Shown here in pieces: positions 1 through 52,680 of a stretch of 52,680 bases of DNA (positions are counted from its first letter, which is position 1; each line of letters opens with the position of its first letter). Source of the DNA: Methanospirillum sp. (GTDB lineage: Archaea; Halobacteriota; Methanomicrobia; Methanomicrobiales; Methanospirillaceae); the NCBI GenBank assembly GCA_012728895.1, contig JAAYEG010000049.1, forward strand, positions 1 through 52,680, read 5' to 3'. The notes beneath the pieces were generated by a model, which was not told where the DNA came from, searched no databases, and saw only the letters and a list, made by a program, of their open reading frames with translations. A program made the position numbers and the translations under genes.

Positions 1-83
1 CGGGCGGCGACAGACGAGACATCCTCGCCACGGTGATAGGAAGAGACAATCGCTTCGGGATCGTCAGCCGCCAGCTTCTGCAT
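1..83 (-). CDS. 5' end of an unidentified gene that runs off the left edge
   Basis: The minus strand from an ATG at 83 stays open to the window edge. It reads MQKLAADDPEAIVSSYHRG followed by EDVSSVAAR, with ordinary protein composition, unlike the shadow frames around it. An AT-rich box (AATTAT, about 111-116) lies about 27 bp before the ATG, which would fit a leaderless transcript. A TTG at 107 is in frame and is an alternative start. The segment is too short to assign a family. The ending resembles the beginning of a helix-turn-helix, but that is only a guess. It is divergent from the membrane-protein gene at 291. Confidence 0.45.
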   Translation of the reverse strand, partial: MQKLAADDPEAIVSSYHRGEDVSSVAA

Positions 84-290
84 ACACCCCGTCTCATCGG
101 GTGTCAAGTAATTATGAGATCCTACACAACGCCGGGACTCCGGGCCGTCCCGCCCGGACCCGCCCCACCCAGGCACGCCCCCCGTCCGTACCCAGCGCTC
201 GGCCTCGGCCCCGTCCTGCGTTTCGCCACGGGGGGAGATGGTGCGCCCCGGGACCAGCAGGGGTAAATACGATGTGACGCGACCACCCCG

Positions 291-1226
291 ATGGGAGAAC
301 CGCCCGTGCCGCCGCTGATCGACTTTCTCAGCCCCCTCCACCACGGCGTCTGGGAGGTGACCGTCCCCAAGAGGGACGTCACCGAGCCGCTCATCCCTCC
401 CTGGAAGCCGTCGCCGGTCAACGTCCCCTCCCCCGGGACGATCGCCAGCTACCGAAACGGCCAGTACCACGCGCACGAGACCGGCGACGACTACCGGGTG
501 CACCTGGACCGCTACGACCCCAAGAGCCACCCGGTCATGCACCTGGTCTCCGACGCCCCCCTCGCCCTGATGCTGGTCGAGACCATGGTGACCCTGGTGG
601 TCACAGCGAAAGATGCCCGGAGCCGTGACCCCGCCGCGCGGCTCCTCGACCTCCGCATCTCTGCCTGGATGCGGCTCGCCCTCGGCGGACTGGTCCTCGC
701 GCTCGGGACGGTGATGCTCCTGCTCGCGCTCGGCACCCCGGGGATCCTCTTCAGGGCGATCATCCCCGCGCTCGTGGTCGCCGCCGGGCTCCTGATGCTC
801 GCGAACGGCGGGCGGCTGCATGTCGGGGGCGGATCGGGAACGCGACAGATCACCGGCGGGCTCGCCCTCGTCGCCGGCGGGATGCTCATGTCCCGCTTCT
901 GGCAGTTCTACCTGGTACTCATCCTGGTCCTGCTGGCGACGTGGAGCCTCTCGAGCGCGGCCGTGATGCTCTACAGTGTCGTCCGGGAGCGGGGCCGGGT
1001 CCCACAGGGGCTCGTCTTCACGACCGTCATCGGGCTCGCCTCGCTTCTCCTGGGCGCGATGGTCTTCACCAACCCGACCCGGCTGATTGGGGTGCTGGTC
1101 CTCCTCCTTGCCGTCATCGCCCTCCTTGTCGGGGCGCTCCTGGTGGTCGACGGCATCGGCATGCGGCACGCGTCGGGGCTGATCGGCGCGGAAGAGACCG
1201 GGGTGCCGCCCTCAGCCGGCGCCTAG
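291..1226 (+). CDS. DUF308/HdeD-like multi-spanning membrane protein
   Basis: This is a 311-residue protein. Its first ~120 residues are polar, with a Tyr/His-rich patch around residues 50-75. About six hydrophobic segments follow from residue ~120 to 295 (for example LALGGLVLALGTVMLLLALG), spaced like the short-loop repeats of HdeD/DUF308 membrane proteins. The ATG at 291 is about 25 bp after a TATA-like GTAAATACGA (262-271), so the message may be leaderless. The 3' end overlaps the convergent archaemetzincin gene by 15 bp. The function is unknown. The family call rests on the membrane pattern only, and the cytoplasmic N-terminal part is not recognised. Confidence 0.6.
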   Translation: MGEPPVPPLIDFLSPLHHGVWEVTVPKRDVTEPLIPPWKPSPVNVPSPGTIASYRNGQYHAHETGDDYRVHLDRYDPKSHPVMHLVSDAPLALMLVETMVTLVVTAKDARSRDPAARLLDLRISAWMRLALGGLVLALGTVMLLLALGTPGILFRAIIPALVVAAGLLMLANGGRLHVGGGSGTRQITGGLALVAGGMLMSRFWQFYLVLILVLLATWSLSSAAVMLYSVVRERGRVPQGLVFTTVIGLASLLLGAMVFTNPTRLIGVLVLLLAVIALLVGALLVVDGIGMRHASGLIGAEETGVPPSAGA

Positions 1227-1742
1227 GCGAGCCTCGCAGGCCCGGCAGAGCATCTTCCGCTTCCGGTCGAGCTCGTCGAGCGACCGGGGCGCGAACATCA
1301 CGCACTCGGGCTCGGGGCAGTGCTCGAGCCCGACGAGGTGGCCGATCTCGTGCGCCCCCTCCTTCGCGATCCGGTCGACCAGGGCGTCGTCCGAGGGCTC
1401 GCGGCCGTACCAGCCGTTCTGGAGCCGGACAGTCGAGACGACCGCCGTTCCACGCTGCGGACGGGCCAGGCCGAAGACCGCCTCGCCTCCCGGCGCGACG
1501 ATCTCGTCCGGCACCACGAGCAGAATCGGGCCGTGCAGCCCTTCCCGCCGCCTCACCGCCTCGAGGCAGGTGAGCAGGGAGGAGGCGCTGTACTCTCGCC
1601 GAAGCGGGTCGAAGCCGGTCAGCAGCAGCCCGTTCGTCTCGACAAGGTCGCCCTCGATCCCGAGGATCCCCTCGATCCGGCGCTGCACCGGGCGCTGGAG
1701 CCCGGCGGGCGAGCGGTGATCCCAATAGAGGGCGAAGCGCAT
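1212..1742 (-). CDS. amzA: Archaemetzincin family zinc metalloprotease
   Basis: This 176-residue protein carries the extended archaemetzincin signature. HEIGHLVGLEHC supplies the three zinc-binding histidines and the catalytic Glu. It is followed by CVM (the Met-turn) and a late CRAC pair that binds a second zinc in this family. The length is typical. The protein has no signal peptide and is probably a cytoplasmic peptidase of unknown substrate. A TTTAAT box read on the minus strand (about 1767-1774) lies ~28 bp before the ATG, inside the divergent UPF0146 coding region, which suggests a leaderless transcript. The 3' end overlaps the upstream membrane-protein gene tail to tail. Confidence 0.9.
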   Translation of the reverse strand: MRFALYWDHRSPAGLQRPVQRRIEGILGIEGDLVETNGLLLTGFDPLRREYSASSLLTCLEAVRRREGLHGPILLVVPDEIVAPGGEAVFGLARPQRGTAVVSTVRLQNGWYGREPSDDALVDRIAKEGAHEIGHLVGLEHCPEPECVMFAPRSLDELDRKRKMLCRACEARLGAG

Positions 1743-1752
1743 ACTCTTCTGT

Positions 1753-2172
1753 GTGACGGGCGAGAGGATTAAACGGATCGAACGGGCGGTCGGGACCTGG
1801 ATCGGCTCGCACTACCGCGACGCGGTCGAGGTCGGGATCGGCTCGAACACGACTGCGGCCGTGACCGCGTCCGCCGCGGGGTGCCGGGTCCGTGCCGTCG
1901 ACCTGCGGCCCTGTGCCACCGCCGCGGTTCCGTTCGCGCGCGACGACGTCTTCGCCCCCGACCTGGCACTCTACCGCGGCGCGGACCTCGTCTACGCCGT
2001 CCGGCCGGGGATCGAGATGGTGCCCGCGCTGGTCGAGCTCGCCCGGGCGGTGGGCTGCGACCTGGTCGTCTGCCACCTGGGCGATGAGTGCTGGCAGGAC
2101 GGCGGCGAGCGGATCGACGCTGACGGCGTCCGGCTCCACCGCTACCACCGCGGTTCTTCAGAACAGGGTTGA
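1753..2172 (+). CDS. UPF0146 family protein (small Rossmann-like protein)
   Basis: This is a 139-residue protein. A glycine-rich first strand (VEVGIGSNTTAAV) and a following acidic strand end (VRAVDLRP) resemble a trimmed SAM-methyltransferase Rossmann fold, as in the archaeal UPF0146 family. The biochemical role is unknown. The chosen start is GTG 1753, only 10 bp from the divergent archaemetzincin ATG, so each promoter must lie inside the other gene. The 3' end overlaps the convergent rfcL stop region by 15 bp. A later internal start cannot be excluded, because no clear Shine-Dalgarno is seen. Confidence 0.75.
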   Translation: MTGERIKRIERAVGTWIGSHYRDAVEVGIGSNTTAAVTASAAGCRVRAVDLRPCATAAVPFARDDVFAPDLALYRGADLVYAVRPGIEMVPALVELARAVGCDLVVCHLGDECWQDGGERIDADGVRLHRYHRGSSEQG

Positions 2173-3501
2173 CTGGGACGGATGGGTCTCGGGCGGCGGC
2201 GGGGGGGCGCTCCCGTCCTCCCGCTCTTTCGCCGGGCGCCGGCGCGGCTTCTCGGCCCGATCGGCCTCGCGGCGCTCCTTCGCGAGCCGCGCGACCGTCC
2301 CGTTCGCCAGCTCCCGGTCGTCCAGGAGGAGCCCGAGCTCGTCGGCGTCCAGGTCGAGCGCCCGCGCGACCGGGACGGGGTCGATCGCGGCGAGACGCCG
2401 CGCCGCCTCCAGGTAGTACTCCCGCAGGTCGGCCCGGGAGACGCCCATCCAGGCCCCGAGCTTCCGAAAGAGCGACGCCCGTGCAGACCTGCGCCGCCTG
2501 GCCTGGGCCATCCAGCGCCACCGCCCCGGCGACGAGAGCCGGCTCCGGACCCCTGCGCCGCCGGCGGCGGCAGCCGTCCCGAGCACCGCGAGCGCGGTCG
2601 CGTAGCGCCAGAGGGTGTAGTGCTGCCTCCGGAACGTCCGTGCGATCGCGAGGTCGGCCGCCGCCAGCGCGGGGTAGGCATCGCACCGGGCCTCCTGCGG
2701 GAGCTGGGAGAGCGCCTCCTCGAGCCAGGCGACGATCGCGTCCGGCCTGTCGTCGACCTCCCACGCGAGGGCCATCAGCTCCCGGTCGGGCCGATCGCGG
2801 AGGACCGCCCCCACGAGCTCGAAGATCGTCGCCCGCTCGTCTTTCTGCGAGGTCGCGATCGCCTCCCCGTCCAGGGACGACCGCCCGATCGCGGCCGCCT
2901 GGAGCATCGTGACGGCGGCGCGCAGGTCTCCGCCGGCGCTCTCGGCGACGAGCCGGAGGGTGTCCTCGTCGCACGAGAGCCCCTCCTCCCGGCAGATCTC
3001 GCGGAGGCGCGGGACGATCGAGCGGGCGGCCAGCGCGCGGAACTGGACGGGTTCGGTCCGTGAGCGCAGCTCGGCGGGAACCCCGTAGAGGTCGTTGGCG
3101 ATCAGCAGCACCGGCTGGCGCGCGGACTGGACCAGGTCCGCGATCGCCCGCGCCCCGCCCTTGTCGGCGGTCCCGTGGAGGTTGTCCGCCTCGTCGATCA
3201 GGACCAGCCGCCTCCCGCCTCCGAAGAGGCTGCCGGTCATGGCCGACTGCCCCGCGATCCGCTCTATCGCCGCCCTCGTACGCTGGTCCGAGGCGTTCAG
3301 TTCGACCACCTCCCAGCCCATGTCGCCGGCGAGCGCCAGCGCGGACGAGGTCTTGCCCGTGCCCGGTTTCCCGTAGACCAGGAGCGGGCGGTCGCCAGGC
3401 TCCCAGCCCGAGGCCCACGCGACCATCTGCCGAACCGCGGGCCCGTTGCCGACGATCTCGTCGAGACGCCGCGGTCGGTACCGCTCGGTCCAGTCCATCA
3501 C
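2158..3501 (-). CDS. rfcL: Replication factor C large subunit (clamp loader)
   Basis: This 447-residue AAA+ ATPase begins MDWTERYRP, as archaeal RFC-L does. The Walker A motif GKPGTGKT is at residues ~44-51 and Walker B VLIDEAD is at ~100-106. An all-alpha collar follows. A basic C-terminal tail ends in QSTLF, a PCNA-interacting (PIP-box) motif. With the small subunit, which is not in this window, it loads PCNA onto primed DNA for PolB. The protein may start at the second Met (3498). An AT box at 3519-3533 is 25-28 bp upstream, fitting a leaderless message, and that box is shared with the divergent methanogenesis-marker operon. Confidence 0.95.
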   Translation of the reverse strand: MMDWTERYRPRRLDEIVGNGPAVRQMVAWASGWEPGDRPLLVYGKPGTGKTSSALALAGDMGWEVVELNASDQRTRAAIERIAGQSAMTGSLFGGGRRLVLIDEADNLHGTADKGGARAIADLVQSARQPVLLIANDLYGVPAELRSRTEPVQFRALAARSIVPRLREICREEGLSCDEDTLRLVAESAGGDLRAAVTMLQAAAIGRSSLDGEAIATSQKDERATIFELVGAVLRDRPDRELMALAWEVDDRPDAIVAWLEEALSQLPQEARCDAYPALAAADLAIARTFRRQHYTLWRYATALAVLGTAAAAGGAGVRSRLSSPGRWRWMAQARRRRSARASLFRKLGAWMGVSRADLREYYLEAARRLAAIDPVPVARALDLDADELGLLLDDRELANGTVARLAKERREADRAEKPRRRPAKEREDGSAPPPPPETHPSQSTLF

Positions 3502-3518
3502 TACTGATCAGGCCGGAC

Positions 3519-3533
3519 ATCAAATAAATTATC
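3519..3533. promoter_or_regulatory. Shared divergent TATA region of rfcL and the MMP2-MMP4 operon
   Basis: The AT-only core AAATAAATTAT stands out in very GC-rich surroundings. On the minus strand it sits about 26 bp before the rfcL start. On the plus strand it sits ~50 bp before the GTG of MMP2, leaving a leader with the Shine-Dalgarno-like GGAAGGT. One AT box could therefore serve both directions. Confidence 0.55.
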
Positions 3534-3574
3534 AGCGATGAGGCAGTACCCTTTAGAACAGGAAGGTCGCCAGC

Positions 3575-4579
3575 GTGGAAGGATCGCAGCCGACAGCATT
3601 CATCGCAGAACGGATACGGGCCTACGAGGGTGTGCGTCGGAAGCACGCCATCGGCGACCTGGTCAGGGCGTTCACGACCGACTCGCCGGACGTCCTGGCG
3701 GACTTCGGCGAGGACGCCGCCGTGATTCGGAACGGGGAGAACGCCCTGCTGCTAGCGGCGGACGGGATCTGGTCCCGCCTGATGGAGGCGGACCCGTACT
3801 GGGCGGGCTACTGCGCCGTGCTCGTGAACATCCACGACATCGCGGCGATGGGCGGGCGTCCTCTTGCGATGGTGGACGTCCTCTCGATCGCCGACCGGGC
3901 CATCTGCGACCAAGTCCTCACGGGGATGCGGGAGGCCTCGAACCAGTTCGGCGTCCCGATCGTCGGCGGCCACCTCCACCCCGACACCCCTTACTCGGTG
4001 ATCGACGTCGCGATCCTTGGGGTGGCGCGGCTCGACGCGGTGATCTACAGCCACACGGCGCGGGAGGGGGACGCCGTGATCGCGGCCATCGACCTGGACG
4101 GCCGGGTCCATCCCTCCTGTATCCTGAACTGGGACTCGGTCACAATGAAGCCGGACCGGGTGGTGCGCGACCAGATCGACTGCCTCCGCGGGCTCGGGGA
4201 GGCGGGGCTGGTCTCGGCCGGCAAGGATATTTCGAACCCCGGGCTGGTCGGGACGCTCGGGATGCTCCTGGAGGTCTCGGGCCTCGGGGCCGAGATCGAT
4301 GTCGACCGGATCCCCGTCCCCGACCTGGAGGCCCACGGGATCACGTTCGACCACTGGGTCCGGATGTACCCCGGGATGGGCTTCGTCCTCACGGCCGACC
4401 CCGCGTCGACCCCCGAGGTCTGCTCGCGGTTCGAGGCGGTCGGGATGACCGCCCGGGAGATCGGGCGGGTCGACAGCTCCCGGCGGCTCTCGCTCGTCGG
4501 CAAGGACGGCGAGGCGACGGTCTTCGATCTGGCCGACAACGGGATCATGTGCCTCAAGGGCCGGGGCGACGGGCCGTGA
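3575..4579 (+). CDS. Methanogenesis marker protein 2 (AIR synthase/PurM-like)
   Basis: This is a 334-residue PurM/ThiL-fold protein. The metal/ATP-binding motif DFGEDAAVI is near residue 42, followed by the glycine-rich segments AAMGGRPLAMVDV and IVGGHLHPDTP. Methanogenesis marker 2 is found almost only in methanogens, and its reaction is not established; the fold suggests ATP-dependent activation of an acyl or amide group. Start GTG 3575 has AAGGT 8 nt upstream. The stop overlaps the GTG start of MMP4 in a GTGA quartet, so the two are translationally coupled. Ordinary AIR synthase or ThiL are less likely, given the sequence and the pairing. Confidence 0.85.
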   Translation: MEGSQPTAFIAERIRAYEGVRRKHAIGDLVRAFTTDSPDVLADFGEDAAVIRNGENALLLAADGIWSRLMEADPYWAGYCAVLVNIHDIAAMGGRPLAMVDVLSIADRAICDQVLTGMREASNQFGVPIVGGHLHPDTPYSVIDVAILGVARLDAVIYSHTAREGDAVIAAIDLDGRVHPSCILNWDSVTMKPDRVVRDQIDCLRGLGEAGLVSAGKDISNPGLVGTLGMLLEVSGLGAEIDVDRIPVPDLEAHGITFDHWVRMYPGMGFVLTADPASTPEVCSRFEAVGMTAREIGRVDSSRRLSLVGKDGEATVFDLADNGIMCLKGRGDGP

Positions 4580-5349
4580 TCCTGGGGATCGGCGTCGCGA
4601 GCGGGGCCGACCTCGAGACGGCCCGGCGGGGCGCCGACGACCTCCCCCCGGGCGTCCTCGTCCGCTACTACTGCCCCGCGGGCGTCGCCCACGACGACGC
4701 GCCGTCGTGCGCCTGTTCCGGGGATCCGGCCGCGGCCCTGGTCGGGGACCTGGTCGGGGAGAGGATCGATGGCGCCGTGCGCGGCACCCTCCCCGCGAAC
4801 CGGACCCTCCGGCTCCTCCGGGAGGCGACCGGGGTCGGGCACCTGGAGCGGGTCGCCCTCATGGAGACCCGGGACGGCCGGCGCTTCCTGCTCGCGCCGG
4901 TCGGCGTCGACGAGGGCTGGACGGTGGCCGAGAAGGTCTCGCTCATCGGTCGCGGGCGGGAGCTCGCCCGGCTCTGCGGCCTTCCCGCCGACGTGGGCGT
5001 CCTCTCCGGCGGGCGGCTCGGGGATATCGGGCGCCACCCGGCCGTGGACCGGTCGATGGCGGATGCCGAGCTCGCCGCCCGGCTGGGCGACGGGGTCCAC
5101 TGCGAGATTCTGATCGAGGAGGCGGTCGGGCGGTGCGGACTCGTGATCGCGCCCGACGGGATCTCGGGTAACCTGGTCTTCAGGACCCTGGCGTACATCG
5201 GCGGCGGATTCGGACACGGCGCGCCCGTTACCAATATCCGGCCGGTCTTCGTCGATACTTCGCGCGCCTCTCCCGGGTTCGGCCGGGCGCTCGTGCTCGC
5301 CGCACGCCTCGTCGGGTCCAGGTCCGGGCGATTTCCGGCGCCCGATTGA
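4576..5349 (+). CDS. mtxX: Methanogenesis marker protein 4 / MtxX-like
   Basis: This is a 257-residue protein from GTG 4576 in the GTGA overlap with MMP2. It matches the MMP4/MtxX family, which has a phosphotransacetylase-like fold; typical segments are LIEEAVGRCGLVIAPDGISG and FRTLAYIGGGFGHGAP. Members accompany methanogenesis or methyltransferase genes. Their catalytic role is unproven, so the methyltransferase-subunit name is historical. The order MMP2-MMP4 with overlap suggests one functional unit. A stem-loop at 5358-5375 with a short T tract ends the operon. Much longer open frames through the MMP2 region are an artefact of high GC. Confidence 0.8.
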   Translation: MILGIGVASGADLETARRGADDLPPGVLVRYYCPAGVAHDDAPSCACSGDPAAALVGDLVGERIDGAVRGTLPANRTLRLLREATGVGHLERVALMETRDGRRFLLAPVGVDEGWTVAEKVSLIGRGRELARLCGLPADVGVLSGGRLGDIGRHPAVDRSMADAELAARLGDGVHCEILIEEAVGRCGLVIAPDGISGNLVFRTLAYIGGGFGHGAPVTNIRPVFVDTSRASPGFGRALVLAARLVGSRSGRFPAPD

Positions 5350-5357
5350 AAATCGGG

Positions 5358-5383
5358 AACCGGGTAATCCCGGTTTCGCTTTT
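5358..5383 (+). terminator. Stem-loop terminator after the MMP2-MMP4 operon
   Basis: AACCGGG (5358-5364), loop TAAT and CCCGGTT (5369-5375) form a perfect 7-bp stem. TCGCTTTT follows. It begins 9 bp after the MMP4 stop codon and separates that operon from the histone gene. Confidence 0.65.
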
Positions 5384-5469
5384 AATGCCGGAGAGGCCCG
5401 CGATCCCGGTATGCATCGAAATCCCCCGGCTATTGGGGGATCTGAGCACGATCCGGAGGGATAATCTCG

Positions 5470-5481
5470 AAATATTTAAAT
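5470..5481 (+). promoter_or_regulatory. Histone gene TATA box
   Basis: AAATATTTAAAT is the strongest TATA match in this part of the window. It lies ~45 bp before the histone ATG, predicting transcription from about 5502. That leaves a short leader with the Shine-Dalgarno GAGGTT at 5505-5510, 10 nt before the ATG. The consensus-like box fits a highly expressed chromatin gene. Confidence 0.7.
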
Positions 5482-5520
5482 CTCCTCTCACGGATCTCTC
5501 TTCCGAGGTTGAACAGCGTT

Positions 5521-5727
5521 ATGGCTGATTTACCGATTGCTGCAGTTGTCCGTATTGCCAAGAAGAGCGGCGCCGAGCGCGTCGGCTCCGACGCGGCGGG
5601 TGCGATCGTCGAGAAGGCCGAGGCCTACATCGGCTCACTGACCAAGGAGGCCAACCGCCTCGCCCAGCACGCGGGTCGAAAGACGATCAAGGAAGAGGAC
5701 GTCGAGCTGGCGGCGAAGTCCGCCTGA
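5521..5727 (+). CDS. Archaeal histone (HMf family)
   Basis: This 68-residue single histone fold begins MADLPIAAVVRIAKKSGAER, the canonical N-terminal part of archaeal HMf-type histones. The conserved HAGRKTIKEEDVELA loop and helix are at the C-terminal end. It dimerises and stacks on DNA to form hypernucleosomes. Upstream in-frame codons exist, but the ATG at 5521 has the Shine-Dalgarno and is the standard N-terminus. The gene stands alone, with its own strong TATA box and a T-rich end (CTCTTTTT, 5743-5750) that runs into the convergent hisB stop. Confidence 0.96.
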   Translation: MADLPIAAVVRIAKKSGAERVGSDAAGAIVEKAEAYIGSLTKEANRLAQHAGRKTIKEEDVELAAKSA

Positions 5728-5749
5728 ATCCCGGTTCCCCCCCTCTTTT

Positions 5750-6331
5750 TCAGAAGACTCCCTTTGTGCTCGGGACGCTCTCGTCCCCCGGTTCCTGCGC
5801 TACGGCGCTCCGCAGCGCGACTCCGAACGCCTTGAAGACGGCCTCGGCCCGGTGGTGGTCGTTCCTCCCGTACGCCTGGACGTGGGCCGTGATCCCGGCC
5901 TGGTGGCAGAGGGACTCGAAGAAATGTTCCACGAGCGTCGTGTCGATGCCCCCGACCGTCTCCGCGGCGAAGGGAACGTCGAAGACCAGGAACGGCCGGC
6001 CCCCGCAGTCGAGAGACACCGTGGCGAGCGCCTCGTCCATCGGCACGGACGCAGACGCGAACCGCCGGATCCCGCGCCCCTCGCCCAGGGCGCGGGCGAG
6101 CGCCCGCCCGAGCACGATCCCGACGTCCTCGACCGTGTGGTGCGCGTCCACGTCCAGGTCCCCCGAGGCCTCGACCTCCAGGTCGAAACGGCCGTGCCGG
6201 GCGAAGGCGGTGAGCATGTGGTCCAGGAACGGAAGGCCGGTCCTGAGGCCGACCTTCCCGGTCCCGTCCAGATCGATCGCGACGCGGACGGCGGTCTCGG
6301 TCGTGGACCGGCGCTGCTCCGCCCGCCTCAC
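5750..6331 (-). CDS. hisB: Imidazoleglycerol-phosphate dehydratase
   Basis: This 193-residue protein carries out the sixth step of histidine biosynthesis (IGP to imidazole acetol-phosphate). Both Mn-binding histidine pairs of the duplicated fold are visible: DAHHTVED near residue 63 and [13 protein letters not shown] near residue 160. [11 protein letters not shown] and the [14 protein letters not shown] region are also present. The length is that of stand-alone archaeal HisB, without the phosphatase domain. It overlaps the end of hisA in an ATGA quartet, so hisA-hisB is an operon. It ends next to the histone gene, convergently. Confidence 0.96.
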
Positions 6332-7038
6332 GCAACCGCCTCCAGCGCCTCTGCGAGCGTGATCCGGCCGGCGTAGAGGGCCGAGCCGAGGACCGCGCCG
6401 CCGGCCCCGAGGTCCCTGAGGAGGGCCAGGTCAGCGGCGGAGGAGACACCGCCCGCGACCACCACGGGGCACGGGACGGACTCGATCAGCGCGCGGACGG
6501 GTTCGGGGTCGATCCCCTGCTGGAGCCCCTCGACCCCGACGTTGGTGTAGAGGAGCGAGCCGGCCCCCATCTCGACGAAGACCTCGGCCCAGCGGAGGTA
6601 GTTGCCCCGCGTCTCGCGCCAGCCGGCCACCGCGATCTCGCTCCCCCGCGCGTCCACGCCCGCCATCACCCGCTCGGGGCCGTATTCGCGCGAGAGCCAG
6701 CGGATCGCGTCGGGGTTCTCGACCGCGTGCGTCCCCAGGATGACGCGAAAGACCCCCGCGTCGAGCCAGCCCGCCGCGTCCTCGAGCGACCGAATGCCGC
6801 CGCCGAGCTCGACCGAGACCCCCGTCTCGGCCACGAGCCGCCGGACGACCCCGGCGTTCGCCCGGGCCTCGCCGAAGGCCCCGTCCAGGTTGATCACGTG
6901 GAGCCAGCGGGCCCCCTCGTCGCACCAGCGCAGGGCGCAGGCGAGGGGATCGCCGTACCCGGTCGCTTGCGAGCGCTCGCCCTGCACGAGCTGGACGCAC
7001 TCGCCGCCCATCACGTCCACTGCCGGAAGGACCTCCAT
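6328..7038 (-). CDS. hisA: ProFAR isomerase (HisA)
   Basis: This 236-residue TIM barrel starts [17 protein letters not shown]. It has the phosphate-binding signatures [12 protein letters not shown] and [12 protein letters not shown] in the two half-barrels, and the catalytic Asp in PAVDV. It isomerises ProFAR to PRFAR in histidine synthesis. The ATG at 7038 is only 5 nt after the TGA of a leftover copy of the hisG tail and lacks a clear Shine-Dalgarno of its own. This suggests that hisA was once translationally coupled to an adjacent hisG. Longer in-frame upstream reading is not coding-like. Confidence 0.95.
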
Positions 7039-7041
7039 TGG

Positions 7042-7091
7042 GATCAGCGGATCATTCGTTCTATGGATATAACAAGGATGTCCTTTGCGCC
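7042..7091 (-). repeat. Duplicated 3' end of hisG (fragment) abutting hisA
   Basis: Read on the minus strand, this segment encodes [15 protein letters not shown] and a stop, identical to the C-terminus of the intact HisG at 9713-10594. The 50-bp copies at 7042-7091 and 9711-9760 match at 44 positions. All six differences are third-codon-position synonymous changes, and this copy favours A/T there. Homology stops abruptly on the distal side. The two copies are direct repeats bounding a 2.7 kb insert, like the att sites of elements that integrate into gene 3' ends. Confidence 0.9.
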
Positions 7092-7345
7092 CGGGGCGAG
7101 GGGGAGACAGTCGAGGCGATGGCGGTCGACATGGCCGGCACATTGAGGAGGATGGTGGTGCCCTCCCAATTACGGTCCCGACGTGTCGGTCCTCGCTCCG
7201 TCTCCCCACCAGGCTGGGTCGATGAAAGGGGGATGATGGTGCCATTCGCGCCGGGGCCCTGCCCGGGCGGCAGCGACAGGCCTGGCGTGCGACCCTCCGT
7301 TCCCTTCCGTACCGACCCCCCCGGGCAGCTCCCCGGTTCCCGCCG

Positions 7346-7885
7346 TCAGCGCGCCATCTGGTCCATCGCAGCGGTGACCGCCAGGACGAGTGCGTCGTTC
7401 TGCCCGGGGGCGATCTCCACGCCATAGGTGTCCCGGATCCGGAACCACCGCTTGGAGACCTCGGCGACCTTCTCGTTCCCACTCTCGATGTGGTACTCGT
7501 GGTCAAGGATGTTGCCCTGGATGGTCCAGTCCTCGCCTCCGGCAACGTTCACCGTCCACCGGTCCCGGAGGGGCGAGATGAGGGCCTTCTTGATCGTTGC
7601 CGCCGTACCGCCGCCGGCGTTCTCGATCTCCATGGTGTCCTTGATCCTGAGCATCCGCTCCTGGATGCTGAAGAGATCCCGTCCGGTGGCATCCTGGAGG
7701 ACCAGGGTATTGCGCACGCGGAGCGCTTTTCCGTCCACCTTGAAGGCTCTATTCCCGGTGTTATCCTCGATCCAGAAGTCGTCCTCGATATCGACGAGCT
7801 TCTCTCTCATCCGGTACTTGTGGCCACCCTCGCCCTCGCCTTTGCGACCGAGCAGCCCCCCTCGTTGTTCTCTCCGTCCGAGAAT
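7346..7885 (-). CDS. LURP-one-related (Tubby-like fold) protein, probable ATT start
   Basis: This is a 179-residue protein if started at ATT 7885. The body is a LURP-one/LOR domain ([48 protein letters not shown]), a Tubby-like barrel of unknown substrate. The first in-frame ATG (7810) falls inside the conserved KYRMREKL strand and would truncate the domain. The only upstream start-like codon is ATT 7885, preceded 7 nt by a perfect GGAGGT and further up by a TATA-like GTATTTATATG (7955-7965). The N-terminus would read [10 protein letters not shown], a Gly/Lys-rich lead-in. It lies in the island between the hisG repeats. Confidence 0.8.
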
Positions 7886-8297
7886 GGTATCGACCTCCTG
7901 TTGCCAGCAGGCTTATCTCCTCGTTTCGAGGGCAGATTCCCCTCATCCATTCACGTATTTATATGTTCCGAATTTATATTGACTGCCAGGCAGCGGCCCT
8001 CGTGTGTGCGGTCGGGGCGCAGATGGGCTGCCCATTTCAGATATACCGCACCGAATGCCGAAGAGCCGATCAGGCGCGGTCCGCCTGACCCCCTAACAGG
8101 CCCGGGAGCGGGATCTCGGCACGGCTCAAGAGATGCCGGGTCACGACGGCCCCGCGCTGGAGCGGGCCGTCGTGGCCATGGTCGTGGTCGGTCAGTATGC
8201 ACGAGGGGCAGGGTTTCAGGCGGGATAGCCCCTACAACCGTTTCGCGAGTGGGGCCCGGGACGCGTCGAGATACAGCGCCGAACGATACATCGCTCG
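7886..8297. other. Intergenic region with promoter and hairpin
   Basis: No gene is seen. The left part holds the leader and two AT-rich boxes (about 7955-7965 and 7971-7980) upstream of the LURP-one gene. The middle holds a strong hairpin at 8143-8173. The base composition is visibly less GC-rich than in the flanking his genes. Confidence 0.6.
8143..8173. repeat. Strong inverted repeat (10-bp perfect stem)
   Basis: ACGACGGCCC (8143-8152) pairs perfectly with GGGCCGTCGT (8164-8173) around an 11-nt loop. It lies ~125 bp beyond the stop of the minus-strand gene at 8298. It could be that gene's terminator or a structured RNA element, but no T tract follows on either strand. Confidence 0.6.
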
Positions 8298-8762
8298 CTA
8301 TGCCGATGCGTCCGGATCCCCGTCGTCGGCGTCGTGCAGCACGAGGTGGCTGTTGACGGCGAGCGAGCCCGGGAATGGCTCGTCTTCGAAGAGACCCTTC
8401 GCGACGAGGTCGTCGAGGGTCTCCCGGTACTCTCTCTCCATCTCAGCCTGTTTCCGCTCCCGATCACCGGGGATATTCGGGTTATACCCGCCCATCGAGC
8501 AGAGCTCGGGCAGACCGATGAACTCGCCGTCATCGTAGATCCGGCCATGGTCATCGCCCATCCGGTGGTAGGCGTAGTACTCGAGATACTACCGGCCGTC
8601 CTCCTCGTCGAAGACATAGTAGAGTCGGCCGCTGCGAGCGTAGGGCATCGATCCCTTTCGGCGTTCGCGCGGGTTCACCTCGGGCAGGCGCACATCAAAA
8701 CTCGATAACTCCCTGATGAACGTCTCCTGTGCACGCTCCAGCGACGGCTTGCTGTCTGTCAT
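8298..8762 (-). pseudogene. Hypothetical gene interrupted by an in-frame TAG
   Basis: From ATG 8762 the frame is open for 57 codons (ending YVFDEEDGR), meets TAG at 8589-8591, and continues in the same frame for 97 codons (YLEYYAYHRMGDDHGRIYDD onward) to a stop at 8298. Both halves have the same acidic, protein-like composition and read as one 154-codon gene. The TAG most simply replaces TGG (Trp). Pyrrolysine readthrough is possible in principle, but no pyl genes are in the window and TAG ends neighbouring genes normally. The family is not recognised. It lies in the island between the hisG repeats. Confidence 0.6.
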
Positions 8763-9104
8763 TACCGGGTGTCGCCTACTGTTCATGAATCTTGGCGTCC
8801 CGAGGCATCCCTGTCTCGGGTGCCCGCGGGACGCTTCGTCTCGAGGACCATTCCGTGGCCAACGGATAGGGAGAGACCAGCCCGCGGCATGCGGATCCGG
8901 CATGAGCGCGCAGGACCTTTACCCGGGGGTTTCAGACTGGCCTTGTTGATGGACTGCGCTCAGCAGCGTTCTCCTCTCACAGTGGGGAACGAGCTCCGTC
9001 GGACTCCTCTACGGCGAGGAAGAGACGGCCGCGAGACTGCCGGAGAAGAGATGAGGGTCGGGGCGGACTACCGCCCCACGCTGGACTCCAGGCCCGTAAC
9101 CGTA
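8763..9104. other. Intergenic region, no gene seen
   Basis: This stretch lies between the amber-interrupted gene and the SnoaL-like gene. It should contain the promoter of the former. No convincing TATA box, RNA gene or coding frame was recognised. Confidence 0.5.
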
Positions 9105-9485
9105 CTAACTCGCCCTGAACTGGGTCCACTCCCCGGCGAGTCGCCCGTCCTTGAACCGGAACAACGAGATCGCCCTGAACTGGACCTTCTGGCCCGTCGG
9201 TGGAATTCCCATCATCTCACCGGTGAGCGTGCCCGTGGCGGCCCAGCGTGCCGCCACCTCGTCGCCCTCCGCGATCATGTCCTCAATGACCATTTTGAGA
9301 TCGGGTGCTGCCGTGCGGTACATATTCACGAGCGCGCGGAATCCCTCTTTTCCCGGCGGGATGCCCGGCGGGTCGTACACCTGGTAATCATCCGCCACCA
9401 GCTCGTCGATGGCCTGGAGGTCGCCCCTGTTCATAAACTCCTCGAAAACACGCCTGACGGCTTCCTTGTTCTCCTCGGTCGACAT
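9105..9485 (-). CDS. SnoaL-like / ester-cyclase family protein
   Basis: This 126-residue protein begins MSTEENKEAVRRVFEEFMN. It shows the SnoaL-type alpha+beta barrel pattern: a helical start, DELVADDYQVYDPPG, the RTAAPDLKMVIEDMIAEGDEV core and a final SLFRFKDGRLAGEW strand. Such proteins are small cyclases, isomerases or NTF2-like binders, and the substrate cannot be inferred. The start at 9485 has GAGAGGAAG just upstream; ATGs at 9500 and 9515 are alternatives. An AT-rich promoter region (about 9560-9600) precedes it. It is the third gene of the hisG-hisA insert. The family is common in bacteria, which fits acquisition. Confidence 0.82.
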   Translation of the reverse strand: MSTEENKEAVRRVFEEFMNRGDLQAIDELVADDYQVYDPPGIPPGKEGFRALVNMYRTAAPDLKMVIEDMIAEGDEVAARWAATGTLTGEMMGIPPTGQKVQFRAISLFRFKDGRLAGEWTQFRAS

Positions 9486-9710
9486 GGTCTTCCTCTCTGG
9501 CATCACACCTTTCACGGATTGAAGAACGGGTAAGGACGCGATGTCGAGCGAGTATCAGTCGATATAAAAAAAATATTATGTATTGTATTCTATTGATTAT
9601 TGTGATATTTCCTCACAGCCTCCGGGGTCGTTCGCCTCGGAAGAGGTTGAGGGTCGTCGGCACCGTCGCCCCGGCGGATACTTCCCCGGCGCCCGCCGTC
9701 TCCCCGTGAC

Positions 9711-9760
9711 GATCAGCGGATCATCCGCTCGATGGATATCACGAGGATGTCCTTTGCCCC
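9711..9760. repeat. hisG 3'-end repeat, copy within intact hisG
   Basis: This is the direct-repeat partner of 7042-7091: 44 of 50 positions are identical, in the same orientation, with the hisG stop codon inside both. This copy uses G/C-ending codons like the rest of hisG. Together the two copies frame 9710 down to 7092. Confidence 0.9.
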
Positions 9761-10594
9761 GGCACGCTTGAGACGCGGGATCAGGCCGTAGACCTCGGTC
9801 TCGGCCACCACGGCGTGGACGGCGACCGCGTCGTCCCGCGAGGCCACCGGCATCACTGTCGGCCCGCCGAGGCCCGGGAGGACCTCCTCGACCTCGGCCA
9901 GGTGCGCCCGGTCCACGTTCATCATCAGGTAGCATTGCCCCCGGGCCAGGACCACGCTCTCGAGCGCCATCACCAGCTCGCCGATCTTACCCGCTTTCTC
10001 CCGCACCGCGGCCGGGTTGCCTATCAGGCGCGTCGACGATCTGAGGACCTCCGCCACTACCCGGAGCCGGTTTGTGCGAAGCGTCGTGCCCGAGCTCGAG
10101 AGGTCCAGGATGGCGTCCGCGATCCCGAGATGGGGCGCGAGCTCGCAGGCCCCGGCCACGGGCACGAGCTCGACCGCGACGCCCGCATCGGCGAAGTAAC
10201 GCGCCGCCAGGTTCGGGAACTCGGTCGCGACACGCGCGCCTGCAAGGTCCTCCGGGGCCCGCACGCCCGACTCCTCGAGGACGGCGAGCACGAGGGTCGC
10301 CCTCCCTATGTTGAGGTCGAGCAGGTCCTCGACCCGGACACCCCGCTCCTCCACCATGTCGAAGCCCGTGATCCCCAGGTCCGCCGCGCCGGAGGCGACG
10401 TAGGCGGGGATGTCGATCGGCCGAGCGAACAGGAGCTCGACCCCCGGGTCGAGGGTCCTGGCGAAGAGCCGGCGGTCCCCGCTCCCGGTGACGTGCAGCC
10501 CGCTCCTCTCGAGCAGGTCCATGATCGGATCGGCGATCCGCCCCTTGTTCGGGACCGCCAGCCGGACCCCGTCAGAACGTCGTGTACTCTCCAC
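9713..10594 (-). CDS. hisG: ATP phosphoribosyltransferase, long form
   Basis: This 293-residue protein catalyses the first committed step of histidine synthesis (ATP + PRPP). It begins with LAVPNKGRIADP. The PRPP-site region DAILDLSSSGTTLRTNRL is near the middle. About 75 C-terminal residues form the ACT-like regulatory domain of long-form HisG, which binds histidine as feedback inhibitor and needs no HisZ. GTG 10594 is inside the metK 3' end (23-bp overlap) and is preceded by AAGGTCA, so metK and hisG are coupled. The last 16 codons are duplicated beside hisA. Confidence 0.95.
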   Translation of the reverse strand: MESTRRSDGVRLAVPNKGRIADPIMDLLERSGLHVTGSGDRRLFARTLDPGVELLFARPIDIPAYVASGAADLGITGFDMVEERGVRVEDLLDLNIGRATLVLAVLEESGVRAPEDLAGARVATEFPNLAARYFADAGVAVELVPVAGACELAPHLGIADAILDLSSSGTTLRTNRLRVVAEVLRSSTRLIGNPAAVREKAGKIGELVMALESVVLARGQCYLMMNVDRAHLAEVEEVLPGLGGPTVMPVASRDDAVAVHAVVAETEVYGLIPRLKRAGAKDILVISIERMIR

Positions 10595-11774
10595 TGATGA
10601 CCTTCTCGGTGACGCAGGTGATCTCATCGAGCTCCCCGTCGACGATCTCCTCGAGCGAACGCCGGACCTTGTCGAACGCAACCCCGGCGCGGGGCAGCAC
10701 CTGGACGGAGGCGACGAGCGGGTGGTCGATCGGGTGGCCGATCTGAGAGAGAAGCCTGACATAGCACTCCTCGATCCCGTCGACCTGCTCCACGCAGGCG
10801 TTCGCGATCTGGGAGGAGAGAATGTTGTAGATCTTCCCGATGTGGTTGATCGGGTTCTTGCCCGAGGTGGCCTCCATCGACATCGGCCGGTTCGGCGTGA
10901 TCAGCCCGTTCGCCCGGTTGCCGCGCCCCACGGAACCGTCATCGCCCATCTCCGCCGAGGTCCCGGTCACGGTGAGAAAGACCGAGCAGTTCTCCAGGCT
11001 GTCGGCCGTGTTGACGTGGGCCTCGCAGGCCCGGGAGGTGTACCGGCGGCAGAGGGCCTCGATCTCCTCCTTCATGAATGCCTTCGTATCCATGTACTCG
11101 TCGAGCCCGGCGCAGTGGCGGTCGACCATCGCGCAGCCGATCGTGAGAGTGATCCGGTCGCCGTCCCGCAGCCCCATCACCTTGACGTCCTGGCCGATCA
11201 TGTGTCGGCGCTTCGAGAGGTCCTCGTCGATGTACCGGCTCACCTCGCGGACGATCGTCTCGGTCTCGGAGAAGGGGGCGTGCCCGACGCCGAACGAGGT
11301 GTCGTTCGCGCGGGGCACGTGCGAGTCGCAGGGCCGGAAGACGTCCTGGAGGTCGGTCGAGCCGACGCCGATCCGGCAGTCGACGATCAGGTCCCGCTCG
11401 TGGTCGAGGTGCGGGATGGTCCGCCGCAGGTGGTCGTGCGCGGCCTCGACCGCTATCGCGTCGGTCGGGAAGGTGATCCCCTCGAACTCCTTGGTGGCCC
11501 GGCCCACGAGCAGGACGTAGATCGGCCGGATGACGCGCCCGCCGCCGAATTTCGGCCGGGACTCGCCCGCGACGATCTCGCCCTGGTCGGTATTGTGGTG
11601 GAGGTAGGCGCCGGCCTCCTCCATGTAGGCGCGGCAGAGCGCGCGACTGATCGACTCGGCGATCCCGTCGGCGATGCTGTCGGGATGGCCGATCCCCTTG
11701 CGCTCAACCAGTTCGATACGCTGCTGCTCCAGCGGGACCTGGTTCAGGGCCTCGACACGAATGTTCCTGCTCAT
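10572..11774 (-). CDS. metK: Archaeal S-adenosylmethionine synthetase
   Basis: This 400-residue protein begins MSRNIRVEALNQVPLEQQ. It carries the archaeal MAT signatures ELVERKGIGHPDSIADGIAE, HHNTDQGEIVAGESRPKFGG and GRGNRANGLITPNRPMSMEA. It makes SAM from methionine and ATP. The archaeal enzymes are a divergent class, and the length is as expected. A TATA-like box at 11846-11858 and GAGG 6 nt before the ATG support an independent promoter. hisG overlaps its end, so hisG is probably transcribed from here. Confidence 0.97.
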   Translation of the reverse strand: MSRNIRVEALNQVPLEQQRIELVERKGIGHPDSIADGIAESISRALCRAYMEEAGAYLHHNTDQGEIVAGESRPKFGGGRVIRPIYVLLVGRATKEFEGITFPTDAIAVEAAHDHLRRTIPHLDHERDLIVDCRIGVGSTDLQDVFRPCDSHVPRANDTSFGVGHAPFSETETIVREVSRYIDEDLSKRRHMIGQDVKVMGLRDGDRITLTIGCAMVDRHCAGLDEYMDTKAFMKEEIEALCRRYTSRACEAHVNTADSLENCSVFLTVTGTSAEMGDDGSVGRGNRANGLITPNRPMSMEATSGKNPINHIGKIYNILSSQIANACVEQVDGIEECYVRLLSQIGHPIDHPLVASVQVLPRAGVAFDKVRRSLEEIVDGELDEITCVTEKVISGEYTTF

Positions 11775-11845
11775 GAGATCCCTCAGCGGCCGCGGCGGCC
11801 GACGGGCCGGCGCGGCTGGTGATCATTAGAGATCTGCACGCAACC

Positions 11846-11858
11846 GATTAATAATATG
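11846..11858 (-). promoter_or_regulatory. TATA-like promoter of metK-hisG
   Basis: GATTAATAATATG is the only AT-rich stretch in the 95 bp between pyrK and metK. It would place transcription initiation near 11825 on the minus strand, leaving a ~50-nt leader with a GAGG Shine-Dalgarno near the ATG at 11774. Confidence 0.55.
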
Positions 11859-11869
11859 GGAAGGGGAGC

Positions 11870-12640
11870 TCAACCGGTCCTCTCGAACGGAACCCGGACG
11901 CCGCAGGCGTCGCGGGTGTGGCGCCCGAGCTCGCTGCGCGCGACGATCGGGCCGGGAAAGACCGGGCCGTCGCGGCAGACGCAGAGCCCGTCCGGGTCGA
12001 TGGCGCACGACCCGCAGACCCCGACCCCGCACTTCATGTAGCGGTGGAGCGAGAAGAACGCCCGCCCGAGCGCCCCGGCCCTCGCGAGCCGCTCCAGGAC
12101 CGCAGCCATCATCGGCTCTGGCCCGCAGACGCAGATCGCCGTGTAGTCGCCGGGGTCGACCTCGTCGAGCAGGTCCGCGACGTAGCCCGGGAGCCCGGCC
12201 GTCCCGTCGTCGGTGGCGAGCCGCAGGTCCGTCCCGGCGGCGAGCCTCTCCCGGAACGGGAGCTCGGCTGCCGTCCGGGCCCCCAGGAGGAACGTCTTCA
12301 CCCGCCCGGTCGCGGCAAGCGGCAGGAGCGGGGCGGCGCCGATGCCGCCCGCGATCGCGAGCAGGTCGTCCCCCGGGGGGAACCCCCTCCCGAACGGCCC
12401 CCGCAGCCCGATCCGGGCCGCGGGACGCATGTCCGCGAGCGCGGCGGTCGCGTCTCCGACCCGCTGGACGGAGATCGAGTCGGCGGAGGAGAGCGCCATC
12501 GGGATCTCGTCGACCCCCGGGACCCACACCATCACGAACTGGCCGGGGTCGAACCGGAAAACCCGGTCCAGGTGAAGGGTCACGACCGACGGGGTCTCTT
12601 CCACGACCTCCCGGACCGTGACGACCGCTTGGTCACGCAT
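11870..12640 (-). CDS. pyrK: Dihydroorotate dehydrogenase electron-transfer subunit
   Basis: This is a 256-residue ferredoxin-reductase-type protein. The N-terminal FAD-binding barrel includes FDPGQFVMVWVPG. The NAD-binding half has AIAGGIGAAPLLPLA and CVCGPEPMM. A C-terminal [2Fe-2S] site is visible as four cysteines in MKCGVGVCGSCAIDPDGLC and the following VC. With PyrD it forms a class 1B dihydroorotate dehydrogenase that passes electrons to NAD+. The start overlaps the pyrD stop by 8 bp, so the two are a coupled pair in pyrimidine synthesis. Confidence 0.95.
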   Translation of the reverse strand: MRDQAVVTVREVVEETPSVVTLHLDRVFRFDPGQFVMVWVPGVDEIPMALSSADSISVQRVGDATAALADMRPAARIGLRGPFGRGFPPGDDLLAIAGGIGAAPLLPLAATGRVKTFLLGARTAAELPFRERLAAGTDLRLATDDGTAGLPGYVADLLDEVDPGDYTAICVCGPEPMMAAVLERLARAGALGRAFFSLHRYMKCGVGVCGSCAIDPDGLCVCRDGPVFPGPIVARSELGRHTRDACGVRVPFERTG

Positions 12641-13520
12641 GGGCGCACCCCACGATCTCGGCGGGATCGAGCCCGCCGTCCGAGTAGAGTGCGGCCCCGA
12701 TCGACGCGAAGATCCCAGGGTCGTCGAGGACTGCCGATCCTACCTGGACCGCCGCGGCACCGGCCATCAGCATCTCGATCACGTCGGAAGCGCTCGAGAC
12801 CCCGCCGCAGCCGATGACCGGGACCGAGACCGCCTCGTAGAGATCGTAGACGCACCGGACAGCGATGGGGAAGATCGCCCGGCCGGAGAGCCCCCCGTGG
12901 CGGTTCCCCAGGACCGGCCGGCGGAGCCCGGTCGAGATTCGCATCGCCCGGACCGTGTTGATGGCGACGAGGGCCGATGCCCCGCCCCGTTCCGCCGCCC
13001 GGCCGATCGCCGCGATGTCGGTGACGTTCGGGGTCAGCTTCACCCAGACCGGGGTCCCGAGGCCGGCCACGGCCCGGGTGCACTCCTCGACCAGCGCCGG
13101 ATCGGAGCCGAGCGCGGCCCCGTACCCCTCCGCGTGGGGGCAGGAGAGGTTCAGCTCCAGCCCGGCCACGCGCCCGGCGAACCAGGATGCGACCTCGCGG
13201 AACTCCCCCGGCGACCCCCCGAAGATAGAGGCGACCACGGGCCGGCCTGCGACGACCGGGATCTCGTCCAGGAACGCCCGCGACGGGTTGGGGAGCCCCA
13301 TCGCGTTCAGGATGCCGTCATGGAGCGGGACCAGGCAAGGTCCCGGGTGGCCGGGCGAGGGAACAGGCCCGATCGACTTCGTGACCACCCCGCCGGCTCC
13401 GTTCCGGAGCTGCCGGGCGAGCGAGGCGCCTGTCGTGCCGAGGATGCCGGCAGCGAGGACCAGGTGGTTGTCGAGCAGAACGCCGCCAGCCTCGACGGGC
13501 CCGGGCCGGATCGTCAGCAT
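12633..13520 (-). CDS. pyrD: Dihydroorotate dehydrogenase, class 1B catalytic subunit
   Basis: This 295-residue FMN TIM barrel begins MLTIRPGPVEAGGVLLDN. It has the NLSCPHAEG segment, a conserved VWVKLTPNVTDI strand and the FMN phosphate site GCGGVSSASDVIEMLMAGA. It oxidises dihydroorotate to orotate. The ATG at 13520 matches family N-termini; the longer in-frame extension upstream is Arg/Gly-rich and not coding-like. No clear Shine-Dalgarno is present, so the message may be leaderless. It precedes pyrK with an overlap, and a UMP kinase gene lies elsewhere in the window (39938). Confidence 0.95.
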   Translation of the reverse strand: MLTIRPGPVEAGGVLLDNHLVLAAGILGTTGASLARQLRNGAGGVVTKSIGPVPSPGHPGPCLVPLHDGILNAMGLPNPSRAFLDEIPVVAGRPVVASIFGGSPGEFREVASWFAGRVAGLELNLSCPHAEGYGAALGSDPALVEECTRAVAGLGTPVWVKLTPNVTDIAAIGRAAERGGASALVAINTVRAMRISTGLRRPVLGNRHGGLSGRAIFPIAVRCVYDLYEAVSVPVIGCGGVSSASDVIEMLMAGAAAVQVGSAVLDDPGIFASIGAALYSDGGLDPAEIVGCAHA

Positions 13521-13613
13521 GCAGGAGTAGCGTCGCCCCGTGGACTCATCAGGGTTGCCCCGTTCCCCCCGTCCCCGCATTTGAATAGGCACGGGGTCTA
13601 AAAAGTACCCGCA

Positions 13614-14480
13614 ATGACCAGGCTATGCGTGATGGGGGCGGGGCGGATCGGCGGAGAGGTGGCGTTCCTGGCGGCGGCGACCGGCCTCGTCGACGAGCTC
13701 GTGCTCCACGACGCGATCGAGCCGTTCCTCCACGCGCAGGTTCTCGACCTCCTCCACACCGGCCTCGACCTGTGGGTCACGACCGATCTCTCCGAGGCGG
13801 TCTCGGCCGACATCGGCGTCTTCGCCGCCGGCTCGCCTCGGAACCCGAACATCAAGTCCCGGGCCGACCTGCTGGCCGCGAACCTGCCCGTGGCCGACGA
13901 GTGCGTCCGCGTCCTCTCCCGGTTCCCGGGGGTCCTGGTCGCGATCACCAACCCGTCCGACGCGAACGCCTACTACATTACACGCCGATCGGGGTTCGAC
14001 CGGGGGCGGGTGCTGGGCTTCGGCGGGCAGCTCGACTCCGCGCGGTTCGAGATCGCGCTCAGGGAGCGGGGGCTTTCCAGCGGCGGCACGGTCCTGGGCG
14101 AGCACGGCGACCACCAGGTCCCGGTCTTCTCCCGCTCCGCGCCGGACACCCCCGAGCCGGTGCGCGAGGAGATCCTGGCCGGGCTCAGGCGGGCCTCGAT
14201 CCCCGTGATGCAGGGCAAGGGCGGCACGGTCTTCGGCCCCGCCGTCCACATCGTCAACCTCCTCCGGGCGGTCGCGGAGGACCAGCGGCGCGTCCTCCCC
14301 GTCTCGGTCGCGCTCGAGGGGGAGTACGGAATCGAGGGCTGCAGCCTGGCGGTCCCGGCTGAGGTGGGGCGCGAGGGCGCCCGACGGATCGAGGAGTGGG
14401 ACCTCGACCCCTGGGAAGCTGGGAAGATGGCAAAGGCGGCGACGTTCGAGCGCTCCCTCTGCGACTGGCTGCCGATCTAG
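13614..14480 (+). CDS. mdh: Malate/lactate dehydrogenase family protein (probable malate dehydrogenase)
   Basis: This 288-residue protein has an N-terminal NAD(P)-binding GAGRIGGEVAF, an AITNPSDANAYY segment and the catalytic His in GEHGDHQVPVFS, as in the LDH/MDH superfamily. Methanogens use malate dehydrogenase in the partial TCA cycle, so that role is inferred. It is slightly shorter than average. It ends 5 bp before polB and is likely cotranscribed with it. Lactate dehydrogenase specificity cannot be excluded from sequence alone. Confidence 0.88.
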   Translation: MTRLCVMGAGRIGGEVAFLAAATGLVDELVLHDAIEPFLHAQVLDLLHTGLDLWVTTDLSEAVSADIGVFAAGSPRNPNIKSRADLLAANLPVADECVRVLSRFPGVLVAITNPSDANAYYITRRSGFDRGRVLGFGGQLDSARFEIALRERGLSSGGTVLGEHGDHQVPVFSRSAPDTPEPVREEILAGLRRASIPVMQGKGGTVFGPAVHIVNLLRAVAEDQRRVLPVSVALEGEYGIEGCSLAVPAEVGREGARRIEEWDLDPWEAGKMAKAATFERSLCDWLPI

Positions 14481-14485
14481 GGGCC

Positions 14486-16897
14486 ATGGCGGGCAACTGG
14501 ATCGAGTGCACGATCGCGCAGGTCGAGTACTCGGCCGGGCCGGCCGGGACGACGGTCCACGTCTTCGGCCGGGACGCTGGCCGGAACCCGGTGCACGTCC
14601 GGGTGACCGGGTTCCGCCCCTACTTCTACGTCCCCGAGGGCGAGGCGGAGGCGGCGGTCTCGACGGGGATGCTGGAGCTCGAGCCCGGGACGACCTACTC
14701 GTCGATCCGGGGCGAGCCCCTCCGGCGACTCTGCACAACCCGCCCGGCCGACGTCCGGGACCTCCGCGCGGGCTACCGTCACCACGAGGCCGATATCCCG
14801 TTCACGACCCGCTTTCTGATCGACGCGGGGCTCTACGGCGGGATCCGCGTTCCGCGCGAGGAGGTCGAGTTCTCAGAGGTGGAACCCTCCGACCTCGACG
14901 TCCCCGCCCGGATCTGCTTCATCGACATCGAGTGCGAGGACGAGCGCGGCTTTCCCGACCCGGACCGCGACCAGGTGATCTGCATCACCTGCCACGACTC
15001 GTACGACGACCACTACACCTCGTTCCTGCTCCGGCCGATCGACGGGGTGGCGGTCGATCCCGGCGGGATCGCCTCCGGGCTCACGAACGCCTGCGTCCGG
15101 TCAGACAACCACACCCTCTGCGTCTACGACTCCGAGGTCGGGCTCTTCGCCGGGCTCGCGGAGTACGTCCAGCGGACCGATCCCGACATCGTCTCGGGCT
15201 GGAACGTGGCCGAGTTCGATATCCCCTATATCGTCGACCGGATGCTCCGGCTCGGTCTCCAGCCCACCGAGGCGCTCGCGCGCCTGCCGGGTTCCGGCGG
15301 GCGCAACCCGCTCCGGGGCCGGGTTATCTTCGACCTGCTCGGGGCGTACAAGAAGGTCCACGTCCAGAAGCGCGAGTCCTACCGGCTCGACGCCATCGCG
15401 CAGCTCGAGCTCGGCGAGACCAAGGTCCGGTACACGGGCACGATCTCGGGCCTCTGGCGGCAGAACCCGGGCCTCCTGGTCGAGTACAACATCAAGGACG
15501 TCGAGCTCTGCGCCGCGCTGAACCGGAAGGACTCAATCGTCGAGTTCTACCGCGAGATCGCCCGGTACGTCGGCTGCCCGCTCGACCGCTCGTTCAACTC
15601 GAGCCAGGTGGTCGACGTCTACATCCTCAGGAAGGCCTTCGGACGGTTCGTCCTCCCGTCGAAGGGGGCAGTGGTGGCCGAGGAGTTCGAGGGGGCGACC
15701 GTCTTTGAGCCTTCGCGGGGGGTGCGCGAGAACGTGGTGGTCCTGGATCTCAAGTCGCTCTACCCGATGGCGATGATGACCATCAACGCCTCGCCCGAGA
15801 CCAAGGACCCGCAGGGTGAGCTCCGGGCCCCGAACGGGGTCCGTTTCCGCGCGGAGCCGGACGGTTTGACGCGCGCCATCATCGCCGAGCTCCTGGCCGA
15901 GCGGGACGAGCGGAAGCGGCTCCGGGAGACCTTCCCGTTCGGCTCACCCGAGTACCACCTGCTGGACCTGCAGCAGAACGTGATCAAGGTCATCATGAAC
16001 TCGTACTACGGGGTCTCGGGCTACGTCCGGTTCAGGCTCTATGACCGCGAGATCGGGTCGGCAGTCACCTCGGTAGGCCGGGCGATCATCGAGCACACCC
16101 GGGCTGTGATCGAGAACCTGGGCTACCGCGTCCTCTACGGCGACACCGATTCGTGCATGATCGGGATGCCACCGATGGACCGCGACGCGACGATCGCAGC
16201 GGCCCGAGCGATCGAGCAGGCGCTCAACGAGTCCTACGGGGCATTCGCCCGCGAAACCCTGAACGCGGACCGTCACTTCTTCTCGATCAAGTTCGAGAAG
16301 ATCTACCGGCGGTTCTTCCAGGCCGGCCGGAAGAAGCGGTACGCCGGCCACCTGGTCTGGAAAGAGGGCCAGGACGTCGACGAGATCGACGTGGTCGGGT
16401 TCGAGCTACGCCGCTCGGACTCGCCGGCGATCACGAAAGAGGTCCAGGGCCGGGTGATGGAGATGATCCTCCGCGGCGAGGGGTACGACGCCGTCCGGGA
16501 CTACCTGGGACGGGTCATCACGCGCTACCGCGCCGGCGGGTTCTCGCTCGACGAGGTCGGGATCCCCGGCGGGATCGGGAAGGCGCTTGACGCCTACGCC
16601 ACGGACGACGCCCACATACGGGGCGCGAAATACGCGAACGCACACCTGGGCACATCGTTCGGCCGGGGCTCAAAGCCGAAGCGGGTCTACATCCGGTCGG
16701 TGAACGGGAAGTACCCGAAGACCGACGTGGTGGCGTTCGAGTACGAGGACCAGGTCCCCCCCGAGTTCACTGTGGACTGGGAGACGATGCTCGAGAAGAC
16801 GCTCAGGCAGCCGATATCGCGGATCATCGAGGCCCTAGGGTGGGATTGGGCTGACGTCGACCCCTCGAGGACGAACCTCTCGCAGTGGGGCTTCTGA
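14486..16897 (+). CDS. polB: Family B DNA polymerase
   Basis: This 803-residue replicative or repair polymerase has both activities intact. Exonuclease motifs: Exo I FIDIECED (Asp ~147), Exo II SGWNVAEFDIPY and Exo III YNIKDVEL. Polymerase motifs: A LDLKSLYPMAM (Asp ~421), B KVIMNSYYG (~500) and C YGDTDS (~551-556). Motif A has Met where SLYPS is commonest. ATG 14486 follows mdh by 5 bp, so mdh-polB is probably one transcript. The clamp loader gene rfcL is 11 kb away. No intein or insertion is seen. Confidence 0.97.
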   Translation: MAGNWIECTIAQVEYSAGPAGTTVHVFGRDAGRNPVHVRVTGFRPYFYVPEGEAEAAVSTGMLELEPGTTYSSIRGEPLRRLCTTRPADVRDLRAGYRHHEADIPFTTRFLIDAGLYGGIRVPREEVEFSEVEPSDLDVPARICFIDIECEDERGFPDPDRDQVICITCHDSYDDHYTSFLLRPIDGVAVDPGGIASGLTNACVRSDNHTLCVYDSEVGLFAGLAEYVQRTDPDIVSGWNVAEFDIPYIVDRMLRLGLQPTEALARLPGSGGRNPLRGRVIFDLLGAYKKVHVQKRESYRLDAIAQLELGETKVRYTGTISGLWRQNPGLLVEYNIKDVELCAALNRKDSIVEFYREIARYVGCPLDRSFNSSQVVDVYILRKAFGRFVLPSKGAVVAEEFEGATVFEPSRGVRENVVVLDLKSLYPMAMMTINASPETKDPQGELRAPNGVRFRAEPDGLTRAIIAELLAERDERKRLRETFPFGSPEYHLLDLQQNVIKVIMNSYYGVSGYVRFRLYDREIGSAVTSVGRAIIEHTRAVIENLGYRVLYGDTDSCMIGMPPMDRDATIAAARAIEQALNESYGAFARETLNADRHFFSIKFEKIYRRFFQAGRKKRYAGHLVWKEGQDVDEIDVVGFELRRSDSPAITKEVQGRVMEMILRGEGYDAVRDYLGRVITRYRAGGFSLDEVGIPGGIGKALDAYATDDAHIRGAKYANAHLGTSFGRGSKPKRVYIRSVNGKYPKTDVVAFEYEDQVPPEFTVDWETMLEKTLRQPISRIIEALGWDWADVDPSRTNLSQWGF

Positions 16898-17286
16898 ACG
16901 CCACGGCGGAGCGGCGGCGGACGGCCCGGGTATCGAGGCGCCGCGCCGGGAGTGGGGCGAGAGACGACCCGTTCTGCCCTGGCTCCCGCCGTCCCTGCGA
17001 CCGCGCCCGGGGGTGAGGGAACGTCTCCCCTCCCGGACGGGACGCCGACGCCTCCCCCTGCCGGCTGTATTCCGGCGTGACCGGATCGGCGGGGGGAGAC
17101 GTTTCGTGTCCCGGTTTCCGGTCTCCCTGCAGCGTTCCCTGCGGGAATCGGGGGTCCGGTACGGGCCGCCGTCAGGGGACCGGGGGGCCACAGGCCCTGC
17201 GGCGCTCCCGGTTGGTTGGATGATGGTCGGCGCATCAATCCGACACGTATAATCGTGCCGCCGGTGAAGCCTTTCTGGAGAATTTC
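16898..17286. other. Intergenic region with promoter of the solute-binding lipoprotein
   Basis: No coding frame is convincing. Near the right end CACGTATAATCGTG (17244-17257) is an inverted repeat centred on TATAAT, a likely TATA box with a possible operator. It is followed by GGAG, 6-7 nt before the ATG at 17287. Confidence 0.5.
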
Positions 17287-19242
17287 ATGCACCCATCACT
17301 CCGTTTCTGCCTGGTCCTGCTGCTCGCGACGGCCGCCGTGCTCGCAGGCTGCTCGGCCCCGACGACGGACGCCACACCGACCACGACCGCTCCCACGACC
17401 GCGTCCCCCCCCACCCAGGCAGGGAGGCTGACGCTGCTGACCGAGGAGTACCCGCCCCTCAACTACGAGGAGGACGGGGAGGTCTTCGGGATCGCGGTCG
17501 ACCTCCTCGACGAGACCCTCACGCGGTTCGGCACCGGCCAGTCGATAGAGGAGGTCCGGTTCCTGCCCTGGCCCGAGGCCTACAACCGGACCCTGATCGA
17601 GACCGACACGGTCCTCTTCGCGACCGAGCGCCTGCCCGAACGGGAAGCCCTCTTCAAGTGGGGGGGGCCGATCTACCCCGAGCGGGCGGTCCTCTACGGT
17701 CTCCGCGAGCGGAACATCACCGTCGCCTCCGCGTCCGACCTGCAGCACTACCGGATCGCGGCGGTCCGCCACGACGCAGCCCTCCAGAAGCTCCTCGACC
17801 TCGGCGTCCCAGCGTCCGGGGTCCGGACCACGGACGACCAGGCCGACCTGGTGGCCTGGCTCTATGATGGCGAGGTCGACCTGATCGCCTACGGAGAGGT
17901 GCCCGGACGGTGGCTCGCCCTCCGGGCGGCAGAGAACCCGCACCGGATGACGCCGGTCTTCACGCTCGCCGAGTACCAGACGTACTTTGCCTTCAACCGC
18001 AACACCTCGGAAGAGACCGTGGCGCGGTTCCAGACCGCGCTGGACCGGCTCTCGGTCGACCGCGGGATCGACAACCTGACGGTCCGCGACCGGATCATCC
18101 GCCAGTACATCCCGCCGGTCGCCCTCGCACGGACAGCGTTCCTGACCGAGGAGTACCCGCCCCTGAACACGGCTGCGAACGGCACGGTCGAGGGGATCGC
18201 GCCGGACCTTCTCAGAGCCGCCGCCGGACGCGTGAACCTGACGCTCCGCGAGGACCAGGTCCGGCTCACGACCTGGACCGAGGCCTACCGCACAGCGCTC
18301 GAGCAGAACGAGACGATGGTCTTCTCGACGGCGCGGACTCCGGACCGCGAGGACCTCTTCCAGTGGGCCGGCCCCATCGCCCGGCTCCAGTACGTGGTAC
18401 TCGCCGAACGGGACCGGGAGATCTCCCCCGACGACCTCGCCCGGCACCGGATCGCGACCGTCCTCGACGACACGTCAGCGACCTTCCTCCGCGACGCCGG
18501 CGTCCCCGACGCCGCCATCGTCTACGAGACCCGCCCGGATGCCCTCGTCGACGCAGTGCGGGACGGGAGGGCGGACGCGATTGCCTACCCGCTGATCACG
18601 GCCCGGACGCTCCTCGCGAAGGCCGGTATCGACCCCAACCGGTTCGAGGTCGTCCGGACCCTCGGTGAGCACGATCTGTACTACGCCTTCAACCGGAACG
18701 TCTCCCCAATCGTGGTGCGGGCGATCAACATGAGCATCGCCGAGCTGAAGGACGGGAAGGACGAGTACGGGGTCGCGCCGTACGAACGGATCCTCTACCG
18801 GCACGTCGGGGTCGAGTGCTCCTCGGGAGCCTCGAATCTGACCGGCGCAATGGCGGTCGTCAACCTCACGGCGGAAAGGGTGGCCTCGGACGCCGCCGGA
18901 ACCTTCCGGGAGATTGACGAGGGCCGGCCCCCGTTCCGGGACCCGGCCGACCCCGAGGTCTACGCCTTCGTGTACGATACGAACCTGACCATGGTCGCCC
19001 ACCCTAACCCGCAGATCGTCGGGATGGACCTGGCCGACCGCGTCGACGTGACCGGCAAACCGTTCCGGAACGAGATCCGGGAGACCGCGAAGACGAAGGG
19101 GTCGGGCTGGGTCGACTACGTCTACGTGAACATCGACGAGAGCCGCCTCTCGGAGAAGACGACCTACTGCCGGCTGGTGACGGGCAGCGACAGGAGGGAG
19201 TATATCGTCTGCGCGGGCACGTTCCGGGACTGCGGTACCTGA
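17287..19242 (+). CDS. Lipoprotein with two solute-binding (SBP_bac_3-like) domains and a C-terminal Cache domain
   Basis: This is a 651-residue exported protein. The signal peptide ends in a lipobox (VLAGC, Cys22), followed by a Thr/Pro-rich linker. Two homologous SBP_bac_3-like domains follow (~48-275 and ~280-505), each opening with LTEEYPPLN and containing WTEAYR/WPEAYN and YFAFNRN/YYAFNRN motifs. The last ~135 residues resemble a Cache_2 domain (FREIDEGRPPF, VYDTNLTMVAHPNPQIVGMD). No permease, transmembrane C-terminus or kinase is attached, so it looks like a tethered binder or co-sensor rather than a classical transporter part. The domain calls are by motif. The ligand is unknown. Confidence 0.8.
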   Translation: MHPSLRFCLVLLLATAAVLAGCSAPTTDATPTTTAPTTASPPTQAGRLTLLTEEYPPLNYEEDGEVFGIAVDLLDETLTRFGTGQSIEEVRFLPWPEAYNRTLIETDTVLFATERLPEREALFKWGGPIYPERAVLYGLRERNITVASASDLQHYRIAAVRHDAALQKLLDLGVPASGVRTTDDQADLVAWLYDGEVDLIAYGEVPGRWLALRAAENPHRMTPVFTLAEYQTYFAFNRNTSEETVARFQTALDRLSVDRGIDNLTVRDRIIRQYIPPVALARTAFLTEEYPPLNTAANGTVEGIAPDLLRAAAGRVNLTLREDQVRLTTWTEAYRTALEQNETMVFSTARTPDREDLFQWAGPIARLQYVVLAERDREISPDDLARHRIATVLDDTSATFLRDAGVPDAAIVYETRPDALVDAVRDGRADAIAYPLITARTLLAKAGIDPNRFEVVRTLGEHDLYYAFNRNVSPIVVRAINMSIAELKDGKDEYGVAPYERILYRHVGVECSSGASNLTGAMAVVNLTAERVASDAAGTFREIDEGRPPFRDPADPEVYAFVYDTNLTMVAHPNPQIVGMDLADRVDVTGKPFRNEIRETAKTKGSGWVDYVYVNIDESRLSEKTTYCRLVTGSDRREYIVCAGTFRDCGT

Positions 19243-19261
19243 GGGGGTCCCCCTGCTTCCT

Positions 19262-19286
19262 CCCGGGCCGTTTTTTTCGACCCGGG
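19262..19286 (+). terminator. Probable terminator after the lipoprotein gene
   Basis: CCCGGG (19262-19267) and CCCGGG (19281-19286) can pair around a loop containing seven Ts (19271-19277). It lies 20 bp after the stop and is preceded by a second small inverted repeat, GGGGGTCCCCC. The T tract is in the loop, so this is a moderate call. Confidence 0.5.
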
Positions 19287-19394
19287 ACTCGACAGGCGCG
19301 CGTTGAAGGTGCGGACCGGCCGGACCCGACGGATTGTCGCGATGGCGCCTCGCAAGAGGCACCATCCGTCGCCGGTTCCAGCCCGGGATTACCG

Positions 19395-20214
19395 CTAGCC
19401 GTTCCAGAGCCACTCGCCGACGAGCCGCGTCCAGCTCGCGACGTGGCCGTCGATGTACCCGGGCGCCGCCGCACTCGCACGGTTCGCGAGGGTTAGCCCG
19501 TGTCCTCTGATTGATGTGCGCCTCGAAGGGCACCCCGTTCTCCACGAAACGCAGCAGGTACTCCAGCGAGCCCGAGACGGGTGCGATCACGTCCTCGAAA
19601 GTGTGCCAGAGGAAGGTCGGCGGGGTTCCGGACGTCACCGTCTCGATCGGCCTCGGCTCGAAGAGACGCATGGGCGCGTCGGGTTCGCGGGGCTCCGGGC
19701 CGATCCGGGCGAGCTCGAGCCGGCGTCCCTGCAGGTCGAGGGCGGGATAGCAGAGGAACACCGCTTGATCCTGTCGGCGAAGGCGTTGCCGGCGAGCGCG
19801 GCGAGGTGCCCGCCGGCAGAGAAGCCGCAGAGGCAGACCCTTGACGGGTCCACGTGCCACTCCCCGGCCCGTTCCCGAACGATCTCGATCGCCGTCATCA
19901 CCTCGCCGAGCAGCAGGTCCCCGGTGTCCCGGGGTTCCTGGCGCACGTGCCGTACTCGAGCACGAAGGCGGCGCAGTCCAGGCCGTTGAACATCCGCGCC
20001 GCCGTCGAGCCTCGCCCAGTGAGGTGAAGGCGTATCCCCCGCCCGGGAGCACGATCACGGCAGGGTGGAGCCGGCCGGCCTCGAAGACCGGGCACGGAAA
20101 CGGCGCCATGGTCGCGGTCATCGAGACCCGCACCGGGGCTTCGCTCCCCACGTTCCCCGCCCGCCCGGCGACCGTGCCGGGATCGGGGATCACCGTCGTG
20201 TTCGTGTCCGCCAT
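19395..20214 (-). pseudogene. Alpha/beta-hydrolase (BD-FAE/acetylesterase-like), multiply frameshifted
   Basis: A whole esterase can be read on the minus strand only by changing frame at least four times. In order the pieces are: MADTNTTVIPDPG...HPAVIVLPGGGYAF (oxyanion HGGG-like region); MFNGLDCAAFVLEYG; DPSRVCLCGFSAGGHLAAL (nucleophile GFSAGG); FLCYPALDLQGR...PPTFLWHTFEDVIAP (acid); and a C-terminal GHGLTLANR...WTRLVGEWLWNG stop at 19395. The shifts fall near 20025, 19930, 19775 and 19510. All catalytic segments are still recognisable, so inactivation looks recent unless the assembly is poor here. No intact copy is in the window. Confidence 0.8.
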
Positions 20215-21081
20215 GGTTCTCGTCCGCCGGCGCAGGTGTACCGCGGGGGTGAGAATAACCTGCCAGTGCAGGGAGCCCCCGGAGGGGTTGTCTCTCCCGG
20301 TTCCCCCCCCGTGTCCATCCCCGGGGCGTCTCCGCGAGGATAGGAAGGTCTTTCGGACGGAAACGCGAGCGTCCGCGGGGCGGGACTGCCGGGAAGGGGA
20401 ACCGGGGGCGCCCATCCATGCCCGTTCCGGCGACCCGGCACACCGGACCAGGTGCATCAGCAGTCCCCGGAGCGTCTGTCCGGGAGGCAGTCCAGGGGGG
20501 TTGAACGGGTCCTGCCGATCCAGGTGATCCCGGAATCCCCCCCTGCCATGACCCGGCGAGCAGGAACCCTGCGGATCCCCGGGACGCCATCTCCGGAGTG
20601 TCCGGGCGGGCGGCGGTCCACCGGAGGGTTTCCGGAGCCTGCTGGCCCATGAGATCCACCCGCATCCGTGCGCCCCCCTTTTAAGAAGCACAGGGGTCGC
20701 CGATCCCCCAGCATCTCCGGAGGACGGGGGCCGGAGCCGGTGGTCAGGCGGGGGCTCCGGGTCACTGGTCACGGCCTCACATCACGGCACGGGGACGTGC
20801 CCGTGTACGATGCCGGTGGCGGGCATGGGTGCGGGTGCACGGACGGGGCCCGGTGCCGGGCGGTGGATCCGCCGCCGTCGCGACACGCTTGACGGCGCCG
20901 GCTCGCTGCGAGCGGCGCCGTGAGACAGTCGCGGAGAGCGGGCCGGAATACCACGCCGGCCATCGTTGCCGCGACCGCCGCGGGACGCGGCACACGCGGC
21001 GCTCCGTCTGCAACCCGGGCGAGTCCATCCTCAGAGAGGCCCGGTCATGCGTTCCGCGGTGTGGTGGACGGGGACCCCTCC
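20215..21081. other. Long gene-free GC-rich region
   Basis: No frame on either strand has recognisable motifs or protein-like composition; the long open frames are Arg/Pro/Gly-rich shadows. One hairpin (20892-20921) and a small AT patch (CCTTTTAAGAAG, near 20690) are the only signals seen. It may be the remains of decayed genes next to the esterase pseudogene. Confidence 0.5.
20892..20921. repeat. Compound inverted repeat (hairpin)
   Basis: ACGGCGCC (20892-20899) pairs perfectly with GGCGCCGT (20914-20921). Inside it GCTCG (20901-20905) pairs with CGAGC (20909-20913) around a CTG loop, with one bulged G. It lies ~160 bp downstream of the DUF3267 gene on that gene's strand. No T tract follows. 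It could be a terminator or a structural element. Confidence 0.6.
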
Positions 21082-21672
21082 CTACCGGTTCGACGCCCCC
21101 TTCTGGCCGGATGGACCGTAGACGACCAGGCCGTCGGGGACGTCGGCCACGAGGACGGAAGAACCGAACCGCGCGAGGCGGGCGGCAAGCCAGAGGTCGC
21201 CGGCGGAACCGGCCGTGTTGAAGACGACGGGCCCGATCACCCAGGGAAGAAGGGTGGGGAAAGCGGCCGACAGCCCCAGGAGCGCGCCATCGATCAGCAC
21301 GAGCGGGGCGAGCAGGCCGAGAAGGGCCGTGTCTCTCCCGTGGGGCCGGTCCGCGCCCGTCGAGAGAACCGGCATCCCGTGAAGGATCGCCGCGTCGAAA
21401 CGGGGTCTCGTTCCCGATAAAAGGAAGACGAGCCCGTGGACCGCCTCGTGGAGAAAGACCACCCCGACCGTGCCGGCGAGGACGGCCAGGAGCGGAAGAA
21501 GCCCGGCCGGGCTGATCGAGATCGAGGTGATCCTGGCGGCCAGGAGGAGAACCGCAAGCACCGAGAGAGCCAGGAGGACCGAGAAGACCTGGATCCGGAC
21601 GGAGCGGCCTGGAGTGATGAGGATCGCGGCGATCTCGTTGTATCCGGGGGGCAGGCGGGCTCCGGGAACCAC
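21082..21672 (-). CDS. DUF3267-type membrane zincin-like protein
   Basis: This 196-residue protein has about four hydrophobic segments. A metalloprotease-like HEAVHGLVF sits at the end of the second one (~residue 75), and NTAGSAGDLW sits late in the sequence. This is the HExxH plus downstream Asp arrangement of DUF3267/site-2-protease-like families. It is probably an intramembrane or membrane-bound peptidase, substrate unknown. The GTG start at 21672 is 28 bp from a TATA-like CCTTTAAGG (about 21695-21703), so a leaderless transcript is likely. It stands alone between two gene-free regions. Confidence 0.75.
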   Translation of the reverse strand: MVPGARLPPGYNEIAAILITPGRSVRIQVFSVLLALSVLAVLLLAARITSISISPAGLLPLLAVLAGTVGVVFLHEAVHGLVFLLSGTRPRFDAAILHGMPVLSTGADRPHGRDTALLGLLAPLVLIDGALLGLSAAFPTLLPWVIGPVVFNTAGSAGDLWLAARLARFGSSVLVADVPDGLVVYGPSGQKGASNR

Positions 21673-22353
<681 letters not shown>

Positions 22354-22584
22354 ATGCAGATCGCTGAACTCAAGCAGGAGTGCGGGTATGTCGAGTACGG
22401 GAACTTCTGCGACAGCAGGGGGCTCTACGTGGAGGCGCTGGACGCCTACGACCGTGCCCTGACGATCTTCCCCGATGACGCGGACGCACTGTTCGACAAG
22501 GGGGAGACTCTGGTGAAGGTCGGGAGAGAGCAGGAAGCCACGGCCTACTTCACGCAGGCCATGCAGCTCTACCTCGGGGTGTAG
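22354..22584 (+). CDS. Small TPR-repeat protein
   Basis: This 76-residue protein has about two tetratricopeptide-type helical pairs. The pattern A..Y.RAL..FPDDADALF.KG..L...GR..EA...F..A (residues ~28-70) is the TPR consensus. It is probably a soluble protein-protein adaptor with no enzymatic motif. The ATG has GGAGGG 8 nt upstream and an AT-rich box ~60 bp upstream. A good terminator follows, so it is monocistronic. It is short for a TPR protein, but the frame is clean and complete. Confidence 0.85.
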   Translation: MQIAELKQECGYVEYGNFCDSRGLYVEALDAYDRALTIFPDDADALFDKGETLVKVGREQEATAYFTQAMQLYLGV

Positions 22585-22600
22585 GGCCGCAACACGGAGG

Positions 22601-22637
22601 ACGGCCCGGGGAAGGGCCGTTCCCCCCGCTCTTTTTT
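22601..22637 (+). terminator. Terminator after the TPR gene
   Basis: ACGGCCC (22601-22607) pairs with GGGCCGT (22614-22620) around a 6-nt loop. A pyrimidine run ending in six Ts (22632-22637) follows. It begins 17 bp after the stop codon. Confidence 0.8.
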
Positions 22638-22661
22638 CGGGTGTTCGTCGGCCTCGCCGGC

Positions 22662-23006
22662 TCACCGCCAGCGCCGACCGGCTGCGATCTCCCGGAGGAT
22701 CCGGTTGTATTCCCGGGTCCGTGCATCCACCAGGCCGGCGAGCGCCTCCATCACCCGGTCCCGGTCCTCGAGCCAAGCGACGAGCCCCGACGTCTCCCTC
22801 CCCCGGGCCGCCGCGGCACCGAGCCGGGCCTGCTGCCGCCGGTCGTCCTCCGCGATCGCCTCGAGGAGGGCCGCTGCCACGGGCGCCCTCGCCTCGATCG
22901 CTTCGAGGAGGGCAGGCGTATCACGGCGGTGGGTGGCCTCTGCGATCGCCTCGTCGACACGCTCCAGCTCCCCGATGCAGGCGAGGAGCCCGTCGGTGCC
23001 GGTCAC
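22662..23006 (-). CDS. Hypothetical alpha-helical protein
   Basis: This 114-residue protein is predicted nearly all-helical, rich in Ala, Glu, Arg and Leu with heptad-like spacing (LLACIGELERVDEAIAEA, LVDARTREYNRILREI). GTG 23006 is chosen because GGAGGGGGG lies 5 nt upstream; the longer frame above it has unlikely composition. The pattern resembles small coiled-coil chaperone or FlgN-like proteins, but that is only a resemblance and no family is claimed. It is convergent with the TPR gene. Confidence 0.6.
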   Translation of the reverse strand: MTGTDGLLACIGELERVDEAIAEATHRRDTPALLEAIEARAPVAAALLEAIAEDDRRQQARLGAAAARGRETSGLVAWLEDRDRVMEALAGLVDARTREYNRILREIAAGRRWR

Positions 23007-23260
23007 GCCGGCCCCCCTCCGGGGAAGGATCCGGGCATCGCCACGAGCTGGCCGGGCATCGGTAATAACGCTGCTGGTCCCCGTTCGTCCCAGGTTCGGT
23101 CCCTGGTTCTCCCCCTCCTGTCGCACCGCCGCCCGGCCAGGAGCGCCGGGGGCCGCGGGCCGGGCATGAGATATACCACGGGACGAGGTGTTTGAGGTCC
23201 TGACCGGCCGCCGGCGCGGAGAAACCGTCTTCTTCCGGGGCGGGGAGCCACCTGTGAGGG

Positions 23261-23842
23261 ATGGAGTTCTTCGACGAGGTCTACCGGGGTGCCCCCACGT
23301 GGGATATCCATAGGGCGCAGCGGGAGTACGTGGCGCTCGAGGAGTCCGGGAAGATCGCCGGCGACGTGCTGGACGTGGGGTCCGGGACGGGCGAGAATGC
23401 CCTCTTCCTGGCGGGCCGCGGTCACGTCGTCTGGGGCATCGACAGGGCGCCGCGGGCTATCGCGATCGCCCGGGAGAGGGAGCCGGAGCGGGGCTGCGCC
23501 GTGCCGTTCCCGGTCCGGGACGCCCTCAATCTTCACTGGCTCGACCGGACCTTCGGCACCGTCATCGACTCCGGGCTGTTCCACGTCCTCGGCGACTTCG
23601 AGTGCCCCCCTTACGTCCGGAGCTTCTCCCGGGTCCTGAGGCCCGGCGGGCGGTGCTTCATGCTCGCCTTCAGCGACCTCGAGCCGGGAGAGTTCAGCCT
23701 CCCCCGCCGGGTGGCGTCGGGGGAGGTCAGGGAGTCGTTCTCCATCGGGTGGCGCATCGACCCGATCCGGCCCGCGGTCTTCGAGAGCCGGATCCGGCCG
23801 GAGGGTTCCCTGGCCTGGCTCTCGGCGCTCACCCGGGTTTGA
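23261..23842 (+). CDS. Class I SAM-dependent methyltransferase
   Basis: This 193-residue methyltransferase has motif I VLDVGSGTGENALFLAGRGH (~residues 36-56), motif II WGIDRAPRAI and a motif IV region VIDSGLFHVLGD. The start MEFFDEVYRGAPTWDI resembles the thiopurine/tellurite-type small-molecule methyltransferases (xPPxW). The substrate is unknown. It is isolated, with gene-free DNA on both sides. The upstream GAGGG gives a plausible ribosome site. Confidence 0.88.
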   Translation: MEFFDEVYRGAPTWDIHRAQREYVALEESGKIAGDVLDVGSGTGENALFLAGRGHVVWGIDRAPRAIAIAREREPERGCAVPFPVRDALNLHWLDRTFGTVIDSGLFHVLGDFECPPYVRSFSRVLRPGGRCFMLAFSDLEPGEFSLPRRVASGEVRESFSIGWRIDPIRPAVFESRIRPEGSLAWLSALTRV

Positions 23843-24257
23843 CGTCTCCGGGGGGGGTCAGGTCCGCGAGGAGAGATCGAGCCGCCCGGGTCCGGGATCA
23901 CCTCCGACGGGGACCGACCCCTGTCATATCCTCGACGCGTACGGGGATTCCCGGCCGGATCGAGACCCGGAGAGACCGACGCCGGCGGCCGGGCAAGGTA
24001 CTGGCCCGACCTCGCCCCGAGATGGTAACGCGGCGCGGAACGCAGGGATGACCTCCGACTCCGGGCCTTCGGCAGCACCTCCCATCGATCGCCGCCGGGG
24101 GCCCGGGCTTTCGACTGTCGCCCCTCCCGGCGCCGGTCGGATCGTCCCGGCCCCCGGGGTCCGTCGACCCCGCTGTAGACGTTTCTGACAACACGAGCAG
24201 GCGACTGCCCGGGGAGCGGAACGTGACGATCGAAGGTTGCCGGAGGCAACCGCCGAT
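23843..24257. other. Intergenic region, no gene seen
   Basis: This region lies between the convergent methyltransferase and DUF6325 genes. The frames here are Arg/Pro/Gly-rich shadows, and no hairpin with a T tract, RNA gene or motif was found. Confidence 0.5.
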
Positions 24258-24794
24258 CTACGCCAGCCTGGCCTGTTCCGCGACCATGGCGCCCTCTGCA
24301 AGCGCCGCGCCGAGTCCAACGAGTGCCTGGGGGTTGATGAAGGCGTTGGCGAGGAGAACCCCGTGCTGTTGCTGGGCCAGGTCTTTCAGCCTCTTGGCAT
24401 ACAGGTGCTCGAGGAGCACAAAGCCGGCCGCCGTTCCCCTGGGGATCCCCTCGGCGATCTCCCTGATCTGGTCCTGGCTGAGTCCGTACTCTTTCTGGGC
24501 GGCGATCTGCGCCCCCATCTCGGCCCCGGCGTGCGCCCCCTGCTCGCCCGTCGCACCGAAACCGATCAGGGCCCCGACCCCCGCGGCCAGTTTGACCCGG
24601 TCAGCATCGGGCAGCTGGGTCATCTGGACGGAGCCGATGGTCCCGTTCGGGTCCTTCACGATTCCCAGGAGCCCGATCACCCTGATGATCCCCGCTTCGC
24701 TGAGCGTGAACAGCTCCTCTAGCAGGGCGCCCTTCAGCTTCTCGGGTTCCAGAAACCCGACCGCAACCAGGGATATCGGTCCAAAATCTGCCAT
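24258..24794 (-). CDS. DUF6325/DUF1269-type protein
   Basis: This 178-residue protein begins MADFGPISLVAVGFLEPEKL. A small glycine-rich hydrophobic hairpin (LAAGVGALIGFGATGEQGAH) sits in the middle, and a C-terminal IPRGTAAGFVLLEHLYAKRL region follows, as in DUF6325/DUF1269 proteins of unknown function. ATG 24794 is preferred over the in-frame ATG at 24803, because AGGAGGA directly abuts the latter but is 9 nt from the former. AT-rich DNA upstream (24835-24885) supplies the promoter. Related proteins are often stress-linked, but nothing here shows that. Confidence 0.8.
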   Translation of the reverse strand: MADFGPISLVAVGFLEPEKLKGALLEELFTLSEAGIIRVIGLLGIVKDPNGTIGSVQMTQLPDADRVKLAAGVGALIGFGATGEQGAHAGAEMGAQIAAQKEYGLSQDQIREIAEGIPRGTAAGFVLLEHLYAKRLKDLAQQQHGVLLANAFINPQALVGLGAALAEGAMVAEQARLA

Positions 24795-25029
24795 TGCATT
24801 CATTCCTCCTGATGCAAGCCATCTATTCCAGCCTGCTGTTTAAATGATTTCCGTTTTTATCCTGGCATTATTATTGTAACCGCTTACGACATTCTTCCGC
24901 CGACCCTTCCCAAAAAAATTCCCCGGGGCCACCCGGCGGGGCTCCGGGGCCGGTGACCGCTCGATTGGAGATCGGGAGGGAGAGCTTCCCGGTTGGCCCG
25001 TGTCCGGCCACCGACCGCGCAAGACGCCC

Positions 25030-25455
25030 CTCCACCGGTGGACCTGTGCGGGAACGGGGCCTCTCGCAGAGGCTCTGGCCCTCGCAAGGTCCTCTCCGCT
25101 CGGGTGCCCCCGGCTCACGGGGATGAACCGCAGGAAGCGGACACTGCCCTGGAAACCGGTCTCGCCGGCGATGCGGCAGCTCCCCGCCACGGACGCCTCC
25201 TCCAGGGCGCGGGGGTGTGTCTCGCCCCGGGCGCGGTTGCGAAGGAGAAACCCGCCCGGCTGGCGCGACACGTTCGGGGTGGTGCCGCCCCCGGAAATGA
25301 CGAACCCGAAGCCGAACCGGTCGCACCAGGCGAGGCCCTGCGACTGGACTCCGTCGACCTCTACCAGGGGTGGCGCCTATCGGCTCCGCAATCGCCCGGG
25401 CCACCTCCTGCATGGCCACGCCATGATCGGGCCGGTGGACGACAACGACCTTCAC
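25030..25455 (-). pseudogene. Flavodoxin-like gene, frameshifted
   Basis: GTG 25455 opens VKVVVVHRPDHGVAMQEVARAIAEPIGAT, a flavodoxin-type first strand, loop and helix with the FMN loop altered (HRPDHG). At about 25362 the reading must shift frame to continue LVEVDGVQSQGL then FGFGFVISGGGTTPN, and on to a terminal GHPSGEDLARARASARG typical of archaeal flavodoxin-family proteins. The phosphate-binding and FMN-contact loops look corrupted, so the gene is probably dead. The left boundary is approximate. It lies in a 1.4 kb stretch otherwise without genes. Confidence 0.65.
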
Positions 25456-26241
25456 GGCCCCGGTGTCCCGTCCACACGGTCCGTACCAGGGCCTCGCGGG
25501 TCGTGCCGTCGCGGTCCCCCGTGGCACGGTCGACGACGCCCCCCGGTCACTGTCGGGTCCCGGGGTCCGATCACTCTCCCGAAGGGGTCCGGGGAATCGG
25601 TTGCGGACCGCCTGGTGGGGCGCGGAGAAGGTGGAAGGCCGCTCCCCGGGGGTAATCGATCACGCGGCGAAGGACCGCGTCTCCTGGCGCGCCGTGTCCC
25701 GCCGGGGCGTCGCCGGGAGCGGAGTTGCCCCGGGCAACCCGGTGGCAGGGTCGGGGGCGACTGCGCCACGGGTATTTTTTTCAATCCGCCGGATGCCCTG
25801 CCGCCCTGCGGTGCCGGGCCGGAAGCGAACGTCCAGAAGCGCCCCGTATCGACGTCGGGGGGCAGTCTCGATCATCCCGGCGATACCCGTGTCGGGCTTC
25901 TTCCCCGAAAGCCGAGCCTGGAGGAACGGGCTGGAGGAGGGGAGCGAGGGGTGACGGATACCGTCACCGGCCCGTCCCCGGAGACGGGGGGCAGGGCCTC
26001 GGGCGGCGCTGCGTGCGCGATGCTCCGGTCAGCCACCACGGTGAGGGGTGACTCCCCGCCACGGCGAACGGGGGTGAGCGTGCCATGCTCGGCCGGGCAG
26101 TGTCCGCGCGGGGAACCGGGGGAGATGCGCCTGGAGGAAAGATGCCGCCCCTGCCGGCCGGCGGCACCCTCACTCCGAGCATGCCCTTGCATCCGGTCCC
26201 GGCCCGGGAGGGTTTATTGCTGCTCTTCGTGATGATCTAAC
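25456..26241. other. Gene-free region upstream of the surface protein
   Basis: No supported gene is present. A T7 tract (25773-25779) and, at the right end, the TATA-like GGTTTATTG (26209-26217) about 28 bp before the GTG of the next gene are the only signals noted. Confidence 0.5.
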
Positions 26242-28884
26242 GTGGACGTACGCGGAGGACCCCTGGCACGGTTCCGGTTGTTGTGCCTGGCGGTCGCACT
26301 TCTCGCGGCGCTGCTGCTGATCGCGCCCGGCGCGGGTCAGGTCGCAGCGCTATCCTGGCAGACAGAGATCGTGGACTCGGGGGGGGTCGGGTGGTACACG
26401 TCCCTCGCGCTGGACGGCGCCGGCAACCCGCGGATCAGCTATTTCGACGAGAAGAACGGGGACCTGAAGTACGCGTCGCACGACGGTTCGGGCTGGCGGA
26501 CGGTGACGGTGGACGCGGAGGGAACCGTCGGGTGGTACACGTCCCTCGCGCTGGACGGCGCCGGCAACCCGCGGATCAGCTACCTCGACAGGACCAACAA
26601 CGACCTGAAATATGCCTGGGCTGACGGTTCGGGCTGGCACGCCGAGACGGTGGACGCGGCGGGCATGGTCGGGTGGTACACGTCCCTCGCGCTGGACGGC
26701 GCCGGCAACCCGCGAATCAGCTACTTCGACGCGACGAACGACGACCTGAAGTACGCCTGGCGCGACGGCTCGGGCTGGCACGCCGAGACGGTGGACTCCA
26801 AGTACACGGTCGGATGGTTCACGTCCCTCGCCCTTGACGCCGCCGGGAATCCCCGGATCAGCTACCTGTACGAAGGGACAGACGACCTGAGGTACGCCTG
26901 GAACGACGGCTTGGGGTGGCGGATCGAGGTGGTGGACACGGAGGGCTACGTCGGGAAGTGCTCCTCGCTCGCGCTCGACGACGCCGGCAACCCCCACATC
27001 AGCTACTTCGACGACTCGGACGATACCAAAGACGATTTGAAGTACGCCCGGCGCGACGGCTCGGGCTGGCACATCGAGGTGGTGGACTCGGAGGGATGGG
27101 TCGGGTGGTACACGTCCATGGTGCTGGACGTTGCCGGCAACCCGCAGATCAGCTACTTCGACGACACGAACGACAGCCTGAAGTACGCCCGGCGCGACGG
27201 CTCGGGCTGGCAGACCGAGACGGTGGACGCGGACGGCGAGGTCGGAATGTGGACATCCCTCGCGATCGACGCTGCCGGCAGCCCCCGGATCAGTTACCTG
27301 GACCAGGGGAACGGCAACCTGAAATTCGCCGCCCCCTCTCTATCGCCGCCAGGCGTGGACCCGGTGCCCGGCGGGTCGGGGGCGCCGACCGACACGGACG
27401 GCGACGGGCTGTACGACGATGTCAACGGCAACGGACGGAGGGACTTCGGGGACATCCTTCTCTTCTTCGACCGGATGGAGTGGATCGCGAAAAACGGTCC
27501 ACGGGCTGCGTTCGACTTCAACGGCAACGGCGTCATCGACTTCGGGGACACGATCCGGCTCTTCAACCTGCTCGGCGCTCCCCACATCACCCCGGCACCG
27601 TCCCCTGCAGAGACGATCGAGTCGCCGAACGGCACGACCCCGTCGCCCGTCCCGATCGTCGCCGGGTTCACCATGGACAGGTCAGCCGGTGAGGTTCCGC
27701 TCCCGGTCCGATTCACCTCGACCTCGACCGGCCCGTTCGACGAGCTCGCCTGGTCGATCGCGCGCGGCCCGGCCCCCGTCGCGTCCATGGCCGGCGCGAC
27801 GCCGGAGTACCTGTTCCATGCCGCCGGGAACTACACGGTCGCCCTGACGGCCGTGAACGTCTCGACGGGCGAGTCCAGCTCGGTCTCCCGGTCTCTTTCG
27901 GTTCTGGCCCCGACCAGCGGTAACCAGCCGTACCCCTCGCCCCACCCGGTGCCCGGGAAGGTCGAGGCCGAGGACTACGACCTCGGCGGGTTCTCGGACA
28001 CCACGGCGCCGAACGAGGGCGGGGCGTACCGCGTCGACGCGGTCGACATCGAGGTCGGCGCCAGCAACTACGACGTCGCCTGGACCCGGGCCGGCGAGCA
28101 CCTGAACTACTCGGTGGACACGACGGCTGCCGGCGCGTTCACCCTCTCGCTGCGCGCATCGAACCCGGATACGGCCACGAAACCGGTCGCAGTGTACCTC
28201 GATGGTATCTATGCCGGGAGCGTCCCGGTCGGGTCGACCGGGGGCTGGCCGTCCTACCGGGAGTTCCCCGCGTCGTCCACGCTCTCTCTCCCGGCGGGCC
28301 GCTCCGTCGTAACCCTCGCGTTCGAGGGGGTCAGCCGGCTCAACCTCGACTGGCTGAGTCTCGAGCACGCCGGCCCCGTTCCGACTCCCACCCCGACCGC
28401 CACGGCGACTCCGGTCCCGACGGCCACCCCCACGGCAGCGCCAACCCCAACGGTCTCCGTTATCCCGACCCCGACCGTCACGACGACTCCGGTCACGACG
28501 GCGACCCCCACGATAGCGCCAACCCCAACGGTCTCCGTGACACCGACTCCCACGGCGGTTCCGACGCAGGGGTACTCGCTGAAGGTTACCGGCCTCGACC
28601 TGGTGAACGAACGGGTCTCGATCGCGAACACGGGCGGGGGAGGGATCGACCTCCAGGGGTGCACCCTCTCGAACGAGGGGGCGGCTCGCGTGTACACCTT
28701 CCCCCCGTTCATGCTCGGACCCGGGGCGACCGCGACCGTCCACTCGACCGGCGGCACGGATACCGCGACCGACCTCTACTGGGGCGCCGGGTCGGAGGTC
28801 TGGAACGACTTCCGCGATACGGCCACCCTGAAACGGCCGGACGGCACGGTCATCTCTTCGCTGACGAGGTACTTGAACCCCTGA
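26242..28884 (+). CDS. Large secreted surface protein: seven propeller-like repeats, dockerin-like, PKD, CBM6-like and lamin-tail domains
   Basis: This is an 880-residue protein. A signal peptide (hydrophobic core ~15-30) leads into seven ~47-residue repeats (~41-371), each with variants of GWYTSLALDGAGNPRISY and DLKYA..DGSGW, likely a beta-propeller. Next come two Ca-binding dockerin-like loops (DGDGLYDDVNGNGR; FDFNGNGVIDFGD, ~385-450), a PKD domain (~470-555) and a CBM6-like domain (~565-710; KVEAEDYD, LNLDWLSLE). A Thr/Pro linker (~715-775) and a lamin-tail domain ending DGTVISSLTRYLNP follow. It is probably a cell-surface polysaccharide-binding or adhesion protein. GTG 26242 is ~28 bp after a TATA-like box, so it may be leaderless. 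Confidence 0.85.
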   Translation: MDVRGGPLARFRLLCLAVALLAALLLIAPGAGQVAALSWQTEIVDSGGVGWYTSLALDGAGNPRISYFDEKNGDLKYASHDGSGWRTVTVDAEGTVGWYTSLALDGAGNPRISYLDRTNNDLKYAWADGSGWHAETVDAAGMVGWYTSLALDGAGNPRISYFDATNDDLKYAWRDGSGWHAETVDSKYTVGWFTSLALDAAGNPRISYLYEGTDDLRYAWNDGLGWRIEVVDTEGYVGKCSSLALDDAGNPHISYFDDSDDTKDDLKYARRDGSGWHIEVVDSEGWVGWYTSMVLDVAGNPQISYFDDTNDSLKYARRDGSGWQTETVDADGEVGMWTSLAIDAAGSPRISYLDQGNGNLKFAAPSLSPPGVDPVPGGSGAPTDTDGDGLYDDVNGNGRRDFGDILLFFDRMEWIAKNGPRAAFDFNGNGVIDFGDTIRLFNLLGAPHITPAPSPAETIESPNGTTPSPVPIVAGFTMDRSAGEVPLPVRFTSTSTGPFDELAWSIARGPAPVASMAGATPEYLFHAAGNYTVALTAVNVSTGESSSVSRSLSVLAPTSGNQPYPSPHPVPGKVEAEDYDLGGFSDTTAPNEGGAYRVDAVDIEVGASNYDVAWTRAGEHLNYSVDTTAAGAFTLSLRASNPDTATKPVAVYLDGIYAGSVPVGSTGGWPSYREFPASSTLSLPAGRSVVTLAFEGVSRLNLDWLSLEHAGPVPTPTPTATATPVPTATPTAAPTPTVSVIPTPTVTTTPVTTATPTIAPTPTVSVTPTPTAVPTQGYSLKVTGLDLVNERVSIANTGGGGIDLQGCTLSNEGAARVYTFPPFMLGPGATATVHSTGGTDTATDLYWGAGSEVWNDFRDTATLKRPDGTVISSLTRYLNP

Positions 28885-29397
28885 GACCCTGCCGGCGACG
28901 CGCGCCGGGCCCCGGGTTCGCTCCGCCGGGCCGGCCAAAGAGACCGGCGAGTCTTCAACTCCCGTGCCGGAAACCGTCTCCCGCCCCTGGATCTGCGGGT
29001 GCGGCTCAACCTGGGGACCGGTGACGGGCTGGCGGGCGGATCACCGGAGCCCCCGGGCCGCTGACCGGTCCGACGGCGTGCGCGAGTCCTCCCCGTTCTT
29101 CCCGCGTTCGGGTGGTCCGCGGGAGTCTCTTCTCTCCTCGCTCGCTGCCCCGGACGAAGATGGGGCGGTCGTCGGCAACCCCGGGCCCGCACGCCGGTCC
29201 CGCCCCGGACGCGCCGGGGGATCCCAGACCCCCAGATGGAGGTCAACTCCGCCGGCCGATCCCCGGATGCCGGGCTTTACGATCGCACACGCGTCCGCGG
29301 GAAAGCGCTTACGATACCCGTCCACGGTCACCGGGAACGCCTGGAGATACTGCCGGGTCGACGACGGAGGCATCCGTCCTCGCCGTCCCGCCCGCCG
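28885..29397. other. Gene-free region after the surface protein
   Basis: This region lies between the convergent surface-protein and slipin genes. A 110-codon minus-strand frame (29041-29373) was considered but has no recognisable motif or start signal. No terminator-like hairpin with a T tract was found. Confidence 0.45.
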
Positions 29398-30237
29398 TCA
29401 GGTGCCGGGCCGATCCGTCGTCTCCCCGGGGTCCCCCTCCCCTCTCTTCTTCATCGTCTGTGAGAGAGCGACCAGCCCGGCCGTGTCTCCCAGGCCCATC
29501 GTGTTGAGAACAGGCGCCGGGACGAGTACCAGGACGGCGTTGCTGCTCTTCAGGCCCTCGTACAGCATGTTCATGCCCCGGAGGTGGAGCGCGGTCGAGT
29601 TGTCGGAGTAGGTCCGGGCCGCCTCCTCGAAGGCCCGCGCGATCTGCCTCTCGGAGTCACCGAGGATGACCCGCGCCTGCCGCTCACGCTCCGCCTGTGC
29701 CTGCATCGACATCGCGTCCTGGAGCGCGGTGGGGATGACCACGTCGCGGATCTCCACGGAAAGGACGTCGATCCCCCACCCGTCGATCCTGCTCTGGATC
29801 GTCTTCTGGAGCTCCTGGTCGATGATCTCCCTGCCGGCCAGCATGTCCGCGAGCACGGTCTTGCCGATCACGTCCCTGAGCGCCGTCTGGGCCGCCAGGA
29901 GCACGGCCCCGCGGTAGTCCTCGACCTGGAGCGCAGCCTTCTCCACGTCGGTCACCTTCCAGAAGAGCACCGCGTCCACGTTCACCGGGACGGTGTCCAT
30001 GGTGAGGGTCTGCTCGGCGGTGAACGAGGTCGTGATCACCCGCAGGTCGATCCTGTACGGGACAGTGTTGAGGAAGGGGACGATGAATACCAGTCCCGGG
30101 CCCCGCACACCGACGAACCTCCCGAGGTACAGCACGACGATCCGTTCCCACTGCTTGACGATCCTGATGCTCAGCGCGACGAGCGCGACGAGGATGGCCA
30201 GGATCAACAGGATGATCACTATCGTCACCGGGTTCAT
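29398..30237 (-). CDS. Slipin / stomatin-like SPFH-domain membrane protein
   Basis: This is a 279-residue protein. One N-terminal transmembrane helix (~4-26) is followed by a slipin SPFH domain (WERIVVLYLGRFVGVRGPG, DTVPVNVDAVLFWKVTD) and a charged coiled coil (MSMQAQAERERQARVILGDSER). A C-terminal region follows it. Slipins assemble membrane rings or lipid microdomains and usually pair with a NfeD protease partner, which is not seen here. It is divergent from pspA across ~250 bp, so it is probably part of the same membrane-stress locus. Confidence 0.93.
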   Translation of the reverse strand: MNPVTIVIILLILAILVALVALSIRIVKQWERIVVLYLGRFVGVRGPGLVFIVPFLNTVPYRIDLRVITTSFTAEQTLTMDTVPVNVDAVLFWKVTDVEKAALQVEDYRGAVLLAAQTALRDVIGKTVLADMLAGREIIDQELQKTIQSRIDGWGIDVLSVEIRDVVIPTALQDAMSMQAQAERERQARVILGDSERQIARAFEEAARTYSDNSTALHLRGMNMLYEGLKSSNAVLVLVPAPVLNTMGLGDTAGLVALSQTMKKRGEGDPGETTDRPGT

Positions 30238-30484
30238 GCCTGCTCCGTCTCTCTTCGTGGCTAACAGGGGAGAGGCGCGTAAAATGATATCGAATGCTGC
30301 AACAATTGCATGGATGCCCGGCGGGGCGCTCCCCGGGGACGTCCGCCGGGTTCCGGCGGATTCGAGCGCGTGACCGGATCTCGGGGCGGACTGGCCCGTT
30401 CGCTCGGGAAAGGTATATCTCGCAGCTCGTCAGGTTATCAAGAAGAACGTGTTGGCGGATGACGCCATCGGGAGTGAACACAGG

Positions 30485-31183
30485 ATGGGTCTATTAAATC
30501 GAATGGGAACCGTGATCAAGGCCAAGATGAACAAGCTGATCGGCAAGGCGGAGGATCCCAGGGAGACGCTCGACTACTCGTACGAGCGGCAGCTCGAACT
30601 GTTGCAGAACGTGAAGCGGGGCGTCGCGGACGTCGCGACCTCGAAGAAGCGGCTGCAGCTCCAGCGGGCGAAGCTTGTCGAGAACAGCTCGAAGCTCGAG
30701 ACGCAGGCGCGCGAGGCGGTCCGGGTCGAGCGGGAGGACCTCGCCCGGCTCGCGCTCGAGCGCAGGAGCGCCATCGACTCCCAGGTCGCCACCCTCGACC
30801 AGGAGATCGCCGGGCTCGAGGCCGAGCAGCAGAAGCTGGTCGACGCCGAGCGGCGTCTGTCCACGAAGATCGAGGTCTTCAGGACCAAGAAAGAGACGAT
30901 CAAGGCCCAGTACTCTGCTGCCGAGGCCCAGGTCAAGATCAGCGAGTCGGTCTCGGGGATCAGCGAGGAGATGGCCGACGTCGGGCTCTCCATCGAGCGG
31001 GCCGAGGAGAAGACCGAGGAGATGAAGGCCCGCTCGGCAGCCCTCGACGAGCTGATCGAGCAGGGCACGCTCGAGGACTTCACGGGGCGTGAGGACGCCG
31101 TCGAGCGGGAACTCGCGAAGATCGGGGCGCAGGGAGCGGTCGAGACCGAACTCGCCAGGCTGAAGGCGGAGGAGGGAAAATGA
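30485..31183 (+). CDS. pspA: PspA/IM30 membrane-stress protein
   Basis: This 232-residue, nearly all-helical protein begins MGLLNRMGTVIKAKMNKLI, the amphipathic membrane-binding helix of PspA/Vipp1. The family-typical EDPRETLDYSYERQLELLQ and a long coiled coil follow. It is an ESCRT-III-like membrane remodeller and stabiliser. ATG 30485 has GGGAGTGA 8 nt upstream; a TATA-like GGTATATCT (30411-30419) fits a ~45-nt leader. It overlaps pspAA by 4 bp. No PspF or PspB/C is present, as expected in archaea. Confidence 0.94.
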   Translation: MGLLNRMGTVIKAKMNKLIGKAEDPRETLDYSYERQLELLQNVKRGVADVATSKKRLQLQRAKLVENSSKLETQAREAVRVEREDLARLALERRSAIDSQVATLDQEIAGLEAEQQKLVDAERRLSTKIEVFRTKKETIKAQYSAAEAQVKISESVSGISEEMADVGLSIERAEEKTEEMKARSAALDELIEQGTLEDFTGREDAVERELAKIGAQGAVETELARLKAEEGK

Positions 31184-31458
31184 TCATCAGGGTCATGGGC
31201 GAGGGGCAGTATCTCGTGGATAGCAGCCTCTTCGACGTCCTGAACGAGATCGACAACCGGATCGTCGAAGACGTGACGAAGGGAGACGGGCAGGCCTTCA
31301 GGCAGGGGCTCGACGACCTGATCGGGGAGATCCGCCGGGCGGGAAAACCGGTGGCCGAGACCGACCTGATCGAGTCCGATGTCATCGTCCCCCCGGCAAA
31401 CCTGACCCTTGCCGAGGCGCGGGAAGTCTTCCAGGGGACCGGGGTCTTCCAGGACTGA
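31180..31458 (+). CDS. pspAA: PspA-associated protein PspAA
   Basis: This 92-residue protein begins MIIRVMGEGQYLVDSSLFDVLN, with LIESDVIVPPANLTLAEARE near the end, matching the PspAA domain that accompanies PspA in archaea and actinobacteria. It overlaps the pspA stop in an ATGA quartet and is translationally coupled. It is thought to modulate or bind PspA, but the mechanism is not established. It is convergent with pspAB across 24 bp. Confidence 0.9.
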   Translation: MIIRVMGEGQYLVDSSLFDVLNEIDNRIVEDVTKGDGQAFRQGLDDLIGEIRRAGKPVAETDLIESDVIVPPANLTLAEAREVFQGTGVFQD

Positions 31459-31482
31459 CGGCCCCGTGGCGGCGGGGGAGGC

Positions 31483-32052
31483 CTAGAGCGGGATCCCCCG
31501 CAGGGGGTACCACTCCTCCACCGAGGTCTCGATCGGGAGCTCCCGCTCGAGCATGGCGCGCAGACGGAACTCGCAGGCCGAGTCCCTGCCCTCGTCAACG
31601 GGCACGAAGGGATAGTAGCGTCCCCGCTTGAACGTGAAGATCCAGTAGGCCCGCCGGTTCCCGTCGAACGCGTACACGGCGCAGAGAAGGTACGGGCCGT
31701 AACCCCGTTCGATGAGGGTCTGGCTGATCAGGTGGATCCCCGCAACAAGGTCCTCGAAGTCGGGGTCCTCGAGGACCACCCAGGTGTACCGGTACTGGTC
31801 GGTTTCCAGCCGGTACGAGGTCCCTGTCTCTTCTCTGCCGAAGGCGAGCAGTTCCTCGATCTCGCCCCGGACCCTGGCGGCGCGGGCGGAGTCGATCGGC
31901 CGGAAGCAGAGGGCCGCGGACCCGGCGGGCTCGAGGCCGAGGGCGGCCTGCATGGTGACCCTCGCGGTCGCGATCGCGAAGAGGCGCTCCGTGTCCGCCT
32001 CGGGGATCCGCCCGGTGCCGAGCAGGGCGTCGAGCGCCTCCCGAAACCCCAT
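31483..32052 (-). CDS. pspAB: PspA-associated protein PspAB
   Basis: This 189-residue protein begins MGFREALDALLGTGRIPEAD and contains LVAGIHLISQTLIERGYG and YWIFTFKRGRYYPF, as in the PspAB family, which is regularly linked to PspA, PspAA and HtpX. It is a soluble alpha/beta protein of unknown mechanism. Its ATG shares one base with the TGA of htpX, so the two are coupled. Its position facing pspA-pspAA completes the archaeal Psp module. Confidence 0.88.
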   Translation of the reverse strand: MGFREALDALLGTGRIPEADTERLFAIATARVTMQAALGLEPAGSAALCFRPIDSARAARVRGEIEELLAFGREETGTSYRLETDQYRYTWVVLEDPDFEDLVAGIHLISQTLIERGYGPYLLCAVYAFDGNRRAYWIFTFKRGRYYPFVPVDEGRDSACEFRLRAMLERELPIETSVEEWYPLRGIPL

Positions 32053-32954
32053 CAGCCCATCTCCCGTTCGAGTCTCTCGAGCGCCGCGATCCGCGCCTCG
32101 ACCGGCGGGTGCGAGTCGAGTATCCCGAGTATCGAGCCGCGCGAGGCGGCCGGGATGATGAAGAAGGCGTTCATCCCCTCGACCTCCCGGAGGTCCCGGG
32201 TCGGGACCCGCTCCATCAGCCCGCTGATCTTCGCGAGAGCCGAGGCGAGGTGAGAGGGCTGCCCGGTCAGGAGCGCCGACCCCCGGTCAGCCGAGAACTC
32301 GCGGTAGCGCGAGAGGGCCCGGATCAGCAGGAAGCTCGCGCCGTAGACGGCGCCAGCGACCAGCGCCACGATTACCAGGACCGCCCTGGGATCGATCTGC
32401 CCCCCTCCCCCGCCGCGGTATCCCCTTCCGCTGCCCCCCAGGGAGAGCCCGAACCGGAAGATGAAGAAGGCGGCGGTCGAGAGGAGGCCGGCGATGGTGA
32501 TCACAACGACGTCGCGGTTCCTGACGTGGGAGAGCTCGTGGGCGAGAACGGCCTCGAGCTCGTCCCGGTTGAGCCGCTGCATGAGTCCCGTCGTGACCGC
32601 GATCACGGCGTTCTTCGGCGACCGGCCGGCCGCGAAGGCATTGGGGACGGTTGAGTCCACGACGGCGAGCCGCGGACGGGGGATCCCCGCAATCGCGGAG
32701 AGGCGCGTCATCGTCTCATGGAGTTGCGGGGCCTCGTCCTCGGCCAGCAGGCGGGCGCCCATCCCGGAGAGGACCAGGCGGTCGGAGAGGAAGTACTGGA
32801 TCAGCAGGGCGCCGGCGACGATCACCAGCAGCATGACGGTCCCGACGCCGAGGTAGACCAGGAAGCCGACGAACGCCGCGTACACGACGCCGAGCATCGC
32901 GACTGTCCCGATCATCCTCGACTGCAACCCCCAGTCCCGCGGCCATCGCATCAT
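32052..32954 (-). CDS. htpX: HtpX-family membrane zinc metalloprotease
   Basis: This 300-residue M48 protease has the catalytic motif HELSH in AVLAHELSHVRNRD (~residue 140) and a third zinc ligand in REFSADRGSALL. Two N-terminal and two central membrane segments flank them. Typical HtpX motifs VVDSTVPNAFAAGRSP and HPPVEARIAALERL are present. It degrades damaged membrane proteins. ATG 32954 has GGAGG 6-8 nt upstream; the TATA-like AGTATATAGATA (33063-33074, read in reverse) is its promoter. It is followed directly by pspAB. Confidence 0.95.
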   Translation of the reverse strand: MMRWPRDWGLQSRMIGTVAMLGVVYAAFVGFLVYLGVGTVMLLVIVAGALLIQYFLSDRLVLSGMGARLLAEDEAPQLHETMTRLSAIAGIPRPRLAVVDSTVPNAFAAGRSPKNAVIAVTTGLMQRLNRDELEAVLAHELSHVRNRDVVVITIAGLLSTAAFFIFRFGLSLGGSGRGYRGGGGGQIDPRAVLVIVALVAGAVYGASFLLIRALSRYREFSADRGSALLTGQPSHLASALAKISGLMERVPTRDLREVEGMNAFFIIPAASRGSILGILDSHPPVEARIAALERLEREMG

Positions 32955-33260
32955 CGCGCCCCTCCTCTCGACCCGGGGGATCCACGGTGCACCCGCCCTC
33001 CCTGCAGGACCGCCGTTCTCCGGGTGCATCCGGATTCCGGTATGATCAGAGAGTGGGCCGCAAGTATATAGATACCCGTCGGGGGGCGACGGCTCTCCCC
33101 CTGACACCCAGTCGGCGCTACCTCGCCGGCGGGCGTTCTCTTCGAAGGGGGCCTGCCGGCCCTTCCAGGGTTCCCCGCGCCTTGCGAGAGCGCGGTGGCC
33201 ATGGGCCGTCTCTCGGCGGGACCGGCATTCTGATATCGAGAGGAATCCCTTTGTACCTGG

Positions 33261-33345
33261 GCCGTGGTAGTCTAGCCAGGTAAGGCGGCAGCCTTGAAAG
33301 CTGCTGGGACTTCGTCCCTCGCCCGTTCAAATCGGGCCCACGGCG
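33261..33345 (+). tRNA. tRNA-Ser (anticodon TGA)
   Basis: The acceptor stem GCCGTGG/CCACGGC and T arm GCCCG-TTCAAAT-CGGGC are perfect. The anticodon stem is GCAGC/GCTGC around CTTGAAA (anticodon TGA at 33295-33297). A long variable arm (GGGAC-TTC-GTCCC) marks class II, and the discriminator is G, as in archaeal tRNA-Ser. CCA is not encoded and no intron is seen. Confidence 0.96.
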
Positions 33346-33544
33346 TTTCTGTTCGCGTTCGCTTCGACCGGGTCTCGGTATAACTGCGCGAAGGCCGGTC
33401 CGCCCACTGCGTCCTGCTGCCCGGACAGGTCTGCCGGCACCCTTCCAGCCGTGTCCCCAGGGGTCCCGGGGTGGAACCGCCGCCGCCCCTGCCCGATGGT
33501 ATTTTTGAGCCTGCCGCCCATCTTGAGATCTGGGAGTGATCCAC

Positions 33545-34075
33545 GTGAGAGGCGACCTTCACGATCTCGATCCCGACGGGCTGCGGGAGTACCTCGACTT
33601 TCTCCTCTGGCACTACCGGGTCGTCGACGCCTTCTGGTTCATAGAGACCGCGAACGCGTACGGCCAGGAGGCGGCAGAGGCCCTGAACGAGCGGGTCTGG
33701 GGACGGGTGGCCGGCATGGGCGCGCGCGACCTGCGTCGGCGCTTCGGGCTCACCCGGACAGGCCTCGCCGGATTCGTCGAGACCCTCCGTTTCTTCCCGT
33801 GGGCGGTGATCGTGGGCTACGAGATCGAGGAGTCCGGGGATCTCGTCGAGATCCGCGTCCCGTCGTGCCCGTCGCAGGAGGCCCGGCTCCGGCGGGGGCA
33901 GGGGGAGTATGTCTGCCGGGAAATGCACCGCGCAGAGTTCACCTCGATCGCGCGCGAGGTCGACCCGCGGATCCGGGTCGAGTGCGTCCACGCCCCGCCC
34001 GACCCCCATCCTCCCGGCGAGTACTGCCACTGGCGGTTTACGATGGCGGACGAGCCCGGCGGCGGGAGCGGGTGA
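33545..34075 (+). CDS. DUF6125-like family protein
   Basis: This 176-residue protein has a helical N-terminal half ([20 protein letters not shown]) and a C-terminal half ending with [10 protein letters not shown]. This resembles the DUF6125 / L-2-amino-thiazoline-4-carboxylate-hydrolase-like group, which has no proven role in archaea. Conserved Cys ([26 protein letters not shown]) may bind a metal or cofactor. GTG 33545 is chosen over GTG 33536, because GGGAGTGAT (33532-33540) is a near-perfect Shine-Dalgarno at proper spacing only for the former. It is a single gene convergent with the CHAD fusion. Confidence 0.7.
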
Positions 34076-34108
34076 ACCGGCCGGGCCGCGCCCCGGGGCG
34101 GGAGCGTT

Positions 34109-35998
34109 TCAGCCTCCGTTCCCCGTTGCCTCGATCCGGGGGGAGGCGCCCGGATCGTCGTACGGCACCCGGAGGAGGGAGATGTCGAGGGGGGAGACCT
34201 GGAGCAGGGCGTACTCGGCCATGGTGGCGCCTCCCTCCCCGGGCCCGGCCTCCCCCACGCTTCCGGGGTTGACGAGCAGGAACGATCCCGCGGACCGGAC
34301 GAAGGGGCGGTGGGTGTGCCCCGTGATCAGCACGTCGGCACCGGACGAGGTGGCGAGCCCGGCCACGACGTCGTCCGTGATCTCCCCGCCCTCCGCGGAC
34401 GATAACCGGTGGACGACCAGGAACCGGGTGCCGCGGAGCGTGAACCGGCGCTCTCCCGGGAGCGACGCGAGGTGGGCGAGCCCTGCCGGGTTCATCGACG
34501 CGGCGATCCTGGCGGCCTCCTTGGGGCTCGCTCCGGCCTGCTTCCGGGAAGCCCGGACCACCCGCCGGTCCCATTCGCCCAGCACATCGACGGACCCGAG
34601 CGCGACCAGCCGGCGGACGACCCCGCCGGGATCGCCTCCCCACCCGACGGTGTCGCCGGCGTTGATGAACGCCTGCGCGCCCCGGGCGGCGGCGTCGCGG
34701 GCCACGGCATCGAGCGCGGGAAGGTTGCCGTGGACGTCGGAAAACAGCGCGATCCGGGCCGTCTCGGTCCCCTCAGCGATCCGGCGGAGCTTTTCGGTCG
34801 GCTGGCCGGCCTCGTCCCGGGCGCGCGCCAGCCGCTCTTCCAGGCGCTCGGCGAAGCGGTCGGCCTCGAGCTCCTTCCAGATCTCGAGGGCCGCCGCGTG
34901 GAGACGGGACCGTTCCTCGACCCGGTCGGCGTGGAACCGCCGTATCCCGGGTTCGATGAACCTGAGGAACCCTTCGTTCCCGAAGTACGCGACGACCCGT
35001 TCGCGCTCCTCCTCCAGGAACCGGGGCAGCTGCTCGATCCAGACGTCGCAGTCGTGCAGCTCCCCCAGGGCGTCCTGGAGACGCTTGAGCGCCTTGAGCT
35101 CCTGCCTGAGCCCGTCGTCGAAGAGGGGAGCGAAGATCTCGACGGTGTAGCGGAGGCGCTTCGCGGCGATCCGCATCGCGTGGTGCTCGGGCGCCCGCGC
35201 CGGGTCCGGGAGCGCCGGGGCGTATACCCGGAGTTCGTCGCAGCGGAGCGCGCCGTTGAGGTGCGCGGCTGCGTACACGGGGCCGGAGCGTGGCGAGGCC
35301 CCCTCCCTGCGCGCCCGTATCTCGAGCGTCCGGAGTCCGACGGCCATCTCCTCGAGCGTCCCCGAGGCCTCGAGCCTGTCGAGCGCCTCGAGCACGGCGG
35401 GCTGCAGGGCCGCGCGCCGCTGCTCCAGGCGGAGCAGCAGGCACTCGATTCCCTGGGGCGCGGGGACGTTCTCGTCAAGGCGCCCGGGTGCGCTGCCGGG
35501 GGTGGGGACGGGGGCCGGATCCCGGGCCAGGGCCAGCCTGCGCCTTCTCAGCCACGCCCTGAATCCGGCGAGACGGCCTGTCGGTACTGCGGGCGCCTGG
35601 TCCGGGGGGGAGTCGGTCCCGGCGCTGGCCCCGAGCCGCGTCCCGGAGAGCAGCGGGGCCGCCGACGGGATCCCCCCTCCCGTCCCGACGCCGGGGAGCC
35701 CGGAGGCCCAGGACGCGAGGAAGGCGAGCTGGACGTCGGCGTCCCGCGCATCGCCGAGCGCACGGGTGATCGCCCGGACCTCCCGGCGCCACCGCGCGAC
35801 CTCCCTCCTCCTGCCGCACCCCTCGAAGAGCGGAAGCACTGCCCGGAGCCGGCGGCTCGCGACCCGCATCCGGTGGACGCACTCGATATCGCCGCCCGCC
35901 CGGATGCAGTCGACCTCGACACGGAGCTGGGGGAGGAGCTCGAGCATTCGCTGGGCGACGAAGAGGCAGTAGCCCGGGTCGTGCTGCGCGCCCGTCAT
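34109..35998 (-). CDS. CHAD domain - YfcE/MJ0936-type phosphoesterase fusion
   Basis: This is a 629-residue protein. Residues ~1-410 are a CHAD domain: two basic helical halves with HRMRVASRRLRAVLPLF and HHAMRIAAKRLRYTVEIF, plus DALGELHDCDVW; such domains bind polyphosphate. Residues ~415-629 are a calcineurin-like phosphoesterase with FSDVHGNLPALDAV, NAGDTVGWGGDP, GEWDR in place of GNHD, and ITGHTHRPF. The Asn-to-Glu and His-to-Trp changes in the third motif may alter catalysis. It starts 18 bp after the polyphosphate-kinase fusion and is surely cotranscribed. A polyphosphate-directed phosphatase or regulator is inferred. Confidence 0.88.
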   Translation of the reverse strand: MTGAQHDPGYCLFVAQRMLELLPQLRVEVDCIRAGGDIECVHRMRVASRRLRAVLPLFEGCGRRREVARWRREVRAITRALGDARDADVQLAFLASWASGLPGVGTGGGIPSAAPLLSGTRLGASAGTDSPPDQAPAVPTGRLAGFRAWLRRRRLALARDPAPVPTPGSAPGRLDENVPAPQGIECLLLRLEQRRAALQPAVLEALDRLEASGTLEEMAVGLRTLEIRARREGASPRSGPVYAAAHLNGALRCDELRVYAPALPDPARAPEHHAMRIAAKRLRYTVEIFAPLFDDGLRQELKALKRLQDALGELHDCDVWIEQLPRFLEEERERVVAYFGNEGFLRFIEPGIRRFHADRVEERSRLHAAALEIWKELEADRFAERLEERLARARDEAGQPTEKLRRIAEGTETARIALFSDVHGNLPALDAVARDAAARGAQAFINAGDTVGWGGDPGGVVRRLVALGSVDVLGEWDRRVVRASRKQAGASPKEAARIAASMNPAGLAHLASLPGERRFTLRGTRFLVVHRLSSAEGGEITDDVVAGLATSSGADVLITGHTHRPFVRSAGSFLLVNPGSVGEAGPGEGGATMAEYALLQVSPLDISLLRVPYDDPGASPRIEATGNGG

Positions 35999-36015
35999 CC
36001 TCGCCTCACCGCGCC

Positions 36016-38775
36016 TCACCGCGCCGCGCCTTGTCCCGGGCAGGGGTCCGCCGGGGGCACGGACCACTCCCCGCGGTGTTCGACCATCCAGGCCTGGGTG
36101 TCGAGCGACGCCTCTCCCTCCCGGGGCAGGACCCGCTCGTAGGTCCCGTCTGACAGGAGCCGGCGTGCCCCGGCCGTGTCGTCCAGGTGGACCAGCAGGA
36201 TCTGCCGGACCACGGCGTCCCGGAGGAACGGATCCCGGACCGGAAAGAGCACCTCCACGCGGCGGTTCAGGTTCCGGGGCATCAGGTCCGCGGACCCGAT
36301 CCAGACCTCCGCGTCGCCGCCGTTCCAGAAGCAGTAGACCCGCGCGTGCTCGAGGAACCGGCCGACGATCGAGGTGACCGTGATCCGGTCGCTGACGCCC
36401 GGGATCCCAGGCCGCAAACAGCAGATCCCCCGGACCTGGAGGTCGACCCTGACGCCGGCCTGCGAGGCCCGATACAGGGCCTCGATGCACTCCCGGTCGA
36501 CGAGCGCATTCATCTTGAAGATGAGCCGCCCGTCGCCGTGCTCGCGGTGGCGCGCGATCTCGCGCTCGACCCGGTCGAGGAGACCCGCCCGCAGCGTCCC
36601 GGGCGCGACCAGGAGCTCCCGGTAGCGTTCGATCCGGGCGTAGCCGGTCAGGTAGTTGAAGAGGTCCGAGACGTCCGCGCCGATCCGGGGGTCCCGGGTC
36701 AGGAGGCCGATGTCGGTATAGATCCGGGCCGTCTGGGTGTTGTAGTTACCCGTGCCCAGGTGGACGTACCGGACGAGTCCCTGGCGCTCGCGCCGGACCA
36801 CCAGGCAGACCTTGGCGTGGACCTTCATGTGGAGCAGGCCGTAGACGACGTGGACCCCGGCCTGCTCGAGCGCTCGCGCCCAGACGATGTTGTTCTCCTC
36901 GTCGAACCGCGCCTTGAGCTCGATCAGGGCGGTCACCTGCTTGCCGTTCTCGCGCGCCTCCATGAGCGCGTCCACGATCGGTGAGTTCGGGCCGACGCGG
37001 TAGAGGGTGATCTTGATCGCCAGGACGCCCGGATCGCGGGCCGCGTGCTGGAGGAACGAGAGTACCGGACCGAACGAGTCGTACGGGTGGTAGAGGAGGA
37101 GATCCTGCCGCTGCAGCGCGGCCCACGGGTCGCGTCCCGATGCGAGCTGGGCTGGGACGGCCGGAAGGAACGGGGGGTCGGTCAGCTTCGGGATGGAGAG
37201 TGCGGCGAGCTGGGCCAGGTCGGCCAGGCCGATCGGGGACTCCTGCCTTGAGACCTGCTCCGTCGCGATCCCGAGCTGCCGGGCGATGAACCGGCACCGT
37301 GCCTCCGGGATGGACCGGTCGACCTCGACCCGGACGGGGGCGCCAGTCCGCCGGAGCTCGACCGACTCCTCGACCGCGCTGAGCAGGTCGTCGGCCTCGT
37401 CCTCCGCGATCTCCAGGTCGGCGTTCCGAGTGACCCGGAAGGGGTAGGCGGCAACGACCTGGATGCCCGGGAAGAGGAGGTCCGCGTTCGCCGCGATCAG
37501 GTCCTCGAGGAAGACGAACTCGCGCCTCCCATCCCCTTCTGTTCGCGGGACCTCGACCAGCCGGGGGAGGGGGCCCACCGGGACCTTGAGCCGGGCGAAC
37601 CGGTCCCCGCAGTCCGCGTCACGAACCTCGAACGCCAGGTTGAGCGAGAGGTTCGAGATGAACGGGAACGGGTGAGAGGTGTCGAACGCGAGCGGGGTGA
37701 GAGCGGGGAAGATCTCGGCCTCGAACTGCCTGCGGAGGGCGGAGCGGGTTGCGGGTCCGAGCTCCGCCACGGGACGGACGCCGATCCCCGCCCGGTCCAG
37801 GGCCGGGCGAAGGTCGTCGGCCCAGCACCGGTGCGCGACCTCGAGGAGCGGGTCGACCGCGGCCCGGACCGCGTCGAGCTGCTGCCGGGGGGACATTCCG
37901 TCGGGGGGGGTATCGACGACTCCCTCGGCCAGCTGCCTGCGGAGCCCGGCCACCCGGATCATCCAGAACTCGTCCAGGTTGCTGGCGAATATTGCGAGGA
38001 ACTTCACCCGCTCCAGGAGCGGGTGGCGTGGGTCGAGGGCCTCGTCCAGGACGCGGCGGTTGAACTCGACCCAGCTCAGCTCCCGGTTGATGAACAGGCC
38101 CGGGCCGAGAGTCGCCCGGCCCGCTTCCCCCGCTTCCCCGGTCTCTCGCCTCTCTCCGATCATGCCCTCTCCCGGTGAAACGTCCGTCCTGCACCCCTGA
38201 GAAAGTTCCACCCCGGCCCCGCATATACCTGCCGCTCCCGCCCGCTCGCCCGCTCCCTGAAGCCGTTCCACGAGCCTGGCCGCGTGGGACCCGGCCCAGT
38301 AGAGCCTGCCGCAGTTCCCGCACGCTAGGACGTCGCCGGCAGAGACCCCGGCCGGGACGTACCCGGCGGCACGGACCTCGCCGGGAACAGACGGGCGGAG
38401 CGGGGTGTTGCAGCACGAGCAGCGGTCGAGCCGGAGCACCAGGTCGACCTGCCCGGCGCTGGCCAGGGCGGCCAGCTGGTCGAGCACGTCCTCCTCGGGG
38501 ACGAGGAGCCCGCCGCGGCGGGCGAGCTCGCGGTCGCGCGTGAGCAGGACCCGCCCCTCCCCCTCTGCCAGGCGGAGGAGCTCCGTGTCCTCGCTTGGCC
38601 CGCCCGGCCCGAGCTCGGTCGCGGAGAGAGTGTCGTAGCCCATGAACCGGAGGTACCGGACGAGCGGCCCGAGCATCCGGTCCACGACGAACCGTGGCCG
38701 GTCAGCGGGGCCGGACGGATCGCACAACCGGGATCGCCTCGCCGCACTGCCGGCAGGAGCTGCCGTCGAGCCCAC
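36016..38775 (-). CDS. ppk: Mut7-C RNase-like domain fused to polyphosphate kinase (PPK1)
   Basis: This is one uninterrupted 919-codon frame. Residues ~29-170 are a Mut7-C domain: FVVDRMLGPLVRYLRFMGYD, LLTRDRELARR and a zinc-ribbon-like CSCCNTPLR...CGNCGRLYW. After a ~55-residue linker, residues ~225-919 are PPK1: FINRELSWVEFNRRVLDEA, FASNLDEFW, LYRVGPNSPIVDAL and the phospho-His motif LLHMKVHAKVCLV. A second His is in FLEHARVYCFWNGGD. An internal ATG with GGGAGAGG before the PPK part could make PPK alone. The N-terminal start is uncertain (GTG 38775 overlaps the upstream gene; GTG 38685 is an alternative). Confidence 0.88.
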   Translation of the reverse strand: MGSTAAPAGSAARRSRLCDPSGPADRPRFVVDRMLGPLVRYLRFMGYDTLSATELGPGGPSEDTELLRLAEGEGRVLLTRDRELARRGGLLVPEEDVLDQLAALASAGQVDLVLRLDRCSCCNTPLRPSVPGEVRAAGYVPAGVSAGDVLACGNCGRLYWAGSHAARLVERLQGAGERAGAAGICGAGVELSQGCRTDVSPGEGMIGERRETGEAGEAGRATLGPGLFINRELSWVEFNRRVLDEALDPRHPLLERVKFLAIFASNLDEFWMIRVAGLRRQLAEGVVDTPPDGMSPRQQLDAVRAAVDPLLEVAHRCWADDLRPALDRAGIGVRPVAELGPATRSALRRQFEAEIFPALTPLAFDTSHPFPFISNLSLNLAFEVRDADCGDRFARLKVPVGPLPRLVEVPRTEGDGRREFVFLEDLIAANADLLFPGIQVVAAYPFRVTRNADLEIAEDEADDLLSAVEESVELRRTGAPVRVEVDRSIPEARCRFIARQLGIATEQVSRQESPIGLADLAQLAALSIPKLTDPPFLPAVPAQLASGRDPWAALQRQDLLLYHPYDSFGPVLSFLQHAARDPGVLAIKITLYRVGPNSPIVDALMEARENGKQVTALIELKARFDEENNIVWARALEQAGVHVVYGLLHMKVHAKVCLVVRRERQGLVRYVHLGTGNYNTQTARIYTDIGLLTRDPRIGADVSDLFNYLTGYARIERYRELLVAPGTLRAGLLDRVEREIARHREHGDGRLIFKMNALVDRECIEALYRASQAGVRVDLQVRGICCLRPGIPGVSDRITVTSIVGRFLEHARVYCFWNGGDAEVWIGSADLMPRNLNRRVEVLFPVRDPFLRDAVVRQILLVHLDDTAGARRLLSDGTYERVLPREGEASLDTQAWMVEHRGEWSVPPADPCPGQGAAR

Positions 38776-39730
38776 GGAGCCGGCCCTGTAACATGCTTCG
38801 CTCGATCAGCAGGTTCCCGCAGGCAGGGCACCAGGTGTTCTCGTTCCGATGACCCCCGACGTTCCCCAGGTACGGGAAGCGGAGCCCGAGTTCGAGGGCC
38901 CGCTCGTAGATCCGCTCGAGGGTCCGGACAGGGGTGGGTGCCCGGTCACGCATCCGGTAGTCGGGGTGGAACCGGGTGAAGTGCATCGGGGTGTCCGGCC
39001 CGAGCTCCTCGATGACCCAGCGGATCAGGGCATCGATCTCCGCTGGCGCGTCGTTCAGCCCCGGGATCACGAGCGTGACCGTCTCGACGTGCATGCCCGC
39101 CTCGTGCGCCCGCCTGGTCGCGGCGAGGACGGGGTCCAGGTGCGCCCCGCAGACCGTCCGGTAGAAGCCGTCGTCGAACGCCTTCAGGTCGACCCGGAAC
39201 GCGTCGAGCACGGGGGCGAGGGCGTCGACGGCCTCCTCGGTCATGTAGCCGTTCGTGACCCAGACCGTCCCCAGGCCGGCGCCGTGGGCGATGCGGCCCG
39301 TGTCCAGTGAGTACTCGAACGACATGGTCGGCTCGTTGTAGGTCCAGGAGATGGAGGCGCAGCCGGATGCGACGGCCCGGTCGACCGCCTCTCCCGGTTC
39401 GAGCAGGGGGAGGGACTCGACGGCGTCCGCCGCGCGGGAGAGCTGCCAGTTCTGGCAGTGTTCACACGTGAAGTTGCACCCGACCGAGCCGAGCGAGTAG
39501 CAGAGCGTCCCGGGGAGGAAGTGGTTGAGCGGTTTCTTCTCGATAGGATCCACGTGCTCCGCGCTCACCCTGCCGTAGGAGGCCGACCAGAGGACGCCCT
39601 CGCGGTTCCGGCGGACGCCGCACCGTCCCGTCCGCCCCCCGGCGATCCGGCACCGATGGTTGCAGAGCCGGCAGTCCGCCGTCCCGTCGGGGTTCTTCGT
39701 GTAGAGCTGTGCCTCGTGCACGTGCGTCAC
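38702..39730 (-). CDS. amrS: AmmeMemoRadiSam-type radical SAM enzyme (PflA-like)
   Basis: This 342-residue radical SAM protein has the cluster motif CNFTCEHCQNW (~residue 80), a preceding Cys-rich segment (CRLCNHRCRI, CGVRR) and a C-terminal zinc-ribbon-like tail (CPACG...CRQCG). This is the architecture of the AmmeMemoRadiSam-system radical SAM enzyme. AMMECR1 and Memo partners are not in the window. The reaction is unknown. A TATA-like GATTAATATT (39759-39768, reverse) is ~30 bp before GTG 39730; GTG 39721 is an alternative start. It is followed with overlap by the Mut7-C-PPK gene. Confidence 0.88.
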   Translation of the reverse strand: MTHVHEAQLYTKNPDGTADCRLCNHRCRIAGGRTGRCGVRRNREGVLWSASYGRVSAEHVDPIEKKPLNHFLPGTLCYSLGSVGCNFTCEHCQNWQLSRAADAVESLPLLEPGEAVDRAVASGCASISWTYNEPTMSFEYSLDTGRIAHGAGLGTVWVTNGYMTEEAVDALAPVLDAFRVDLKAFDDGFYRTVCGAHLDPVLAATRRAHEAGMHVETVTLVIPGLNDAPAEIDALIRWVIEELGPDTPMHFTRFHPDYRMRDRAPTPVRTLERIYERALELGLRFPYLGNVGGHRNENTWCPACGNLLIERSMLQGRLRGLDGSSCRQCGEAIPVVRSVRPR

Positions 39731-39937
39731 CGATCTCCGGTGGCGCCGCTGCAATATTAATCCGTCCGTGCCCTGGTCCGCTGCTCTCGCTCCCTCGAGC
39801 GCCATCTGCCCGGGGGATCGTGACCCGGGGCAGGCCCGTATCCCCGGATGCACCGGGGAGGTCGTGCGGGACGGAAAGAACGGGACCTGGGCAGCTCAAC
39901 AGGTATATCTGGTCGTCAGGGCCAATTAATGCGATAA

Positions 39938-40678
39938 ATGACGCCTGCCGCGAAGGCGCCCAAAGAAACGGGCGTGACGACGATCGTGCTCTCTCTCGGG
40001 GGATCGGTCCTGATCCCGTCGCTCGAGTCGAACGAGCTGGCAGGGTACGCGGCGGTGCTCGCCGGGCTCGCAGAACGGCACCGGTGCTTCGTCGTGGTCG
40101 GCGGCGGCGGGGAGGCGCGCCGGTTCATCGGGGTCGGGCGCGACCTCGGGATCGACGAGGCGACCCTGGACGAGATCGGGATCCTGGTGACGCGCCTGAA
40201 CGCCCGGCTCCTGGTCGCGGCCCTCGGGGATGCGGCGTACCCCGGCGTCCCCGAGACCTACGCCGCCGCGAAGGCGTGCGGGGTCGCGGGCCGGGTGGTC
40301 GTGATGGGCGGGGTCGCCCCCGGCCAGACCACGGACGCCGTCGCGGCCGTCCTGGCCGAGGAGGTCGGCGCGGACCTGCTCATCAACGCCACCTCGGTCC
40401 CCGGGGTCTTCACGGCCGACCCCAAGAAAGACCCGGCGGCGGTGCGGCACGGGACAATGACCCCTGGCGAGCTGCTCGCCCTGGTCGCGGGCGAGCGGAT
40501 GGGGGCGGGGTCCAACACCGTGATCGACCTGGTCGCGGCCAAGATCGTCGAGCGCTCGGGCATCCCGATGGTGGTCCTGGACGGGCGCAGGCCTGAGACG
40601 GTGCGCGACGCGATCCTCACCGGGGTCTTCGAGGGAACGGTGATCGCGAAAGCGGCCTGTCGGCCCCTCCCGCTCTGA
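39938..40678 (+). CDS. pyrH: UMP kinase, archaeal type
   Basis: This 246-residue amino-acid-kinase-fold enzyme has LSLGGSVLIP, VVVGGGGEARRFI and IDEATLDEIGILVTRLNARL. The distal MGGVAPGQTTDAVAAVLAEE and ADPKKDPAA follow, as in archaeal PyrH. It phosphorylates UMP. A TATA-like AGGTATATCT (39901-39910) is ~30 bp before ATG 39938, so the leader is very short; GTG 39974 is the alternative start, matching shorter homologues. It is divergent from the radical SAM gene. Confidence 0.93.
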   Translation: MTPAAKAPKETGVTTIVLSLGGSVLIPSLESNELAGYAAVLAGLAERHRCFVVVGGGGEARRFIGVGRDLGIDEATLDEIGILVTRLNARLLVAALGDAAYPGVPETYAAAKACGVAGRVVVMGGVAPGQTTDAVAAVLAEEVGADLLINATSVPGVFTADPKKDPAAVRHGTMTPGELLALVAGERMGAGSNTVIDLVAAKIVERSGIPMVVLDGRRPETVRDAILTGVFEGTVIAKAACRPLPL

Positions 40679-40737
40679 CCCCGTTTCCGCCGGGGCCAAC
40701 CCTTTTCCCCGTCCGGGCCCAACCTGAAATGCATCAC

Positions 40738-40812
40738 GGGGTAGTAGGGTAGCCTGGTCCATCCTAGAGCGTTTGGGACGCTCTGACGGCAGTTCGAATC
40801 TGCCCTACCCCA
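40738..40812 (+). tRNA. tRNA-Pro (anticodon TGG)
   Basis: The acceptor stem is GGGGTAG/CTACCCC and the T arm is GGCAG-TTCGAAT-CTGCC. The anticodon stem is GAGCG/CGCTC around TTTGGGA (anticodon TGG at 40774-40776). The discriminator is A, CCA is not encoded, and no intron is seen. Its 3' end is only 2 bp from the possible GTG start of nth. Confidence 0.96.
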
Positions 40813-40814
40813 CT

Positions 40815-41483
40815 GTGAATCCGGAAGCCGACCGGTGCATGCAGGTCTTCGACGTCCTCGCGGCCGCCTATCCACGCGCCTGCGACCCCCAGGAGTTCTT
40901 CTCAAGCCCTTTTCAGGTGCTCGTCCTGACGATCCTCTCGGCCCAGACGACAGACGCACAGGTCTGGGCCCTCCGCGGGCCGCTCTTCCAGGCCTACCCG
41001 AGCCCGGAGGCGCTCGCGGAGGCCGACCCCTCCGACCTCGAGGCTGTTATCCGTCCGACCGGCTACTTCCGGGCGAAAGCCCGGCACCTGCTCGGGGCGA
41101 GCCGGCTCCTCGTCGACGAGTACGGCGGAGAGGTGCCCGCCACGATGGAGGATCTGGTGCGGCTGCCGGGGGTCGGGCGGAAGACCGCCAACATCGTGCT
41201 CTTCCACGCGTTCGGGAGGAACGAGGGAATCGCCGTGGACACCCACGTCCTCCGGCTCGCCCAGCGGCTCGGCCTCTCCTGCCACGTGGACCCGGTACGG
41301 GTCGAGCGGGACCTGATGGCCGGCCTTCCGCGGGCCCGGTGGGGACCGTTCACCGACCTCCTCATCGCGCACGGGCGGGCCGTCTGCACGGCCCGGAGGC
41401 CCCACTGCGATGTCTGCCTCCTCTCGGGACTCTGCCGGCACGCCCGCGAGGCCCGCCCCCCGCTCCCGCCCGGGACAGGGTGA
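40815..41483 (+). CDS. nth: Endonuclease III
   Basis: This ~222-residue DNA glycosylase/AP lyase acts on oxidised pyrimidines. It has the helix-hairpin-helix LPGVGRKTANIV with catalytic Lys, catalytic Asp in VDTHVLRLAQRL, and the C-terminal [4Fe-4S] loop Cx6Cx2Cx5C (CTARRPHCDVCLLSGLC). SAQTTD is in the N-terminal part. GTG 40815 begins 2 bp after tRNA-Pro; ATG 40839 is an alternative start. With no room for a promoter between them, nth is probably transcribed with the tRNA or from a promoter overlapping it. Confidence 0.95.
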   Translation: MNPEADRCMQVFDVLAAAYPRACDPQEFFSSPFQVLVLTILSAQTTDAQVWALRGPLFQAYPSPEALAEADPSDLEAVIRPTGYFRAKARHLLGASRLLVDEYGGEVPATMEDLVRLPGVGRKTANIVLFHAFGRNEGIAVDTHVLRLAQRLGLSCHVDPVRVERDLMAGLPRARWGPFTDLLIAHGRAVCTARRPHCDVCLLSGLCRHAREARPPLPPGTG

Positions 41484-41573
41484 CCGCCGCGGCCCGCGGA
41501 CACCCGCGGGGTCTCCCGGCAGGGCGGTCGGAACCTCATCCTTCATCTTTGATGCAGACAGACGTTGAAACGG

Positions 41574-42599
41574 ATGTCGAGTCCGCCCGTCGAACTGATC
41601 GTCCTGATCATCGGCATCGCCCTGGTCTTCGATTTTACGAACGGGTTCCACGACTCTGCCAACTCGATCTCGACCGTCGTCTCCACCCGGGTCCTCTCTC
41701 CGAAGAAGGCGGTAGTATTCGCGGCGTTCTTCAACTTCGTGGCCGCGTTCGGCTTCGGCGTCGCGGTCGCTTCGACGATCAGCAAGACCATTAACCTGGC
41801 CATGGTCCCGACCGACACCATCCCCTTCATCGTGCTCGCGGCGCTGATCGGCGCGATCGGCTGGAACCTGATCACCTGGTATCTCGGGTTCCCCTCCTCG
41901 TCGTCGCACGCCCTGATCGGAGGGCTCGCCGGCGCCGGCATCTCGGCGGGAGGGGTGGCCGCGGTGAAACTCTCGACGGTCACTGTCGTGGCCCAGTTCA
42001 TGGTGATCTCGCCGGTCATCGGGCTGATCGTCGGATTTTTCTTCATGGCCCTGGTGCTCCGGCTCACGAGGTCACACACCCGCGATAAGATGGACCACCA
42101 CTTCCGGCGGCTCCAGCTCGTCTCGGCCGCGGCCTACAGCTTCAGCCACGGCACGAACGACGCGCAGAAGACGATGGGGATCATCACCCCCCTGCTCTTC
42201 AGCATCGGGTACTACGGCGCGGGGGCCGACCCGGGCCACCTCCCGGTGCCTGTCTGGGTGATACTCGCGGCGCACGTCGCGATCGCGCTCGGCACCCTCT
42301 CCGGCGGCTGGCGGATCGTGAAGACTTTGGGGTACAAGATCACCCGCCTCCGCCCGGTCCACGGTTTCGCGGCCGAGACGGTGAGCGCGGGGACGATCAT
42401 CGGGATGTCGGTCGCCGGCATCCCGGTCAGCACCACCCACATCATCAGCACGGCGATCATGGGCGTGGGAAGCACCAAGGGGCCGGGCGCCGTCCGCTGG
42501 GGGATCGCCCGGAACATCATCGGCGCCTGGATCATGACCATCCCGGCAAGTGCCGCGATCGGGTTCGCCGCCTTCTGGCTGCTCTCCCCGTTCATCTGA
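41574..42599 (+). CDS. pit: PiT-family inorganic phosphate transporter
   Basis: This 341-residue protein has about ten membrane segments. It carries the duplicated PiT signature: DFTNGFHDSANSISTVVSTR in the first half, and SHGTNDAQKTMGIITP plus GIPVSTTHIISTAIMG in the second. It is a cation-coupled low-affinity phosphate importer. ATG 41574 is taken over the TTG 9 bp upstream. The DUF47 partner gene faces it 18 bp away. Its closeness to the polyphosphate genes suggests a phosphate-handling neighbourhood. Confidence 0.95.
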   Translation: MSSPPVELIVLIIGIALVFDFTNGFHDSANSISTVVSTRVLSPKKAVVFAAFFNFVAAFGFGVAVASTISKTINLAMVPTDTIPFIVLAALIGAIGWNLITWYLGFPSSSSHALIGGLAGAGISAGGVAAVKLSTVTVVAQFMVISPVIGLIVGFFFMALVLRLTRSHTRDKMDHHFRRLQLVSAAAYSFSHGTNDAQKTMGIITPLLFSIGYYGAGADPGHLPVPVWVILAAHVAIALGTLSGGWRIVKTLGYKITRLRPVHGFAAETVSAGTIIGMSVAGIPVSTTHIISTAIMGVGSTKGPGAVRWGIARNIIGAWIMTIPASAAIGFAAFWLLSPFI

Positions 42600-42617
42600 C
42601 CGCGGCGCCTTAGCCGG

Positions 42618-43247
42618 TCAGGAGTGCCGGATCACGATGTCGGAGATGATGTTCGCGACCATCTCGCACCGGTCGGTCGCGCGCTCGAGCTCCGAGTAGA
42701 CGTCCTTGAGCTTCAGGATCCGGACCGGGTCGTTGGTCTTGAACAGGTCGGAGAGGGCGTGCCCCAGGACGTCGTCGGCCAGGTTTTCGATCCGGTTGAT
42801 CTCGATCACCCGTTCCGCGATCTGTTTCCCGTTCGAGAGCTTCCGCAGCCCGCGGGTCGCCCCCTGCACCTCGACGGTCGAGAGCCGGATCAGCTTCGCG
42901 AGCTGCCGCATCACGTCGTCGGCCTCGTCCACGCCGTAGACGCGCATCATCTGGATCGAGCCCTCGATGCAGTCAAGGACGTCGTCGAGGACCGAGGCCA
43001 GGTGGGAGATCTCCTCGGGCTCGAGCGGGGTGATGAACGTCCGGTTCAGGTGGTTATAGATCCGGTGCGTCACCGTGTCGCCCGCGTGCTCGAGGTCCTT
43101 CATCTCCTGGCTGCACTCGGGGGGGTGCGCCCCGGACTCCATGAACCTGACGAGGAGGTCGGCGGCAGTGACCAGGATATCGGCCATCTCTTCAAACAGG
43201 TCGAAAAAGACCTGGTCCTGCGGGATCAACACCTCTCTCAGGCCCAC
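42618..43247 (-). CDS. DUF47 / PhoU-like accessory protein of PiT
   Basis: This 209-residue four-helix PhoU-like protein (DUF47/Pit accessory) contains FFDLFEEMADILVTAADLL, MKDLEHAGDTVTHRIYNHL and the acidic E/DxxxD-type metal sites in LEPEEISHLASVLDDVLD. Such proteins regulate PiT activity. It is convergent with pit, not in the usual co-directional operon. The palindrome GATCGCGATC (43266-43275) lies just upstream in its promoter region. Confidence 0.92.
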   Translation of the reverse strand: MGLREVLIPQDQVFFDLFEEMADILVTAADLLVRFMESGAHPPECSQEMKDLEHAGDTVTHRIYNHLNRTFITPLEPEEISHLASVLDDVLDCIEGSIQMMRVYGVDEADDVMRQLAKLIRLSTVEVQGATRGLRKLSNGKQIAERVIEINRIENLADDVLGHALSDLFKTNDPVRILKLKDVYSELERATDRCEMVANIISDIVIRHS

Positions 43248-43347
43248 GGGTGATCACACGCTATTGATCGCGATCGCATCTAAAACAGTCGGTGCAGGCC
43301 GGCGGCTCCGGATCTGCCGTGCAAACCCGTCAAGAATGAGGAACGAG

Positions 43348-43419
43348 TGGACCGAGCGGGAATTGAACCCGCGGCCTCTACCATGCCAAGGTAGCGATCT
43401 ACCCCTGATCTATCGGCCC
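43348..43419 (-). tRNA. tRNA-Ala (anticodon GGC)
   Basis: Read on the minus strand, the acceptor stem is GGGCCGA/TCGGTCC. It contains the G3:U70 wobble pair that identifies tRNA-Ala. The anticodon stem is CTACC/GGTAG around TTGGCAT (anticodon GGC). The T arm is GCGGG-TTCAATT-CCCGC and the discriminator is A. A TATA-like ATTCTTAAG lies ~38 bp upstream. CCA is not encoded. Confidence 0.96.
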
Positions 43420-43529
43420 GCTGCCCTACCAATTTGTCTCTGCGAGCACTTAAGAATTCCCGAACCCCGCTCACCCGGCCATCGAAACCCTGATGGTCGG
43501 ACCGGCTCCAGATCTCCGTGGTGAAGGGC

Positions 43530-44372
43530 ATGGTCAGGGTGGGTGTGCACGTCTCGATCGCGGGCTCGATCGCGAAGGCCGTCGGCCGGGCGGAGGAATG
43601 CGGGTGCGACACGTTTCAGATCTTCTCGAGGAACCCGCGCGGCTGGGCCGTGAAGCCACTCGCTCCGGGGAATGTCGCGGCGTTCCGGGACGCGCTCGGG
43701 GCCTCCGGGATGGCGCCGGCGGTCGACCATATGCCCTACCTCCCGAACCTCGCGACGCCCCGGGACGAGGCTCACGCGCGGTCTGTCGAGGCCCTGGAGG
43801 GTGAGCTCGCCCGTGCCGGGTCTCTCGGTGTCCCGTATGTCGTGACCCACCTGGGCCACCACCTGGGCGCCGGGAGCGAGACCGGCGAGGCCCGCGTGGT
43901 CGCCGCGCTCGACCGGGCCCTGGCCTCCGCTCCGCCGGACGTCATGATCCTGCTCGAGAACACCGCCGGGGAGAAGAACAGCGTCGGCTCTGACTTCGAA
44001 TCGATCGCCCGCATCCTGGGGAACTGCACCGTTCCAGAACGACTCGGGGTCTGCTTCGACACCTGCCACGCGTACGGGGCCGGGTACGACCTGAAGACCG
44101 AGGACGGTTTCTCAGAGGCACTTGCCGCCTTCGACGACGCGATCGGCCTCGAACTCCTGCACGTCGTCCACTGCAACGACTCGAAGGGGGCGCTCGGCTC
44201 TGGGCTCGACAGGCACGAGCACGTCGGGCTCGGGCTGATAGGGGAGGACGGGTTCCGCCGCATCCTCCGCGCGCCGGAACTCCGCGAGCTCCCCTTCATC
44301 TGCGAGACCCCGGAAGACGACCGGCGGGACGGGGCCGGCAACATCGCGAAGGTACGCGAGCTCGCGGGCTGA
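43530..44372 (+). CDS. nfo: Endonuclease IV (AP endonuclease)
   Basis: This 280-residue TIM barrel begins MVRVGVHVSIAGSIAKAV. The zinc-ligand motifs are VTHLGHHLGAG, ILLENTAGEKN, VCFDTCHAYGAGYD, HCNDSKGALGSGLDRHEHVGLG and FICETPED. It incises abasic sites, complementing the endonuclease III encoded 2 kb away. ATG 43530 matches family N-termini; GTG 43518 and 43521 are in frame upstream. Confidence 0.96.
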   Translation: MVRVGVHVSIAGSIAKAVGRAEECGCDTFQIFSRNPRGWAVKPLAPGNVAAFRDALGASGMAPAVDHMPYLPNLATPRDEAHARSVEALEGELARAGSLGVPYVVTHLGHHLGAGSETGEARVVAALDRALASAPPDVMILLENTAGEKNSVGSDFESIARILGNCTVPERLGVCFDTCHAYGAGYDLKTEDGFSEALAAFDDAIGLELLHVVHCNDSKGALGSGLDRHEHVGLGLIGEDGFRRILRAPELRELPFICETPEDDRRDGAGNIAKVRELAG

Positions 44373-44615
44373 CCCGCCCCCCCCTACGGTTGCAGGGCGC
44401 TCCTCCCTGTCGCGAGGGGGGGACGCCGCCGTGCCTCCGAGGAGGATCGCCGGGACGCCCGGGCCGTCTGTCGCGAGGGGACGGCGCCGGGGACGGTGCG
44501 ACAGGGCTGGGATCGCCGTGCGCGGGTGCCGCCGGTGCTGCAGGCGGTCAACCGGTGCCGGGGGAGGGGGGTTCACCCGTCTCCCGCGTCCCCGGACGAA
44601 AAGGGGGTGGGGGTC

Positions 44616-44999
44616 TCAGTCCGAGTCGAGCGGAGAGAAGGCTTCCTTGCCCACCTTGCCCAGGCGGTCGGTGAGCCGCTCGTCGATCGCGCAGACCGGG
44701 CAGGTATAGTCGTCGGGCAGGTCCTCGAACTTCGTGCCTCGTGCGATCCCGTGCTGGGGCTCCCCTCGCTTCTCATCGTAGACGTAGCCGCAGTAACGGC
44801 AGATGTACTTGGTCGGGATCCACTCCTCGAAGGCCCAGCTCCCGATCTTCCCCTTGCCCTGGACGCCGCAGAGGGCGCAGACGTAGGTGTCGGGCACGTC
44901 CTCGAACTCGGTTCCCGCGGGTATCCCTTGGCGGGGCTCGCCGCGGAGCGGCGAGTAGATGTAGCCGCAGACTTTGCACTTGAAACGTCGGACGGTCAT
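44616..44999 (-). CDS. Tandem (double) rubredoxin
   Basis: This 127-residue protein contains two rubredoxin domains in a row: [17 protein letters not shown] with CALCG, and [17 protein letters not shown] with CPVC. All eight cysteines are present, so it should hold two mononuclear iron sites. It serves electron transfer, often in oxygen or peroxide defence. Most archaeal rubredoxins are single-domain (~53 residues). GAGGT before the ATG and the shared TATA palindrome at 45038 define its expression. It ends in a short CCCCCTTTT tract. Confidence 0.93.
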
Positions 45000-45037
45000 G
45001 GTCCTACCTCTCGGAGATGATGTATGGTCGGTCCCCT

Positions 45038-45048
45038 GGTATTATACC
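45038..45048. promoter_or_regulatory. Near-palindromic bidirectional TATA box (rubredoxin / YgiQ)
   Basis: GGTATTATACC is a palindrome except for its central base. It is ~27 bp from both predicted initiation points, giving leaders of ~15 nt for the double rubredoxin and ~10 nt for the YgiQ gene. One TBP site could drive both divergent genes. Confidence 0.55.
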
Positions 45049-45078
45049 TGCTGCCGGTTCACGGGATCCCCGAGCGCC

Positions 45079-46935
45079 ATGACACCCCGGGACCAGCCCG
45101 CATTCCTGCCGATGACCCCGCGCGACCTCGCCTCCCTCGGGCTCGACGGCGTCGACGTCCTCCTCGTCTCGGGCGACGCCTACGTCGACCACCCGTCGTT
45201 CGGGACGGCGGTGATCGGCCGGGTGCTCTGGGATGCTGGGTACACGGTCGGCGTCGTCGCCCAGCCCGGTCCGGACCCCGCCGACCTCCTCGCCCTCGGT
45301 CCCCCGCGACTCTTCGTCTCGGTCTCGTCGGGCGCGGTCGACTCCATGGTGAACCGCTACACCCCGAACCGCCGCTATCGCTCCCGGGACGTCTACGCTC
45401 CGGGCGGGATCCCGCGCCGGCCGGACCGGGCCGTGCTGGTCTATACCGACCGGGTTCACGCCCTCTTCCCGGGAACCCCGGTCGTGCTCGGCGGAATCGA
45501 GGCCTCGCTCAGGCGGTTCGTCCACTACGATTACTGGTCGGACAGCATCCGGGGGTCCGTCCTCGCGGACGCGCCAGCTGACATCCTGGTCTACGGGCCG
45601 GGCGAGCGGCAGGTGATCGCGATCGCGGATCGGCTCGACGGAGGCGAGGACGTCCGCAGGATCCGGGATGTCCGGGGGACGATGTGGAAGTGCGCGCCGA
45701 GGGAGTGGCGGGGGATGGACCGGGTCGGGTTCGCCGAGCTCCCGGGATTCCCGGCGGTCGCCGACGACCCGCGGGCGTTCGCCCGGGCCTAATCCGGGTA
45801 CGCCGCCGGGCAGGACCCGTTCACGTCCGGGCCGGTGGCGCAGCCCCACCCGAAGACCGTGGTGGTCCAGAACCCGCCGCCTATCCCGTTCACCCCCCGG
45901 GAGCTCGACCGCATCTACGAACTCCCGTACGCACGCCGGGAGCACCCGTCATACCGGGCCCCGGTCCCGGCGCTCGAACCGGTCCGGTTCTCGATCACGA
46001 CCCACCGGGGCTGCTTCGGCGACTGCTCGTTCTGCGCCATCGCGTGCCACCAGGGCCGGATCGTCCAGTCGAGGACGGTCGAATCGATCGTGCGCGAGGC
46101 CGAGCGGATGACGCGGATGCCCGGGTTTCGCGGCGTCATCCCGGACGTCGGCGGTCCGAGCGCGAACATGTACGGCCTCTCGTGCCCCCTCTGGGAGTCC
46201 ACAGGTGCCTGCCCGGACCGGCGCTGCGGCCCCGACTGCCCGTCGCTCGCGACGAGCCACGCGCTGCAGCTCGACCTCCTCCGGCGGCTCCGCGCCATTC
46301 CCGGTGTCAGGAGGGTCTCGATCGGGTCGGGGATCCGGCACGACCTCGCTCTGGCGGCCGAGCCGGAGTACCTCGACGTCCTCTGCCGGCACCACGTCTC
46401 CGGCCACCTGAAGGTCGCGCCCGAGCACGTCTGCGACGCCGTGACCGCCCTGATGCACAAGCCGGGCCGGGCCGCCTTCGAGGCCTTCCGGGCGCGGTTC
46501 GAGGTGCTCCAGGAGGGGCGGGAGCGGCGCCAGTATCTGCTCCCGTACCTGATGTCGGGCCACCCCGGCTGCACGCTCACCGAGATGATCGAGCTCGCCG
46601 AGTACATCCGGGACGAGGGGCTCTACACCGAGCAGGTGCAGGACTTCACCCCGACCCCGATGACGCTGGCGACCGCGATCTACGCGACCGGGATCGACCC
46701 GGAGACCGGGCACGAGATCCACGTGCCGCGGGGACGGGAGAAGCAGATCCAGCGGGCCCTGCTCCATTACCGCGACGAGCGCAACCGGGAGCTCGTGCTG
46801 GAGGGCCTCCGCGAGGCCGGGCGGACGGATCTGATCGGGCCGGGAGAAGAGTGCCTGGTCCCCGGGGGGCCTACCGGTCCGAGAACGGCACCTCGAGCAT
46901 CGCGAGGTCGTCGGGGACCAACACCTGGCCGTTGA
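45079..46935 (+). pseudogene. YgiQ/UPF0313-type radical SAM gene with an in-frame TAA
   Basis: A single frame encodes a 618-codon UPF0313 protein, broken only by TAA at 45790-45792 (codon 238). The N-terminal part holds FLPMTPRDLASLGLDGVDV and GGIEASLRRFVHYDYW. After the stop, the same frame continues with AQPHPKTVVVQNPPPIPFTP, the radical SAM cluster CFGDCSFCAIACHQGR and KVAPEHVCDAV. TAC-to-TAA is a one-base change. The sequence is otherwise intact, so this is a very recent nonsense mutation, an assembly error, or a split gene restarted at GTG 45835. The 3' end overlaps rnz by 65 bp. Confidence 0.85.
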
Positions 46936-47821
46936 AGCGCGCGGCGGCGTCCCTGAGATGCCCGGCGGTCGAGGTGTAGCGCGAGGAGAGGTGGACGAGC
47001 GCGAGCCGCTTCGCCCCGATCCTGGCCGCGGCCTCGCCCGCCTCGCCGGCGGTCGCGTGGTGTACTCCGGCGGCACGCTCGGCGTCGGCGTCGTCGTAGG
47101 TCGCGTCGTGGATCAGCAGGTCGAGCCCCTCCGGGACGCCGGCGCGGGCCAGGTCGACCGGTCGGGTGTCGCCCGTGTACGCGACCGACCGCCCGGGCCG
47201 GGGCGGCCCGAGCACCTCGTCGGGGCGCACCTCGCGCGGCACGCCGTCGACCTCGACCGTGACCGCGTTGCCGCGCTGGAGCCGGCCGAAGAGCGGGCCG
47301 GGCCGGACGCCGAGCGCGATCGCGCCCTCGCGGTCGAACCGCCCGGGCCGGGGGTCCTCGACCAGCACGTACCCGAGCGAGGCCATCCCGTGCCGCGTGC
47401 CGAAGGCGCGGATGGCGTAGCCGTCGAACCACACCTCCTCGCCGGGCTTCAGGACGCGCCCGGTCACGGAGAAGCCCATCGTCGCGGTCGAGAGGTGTTC
47501 GATCACGTGCACGATCCCGTCGATACCCGGCGGGCCGTAGACGGTGAGCGGGTGGGACCGCCCGTTGAACGCGAGCGTCTGGACGAGCCCGAAGAGGCCC
47601 AGGTAGTGGTCGGCGTGCCAGTGGGTCACGAAGACCGCGTCGACCGTGAACCCGGTCTGCGCCCGCATCATCTGCTGCTGGGCCCCCTCGCCGCAATCGA
47701 AGAGGAGGGTGTCCGCCCCCCGCCTCACCAGGAAGCAGGCCGGATTCCGGTGCACGGTCGGGAGCGCGCCGGCCGTGCCCAGGAAGTAGACCTGCAGGGT
47801 CTCGCCCGCTACCGCGTCCAC
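46871..47821 (-). CDS. rnz: Ribonuclease Z (tRNA 3'-processing endonuclease)
   Basis: This 316-residue metallo-beta-lactamase-fold enzyme contains FLGTAGALPTVHRNPACFL, FDCGEGAQQQM, the zinc motif THWHADHYLGL, VAYTGDTRP, IHDATYDD and a late HLSSRYT. It trims tRNA 3' trailers, needed here because CCA is not encoded by the tRNA genes. GTG 47821 overlaps the end of the TIM-barrel gene by 13 bp. It is last in the nrdG-UPF0200-TIM-rnz operon and overlaps the YgiQ gene tail to tail. Confidence 0.95.
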   Translation of the reverse strand: MDAVAGETLQVYFLGTAGALPTVHRNPACFLVRRGADTLLFDCGEGAQQQMMRAQTGFTVDAVFVTHWHADHYLGLFGLVQTLAFNGRSHPLTVYGPPGIDGIVHVIEHLSTATMGFSVTGRVLKPGEEVWFDGYAIRAFGTRHGMASLGYVLVEDPRPGRFDREGAIALGVRPGPLFGRLQRGNAVTVEVDGVPREVRPDEVLGPPRPGRSVAYTGDTRPVDLARAGVPEGLDLLIHDATYDDADAERAAGVHHATAGEAGEAAARIGAKRLALVHLSSRYTSTAGHLRDAAARFNGQVLVPDDLAMLEVPFSDR

Positions 47822-48582
47822 CCCCTGATGACCCCGAGCGAGCGTCGCCCCTCCTCGAGCGAGCGCCCTTCGACCACGACGATGCCGCTGTAGGAGGTCC
47901 TGATCGCCCGCCCTGCGGTGTCCCAGTCGACCGTCCCGTCACCGAGGGCCAGGTGCTCGTCGGAGGCGCCGTGGTTGTCGTGGAGGTGGAGATGGTCCGC
48001 GCGCTCGAGCACTGCGAGGAAGTCCCGGACGACACCGACCGTGTTCGCGTGGCCCAGGTCGAAGCAGACCCCGACCCCCTCGATCCCGTCGGCCATGCCC
48101 AGGAGTTCGCCCGGATCGCGGCAGAGGAACTCGCGGATGGAGATCATATTCTCGAGGCAGGCCAGGACCCCGTGGTCGGCCGCGCACCGGCCGATCTCGC
48201 GGAGCGCGTCCTTCTGCACCCCCCAGGCGCGATTCGGGGCAAGTTTCCCGAGGGGAGAGAGGTACCCCGGGTGGACGACGACCCGGTCGGTCCACTCCGA
48301 GGCCGCCTCGATACAGGCCTTGACCTGCCTGACCGTCTCGCGCAGGATCGGGTGGTTGAGCGAGGCGAGGTTCAGGTCCGAGTACGGGGCGTGGACCGAG
48401 ATCTCGAGCCCGGTGGTCTCCACGAGCCCGGCCACGCGCTCGCGCCCGGCGGGCTCATCGAGCCGGTAGTCGCCCTCGGCCACCACCTCCCAGCCGTCGA
48501 ACCCGGCGTCCGCGATCCCACCCACCCACTCGGGCGGCGCCGTCACCCTGGCCGAGGACGAGAAGTGGATCCCGGGGTTCAT
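47809..48582 (-). CDS. Sugar phosphate isomerase/epimerase-like TIM barrel (AP endonuclease family 2)
   Basis: This 257-residue protein begins MNPGIHFSSSARVTAPPEWV. Metal-site segments of the xylose-isomerase-like family are visible: ISVHAPYSDLN, VVHPGYLSP, ACLENMISI, VCFDLGHANTVG and HLHDNHGASDEHLALGDG. The reaction is unknown; family members are isomerases, epimerases or nucleases. It overlaps the UPF0200 gene by 4 bp and rnz by 13 bp, so it is translationally coupled on both sides. Confidence 0.87.
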   Translation of the reverse strand: MNPGIHFSSSARVTAPPEWVGGIADAGFDGWEVVAEGDYRLDEPAGRERVAGLVETTGLEISVHAPYSDLNLASLNHPILRETVRQVKACIEAASEWTDRVVVHPGYLSPLGKLAPNRAWGVQKDALREIGRCAADHGVLACLENMISIREFLCRDPGELLGMADGIEGVGVCFDLGHANTVGVVRDFLAVLERADHLHLHDNHGASDEHLALGDGTVDWDTAGRAIRTSYSGIVVVEGRSLEEGRRSLGVIRGWTR

Positions 48583-49127
48583 GCGCCCCCCGAGAGGGAT
48601 GCGAGCAGGCACCGGACCTCTCGGCGGAAGGCGTCGAGGCTTCCCGCGTTCTCGACGGTCACCTCGGCCCCGGCGAGCGCCGTGCCCAGGCCCCAGCCGA
48701 GCTCCCGCTCGTCCCGCCGCGCGAGGGCCTCGGTCCCGGCGATGTCGTCAGTCCGCTCTCGCGCACGGAGACGAGCGAGCCGCGCCTCGAACGGGGAGGT
48801 CACCCCGACCAGGGCGAAGCCCGGGAAGGCCCGTCTGAACTCGACGACCTCGGCGTCGGAGCGGATCCCGTCCACCAGGACGACCGGGGCGCCGAGCCCG
48901 CGGATCGCGTCGATCATCAGCAACGCGACGGCCCCGCGCCCGAGCTCTTTCCGGAGTTCCCCAGAGATCCCTCCGAGGGTCGCGTCGTCGGCCGGCAGCC
49001 CCCGCTCCATCGCGACCCGCCGGATCACATCCCCCATCACCAGGACGGGGATGCCGAGGTCCCTGGCGCACCGCGAGAACTCACCCTTGCCGCTTCCCGG
49101 CAAACCCACGATCCCGATCAGTTTCAT
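48579..49127 (-). CDS. UPF0200-type P-loop kinase (dephospho-CoA/nucleotide kinase-like)
   Basis: This 182-residue protein begins MKLIGIVGLPGSGKGEFSR, with Walker A GLPGSGKG. VLVMGDVIRRVAMERG and VLVDGIRSDAEVVEF follow, as in archaeal UPF0200 proteins related to adenylate and dephospho-CoA kinases. The substrate is unproven. Its start lies 47 bp inside the end of nrdG and its stop overlaps the TIM-barrel gene, so expression is coupled in the operon. Confidence 0.86.
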   Translation of the reverse strand: MKLIGIVGLPGSGKGEFSRCARDLGIPVLVMGDVIRRVAMERGLPADDATLGGISGELRKELGRGAVALLMIDAIRGLGAPVVLVDGIRSDAEVVEFRRAFPGFALVGVTSPFEARLARLRARERTDDIAGTEALARRDERELGWGLGTALAGAEVTVENAGSLDAFRREVRCLLASLSGGA

Positions 49128-49815
49128 GCTCTATCTCTCCGTTCTCCCTGGTCCTGATCCGGCACGATCGCCCGACCCGGTCGGCGACGGCGACCAGCTC
49201 CCCGTGCGTGAGCGGTGCGACGGCCTCCGTCACCCCCTGCTGGAGGACCAGCGGGACATCTCCGGCCTCGCGCGCGATCGCTCCGACCTCGTCCTCGAAC
49301 CCCCTGAAGAGGGTGATCACCACCTCGAACTCCGGAAGGCGGCCCCCGGTAAAGGCCGCGCCCAGGAGGGCGAGCGATTCCTGGACCCGCTCCGTGAGGT
49401 CGGCTCCCAGGAGGTTGGGGTAGCGCTCCCAACGCGCCTTGAGGTCGAGGGCCACGTGGTCCGCGAGCCCGGCGTCGATCAGCCGGACGAGCGTCTCCGG
49501 GTAGGCCCCGTTCGTGTGCAGCCCGACCTGGAGCCCCAGGTCACGTGCCGCCCGGGCCAGGGCGAGGAGCGCATCCCGCTGCATCGTCGGCTCGCCCCCC
49601 GTGAAGATGACGCCCGAGATGACCAGGGCGCTGCTGGCGATCATCCCGGCTACCTCGTCCACCTCGCGGAGATCCTTCCCGCCGAGGAGAGGGGTGTTGT
49701 GGCAGTAGGGGCACCTGGCCGGGCACCCCCTGAGGAAGACGGTGCAGACGACACGACCGGGCCAGTCGACGGTGCTGAGCGGTACGAATCCTCCGAAGTT
49801 GAGCTGCAGGGGCAT
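49081..49815 (-). CDS. nrdG: Anaerobic ribonucleotide reductase activating protein
   Basis: This 244-residue radical SAM protein has the cluster motif CPARCPYCHN (~residue 32), GGEPTMQRDAL and QVGLHTNGAYPETL, matching the NrdG activase that installs the glycyl radical on class III reductase. The reductase gene itself is not in the window. ATG 49815 has AAGGTG 7 nt upstream; GTG 49818 is an alternative start. An AT-rich patch (TTTTATTGAAAC, 49844-49855) upstream gives the operon promoter. Confidence 0.9.
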   Translation of the reverse strand: MPLQLNFGGFVPLSTVDWPGRVVCTVFLRGCPARCPYCHNTPLLGGKDLREVDEVAGMIASSALVISGVIFTGGEPTMQRDALLALARAARDLGLQVGLHTNGAYPETLVRLIDAGLADHVALDLKARWERYPNLLGADLTERVQESLALLGAAFTGGRLPEFEVVITLFRGFEDEVGAIAREAGDVPLVLQQGVTEAVAPLTHGELVAVADRVGRSCRIRTRENGEIEHETDRDRGFAGKRQG

Positions 49816-49902
49816 CACCGTGCACCTTTCTTTGCGCGAGGTGTTTTATTGAAACTAATCCCGGGGGAAACCCTGATGCGGGGATAGATAGACGGGATCT
49901 GG

Positions 49903-50526
49903 ATGGTCCGCCCGCAGGAGCGCAGGCGGCTTTCGAACCCCCCCTTCTACCGGGAGGAGTTCGAGGAAGCGTTCCGCTTTGTCCTCGAGGAGTACCCCCT
50001 CCCGCGCCGCGCGCTCGCCCTCTTCGTCCCCTGTGCGGTCCGGAAGCCGTACAGCGCGAGCCCGAGCCACCGCATCTTCCGGGCAGTCCTGGATCGGGTC
50101 CTCGCCCCTGACGAGTACCAGCTTCTGGTCTTCGGCACCTGCGGCGTCGTTCCGGCCGAGCTCGAAGAGATGTATCCGTTCGCGCACTACCGGTTCATGC
50201 TCGGCGCCGTCCGCGACTCCCGGGTCAGGCGCGATTTCCTGGAGATCGAGACTGACCGTCTCGCCCGGTTCCTGTCGGCTACGCGCGGGCTGTACAGGGC
50301 CAGGGGGGCCTACTGCATCGGCCTCTTCCGCGAAGCGATGGAACGGGGAGCGGGCCGTGCCGGCGTCCCCCTCGATCTCCTGCTCCCCTCCGCTGAGACG
50401 ATAGCGCGCGTATCGGACCCCGGAAGCCCGTTTCCCGCGGGTTCGCTCGCGTGCCGCGAGTACACGGCCGAGCTCGAGGAGGGGCTCGAGCGGCTCGCCG
50501 TCCGGGTCCGCCGGGGGCGGGGATAG
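49903..50526 (+). CDS. DUF5591 protein related to archaeosine synthase (ArcS)
   Basis: This 207-residue protein has the DUF5591/ArcS core ALFVPCAVRKPYSASPSHRIF, followed by VFGTCGVVPAELEEMYPFAHY. In ArcS this domain carries the conserved Cys/Lys region needed to convert preQ0-modified G15 of tRNA to archaeosine. Here it is a short stand-alone version lacking the TGT-like and PUA parts, so it may work with a separate TGT or have another role. It is divergent from nrdG. Confidence 0.85.
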   Translation: MVRPQERRRLSNPPFYREEFEEAFRFVLEEYPLPRRALALFVPCAVRKPYSASPSHRIFRAVLDRVLAPDEYQLLVFGTCGVVPAELEEMYPFAHYRFMLGAVRDSRVRRDFLEIETDRLARFLSATRGLYRARGAYCIGLFREAMERGAGRAGVPLDLLLPSAETIARVSDPGSPFPAGSLACREYTAELEEGLERLAVRVRRGRG

Positions 50527-50650
50527 CGGGAGGCCCGGGGTCGGTGCCGCCCGGACGGAACCAGGGTGGGGAACGGGGACAGTCAAAGACGGGCGGTCAG
50601 CGGGAACGGCGTCCGTGCGGGAAGAAGGGGGCCCGTGGAGCGAAACGACG

Positions 50651-50681
50651 AAAAAAGGATGCGGGGCGGGAACTCCGCCAG
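50651..50681 (-). terminator. Terminator after the cohesin-like secreted protein gene
   Basis: On the minus strand GGCGG-AGTTC-CCGCC forms a 5-bp GC stem a few bases after the stop codon at 50683. A run of six Ts (50651-50656 as A6 on the plus strand) follows 7 bases later. Confidence 0.65.
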
Positions 50682-50682
50682 G

Positions 50683-51957
50683 TCACCCGGTGAGCCCGGC
50701 CAGTACGTCGTAGTTCGCGGACGCGTCGGGGCCGAAGGCGGCGGAGGCACGGAGCCCGTCGAAGAGCCCCATCGCCTGAGCGACCTCGCTCACGAACGCA
50801 ACCTGGTCGCCGACCGCGTTCGCCTGGTACGCGAGCGCCGTGTGCTGCCAGCCCTGCGCGTAGGACGCGAACTCGCCCATGTATGCGGCCTTGCTGTTCA
50901 GGATCGGGACGATCGCAGCCGTATACGCCGTACCGTCGCCGAACTCGGTTCCGGCGTAGGTCACCGACTGGAGCATCGATGTCGCCTGGAAGAAGAGCGT
51001 CCGCGACGAGTTGAACTGCCCGGCGGCGCCCTCGAACGAGGTGGCGGCCTCGGCGTACCGCGCGGTGTTCATCTGGTCCCGGCCCGCGGCGTAGGTATCA
51101 GCGCCGTCATACATCGCCAGGGCGGCGTCGGCGAGGCCGATGTACGCGGTGGAGATGGACCGTAACAGCGCCAGGTTCGCCGCGTTCGCCGGGTCGACGA
51201 CCGCGTTGGCGGTGTTCAGGCAGTTCGTGTATGCGGTCTTCGCCTCGTTCAGGTACTGCCGGATCAGGACAAGGTCGCTCGCCCCCCAGGCCCTTGACCA
51301 GGCGTCGCCGCCGGCCGCGTAGTAGGTCTTGGCCTGGCCGTAGGTCGCGTTCTCAACGGGCGGCAGCACCGTCGGAACCACCGTGATGGTCCCGGTCGGG
51401 ACCACCGTGACCGTTCCCACCGGGACGGTCGGTGCGGCCGTCACCGTCGGCACCGGGCTGCCCGAGCCGACCGTGAAGGAGCCGGGCGGCGCGATCGCTG
51501 ACATCGTCAGGTCGGCGGCGATCTCGCCGGACGGGCCGTGGGACCGGACAGTCTTGATCTCGATGTTCATCGGAGTGGTTCCGGTCGCCAGCGCCCGGAA
51601 GTAGAGCTCGGCGATGGCGACCTTCCCGTTCTCGATCTTGTTCGAGAAGTCAGCGAGCCGGATGGAGAGCCCGTTCGTCCCGATCGGCGTCGCCGCCTTG
51701 GTATTGCCGACCTTGAAATCGGTGCTGGCGTATCCGAGGATAGTGTCGTCCCACGTGACGTTGAGCCAGAGGTCGTCGGCGAGCGGCTGCCAATTATTAT
51801 CGACGTACAGGGTTGCGATGGCGAATCCGCCGACTTCAGCACCCTGGTTCTGTTCGATGGAGAAGGTGCCGATGCCGGCGGCAGTCGCTGCACACGCGAG
51901 TCCCGGGAGGAGCAGGAGGAGCGCGAGCGACGTGCGGAATGCTGCCCAGCGATTCAT
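50683..51957 (-). CDS. Secreted protein with cohesin-like domain and helical C-terminal domain
   Basis: This is a 424-residue protein with a signal peptide (SLALLLLLPGLACAATAAG). Residues ~27-160 resemble a cohesin-type beta-sandwich (GTFSIEQNQGAEVGGFAIAT, LWLNVTWDDTILGY, KVAIAELYFRALATG). A Val/Pro/Thr-rich linker (~165-200) follows. The C-terminal ~220 residues are helical and Ala/Tyr-rich (YGQAKTYYAAGGDAWSRAWG), with no C-terminal anchor seen. A TATA-like TTCTTATATC (51978-51987, reverse) precedes it. The cohesin assignment is by pattern. A possible partner is the dockerin-like surface protein at 26242. Confidence 0.72.
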   Translation of the reverse strand: MNRWAAFRTSLALLLLLPGLACAATAAGIGTFSIEQNQGAEVGGFAIATLYVDNNWQPLADDLWLNVTWDDTILGYASTDFKVGNTKAATPIGTNGLSIRLADFSNKIENGKVAIAELYFRALATGTTPMNIEIKTVRSHGPSGEIAADLTMSAIAPPGSFTVGSGSPVPTVTAAPTVPVGTVTVVPTGTITVVPTVLPPVENATYGQAKTYYAAGGDAWSRAWGASDLVLIRQYLNEAKTAYTNCLNTANAVVDPANAANLALLRSISTAYIGLADAALAMYDGADTYAAGRDQMNTARYAEAATSFEGAAGQFNSSRTLFFQATSMLQSVTYAGTEFGDGTAYTAAIVPILNSKAAYMGEFASYAQGWQHTALAYQANAVGDQVAFVSEVAQAMGLFDGLRASAAFGPDASANYDVLAGLTG

Positions 51958-52554
51958 AACGAATCGTCGTCACCTCATGATATAAGAATTACGGTCAGCC
52001 CGGTCTCTTCGGGTGCGAAACGATGTCCTGAGGGGGCCGCTGCGACGCCTGATTTCCGTATCGGCAGGATGAGCGCGACAGAGGACCAACCCGGGAGGGG
52101 ACAGGATCCCGTGCTGGGGGGAAGGGGCTATGGCCCGGCAGTCGGGGGGAGTAGAGAACCGTCTCGATATCGGGGGACGGCCCCCTGGAGAGATGAGACG
52201 GGGGGCGGGTCGCCCTTCCCGGAGAAGCATCGCTGAAAAACCTGCGAGGAGGAGGAGGGTGCCCCCTGGACGAATCGACGAAACGGGCCCCGTTCATCAC
52301 GCCCAGTGAAGGGATCCCGTTCCGCCCTGTTCTGACTGTGTCTCCCGGTTCGGAGACGTGCGCAGGTTGCTGCGGCAGGCCCCCCCGGCTTGCGAACCGC
52401 CGCGGACGCCGCCGCTCATACTGGCGTTCCCTGTCCGTGCAGCGATTCGTGCCGCCTCCCGGGAGTGCCACCTCTTCCCGATCCATCCAGCAGGGGCGAT
52501 CCGCCAGTGAGCTCGTGGAATATTTATAGGTATCTTACAGGTATAATAGAAATA
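51958..52554. other. Gene-free region before the transposase
   Basis: No gene is supported. The left end carries the promoter of the cohesin-like gene. GC falls sharply after about 52515 (ATATTTATAGGTATC and further AT-rich sequence), marking the approach to the mobile element. Confidence 0.5.
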
Positions 52555-52680
52555 GGGTATAGTGTCATTTTAACCACTAACTCCTACCATTCAGGAGGGG
52601 TTTATGGCCAGGATCGTCTGCCCGCGATGTCACTGTATGAAGGTGTATCGCCTTGGCACTGGGAAACGTCGATGTTCGCA
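52555..52680 (+). mobile_element. Probable left end of an insertion sequence (IS1595/ISNCY-like)
   Basis: GC content drops, and the sequence GGGTATAGTGTCATTTTAAC (52555-52574) followed by a transposase start is the layout of an IS left end with a terminal inverted repeat. The right end and target duplication are outside the window, so the boundary is a guess. Confidence 0.5.
52604..52680 (+). CDS. N-terminus of a zinc-ribbon transposase (truncated by the window edge)
   Basis: ATG 52604 is preceded by AGGAGGGG, 3 nt upstream. The 25 visible codons read MARIVCPRCHCMKVYRL then GTGKRRCS. This is the CPxC...KxRCxxC zinc ribbon that opens IS1595- and IS1-type transposases. The catalytic domain is not in the window. 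Another zinc-ribbon protein is possible, but the AT-rich flank supports an IS. Confidence 0.65.
   Translation, partial: MARIVCPRCHCMKVYRLGTGKRRCS

Follow-up and report, generated by a model that had tools for sequence, protein, structure and literature searches.

A CHAD domain fused to a calcineurin-like phosphoesterase in the polyphosphate kinase operon of Methanospirillum and its relatives: a probable polyphosphate-anchored phosphohydrolase module

Phosphohydrolases covalently joined to a polyphosphate- (polyP-) binding CHAD domain are known from the TTM-CHAD (ygiF-type) triphosphatases, as described in the available portions of PMC6537752 and PMC4641920. In those proteins the catalytic part is the N-terminal TTM/CYTH domain, whereas in the protein described here it is a C-terminal calcineurin-like metallophosphoesterase (MPE); no Pfam match to a CYTH/TTM domain was found in this protein, whose CHAD domain already starts at residue 19. 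The MPE half resembles SapH/Spr1479 (PDB 3qfm-3qfo) and the YfcE/MJ0936-type phosphodiesterases, which share the MPE fold and a motif IV without His (GNWE and GNCD, respectively). These enzymes, however, stand alone, whereas the present MPE is fused and has Glu at the position of the Asn ligand. CHAD proteins encoded beside polyP enzymes in polyP operons have also been reported before (PMC6537752, available text), but these stand-alone proteins have no fused hydrolase. A CHAD-MPE annotation is already in print for Mhun_2988 of Methanospirillum hungatei; in the accessible text of that paper CHAD is tied to metal chelation, and polyP, an operon, and partner exchange are not discussed. CHAD has 0 occurrences in the main text of the archaeal polyP paper PMC6864096. 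Within the available parts of the literature on CHAD with polyphosphate, phosphoesterase, and methanogens, no account of the operon, or of an exchange of MPE and HD as described below, was found, and Iyer & Aravind 2002 may hold an earlier mention of CHAD-phosphoesterase fusions. The present protein thus appears to be a variant within an already known kind, the CHAD-linked phosphohydrolases.

The features of the locus are collected in Table 1, with positions in the window, that is, the whole stretch of 52,680 nucleotides of Methanospirillum sp. DNA that was analysed. The CHAD.MPE frame opens with ATG at 35998, is stop-free, and ends with TGA at 34109. CHAD (PF05235) scores 154.3 bits against a curated cut-off of 25.6 and MPE (PF12850, Metallophos_2) 69.5 bits against 27, which bears out, within a single frame, the claim of the sequence-only reading that CHAD is covalently tied to a phosphoesterase. 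The fusion is far beyond chance because full-length homologues, with 34-55% identity, are spread through the Methanomicrobiales; the named relatives are Methanoregulaceae and other members of this order. In the window genome (95% complete, 80 contigs), a single CHAD gene and a single PPK1 were found, and they are adjacent to each other, at a measured distance of 17 bp instead of the 18 bp first given. The description of PPK as a fusion agrees with the one open frame that it shares with an N-terminal Mut7-C domain; this frame may be a true fusion, or a stop may have been lost and PPK may start inside the frame. Mut7-C and PPK, joined at 36016-38775 of the window, are separate neighbouring genes in five regions of the same genus (L083-L085, L108, and L148), and in L083-L085, the nearest named relatives, 64-69 bp lie between the Mut7-C stop and the opening of the PPK frame. 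A gene cluster of the envelope stress type (SPFH, PspA, PspAB, and HtpX) adjoins CHAD.MPE at 29398-33107.

Table 1. Position, strand, and evidence for the features of the CHAD.MPE locus in the window.
Feature	Position	Strand	Evidence or remark
CDS, 629 aa, CHAD domain fused to calcineurin-like phosphoesterase (MPE)	34109..35998	-	Reading frame, Pfam, AlphaFold2, fold matches
CHAD domain, residues 19-324	35027..35944	-	Pfam; polyP-contact residues H42, R45, R49, R85, R283, Y284, K302, K305 by alignment to C. tepidum CHAD and the mutants in PMC6537752 (available text)
MPE domain, residues 415-592	34223..34756	-	Pfam and alignment; ligands D421, H423, D449, H530, H561, and H563 retained, Glu instead of Asn at 475 (GEWD)
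PPK1 (polyphosphate kinase) with N-terminal Mut7-C in one open frame	36016..38775	-	Stop 17 bp before CHAD.MPE start
DUF6125 gene, convergent	33536..34075	+	33 bp past CHAD.MPE stop
AmmeMemoRadiSam-type radical SAM gene	38702..39853	-	Upstream neighbour, conserved in part of the family

The AlphaFold2 model of the protein (31 sequences; mean pLDDT 83.9, pTM 0.66) has high confidence in both domains, with low-confidence stretches in loops 107-174 and at the C-terminus. The CHAD half aligns with 6qva, the polyP-bound CHAD of Chlorobium tepidum (CtCHAD), over 298 residues (Z 24.4, rmsd 4.0), and by this match it has the two four-helix bundles of the CHAD fold. Mutagenesis of CtCHAD has indicated that H253, R256, R260, R296, R418/Y419, R438, and K441 matter for polyP binding (PMC6537752, available text). 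By alignment, which did not reach the back-side residues R385-K390, H253, R256, R260, R296, R418, Y419, and K441 are identical in the window protein (H42, R45, R49, R85, R283, Y284, and K305), and the change of R438 to Lys (K302) is the only substitution among the eight polyP-contact positions. This conservation fits the earlier designation of CHAD as a polyphosphate domain and suggests that the window CHAD probably still binds polyP. The MPE half aligns with SapH (3qfn) over 209 residues (Z 21.9, rmsd 2.9), with Z 17.1 to 1s3l and 15.3 to YfcE; these PDB matches tell the fold, not the substrate.

The active site was compared in an alignment of 62 distinct fused MPEs, in which the seven metal ligands are D, H, D, N, H, H, and H. 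All seven are kept in 53 proteins, and nine are degenerate, among them the window MPE, which has six of the seven and in which Asn475 is replaced by Glu. Within this set, Glu at the Asn position is common only to the window and to one other protein (L109), which lacks five further ligands. It had been remarked that the usual GNHD motif here reads GEWD; the letters are indeed those of residues 474-477, but GNHD is not the usual motif of this group, as its His position is occupied by His in 0/62 fused MPEs (24 have Tyr, 13 Ile, the rest others), and the notable change is Asn475Glu. A loss of function through the lost GNHD His was ruled out because the His is missing in all 62 fused proteins, in SapH, which aligns with GNWE at motif IV and shares the W with GEWD, and in YfcE, which is active with a GNCD motif (PMC4320098, available text). 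GNH[D/E] at motif IV is the signature of class III cyclic-nucleotide phosphodiesterases (Rv0805/CpdA) according to the same source, and none of the 62 fused MPEs carries it, the His being missing throughout. Against the YfcE family model TIGR00040 the window protein falls below the NCBIfam cut-off (54.2 against 56.25 bits), whereas two intact relatives, L156 and L111, exceed it (65.6 and 59.2 bits). CHAD-linked MPEs that have lost some metal ligands, or a piece, also occur in other lineages (L100, L103, L106, L109, L112, and L159).

Linkage to PPK1 was surveyed in 120 Methanomicrobiales genomes, with CHAD and PPK1 counted over profile cut-offs. CHAD was found in 51 genomes and PPK1 in 64; PPK1 is present in all 51 CHAD genomes, which are mutually related and do not represent 51 independent events, and CHAD over cut-off was found in 0/56 PPK1-less genomes of the survey, the lists being compared by eye. 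Neighbourhoods were examined in 50 regions from 49 genomes; the two remaining CHAD genomes are that of the window and G110, in which the CHAD fragment lies at the end of a contig. A tblastn search placed a same-strand PPK1 no more than 2 kb upstream of 43 of the 50 CHAD loci (25/28 with MPE, 11/14 with HD, and 7/8 with CHAD alone); among the seven loci without it, one, L054, has its start 237 bp away from the end of its contig. The order of PPK and CHAD.phosphoesterase is therefore conserved and not random. A ppx gene follows downstream in 22/28 CHAD.MPE loci, 10/14 CHAD.HD loci, and 1/8 CHAD-only loci, and PPX was found in 45/51 CHAD genomes, with the window genome among the six without it. 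The wider operon can be written as (pst-phoU)-ppk1(-ppk1/ppk2)-CHAD.MPE-HD-ppx, and in part of one family (f2) the genes follow each other in the order pst-phoU-ppk1(-PPK2)-CHAD.MPE-HD-ppx. A tandem PPK1 pair directly precedes CHAD.MPE in L032, L035, L036, L044-L046, and L048 (G069 and genus g16 of family f6); in L032 and L035 it appears as a pair of frames, and in the other five it is inferred from match length.

The hydrolase attached to CHAD is not constant. MPE is absent from 22 of the 50 CHAD loci. A second set, the 80 best of 318 relatives that come from named genomes, overlaps the 50 regions and shares contigs with them; it comprises 29 CHAD.MPE, 16 CHAD.MPE.HD, 13 CHAD.HD, 13 CHAD alone, and nine loci where CHAD stands beside a separate MPE gene. 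In these 80, the triple fusions come from Methanomassiliicoccales, Methanolliviera, and similar lineages and have PPK1 upstream in 16/16 cases, while the nine loci with a separate MPE gene are all bacterial, the MPE of one (L160) being poorly aligned. In one of the bacterial loci, of Anaerolineaceae (L119:5934-7520), the separate MPE gene beside CHAD is itself fused to SAM_HAT (SAM hydroxide adenosyltransferase); a fusion of this MPE to HD was ruled out, as Pfam finds SAM_HAT there, and L117, L118, and L126 have MPE frames of similar length. The exchanged HD domain belongs by Pfam to PF21447 (Ppx-GppA_III), with one case (L144) just under the cut-off. When 155 HD domains were placed in a tree, those inside PPX stood apart from the rest with a support of 0.975 and two exceptions, which are probably PPX pieces, being short frames without the first His. 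Motifs were counted on unique sequences (142 of the 155 rows, leaving out four further matches classed as 'other'): the full H-HD-D metal motif is present in 68/73 free or CHAD-linked HDs (25/29 free, 25/26 CHAD.HD, 16/16 triple, and 2/2 MPE.HD) against 0/69 PPX-internal HDs, where the last position is Glu in 66. Because the motif is kept in the free and CHAD-linked domains and not in the PPX-internal ones, the exchanged HD resembles a functional HD hydrolase rather than just the polyP-binding part of PPX. A free-standing Ppx-GppA_III-like HD with an intact motif lies between CHAD.MPE and ppx in L043 (10349-10933) and its relatives.

The reading that we prefer, with a probability of roughly 0.6, is that CHAD.MPE is a polyphosphate-anchored phosphohydrolase module in a conserved methanogen polyP operon, of which the copy in the window may be catalytically impaired. 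PPK1 would make polyP, the CHAD domain would hold the chain, and the metal-dependent hydrolase joined to this domain (the MPE here, HD or both in relatives) would act on a phosphoanhydride substrate within the chain's reach. The substrate would most likely be polyP itself or a nucleotide tied to polyP turnover, with the hydrolase working alongside PPX; a nucleotide is considered because the known substrates of SapH and YfcE are nucleotides and model diesters and do not include polyP. In the window lineage, the HD and PPX would be gone and the MPE would act, if at all, without its Asn metal ligand, whereas polyP binding would probably be retained. Doubt about the module arises because the MPE is dispensable, as its absence from the CHAD loci counted above and its degeneration in nine of the 62 fused proteins attest. 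More tentatively, CHAD might serve as a polyphosphate handle that can carry either or both of two unrelated metal hydrolases, the calcineurin-like MPE and a catalytically complete HD related to domain III of PPX; this would be a polyP-trimming system, so far undescribed, that operates between PPK1 and PPX and of which the window lineage is losing the hydrolases while keeping the handle, an extension that is possible rather than probable.

Compatible with this family-wide explanation, and with an even chance of being correct, is the proposal that the MPE of the window lineage is a pseudoenzyme, with CHAD binding polyP and the MPE fold either serving as a scaffold or decaying. Besides Asn475Glu in the window, the genus (which includes L083, L084, L085, L108, and L148) contains MPEs without three ligands (L083) or two (G188), and no MPE was found in L108 and L148; L084 and L085, on the other hand, are intact, and Glu, which stands at the one altered ligand of the window copy, is a residue that can bind metal. 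Nei-Gojobori estimates of dN/dS between the window and G188 are 0.53 for CHAD and 0.41 for MPE, compared with 0.28 for PPK, 0.27 for AmmeRS, 0.25 for PyrH, and 0.23 for DUF6125, so that selection on both halves is weaker than on the neighbours and still purifying, the values lying well under 1. The MPE dN/dS is 0.15 in the intact pair L084/L085 and 0.31-0.33 for L083 against these two. The MPE/CHAD branch ratio of the window (1.17) is above 29 of 33 intact lineages, but four are higher, and the value is therefore high yet inside the intact range and not proof of decay. This ratio separates seven degenerate lineages (window excluded) from the 33 intact ones with a one-sided p of 0.001, uncorrected for relatedness and with 21 lineages omitted whose CHAD branches are ≤0.08, L083 included. 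In G188 a ppx gene lies between CHAD.MPE and DUF6125, where the window has just 33 bp, and a profile search of the window genome (95% complete, 80 contigs) gave no match to Ppx-GppA or Ppx-GppA_III, although PPK2 genes are present; the organism seems to have lost ppx, with the reservation that the assembly is incomplete. The window copy may accordingly be slow, altered, or catalytically inactive, judging from its residues. The earlier picture of a synthesis/turnover cassette is strengthened by the conserved PPK1 linkage and by the addition of ppx, an HD hydrolase, and pst/phoU in the wider operon, but the window copy itself makes a weak case for an active enzyme because one of seven ligands is gone, same-genus MPEs have decayed or been lost, and selection is relaxed.

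HD enzymes often have nucleotides as their substrates, and the exchange partner of the MPE is a canonical HD hydrolase. In this regard, the MPE could be a nucleotide hydrolase (of ApnA, ATP, or similar) that CHAD merely places on polyP granules, where it would control a nucleotide pool or signal governing PPK/PPX or clear granule nucleotides. The best Foldseek match of the MPE half by E-value is SapH, whose structure bears the title of an asymmetric Ap4A hydrolase and phosphodiesterase and whose motif has the same W, and intact relatives weakly match an ApaH-type NCBIfam model. However, fold neighbours are a poor guide to substrate, and the operon genes of the f2 loci examined are solely those of polyP and phosphate uptake; this alternative is considered unlikely, though it retains some weight. 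That the neighbourhood was inherited by chance, the fusion being functionally unrelated to polyP, is very improbable and already disfavoured: PyrH, AmmeRS, and Mut7-C on the far side are also conserved in part of the family, which makes local synteny alone weak, but the PPK1-CHAD link is kept in five families (f1, f2, f3, f4, and f6) with differing outer neighbours, and CHAD over cut-off never occurs without PPK1 in the 120 genomes.

The proposed polyphosphate-anchored module bears on the ways in which archaea trim or adjust their polyphosphate and on roles of CHAD beyond binding. Two unrelated hydrolases on one polyP-binding base in a PPK1-PPX operon make a case for presentation of the chain to an enzyme by CHAD, and this case can be tested in the intact relatives that occur in cultured Methanocalculus, Methanocorpusculum, and Methanospirillum.
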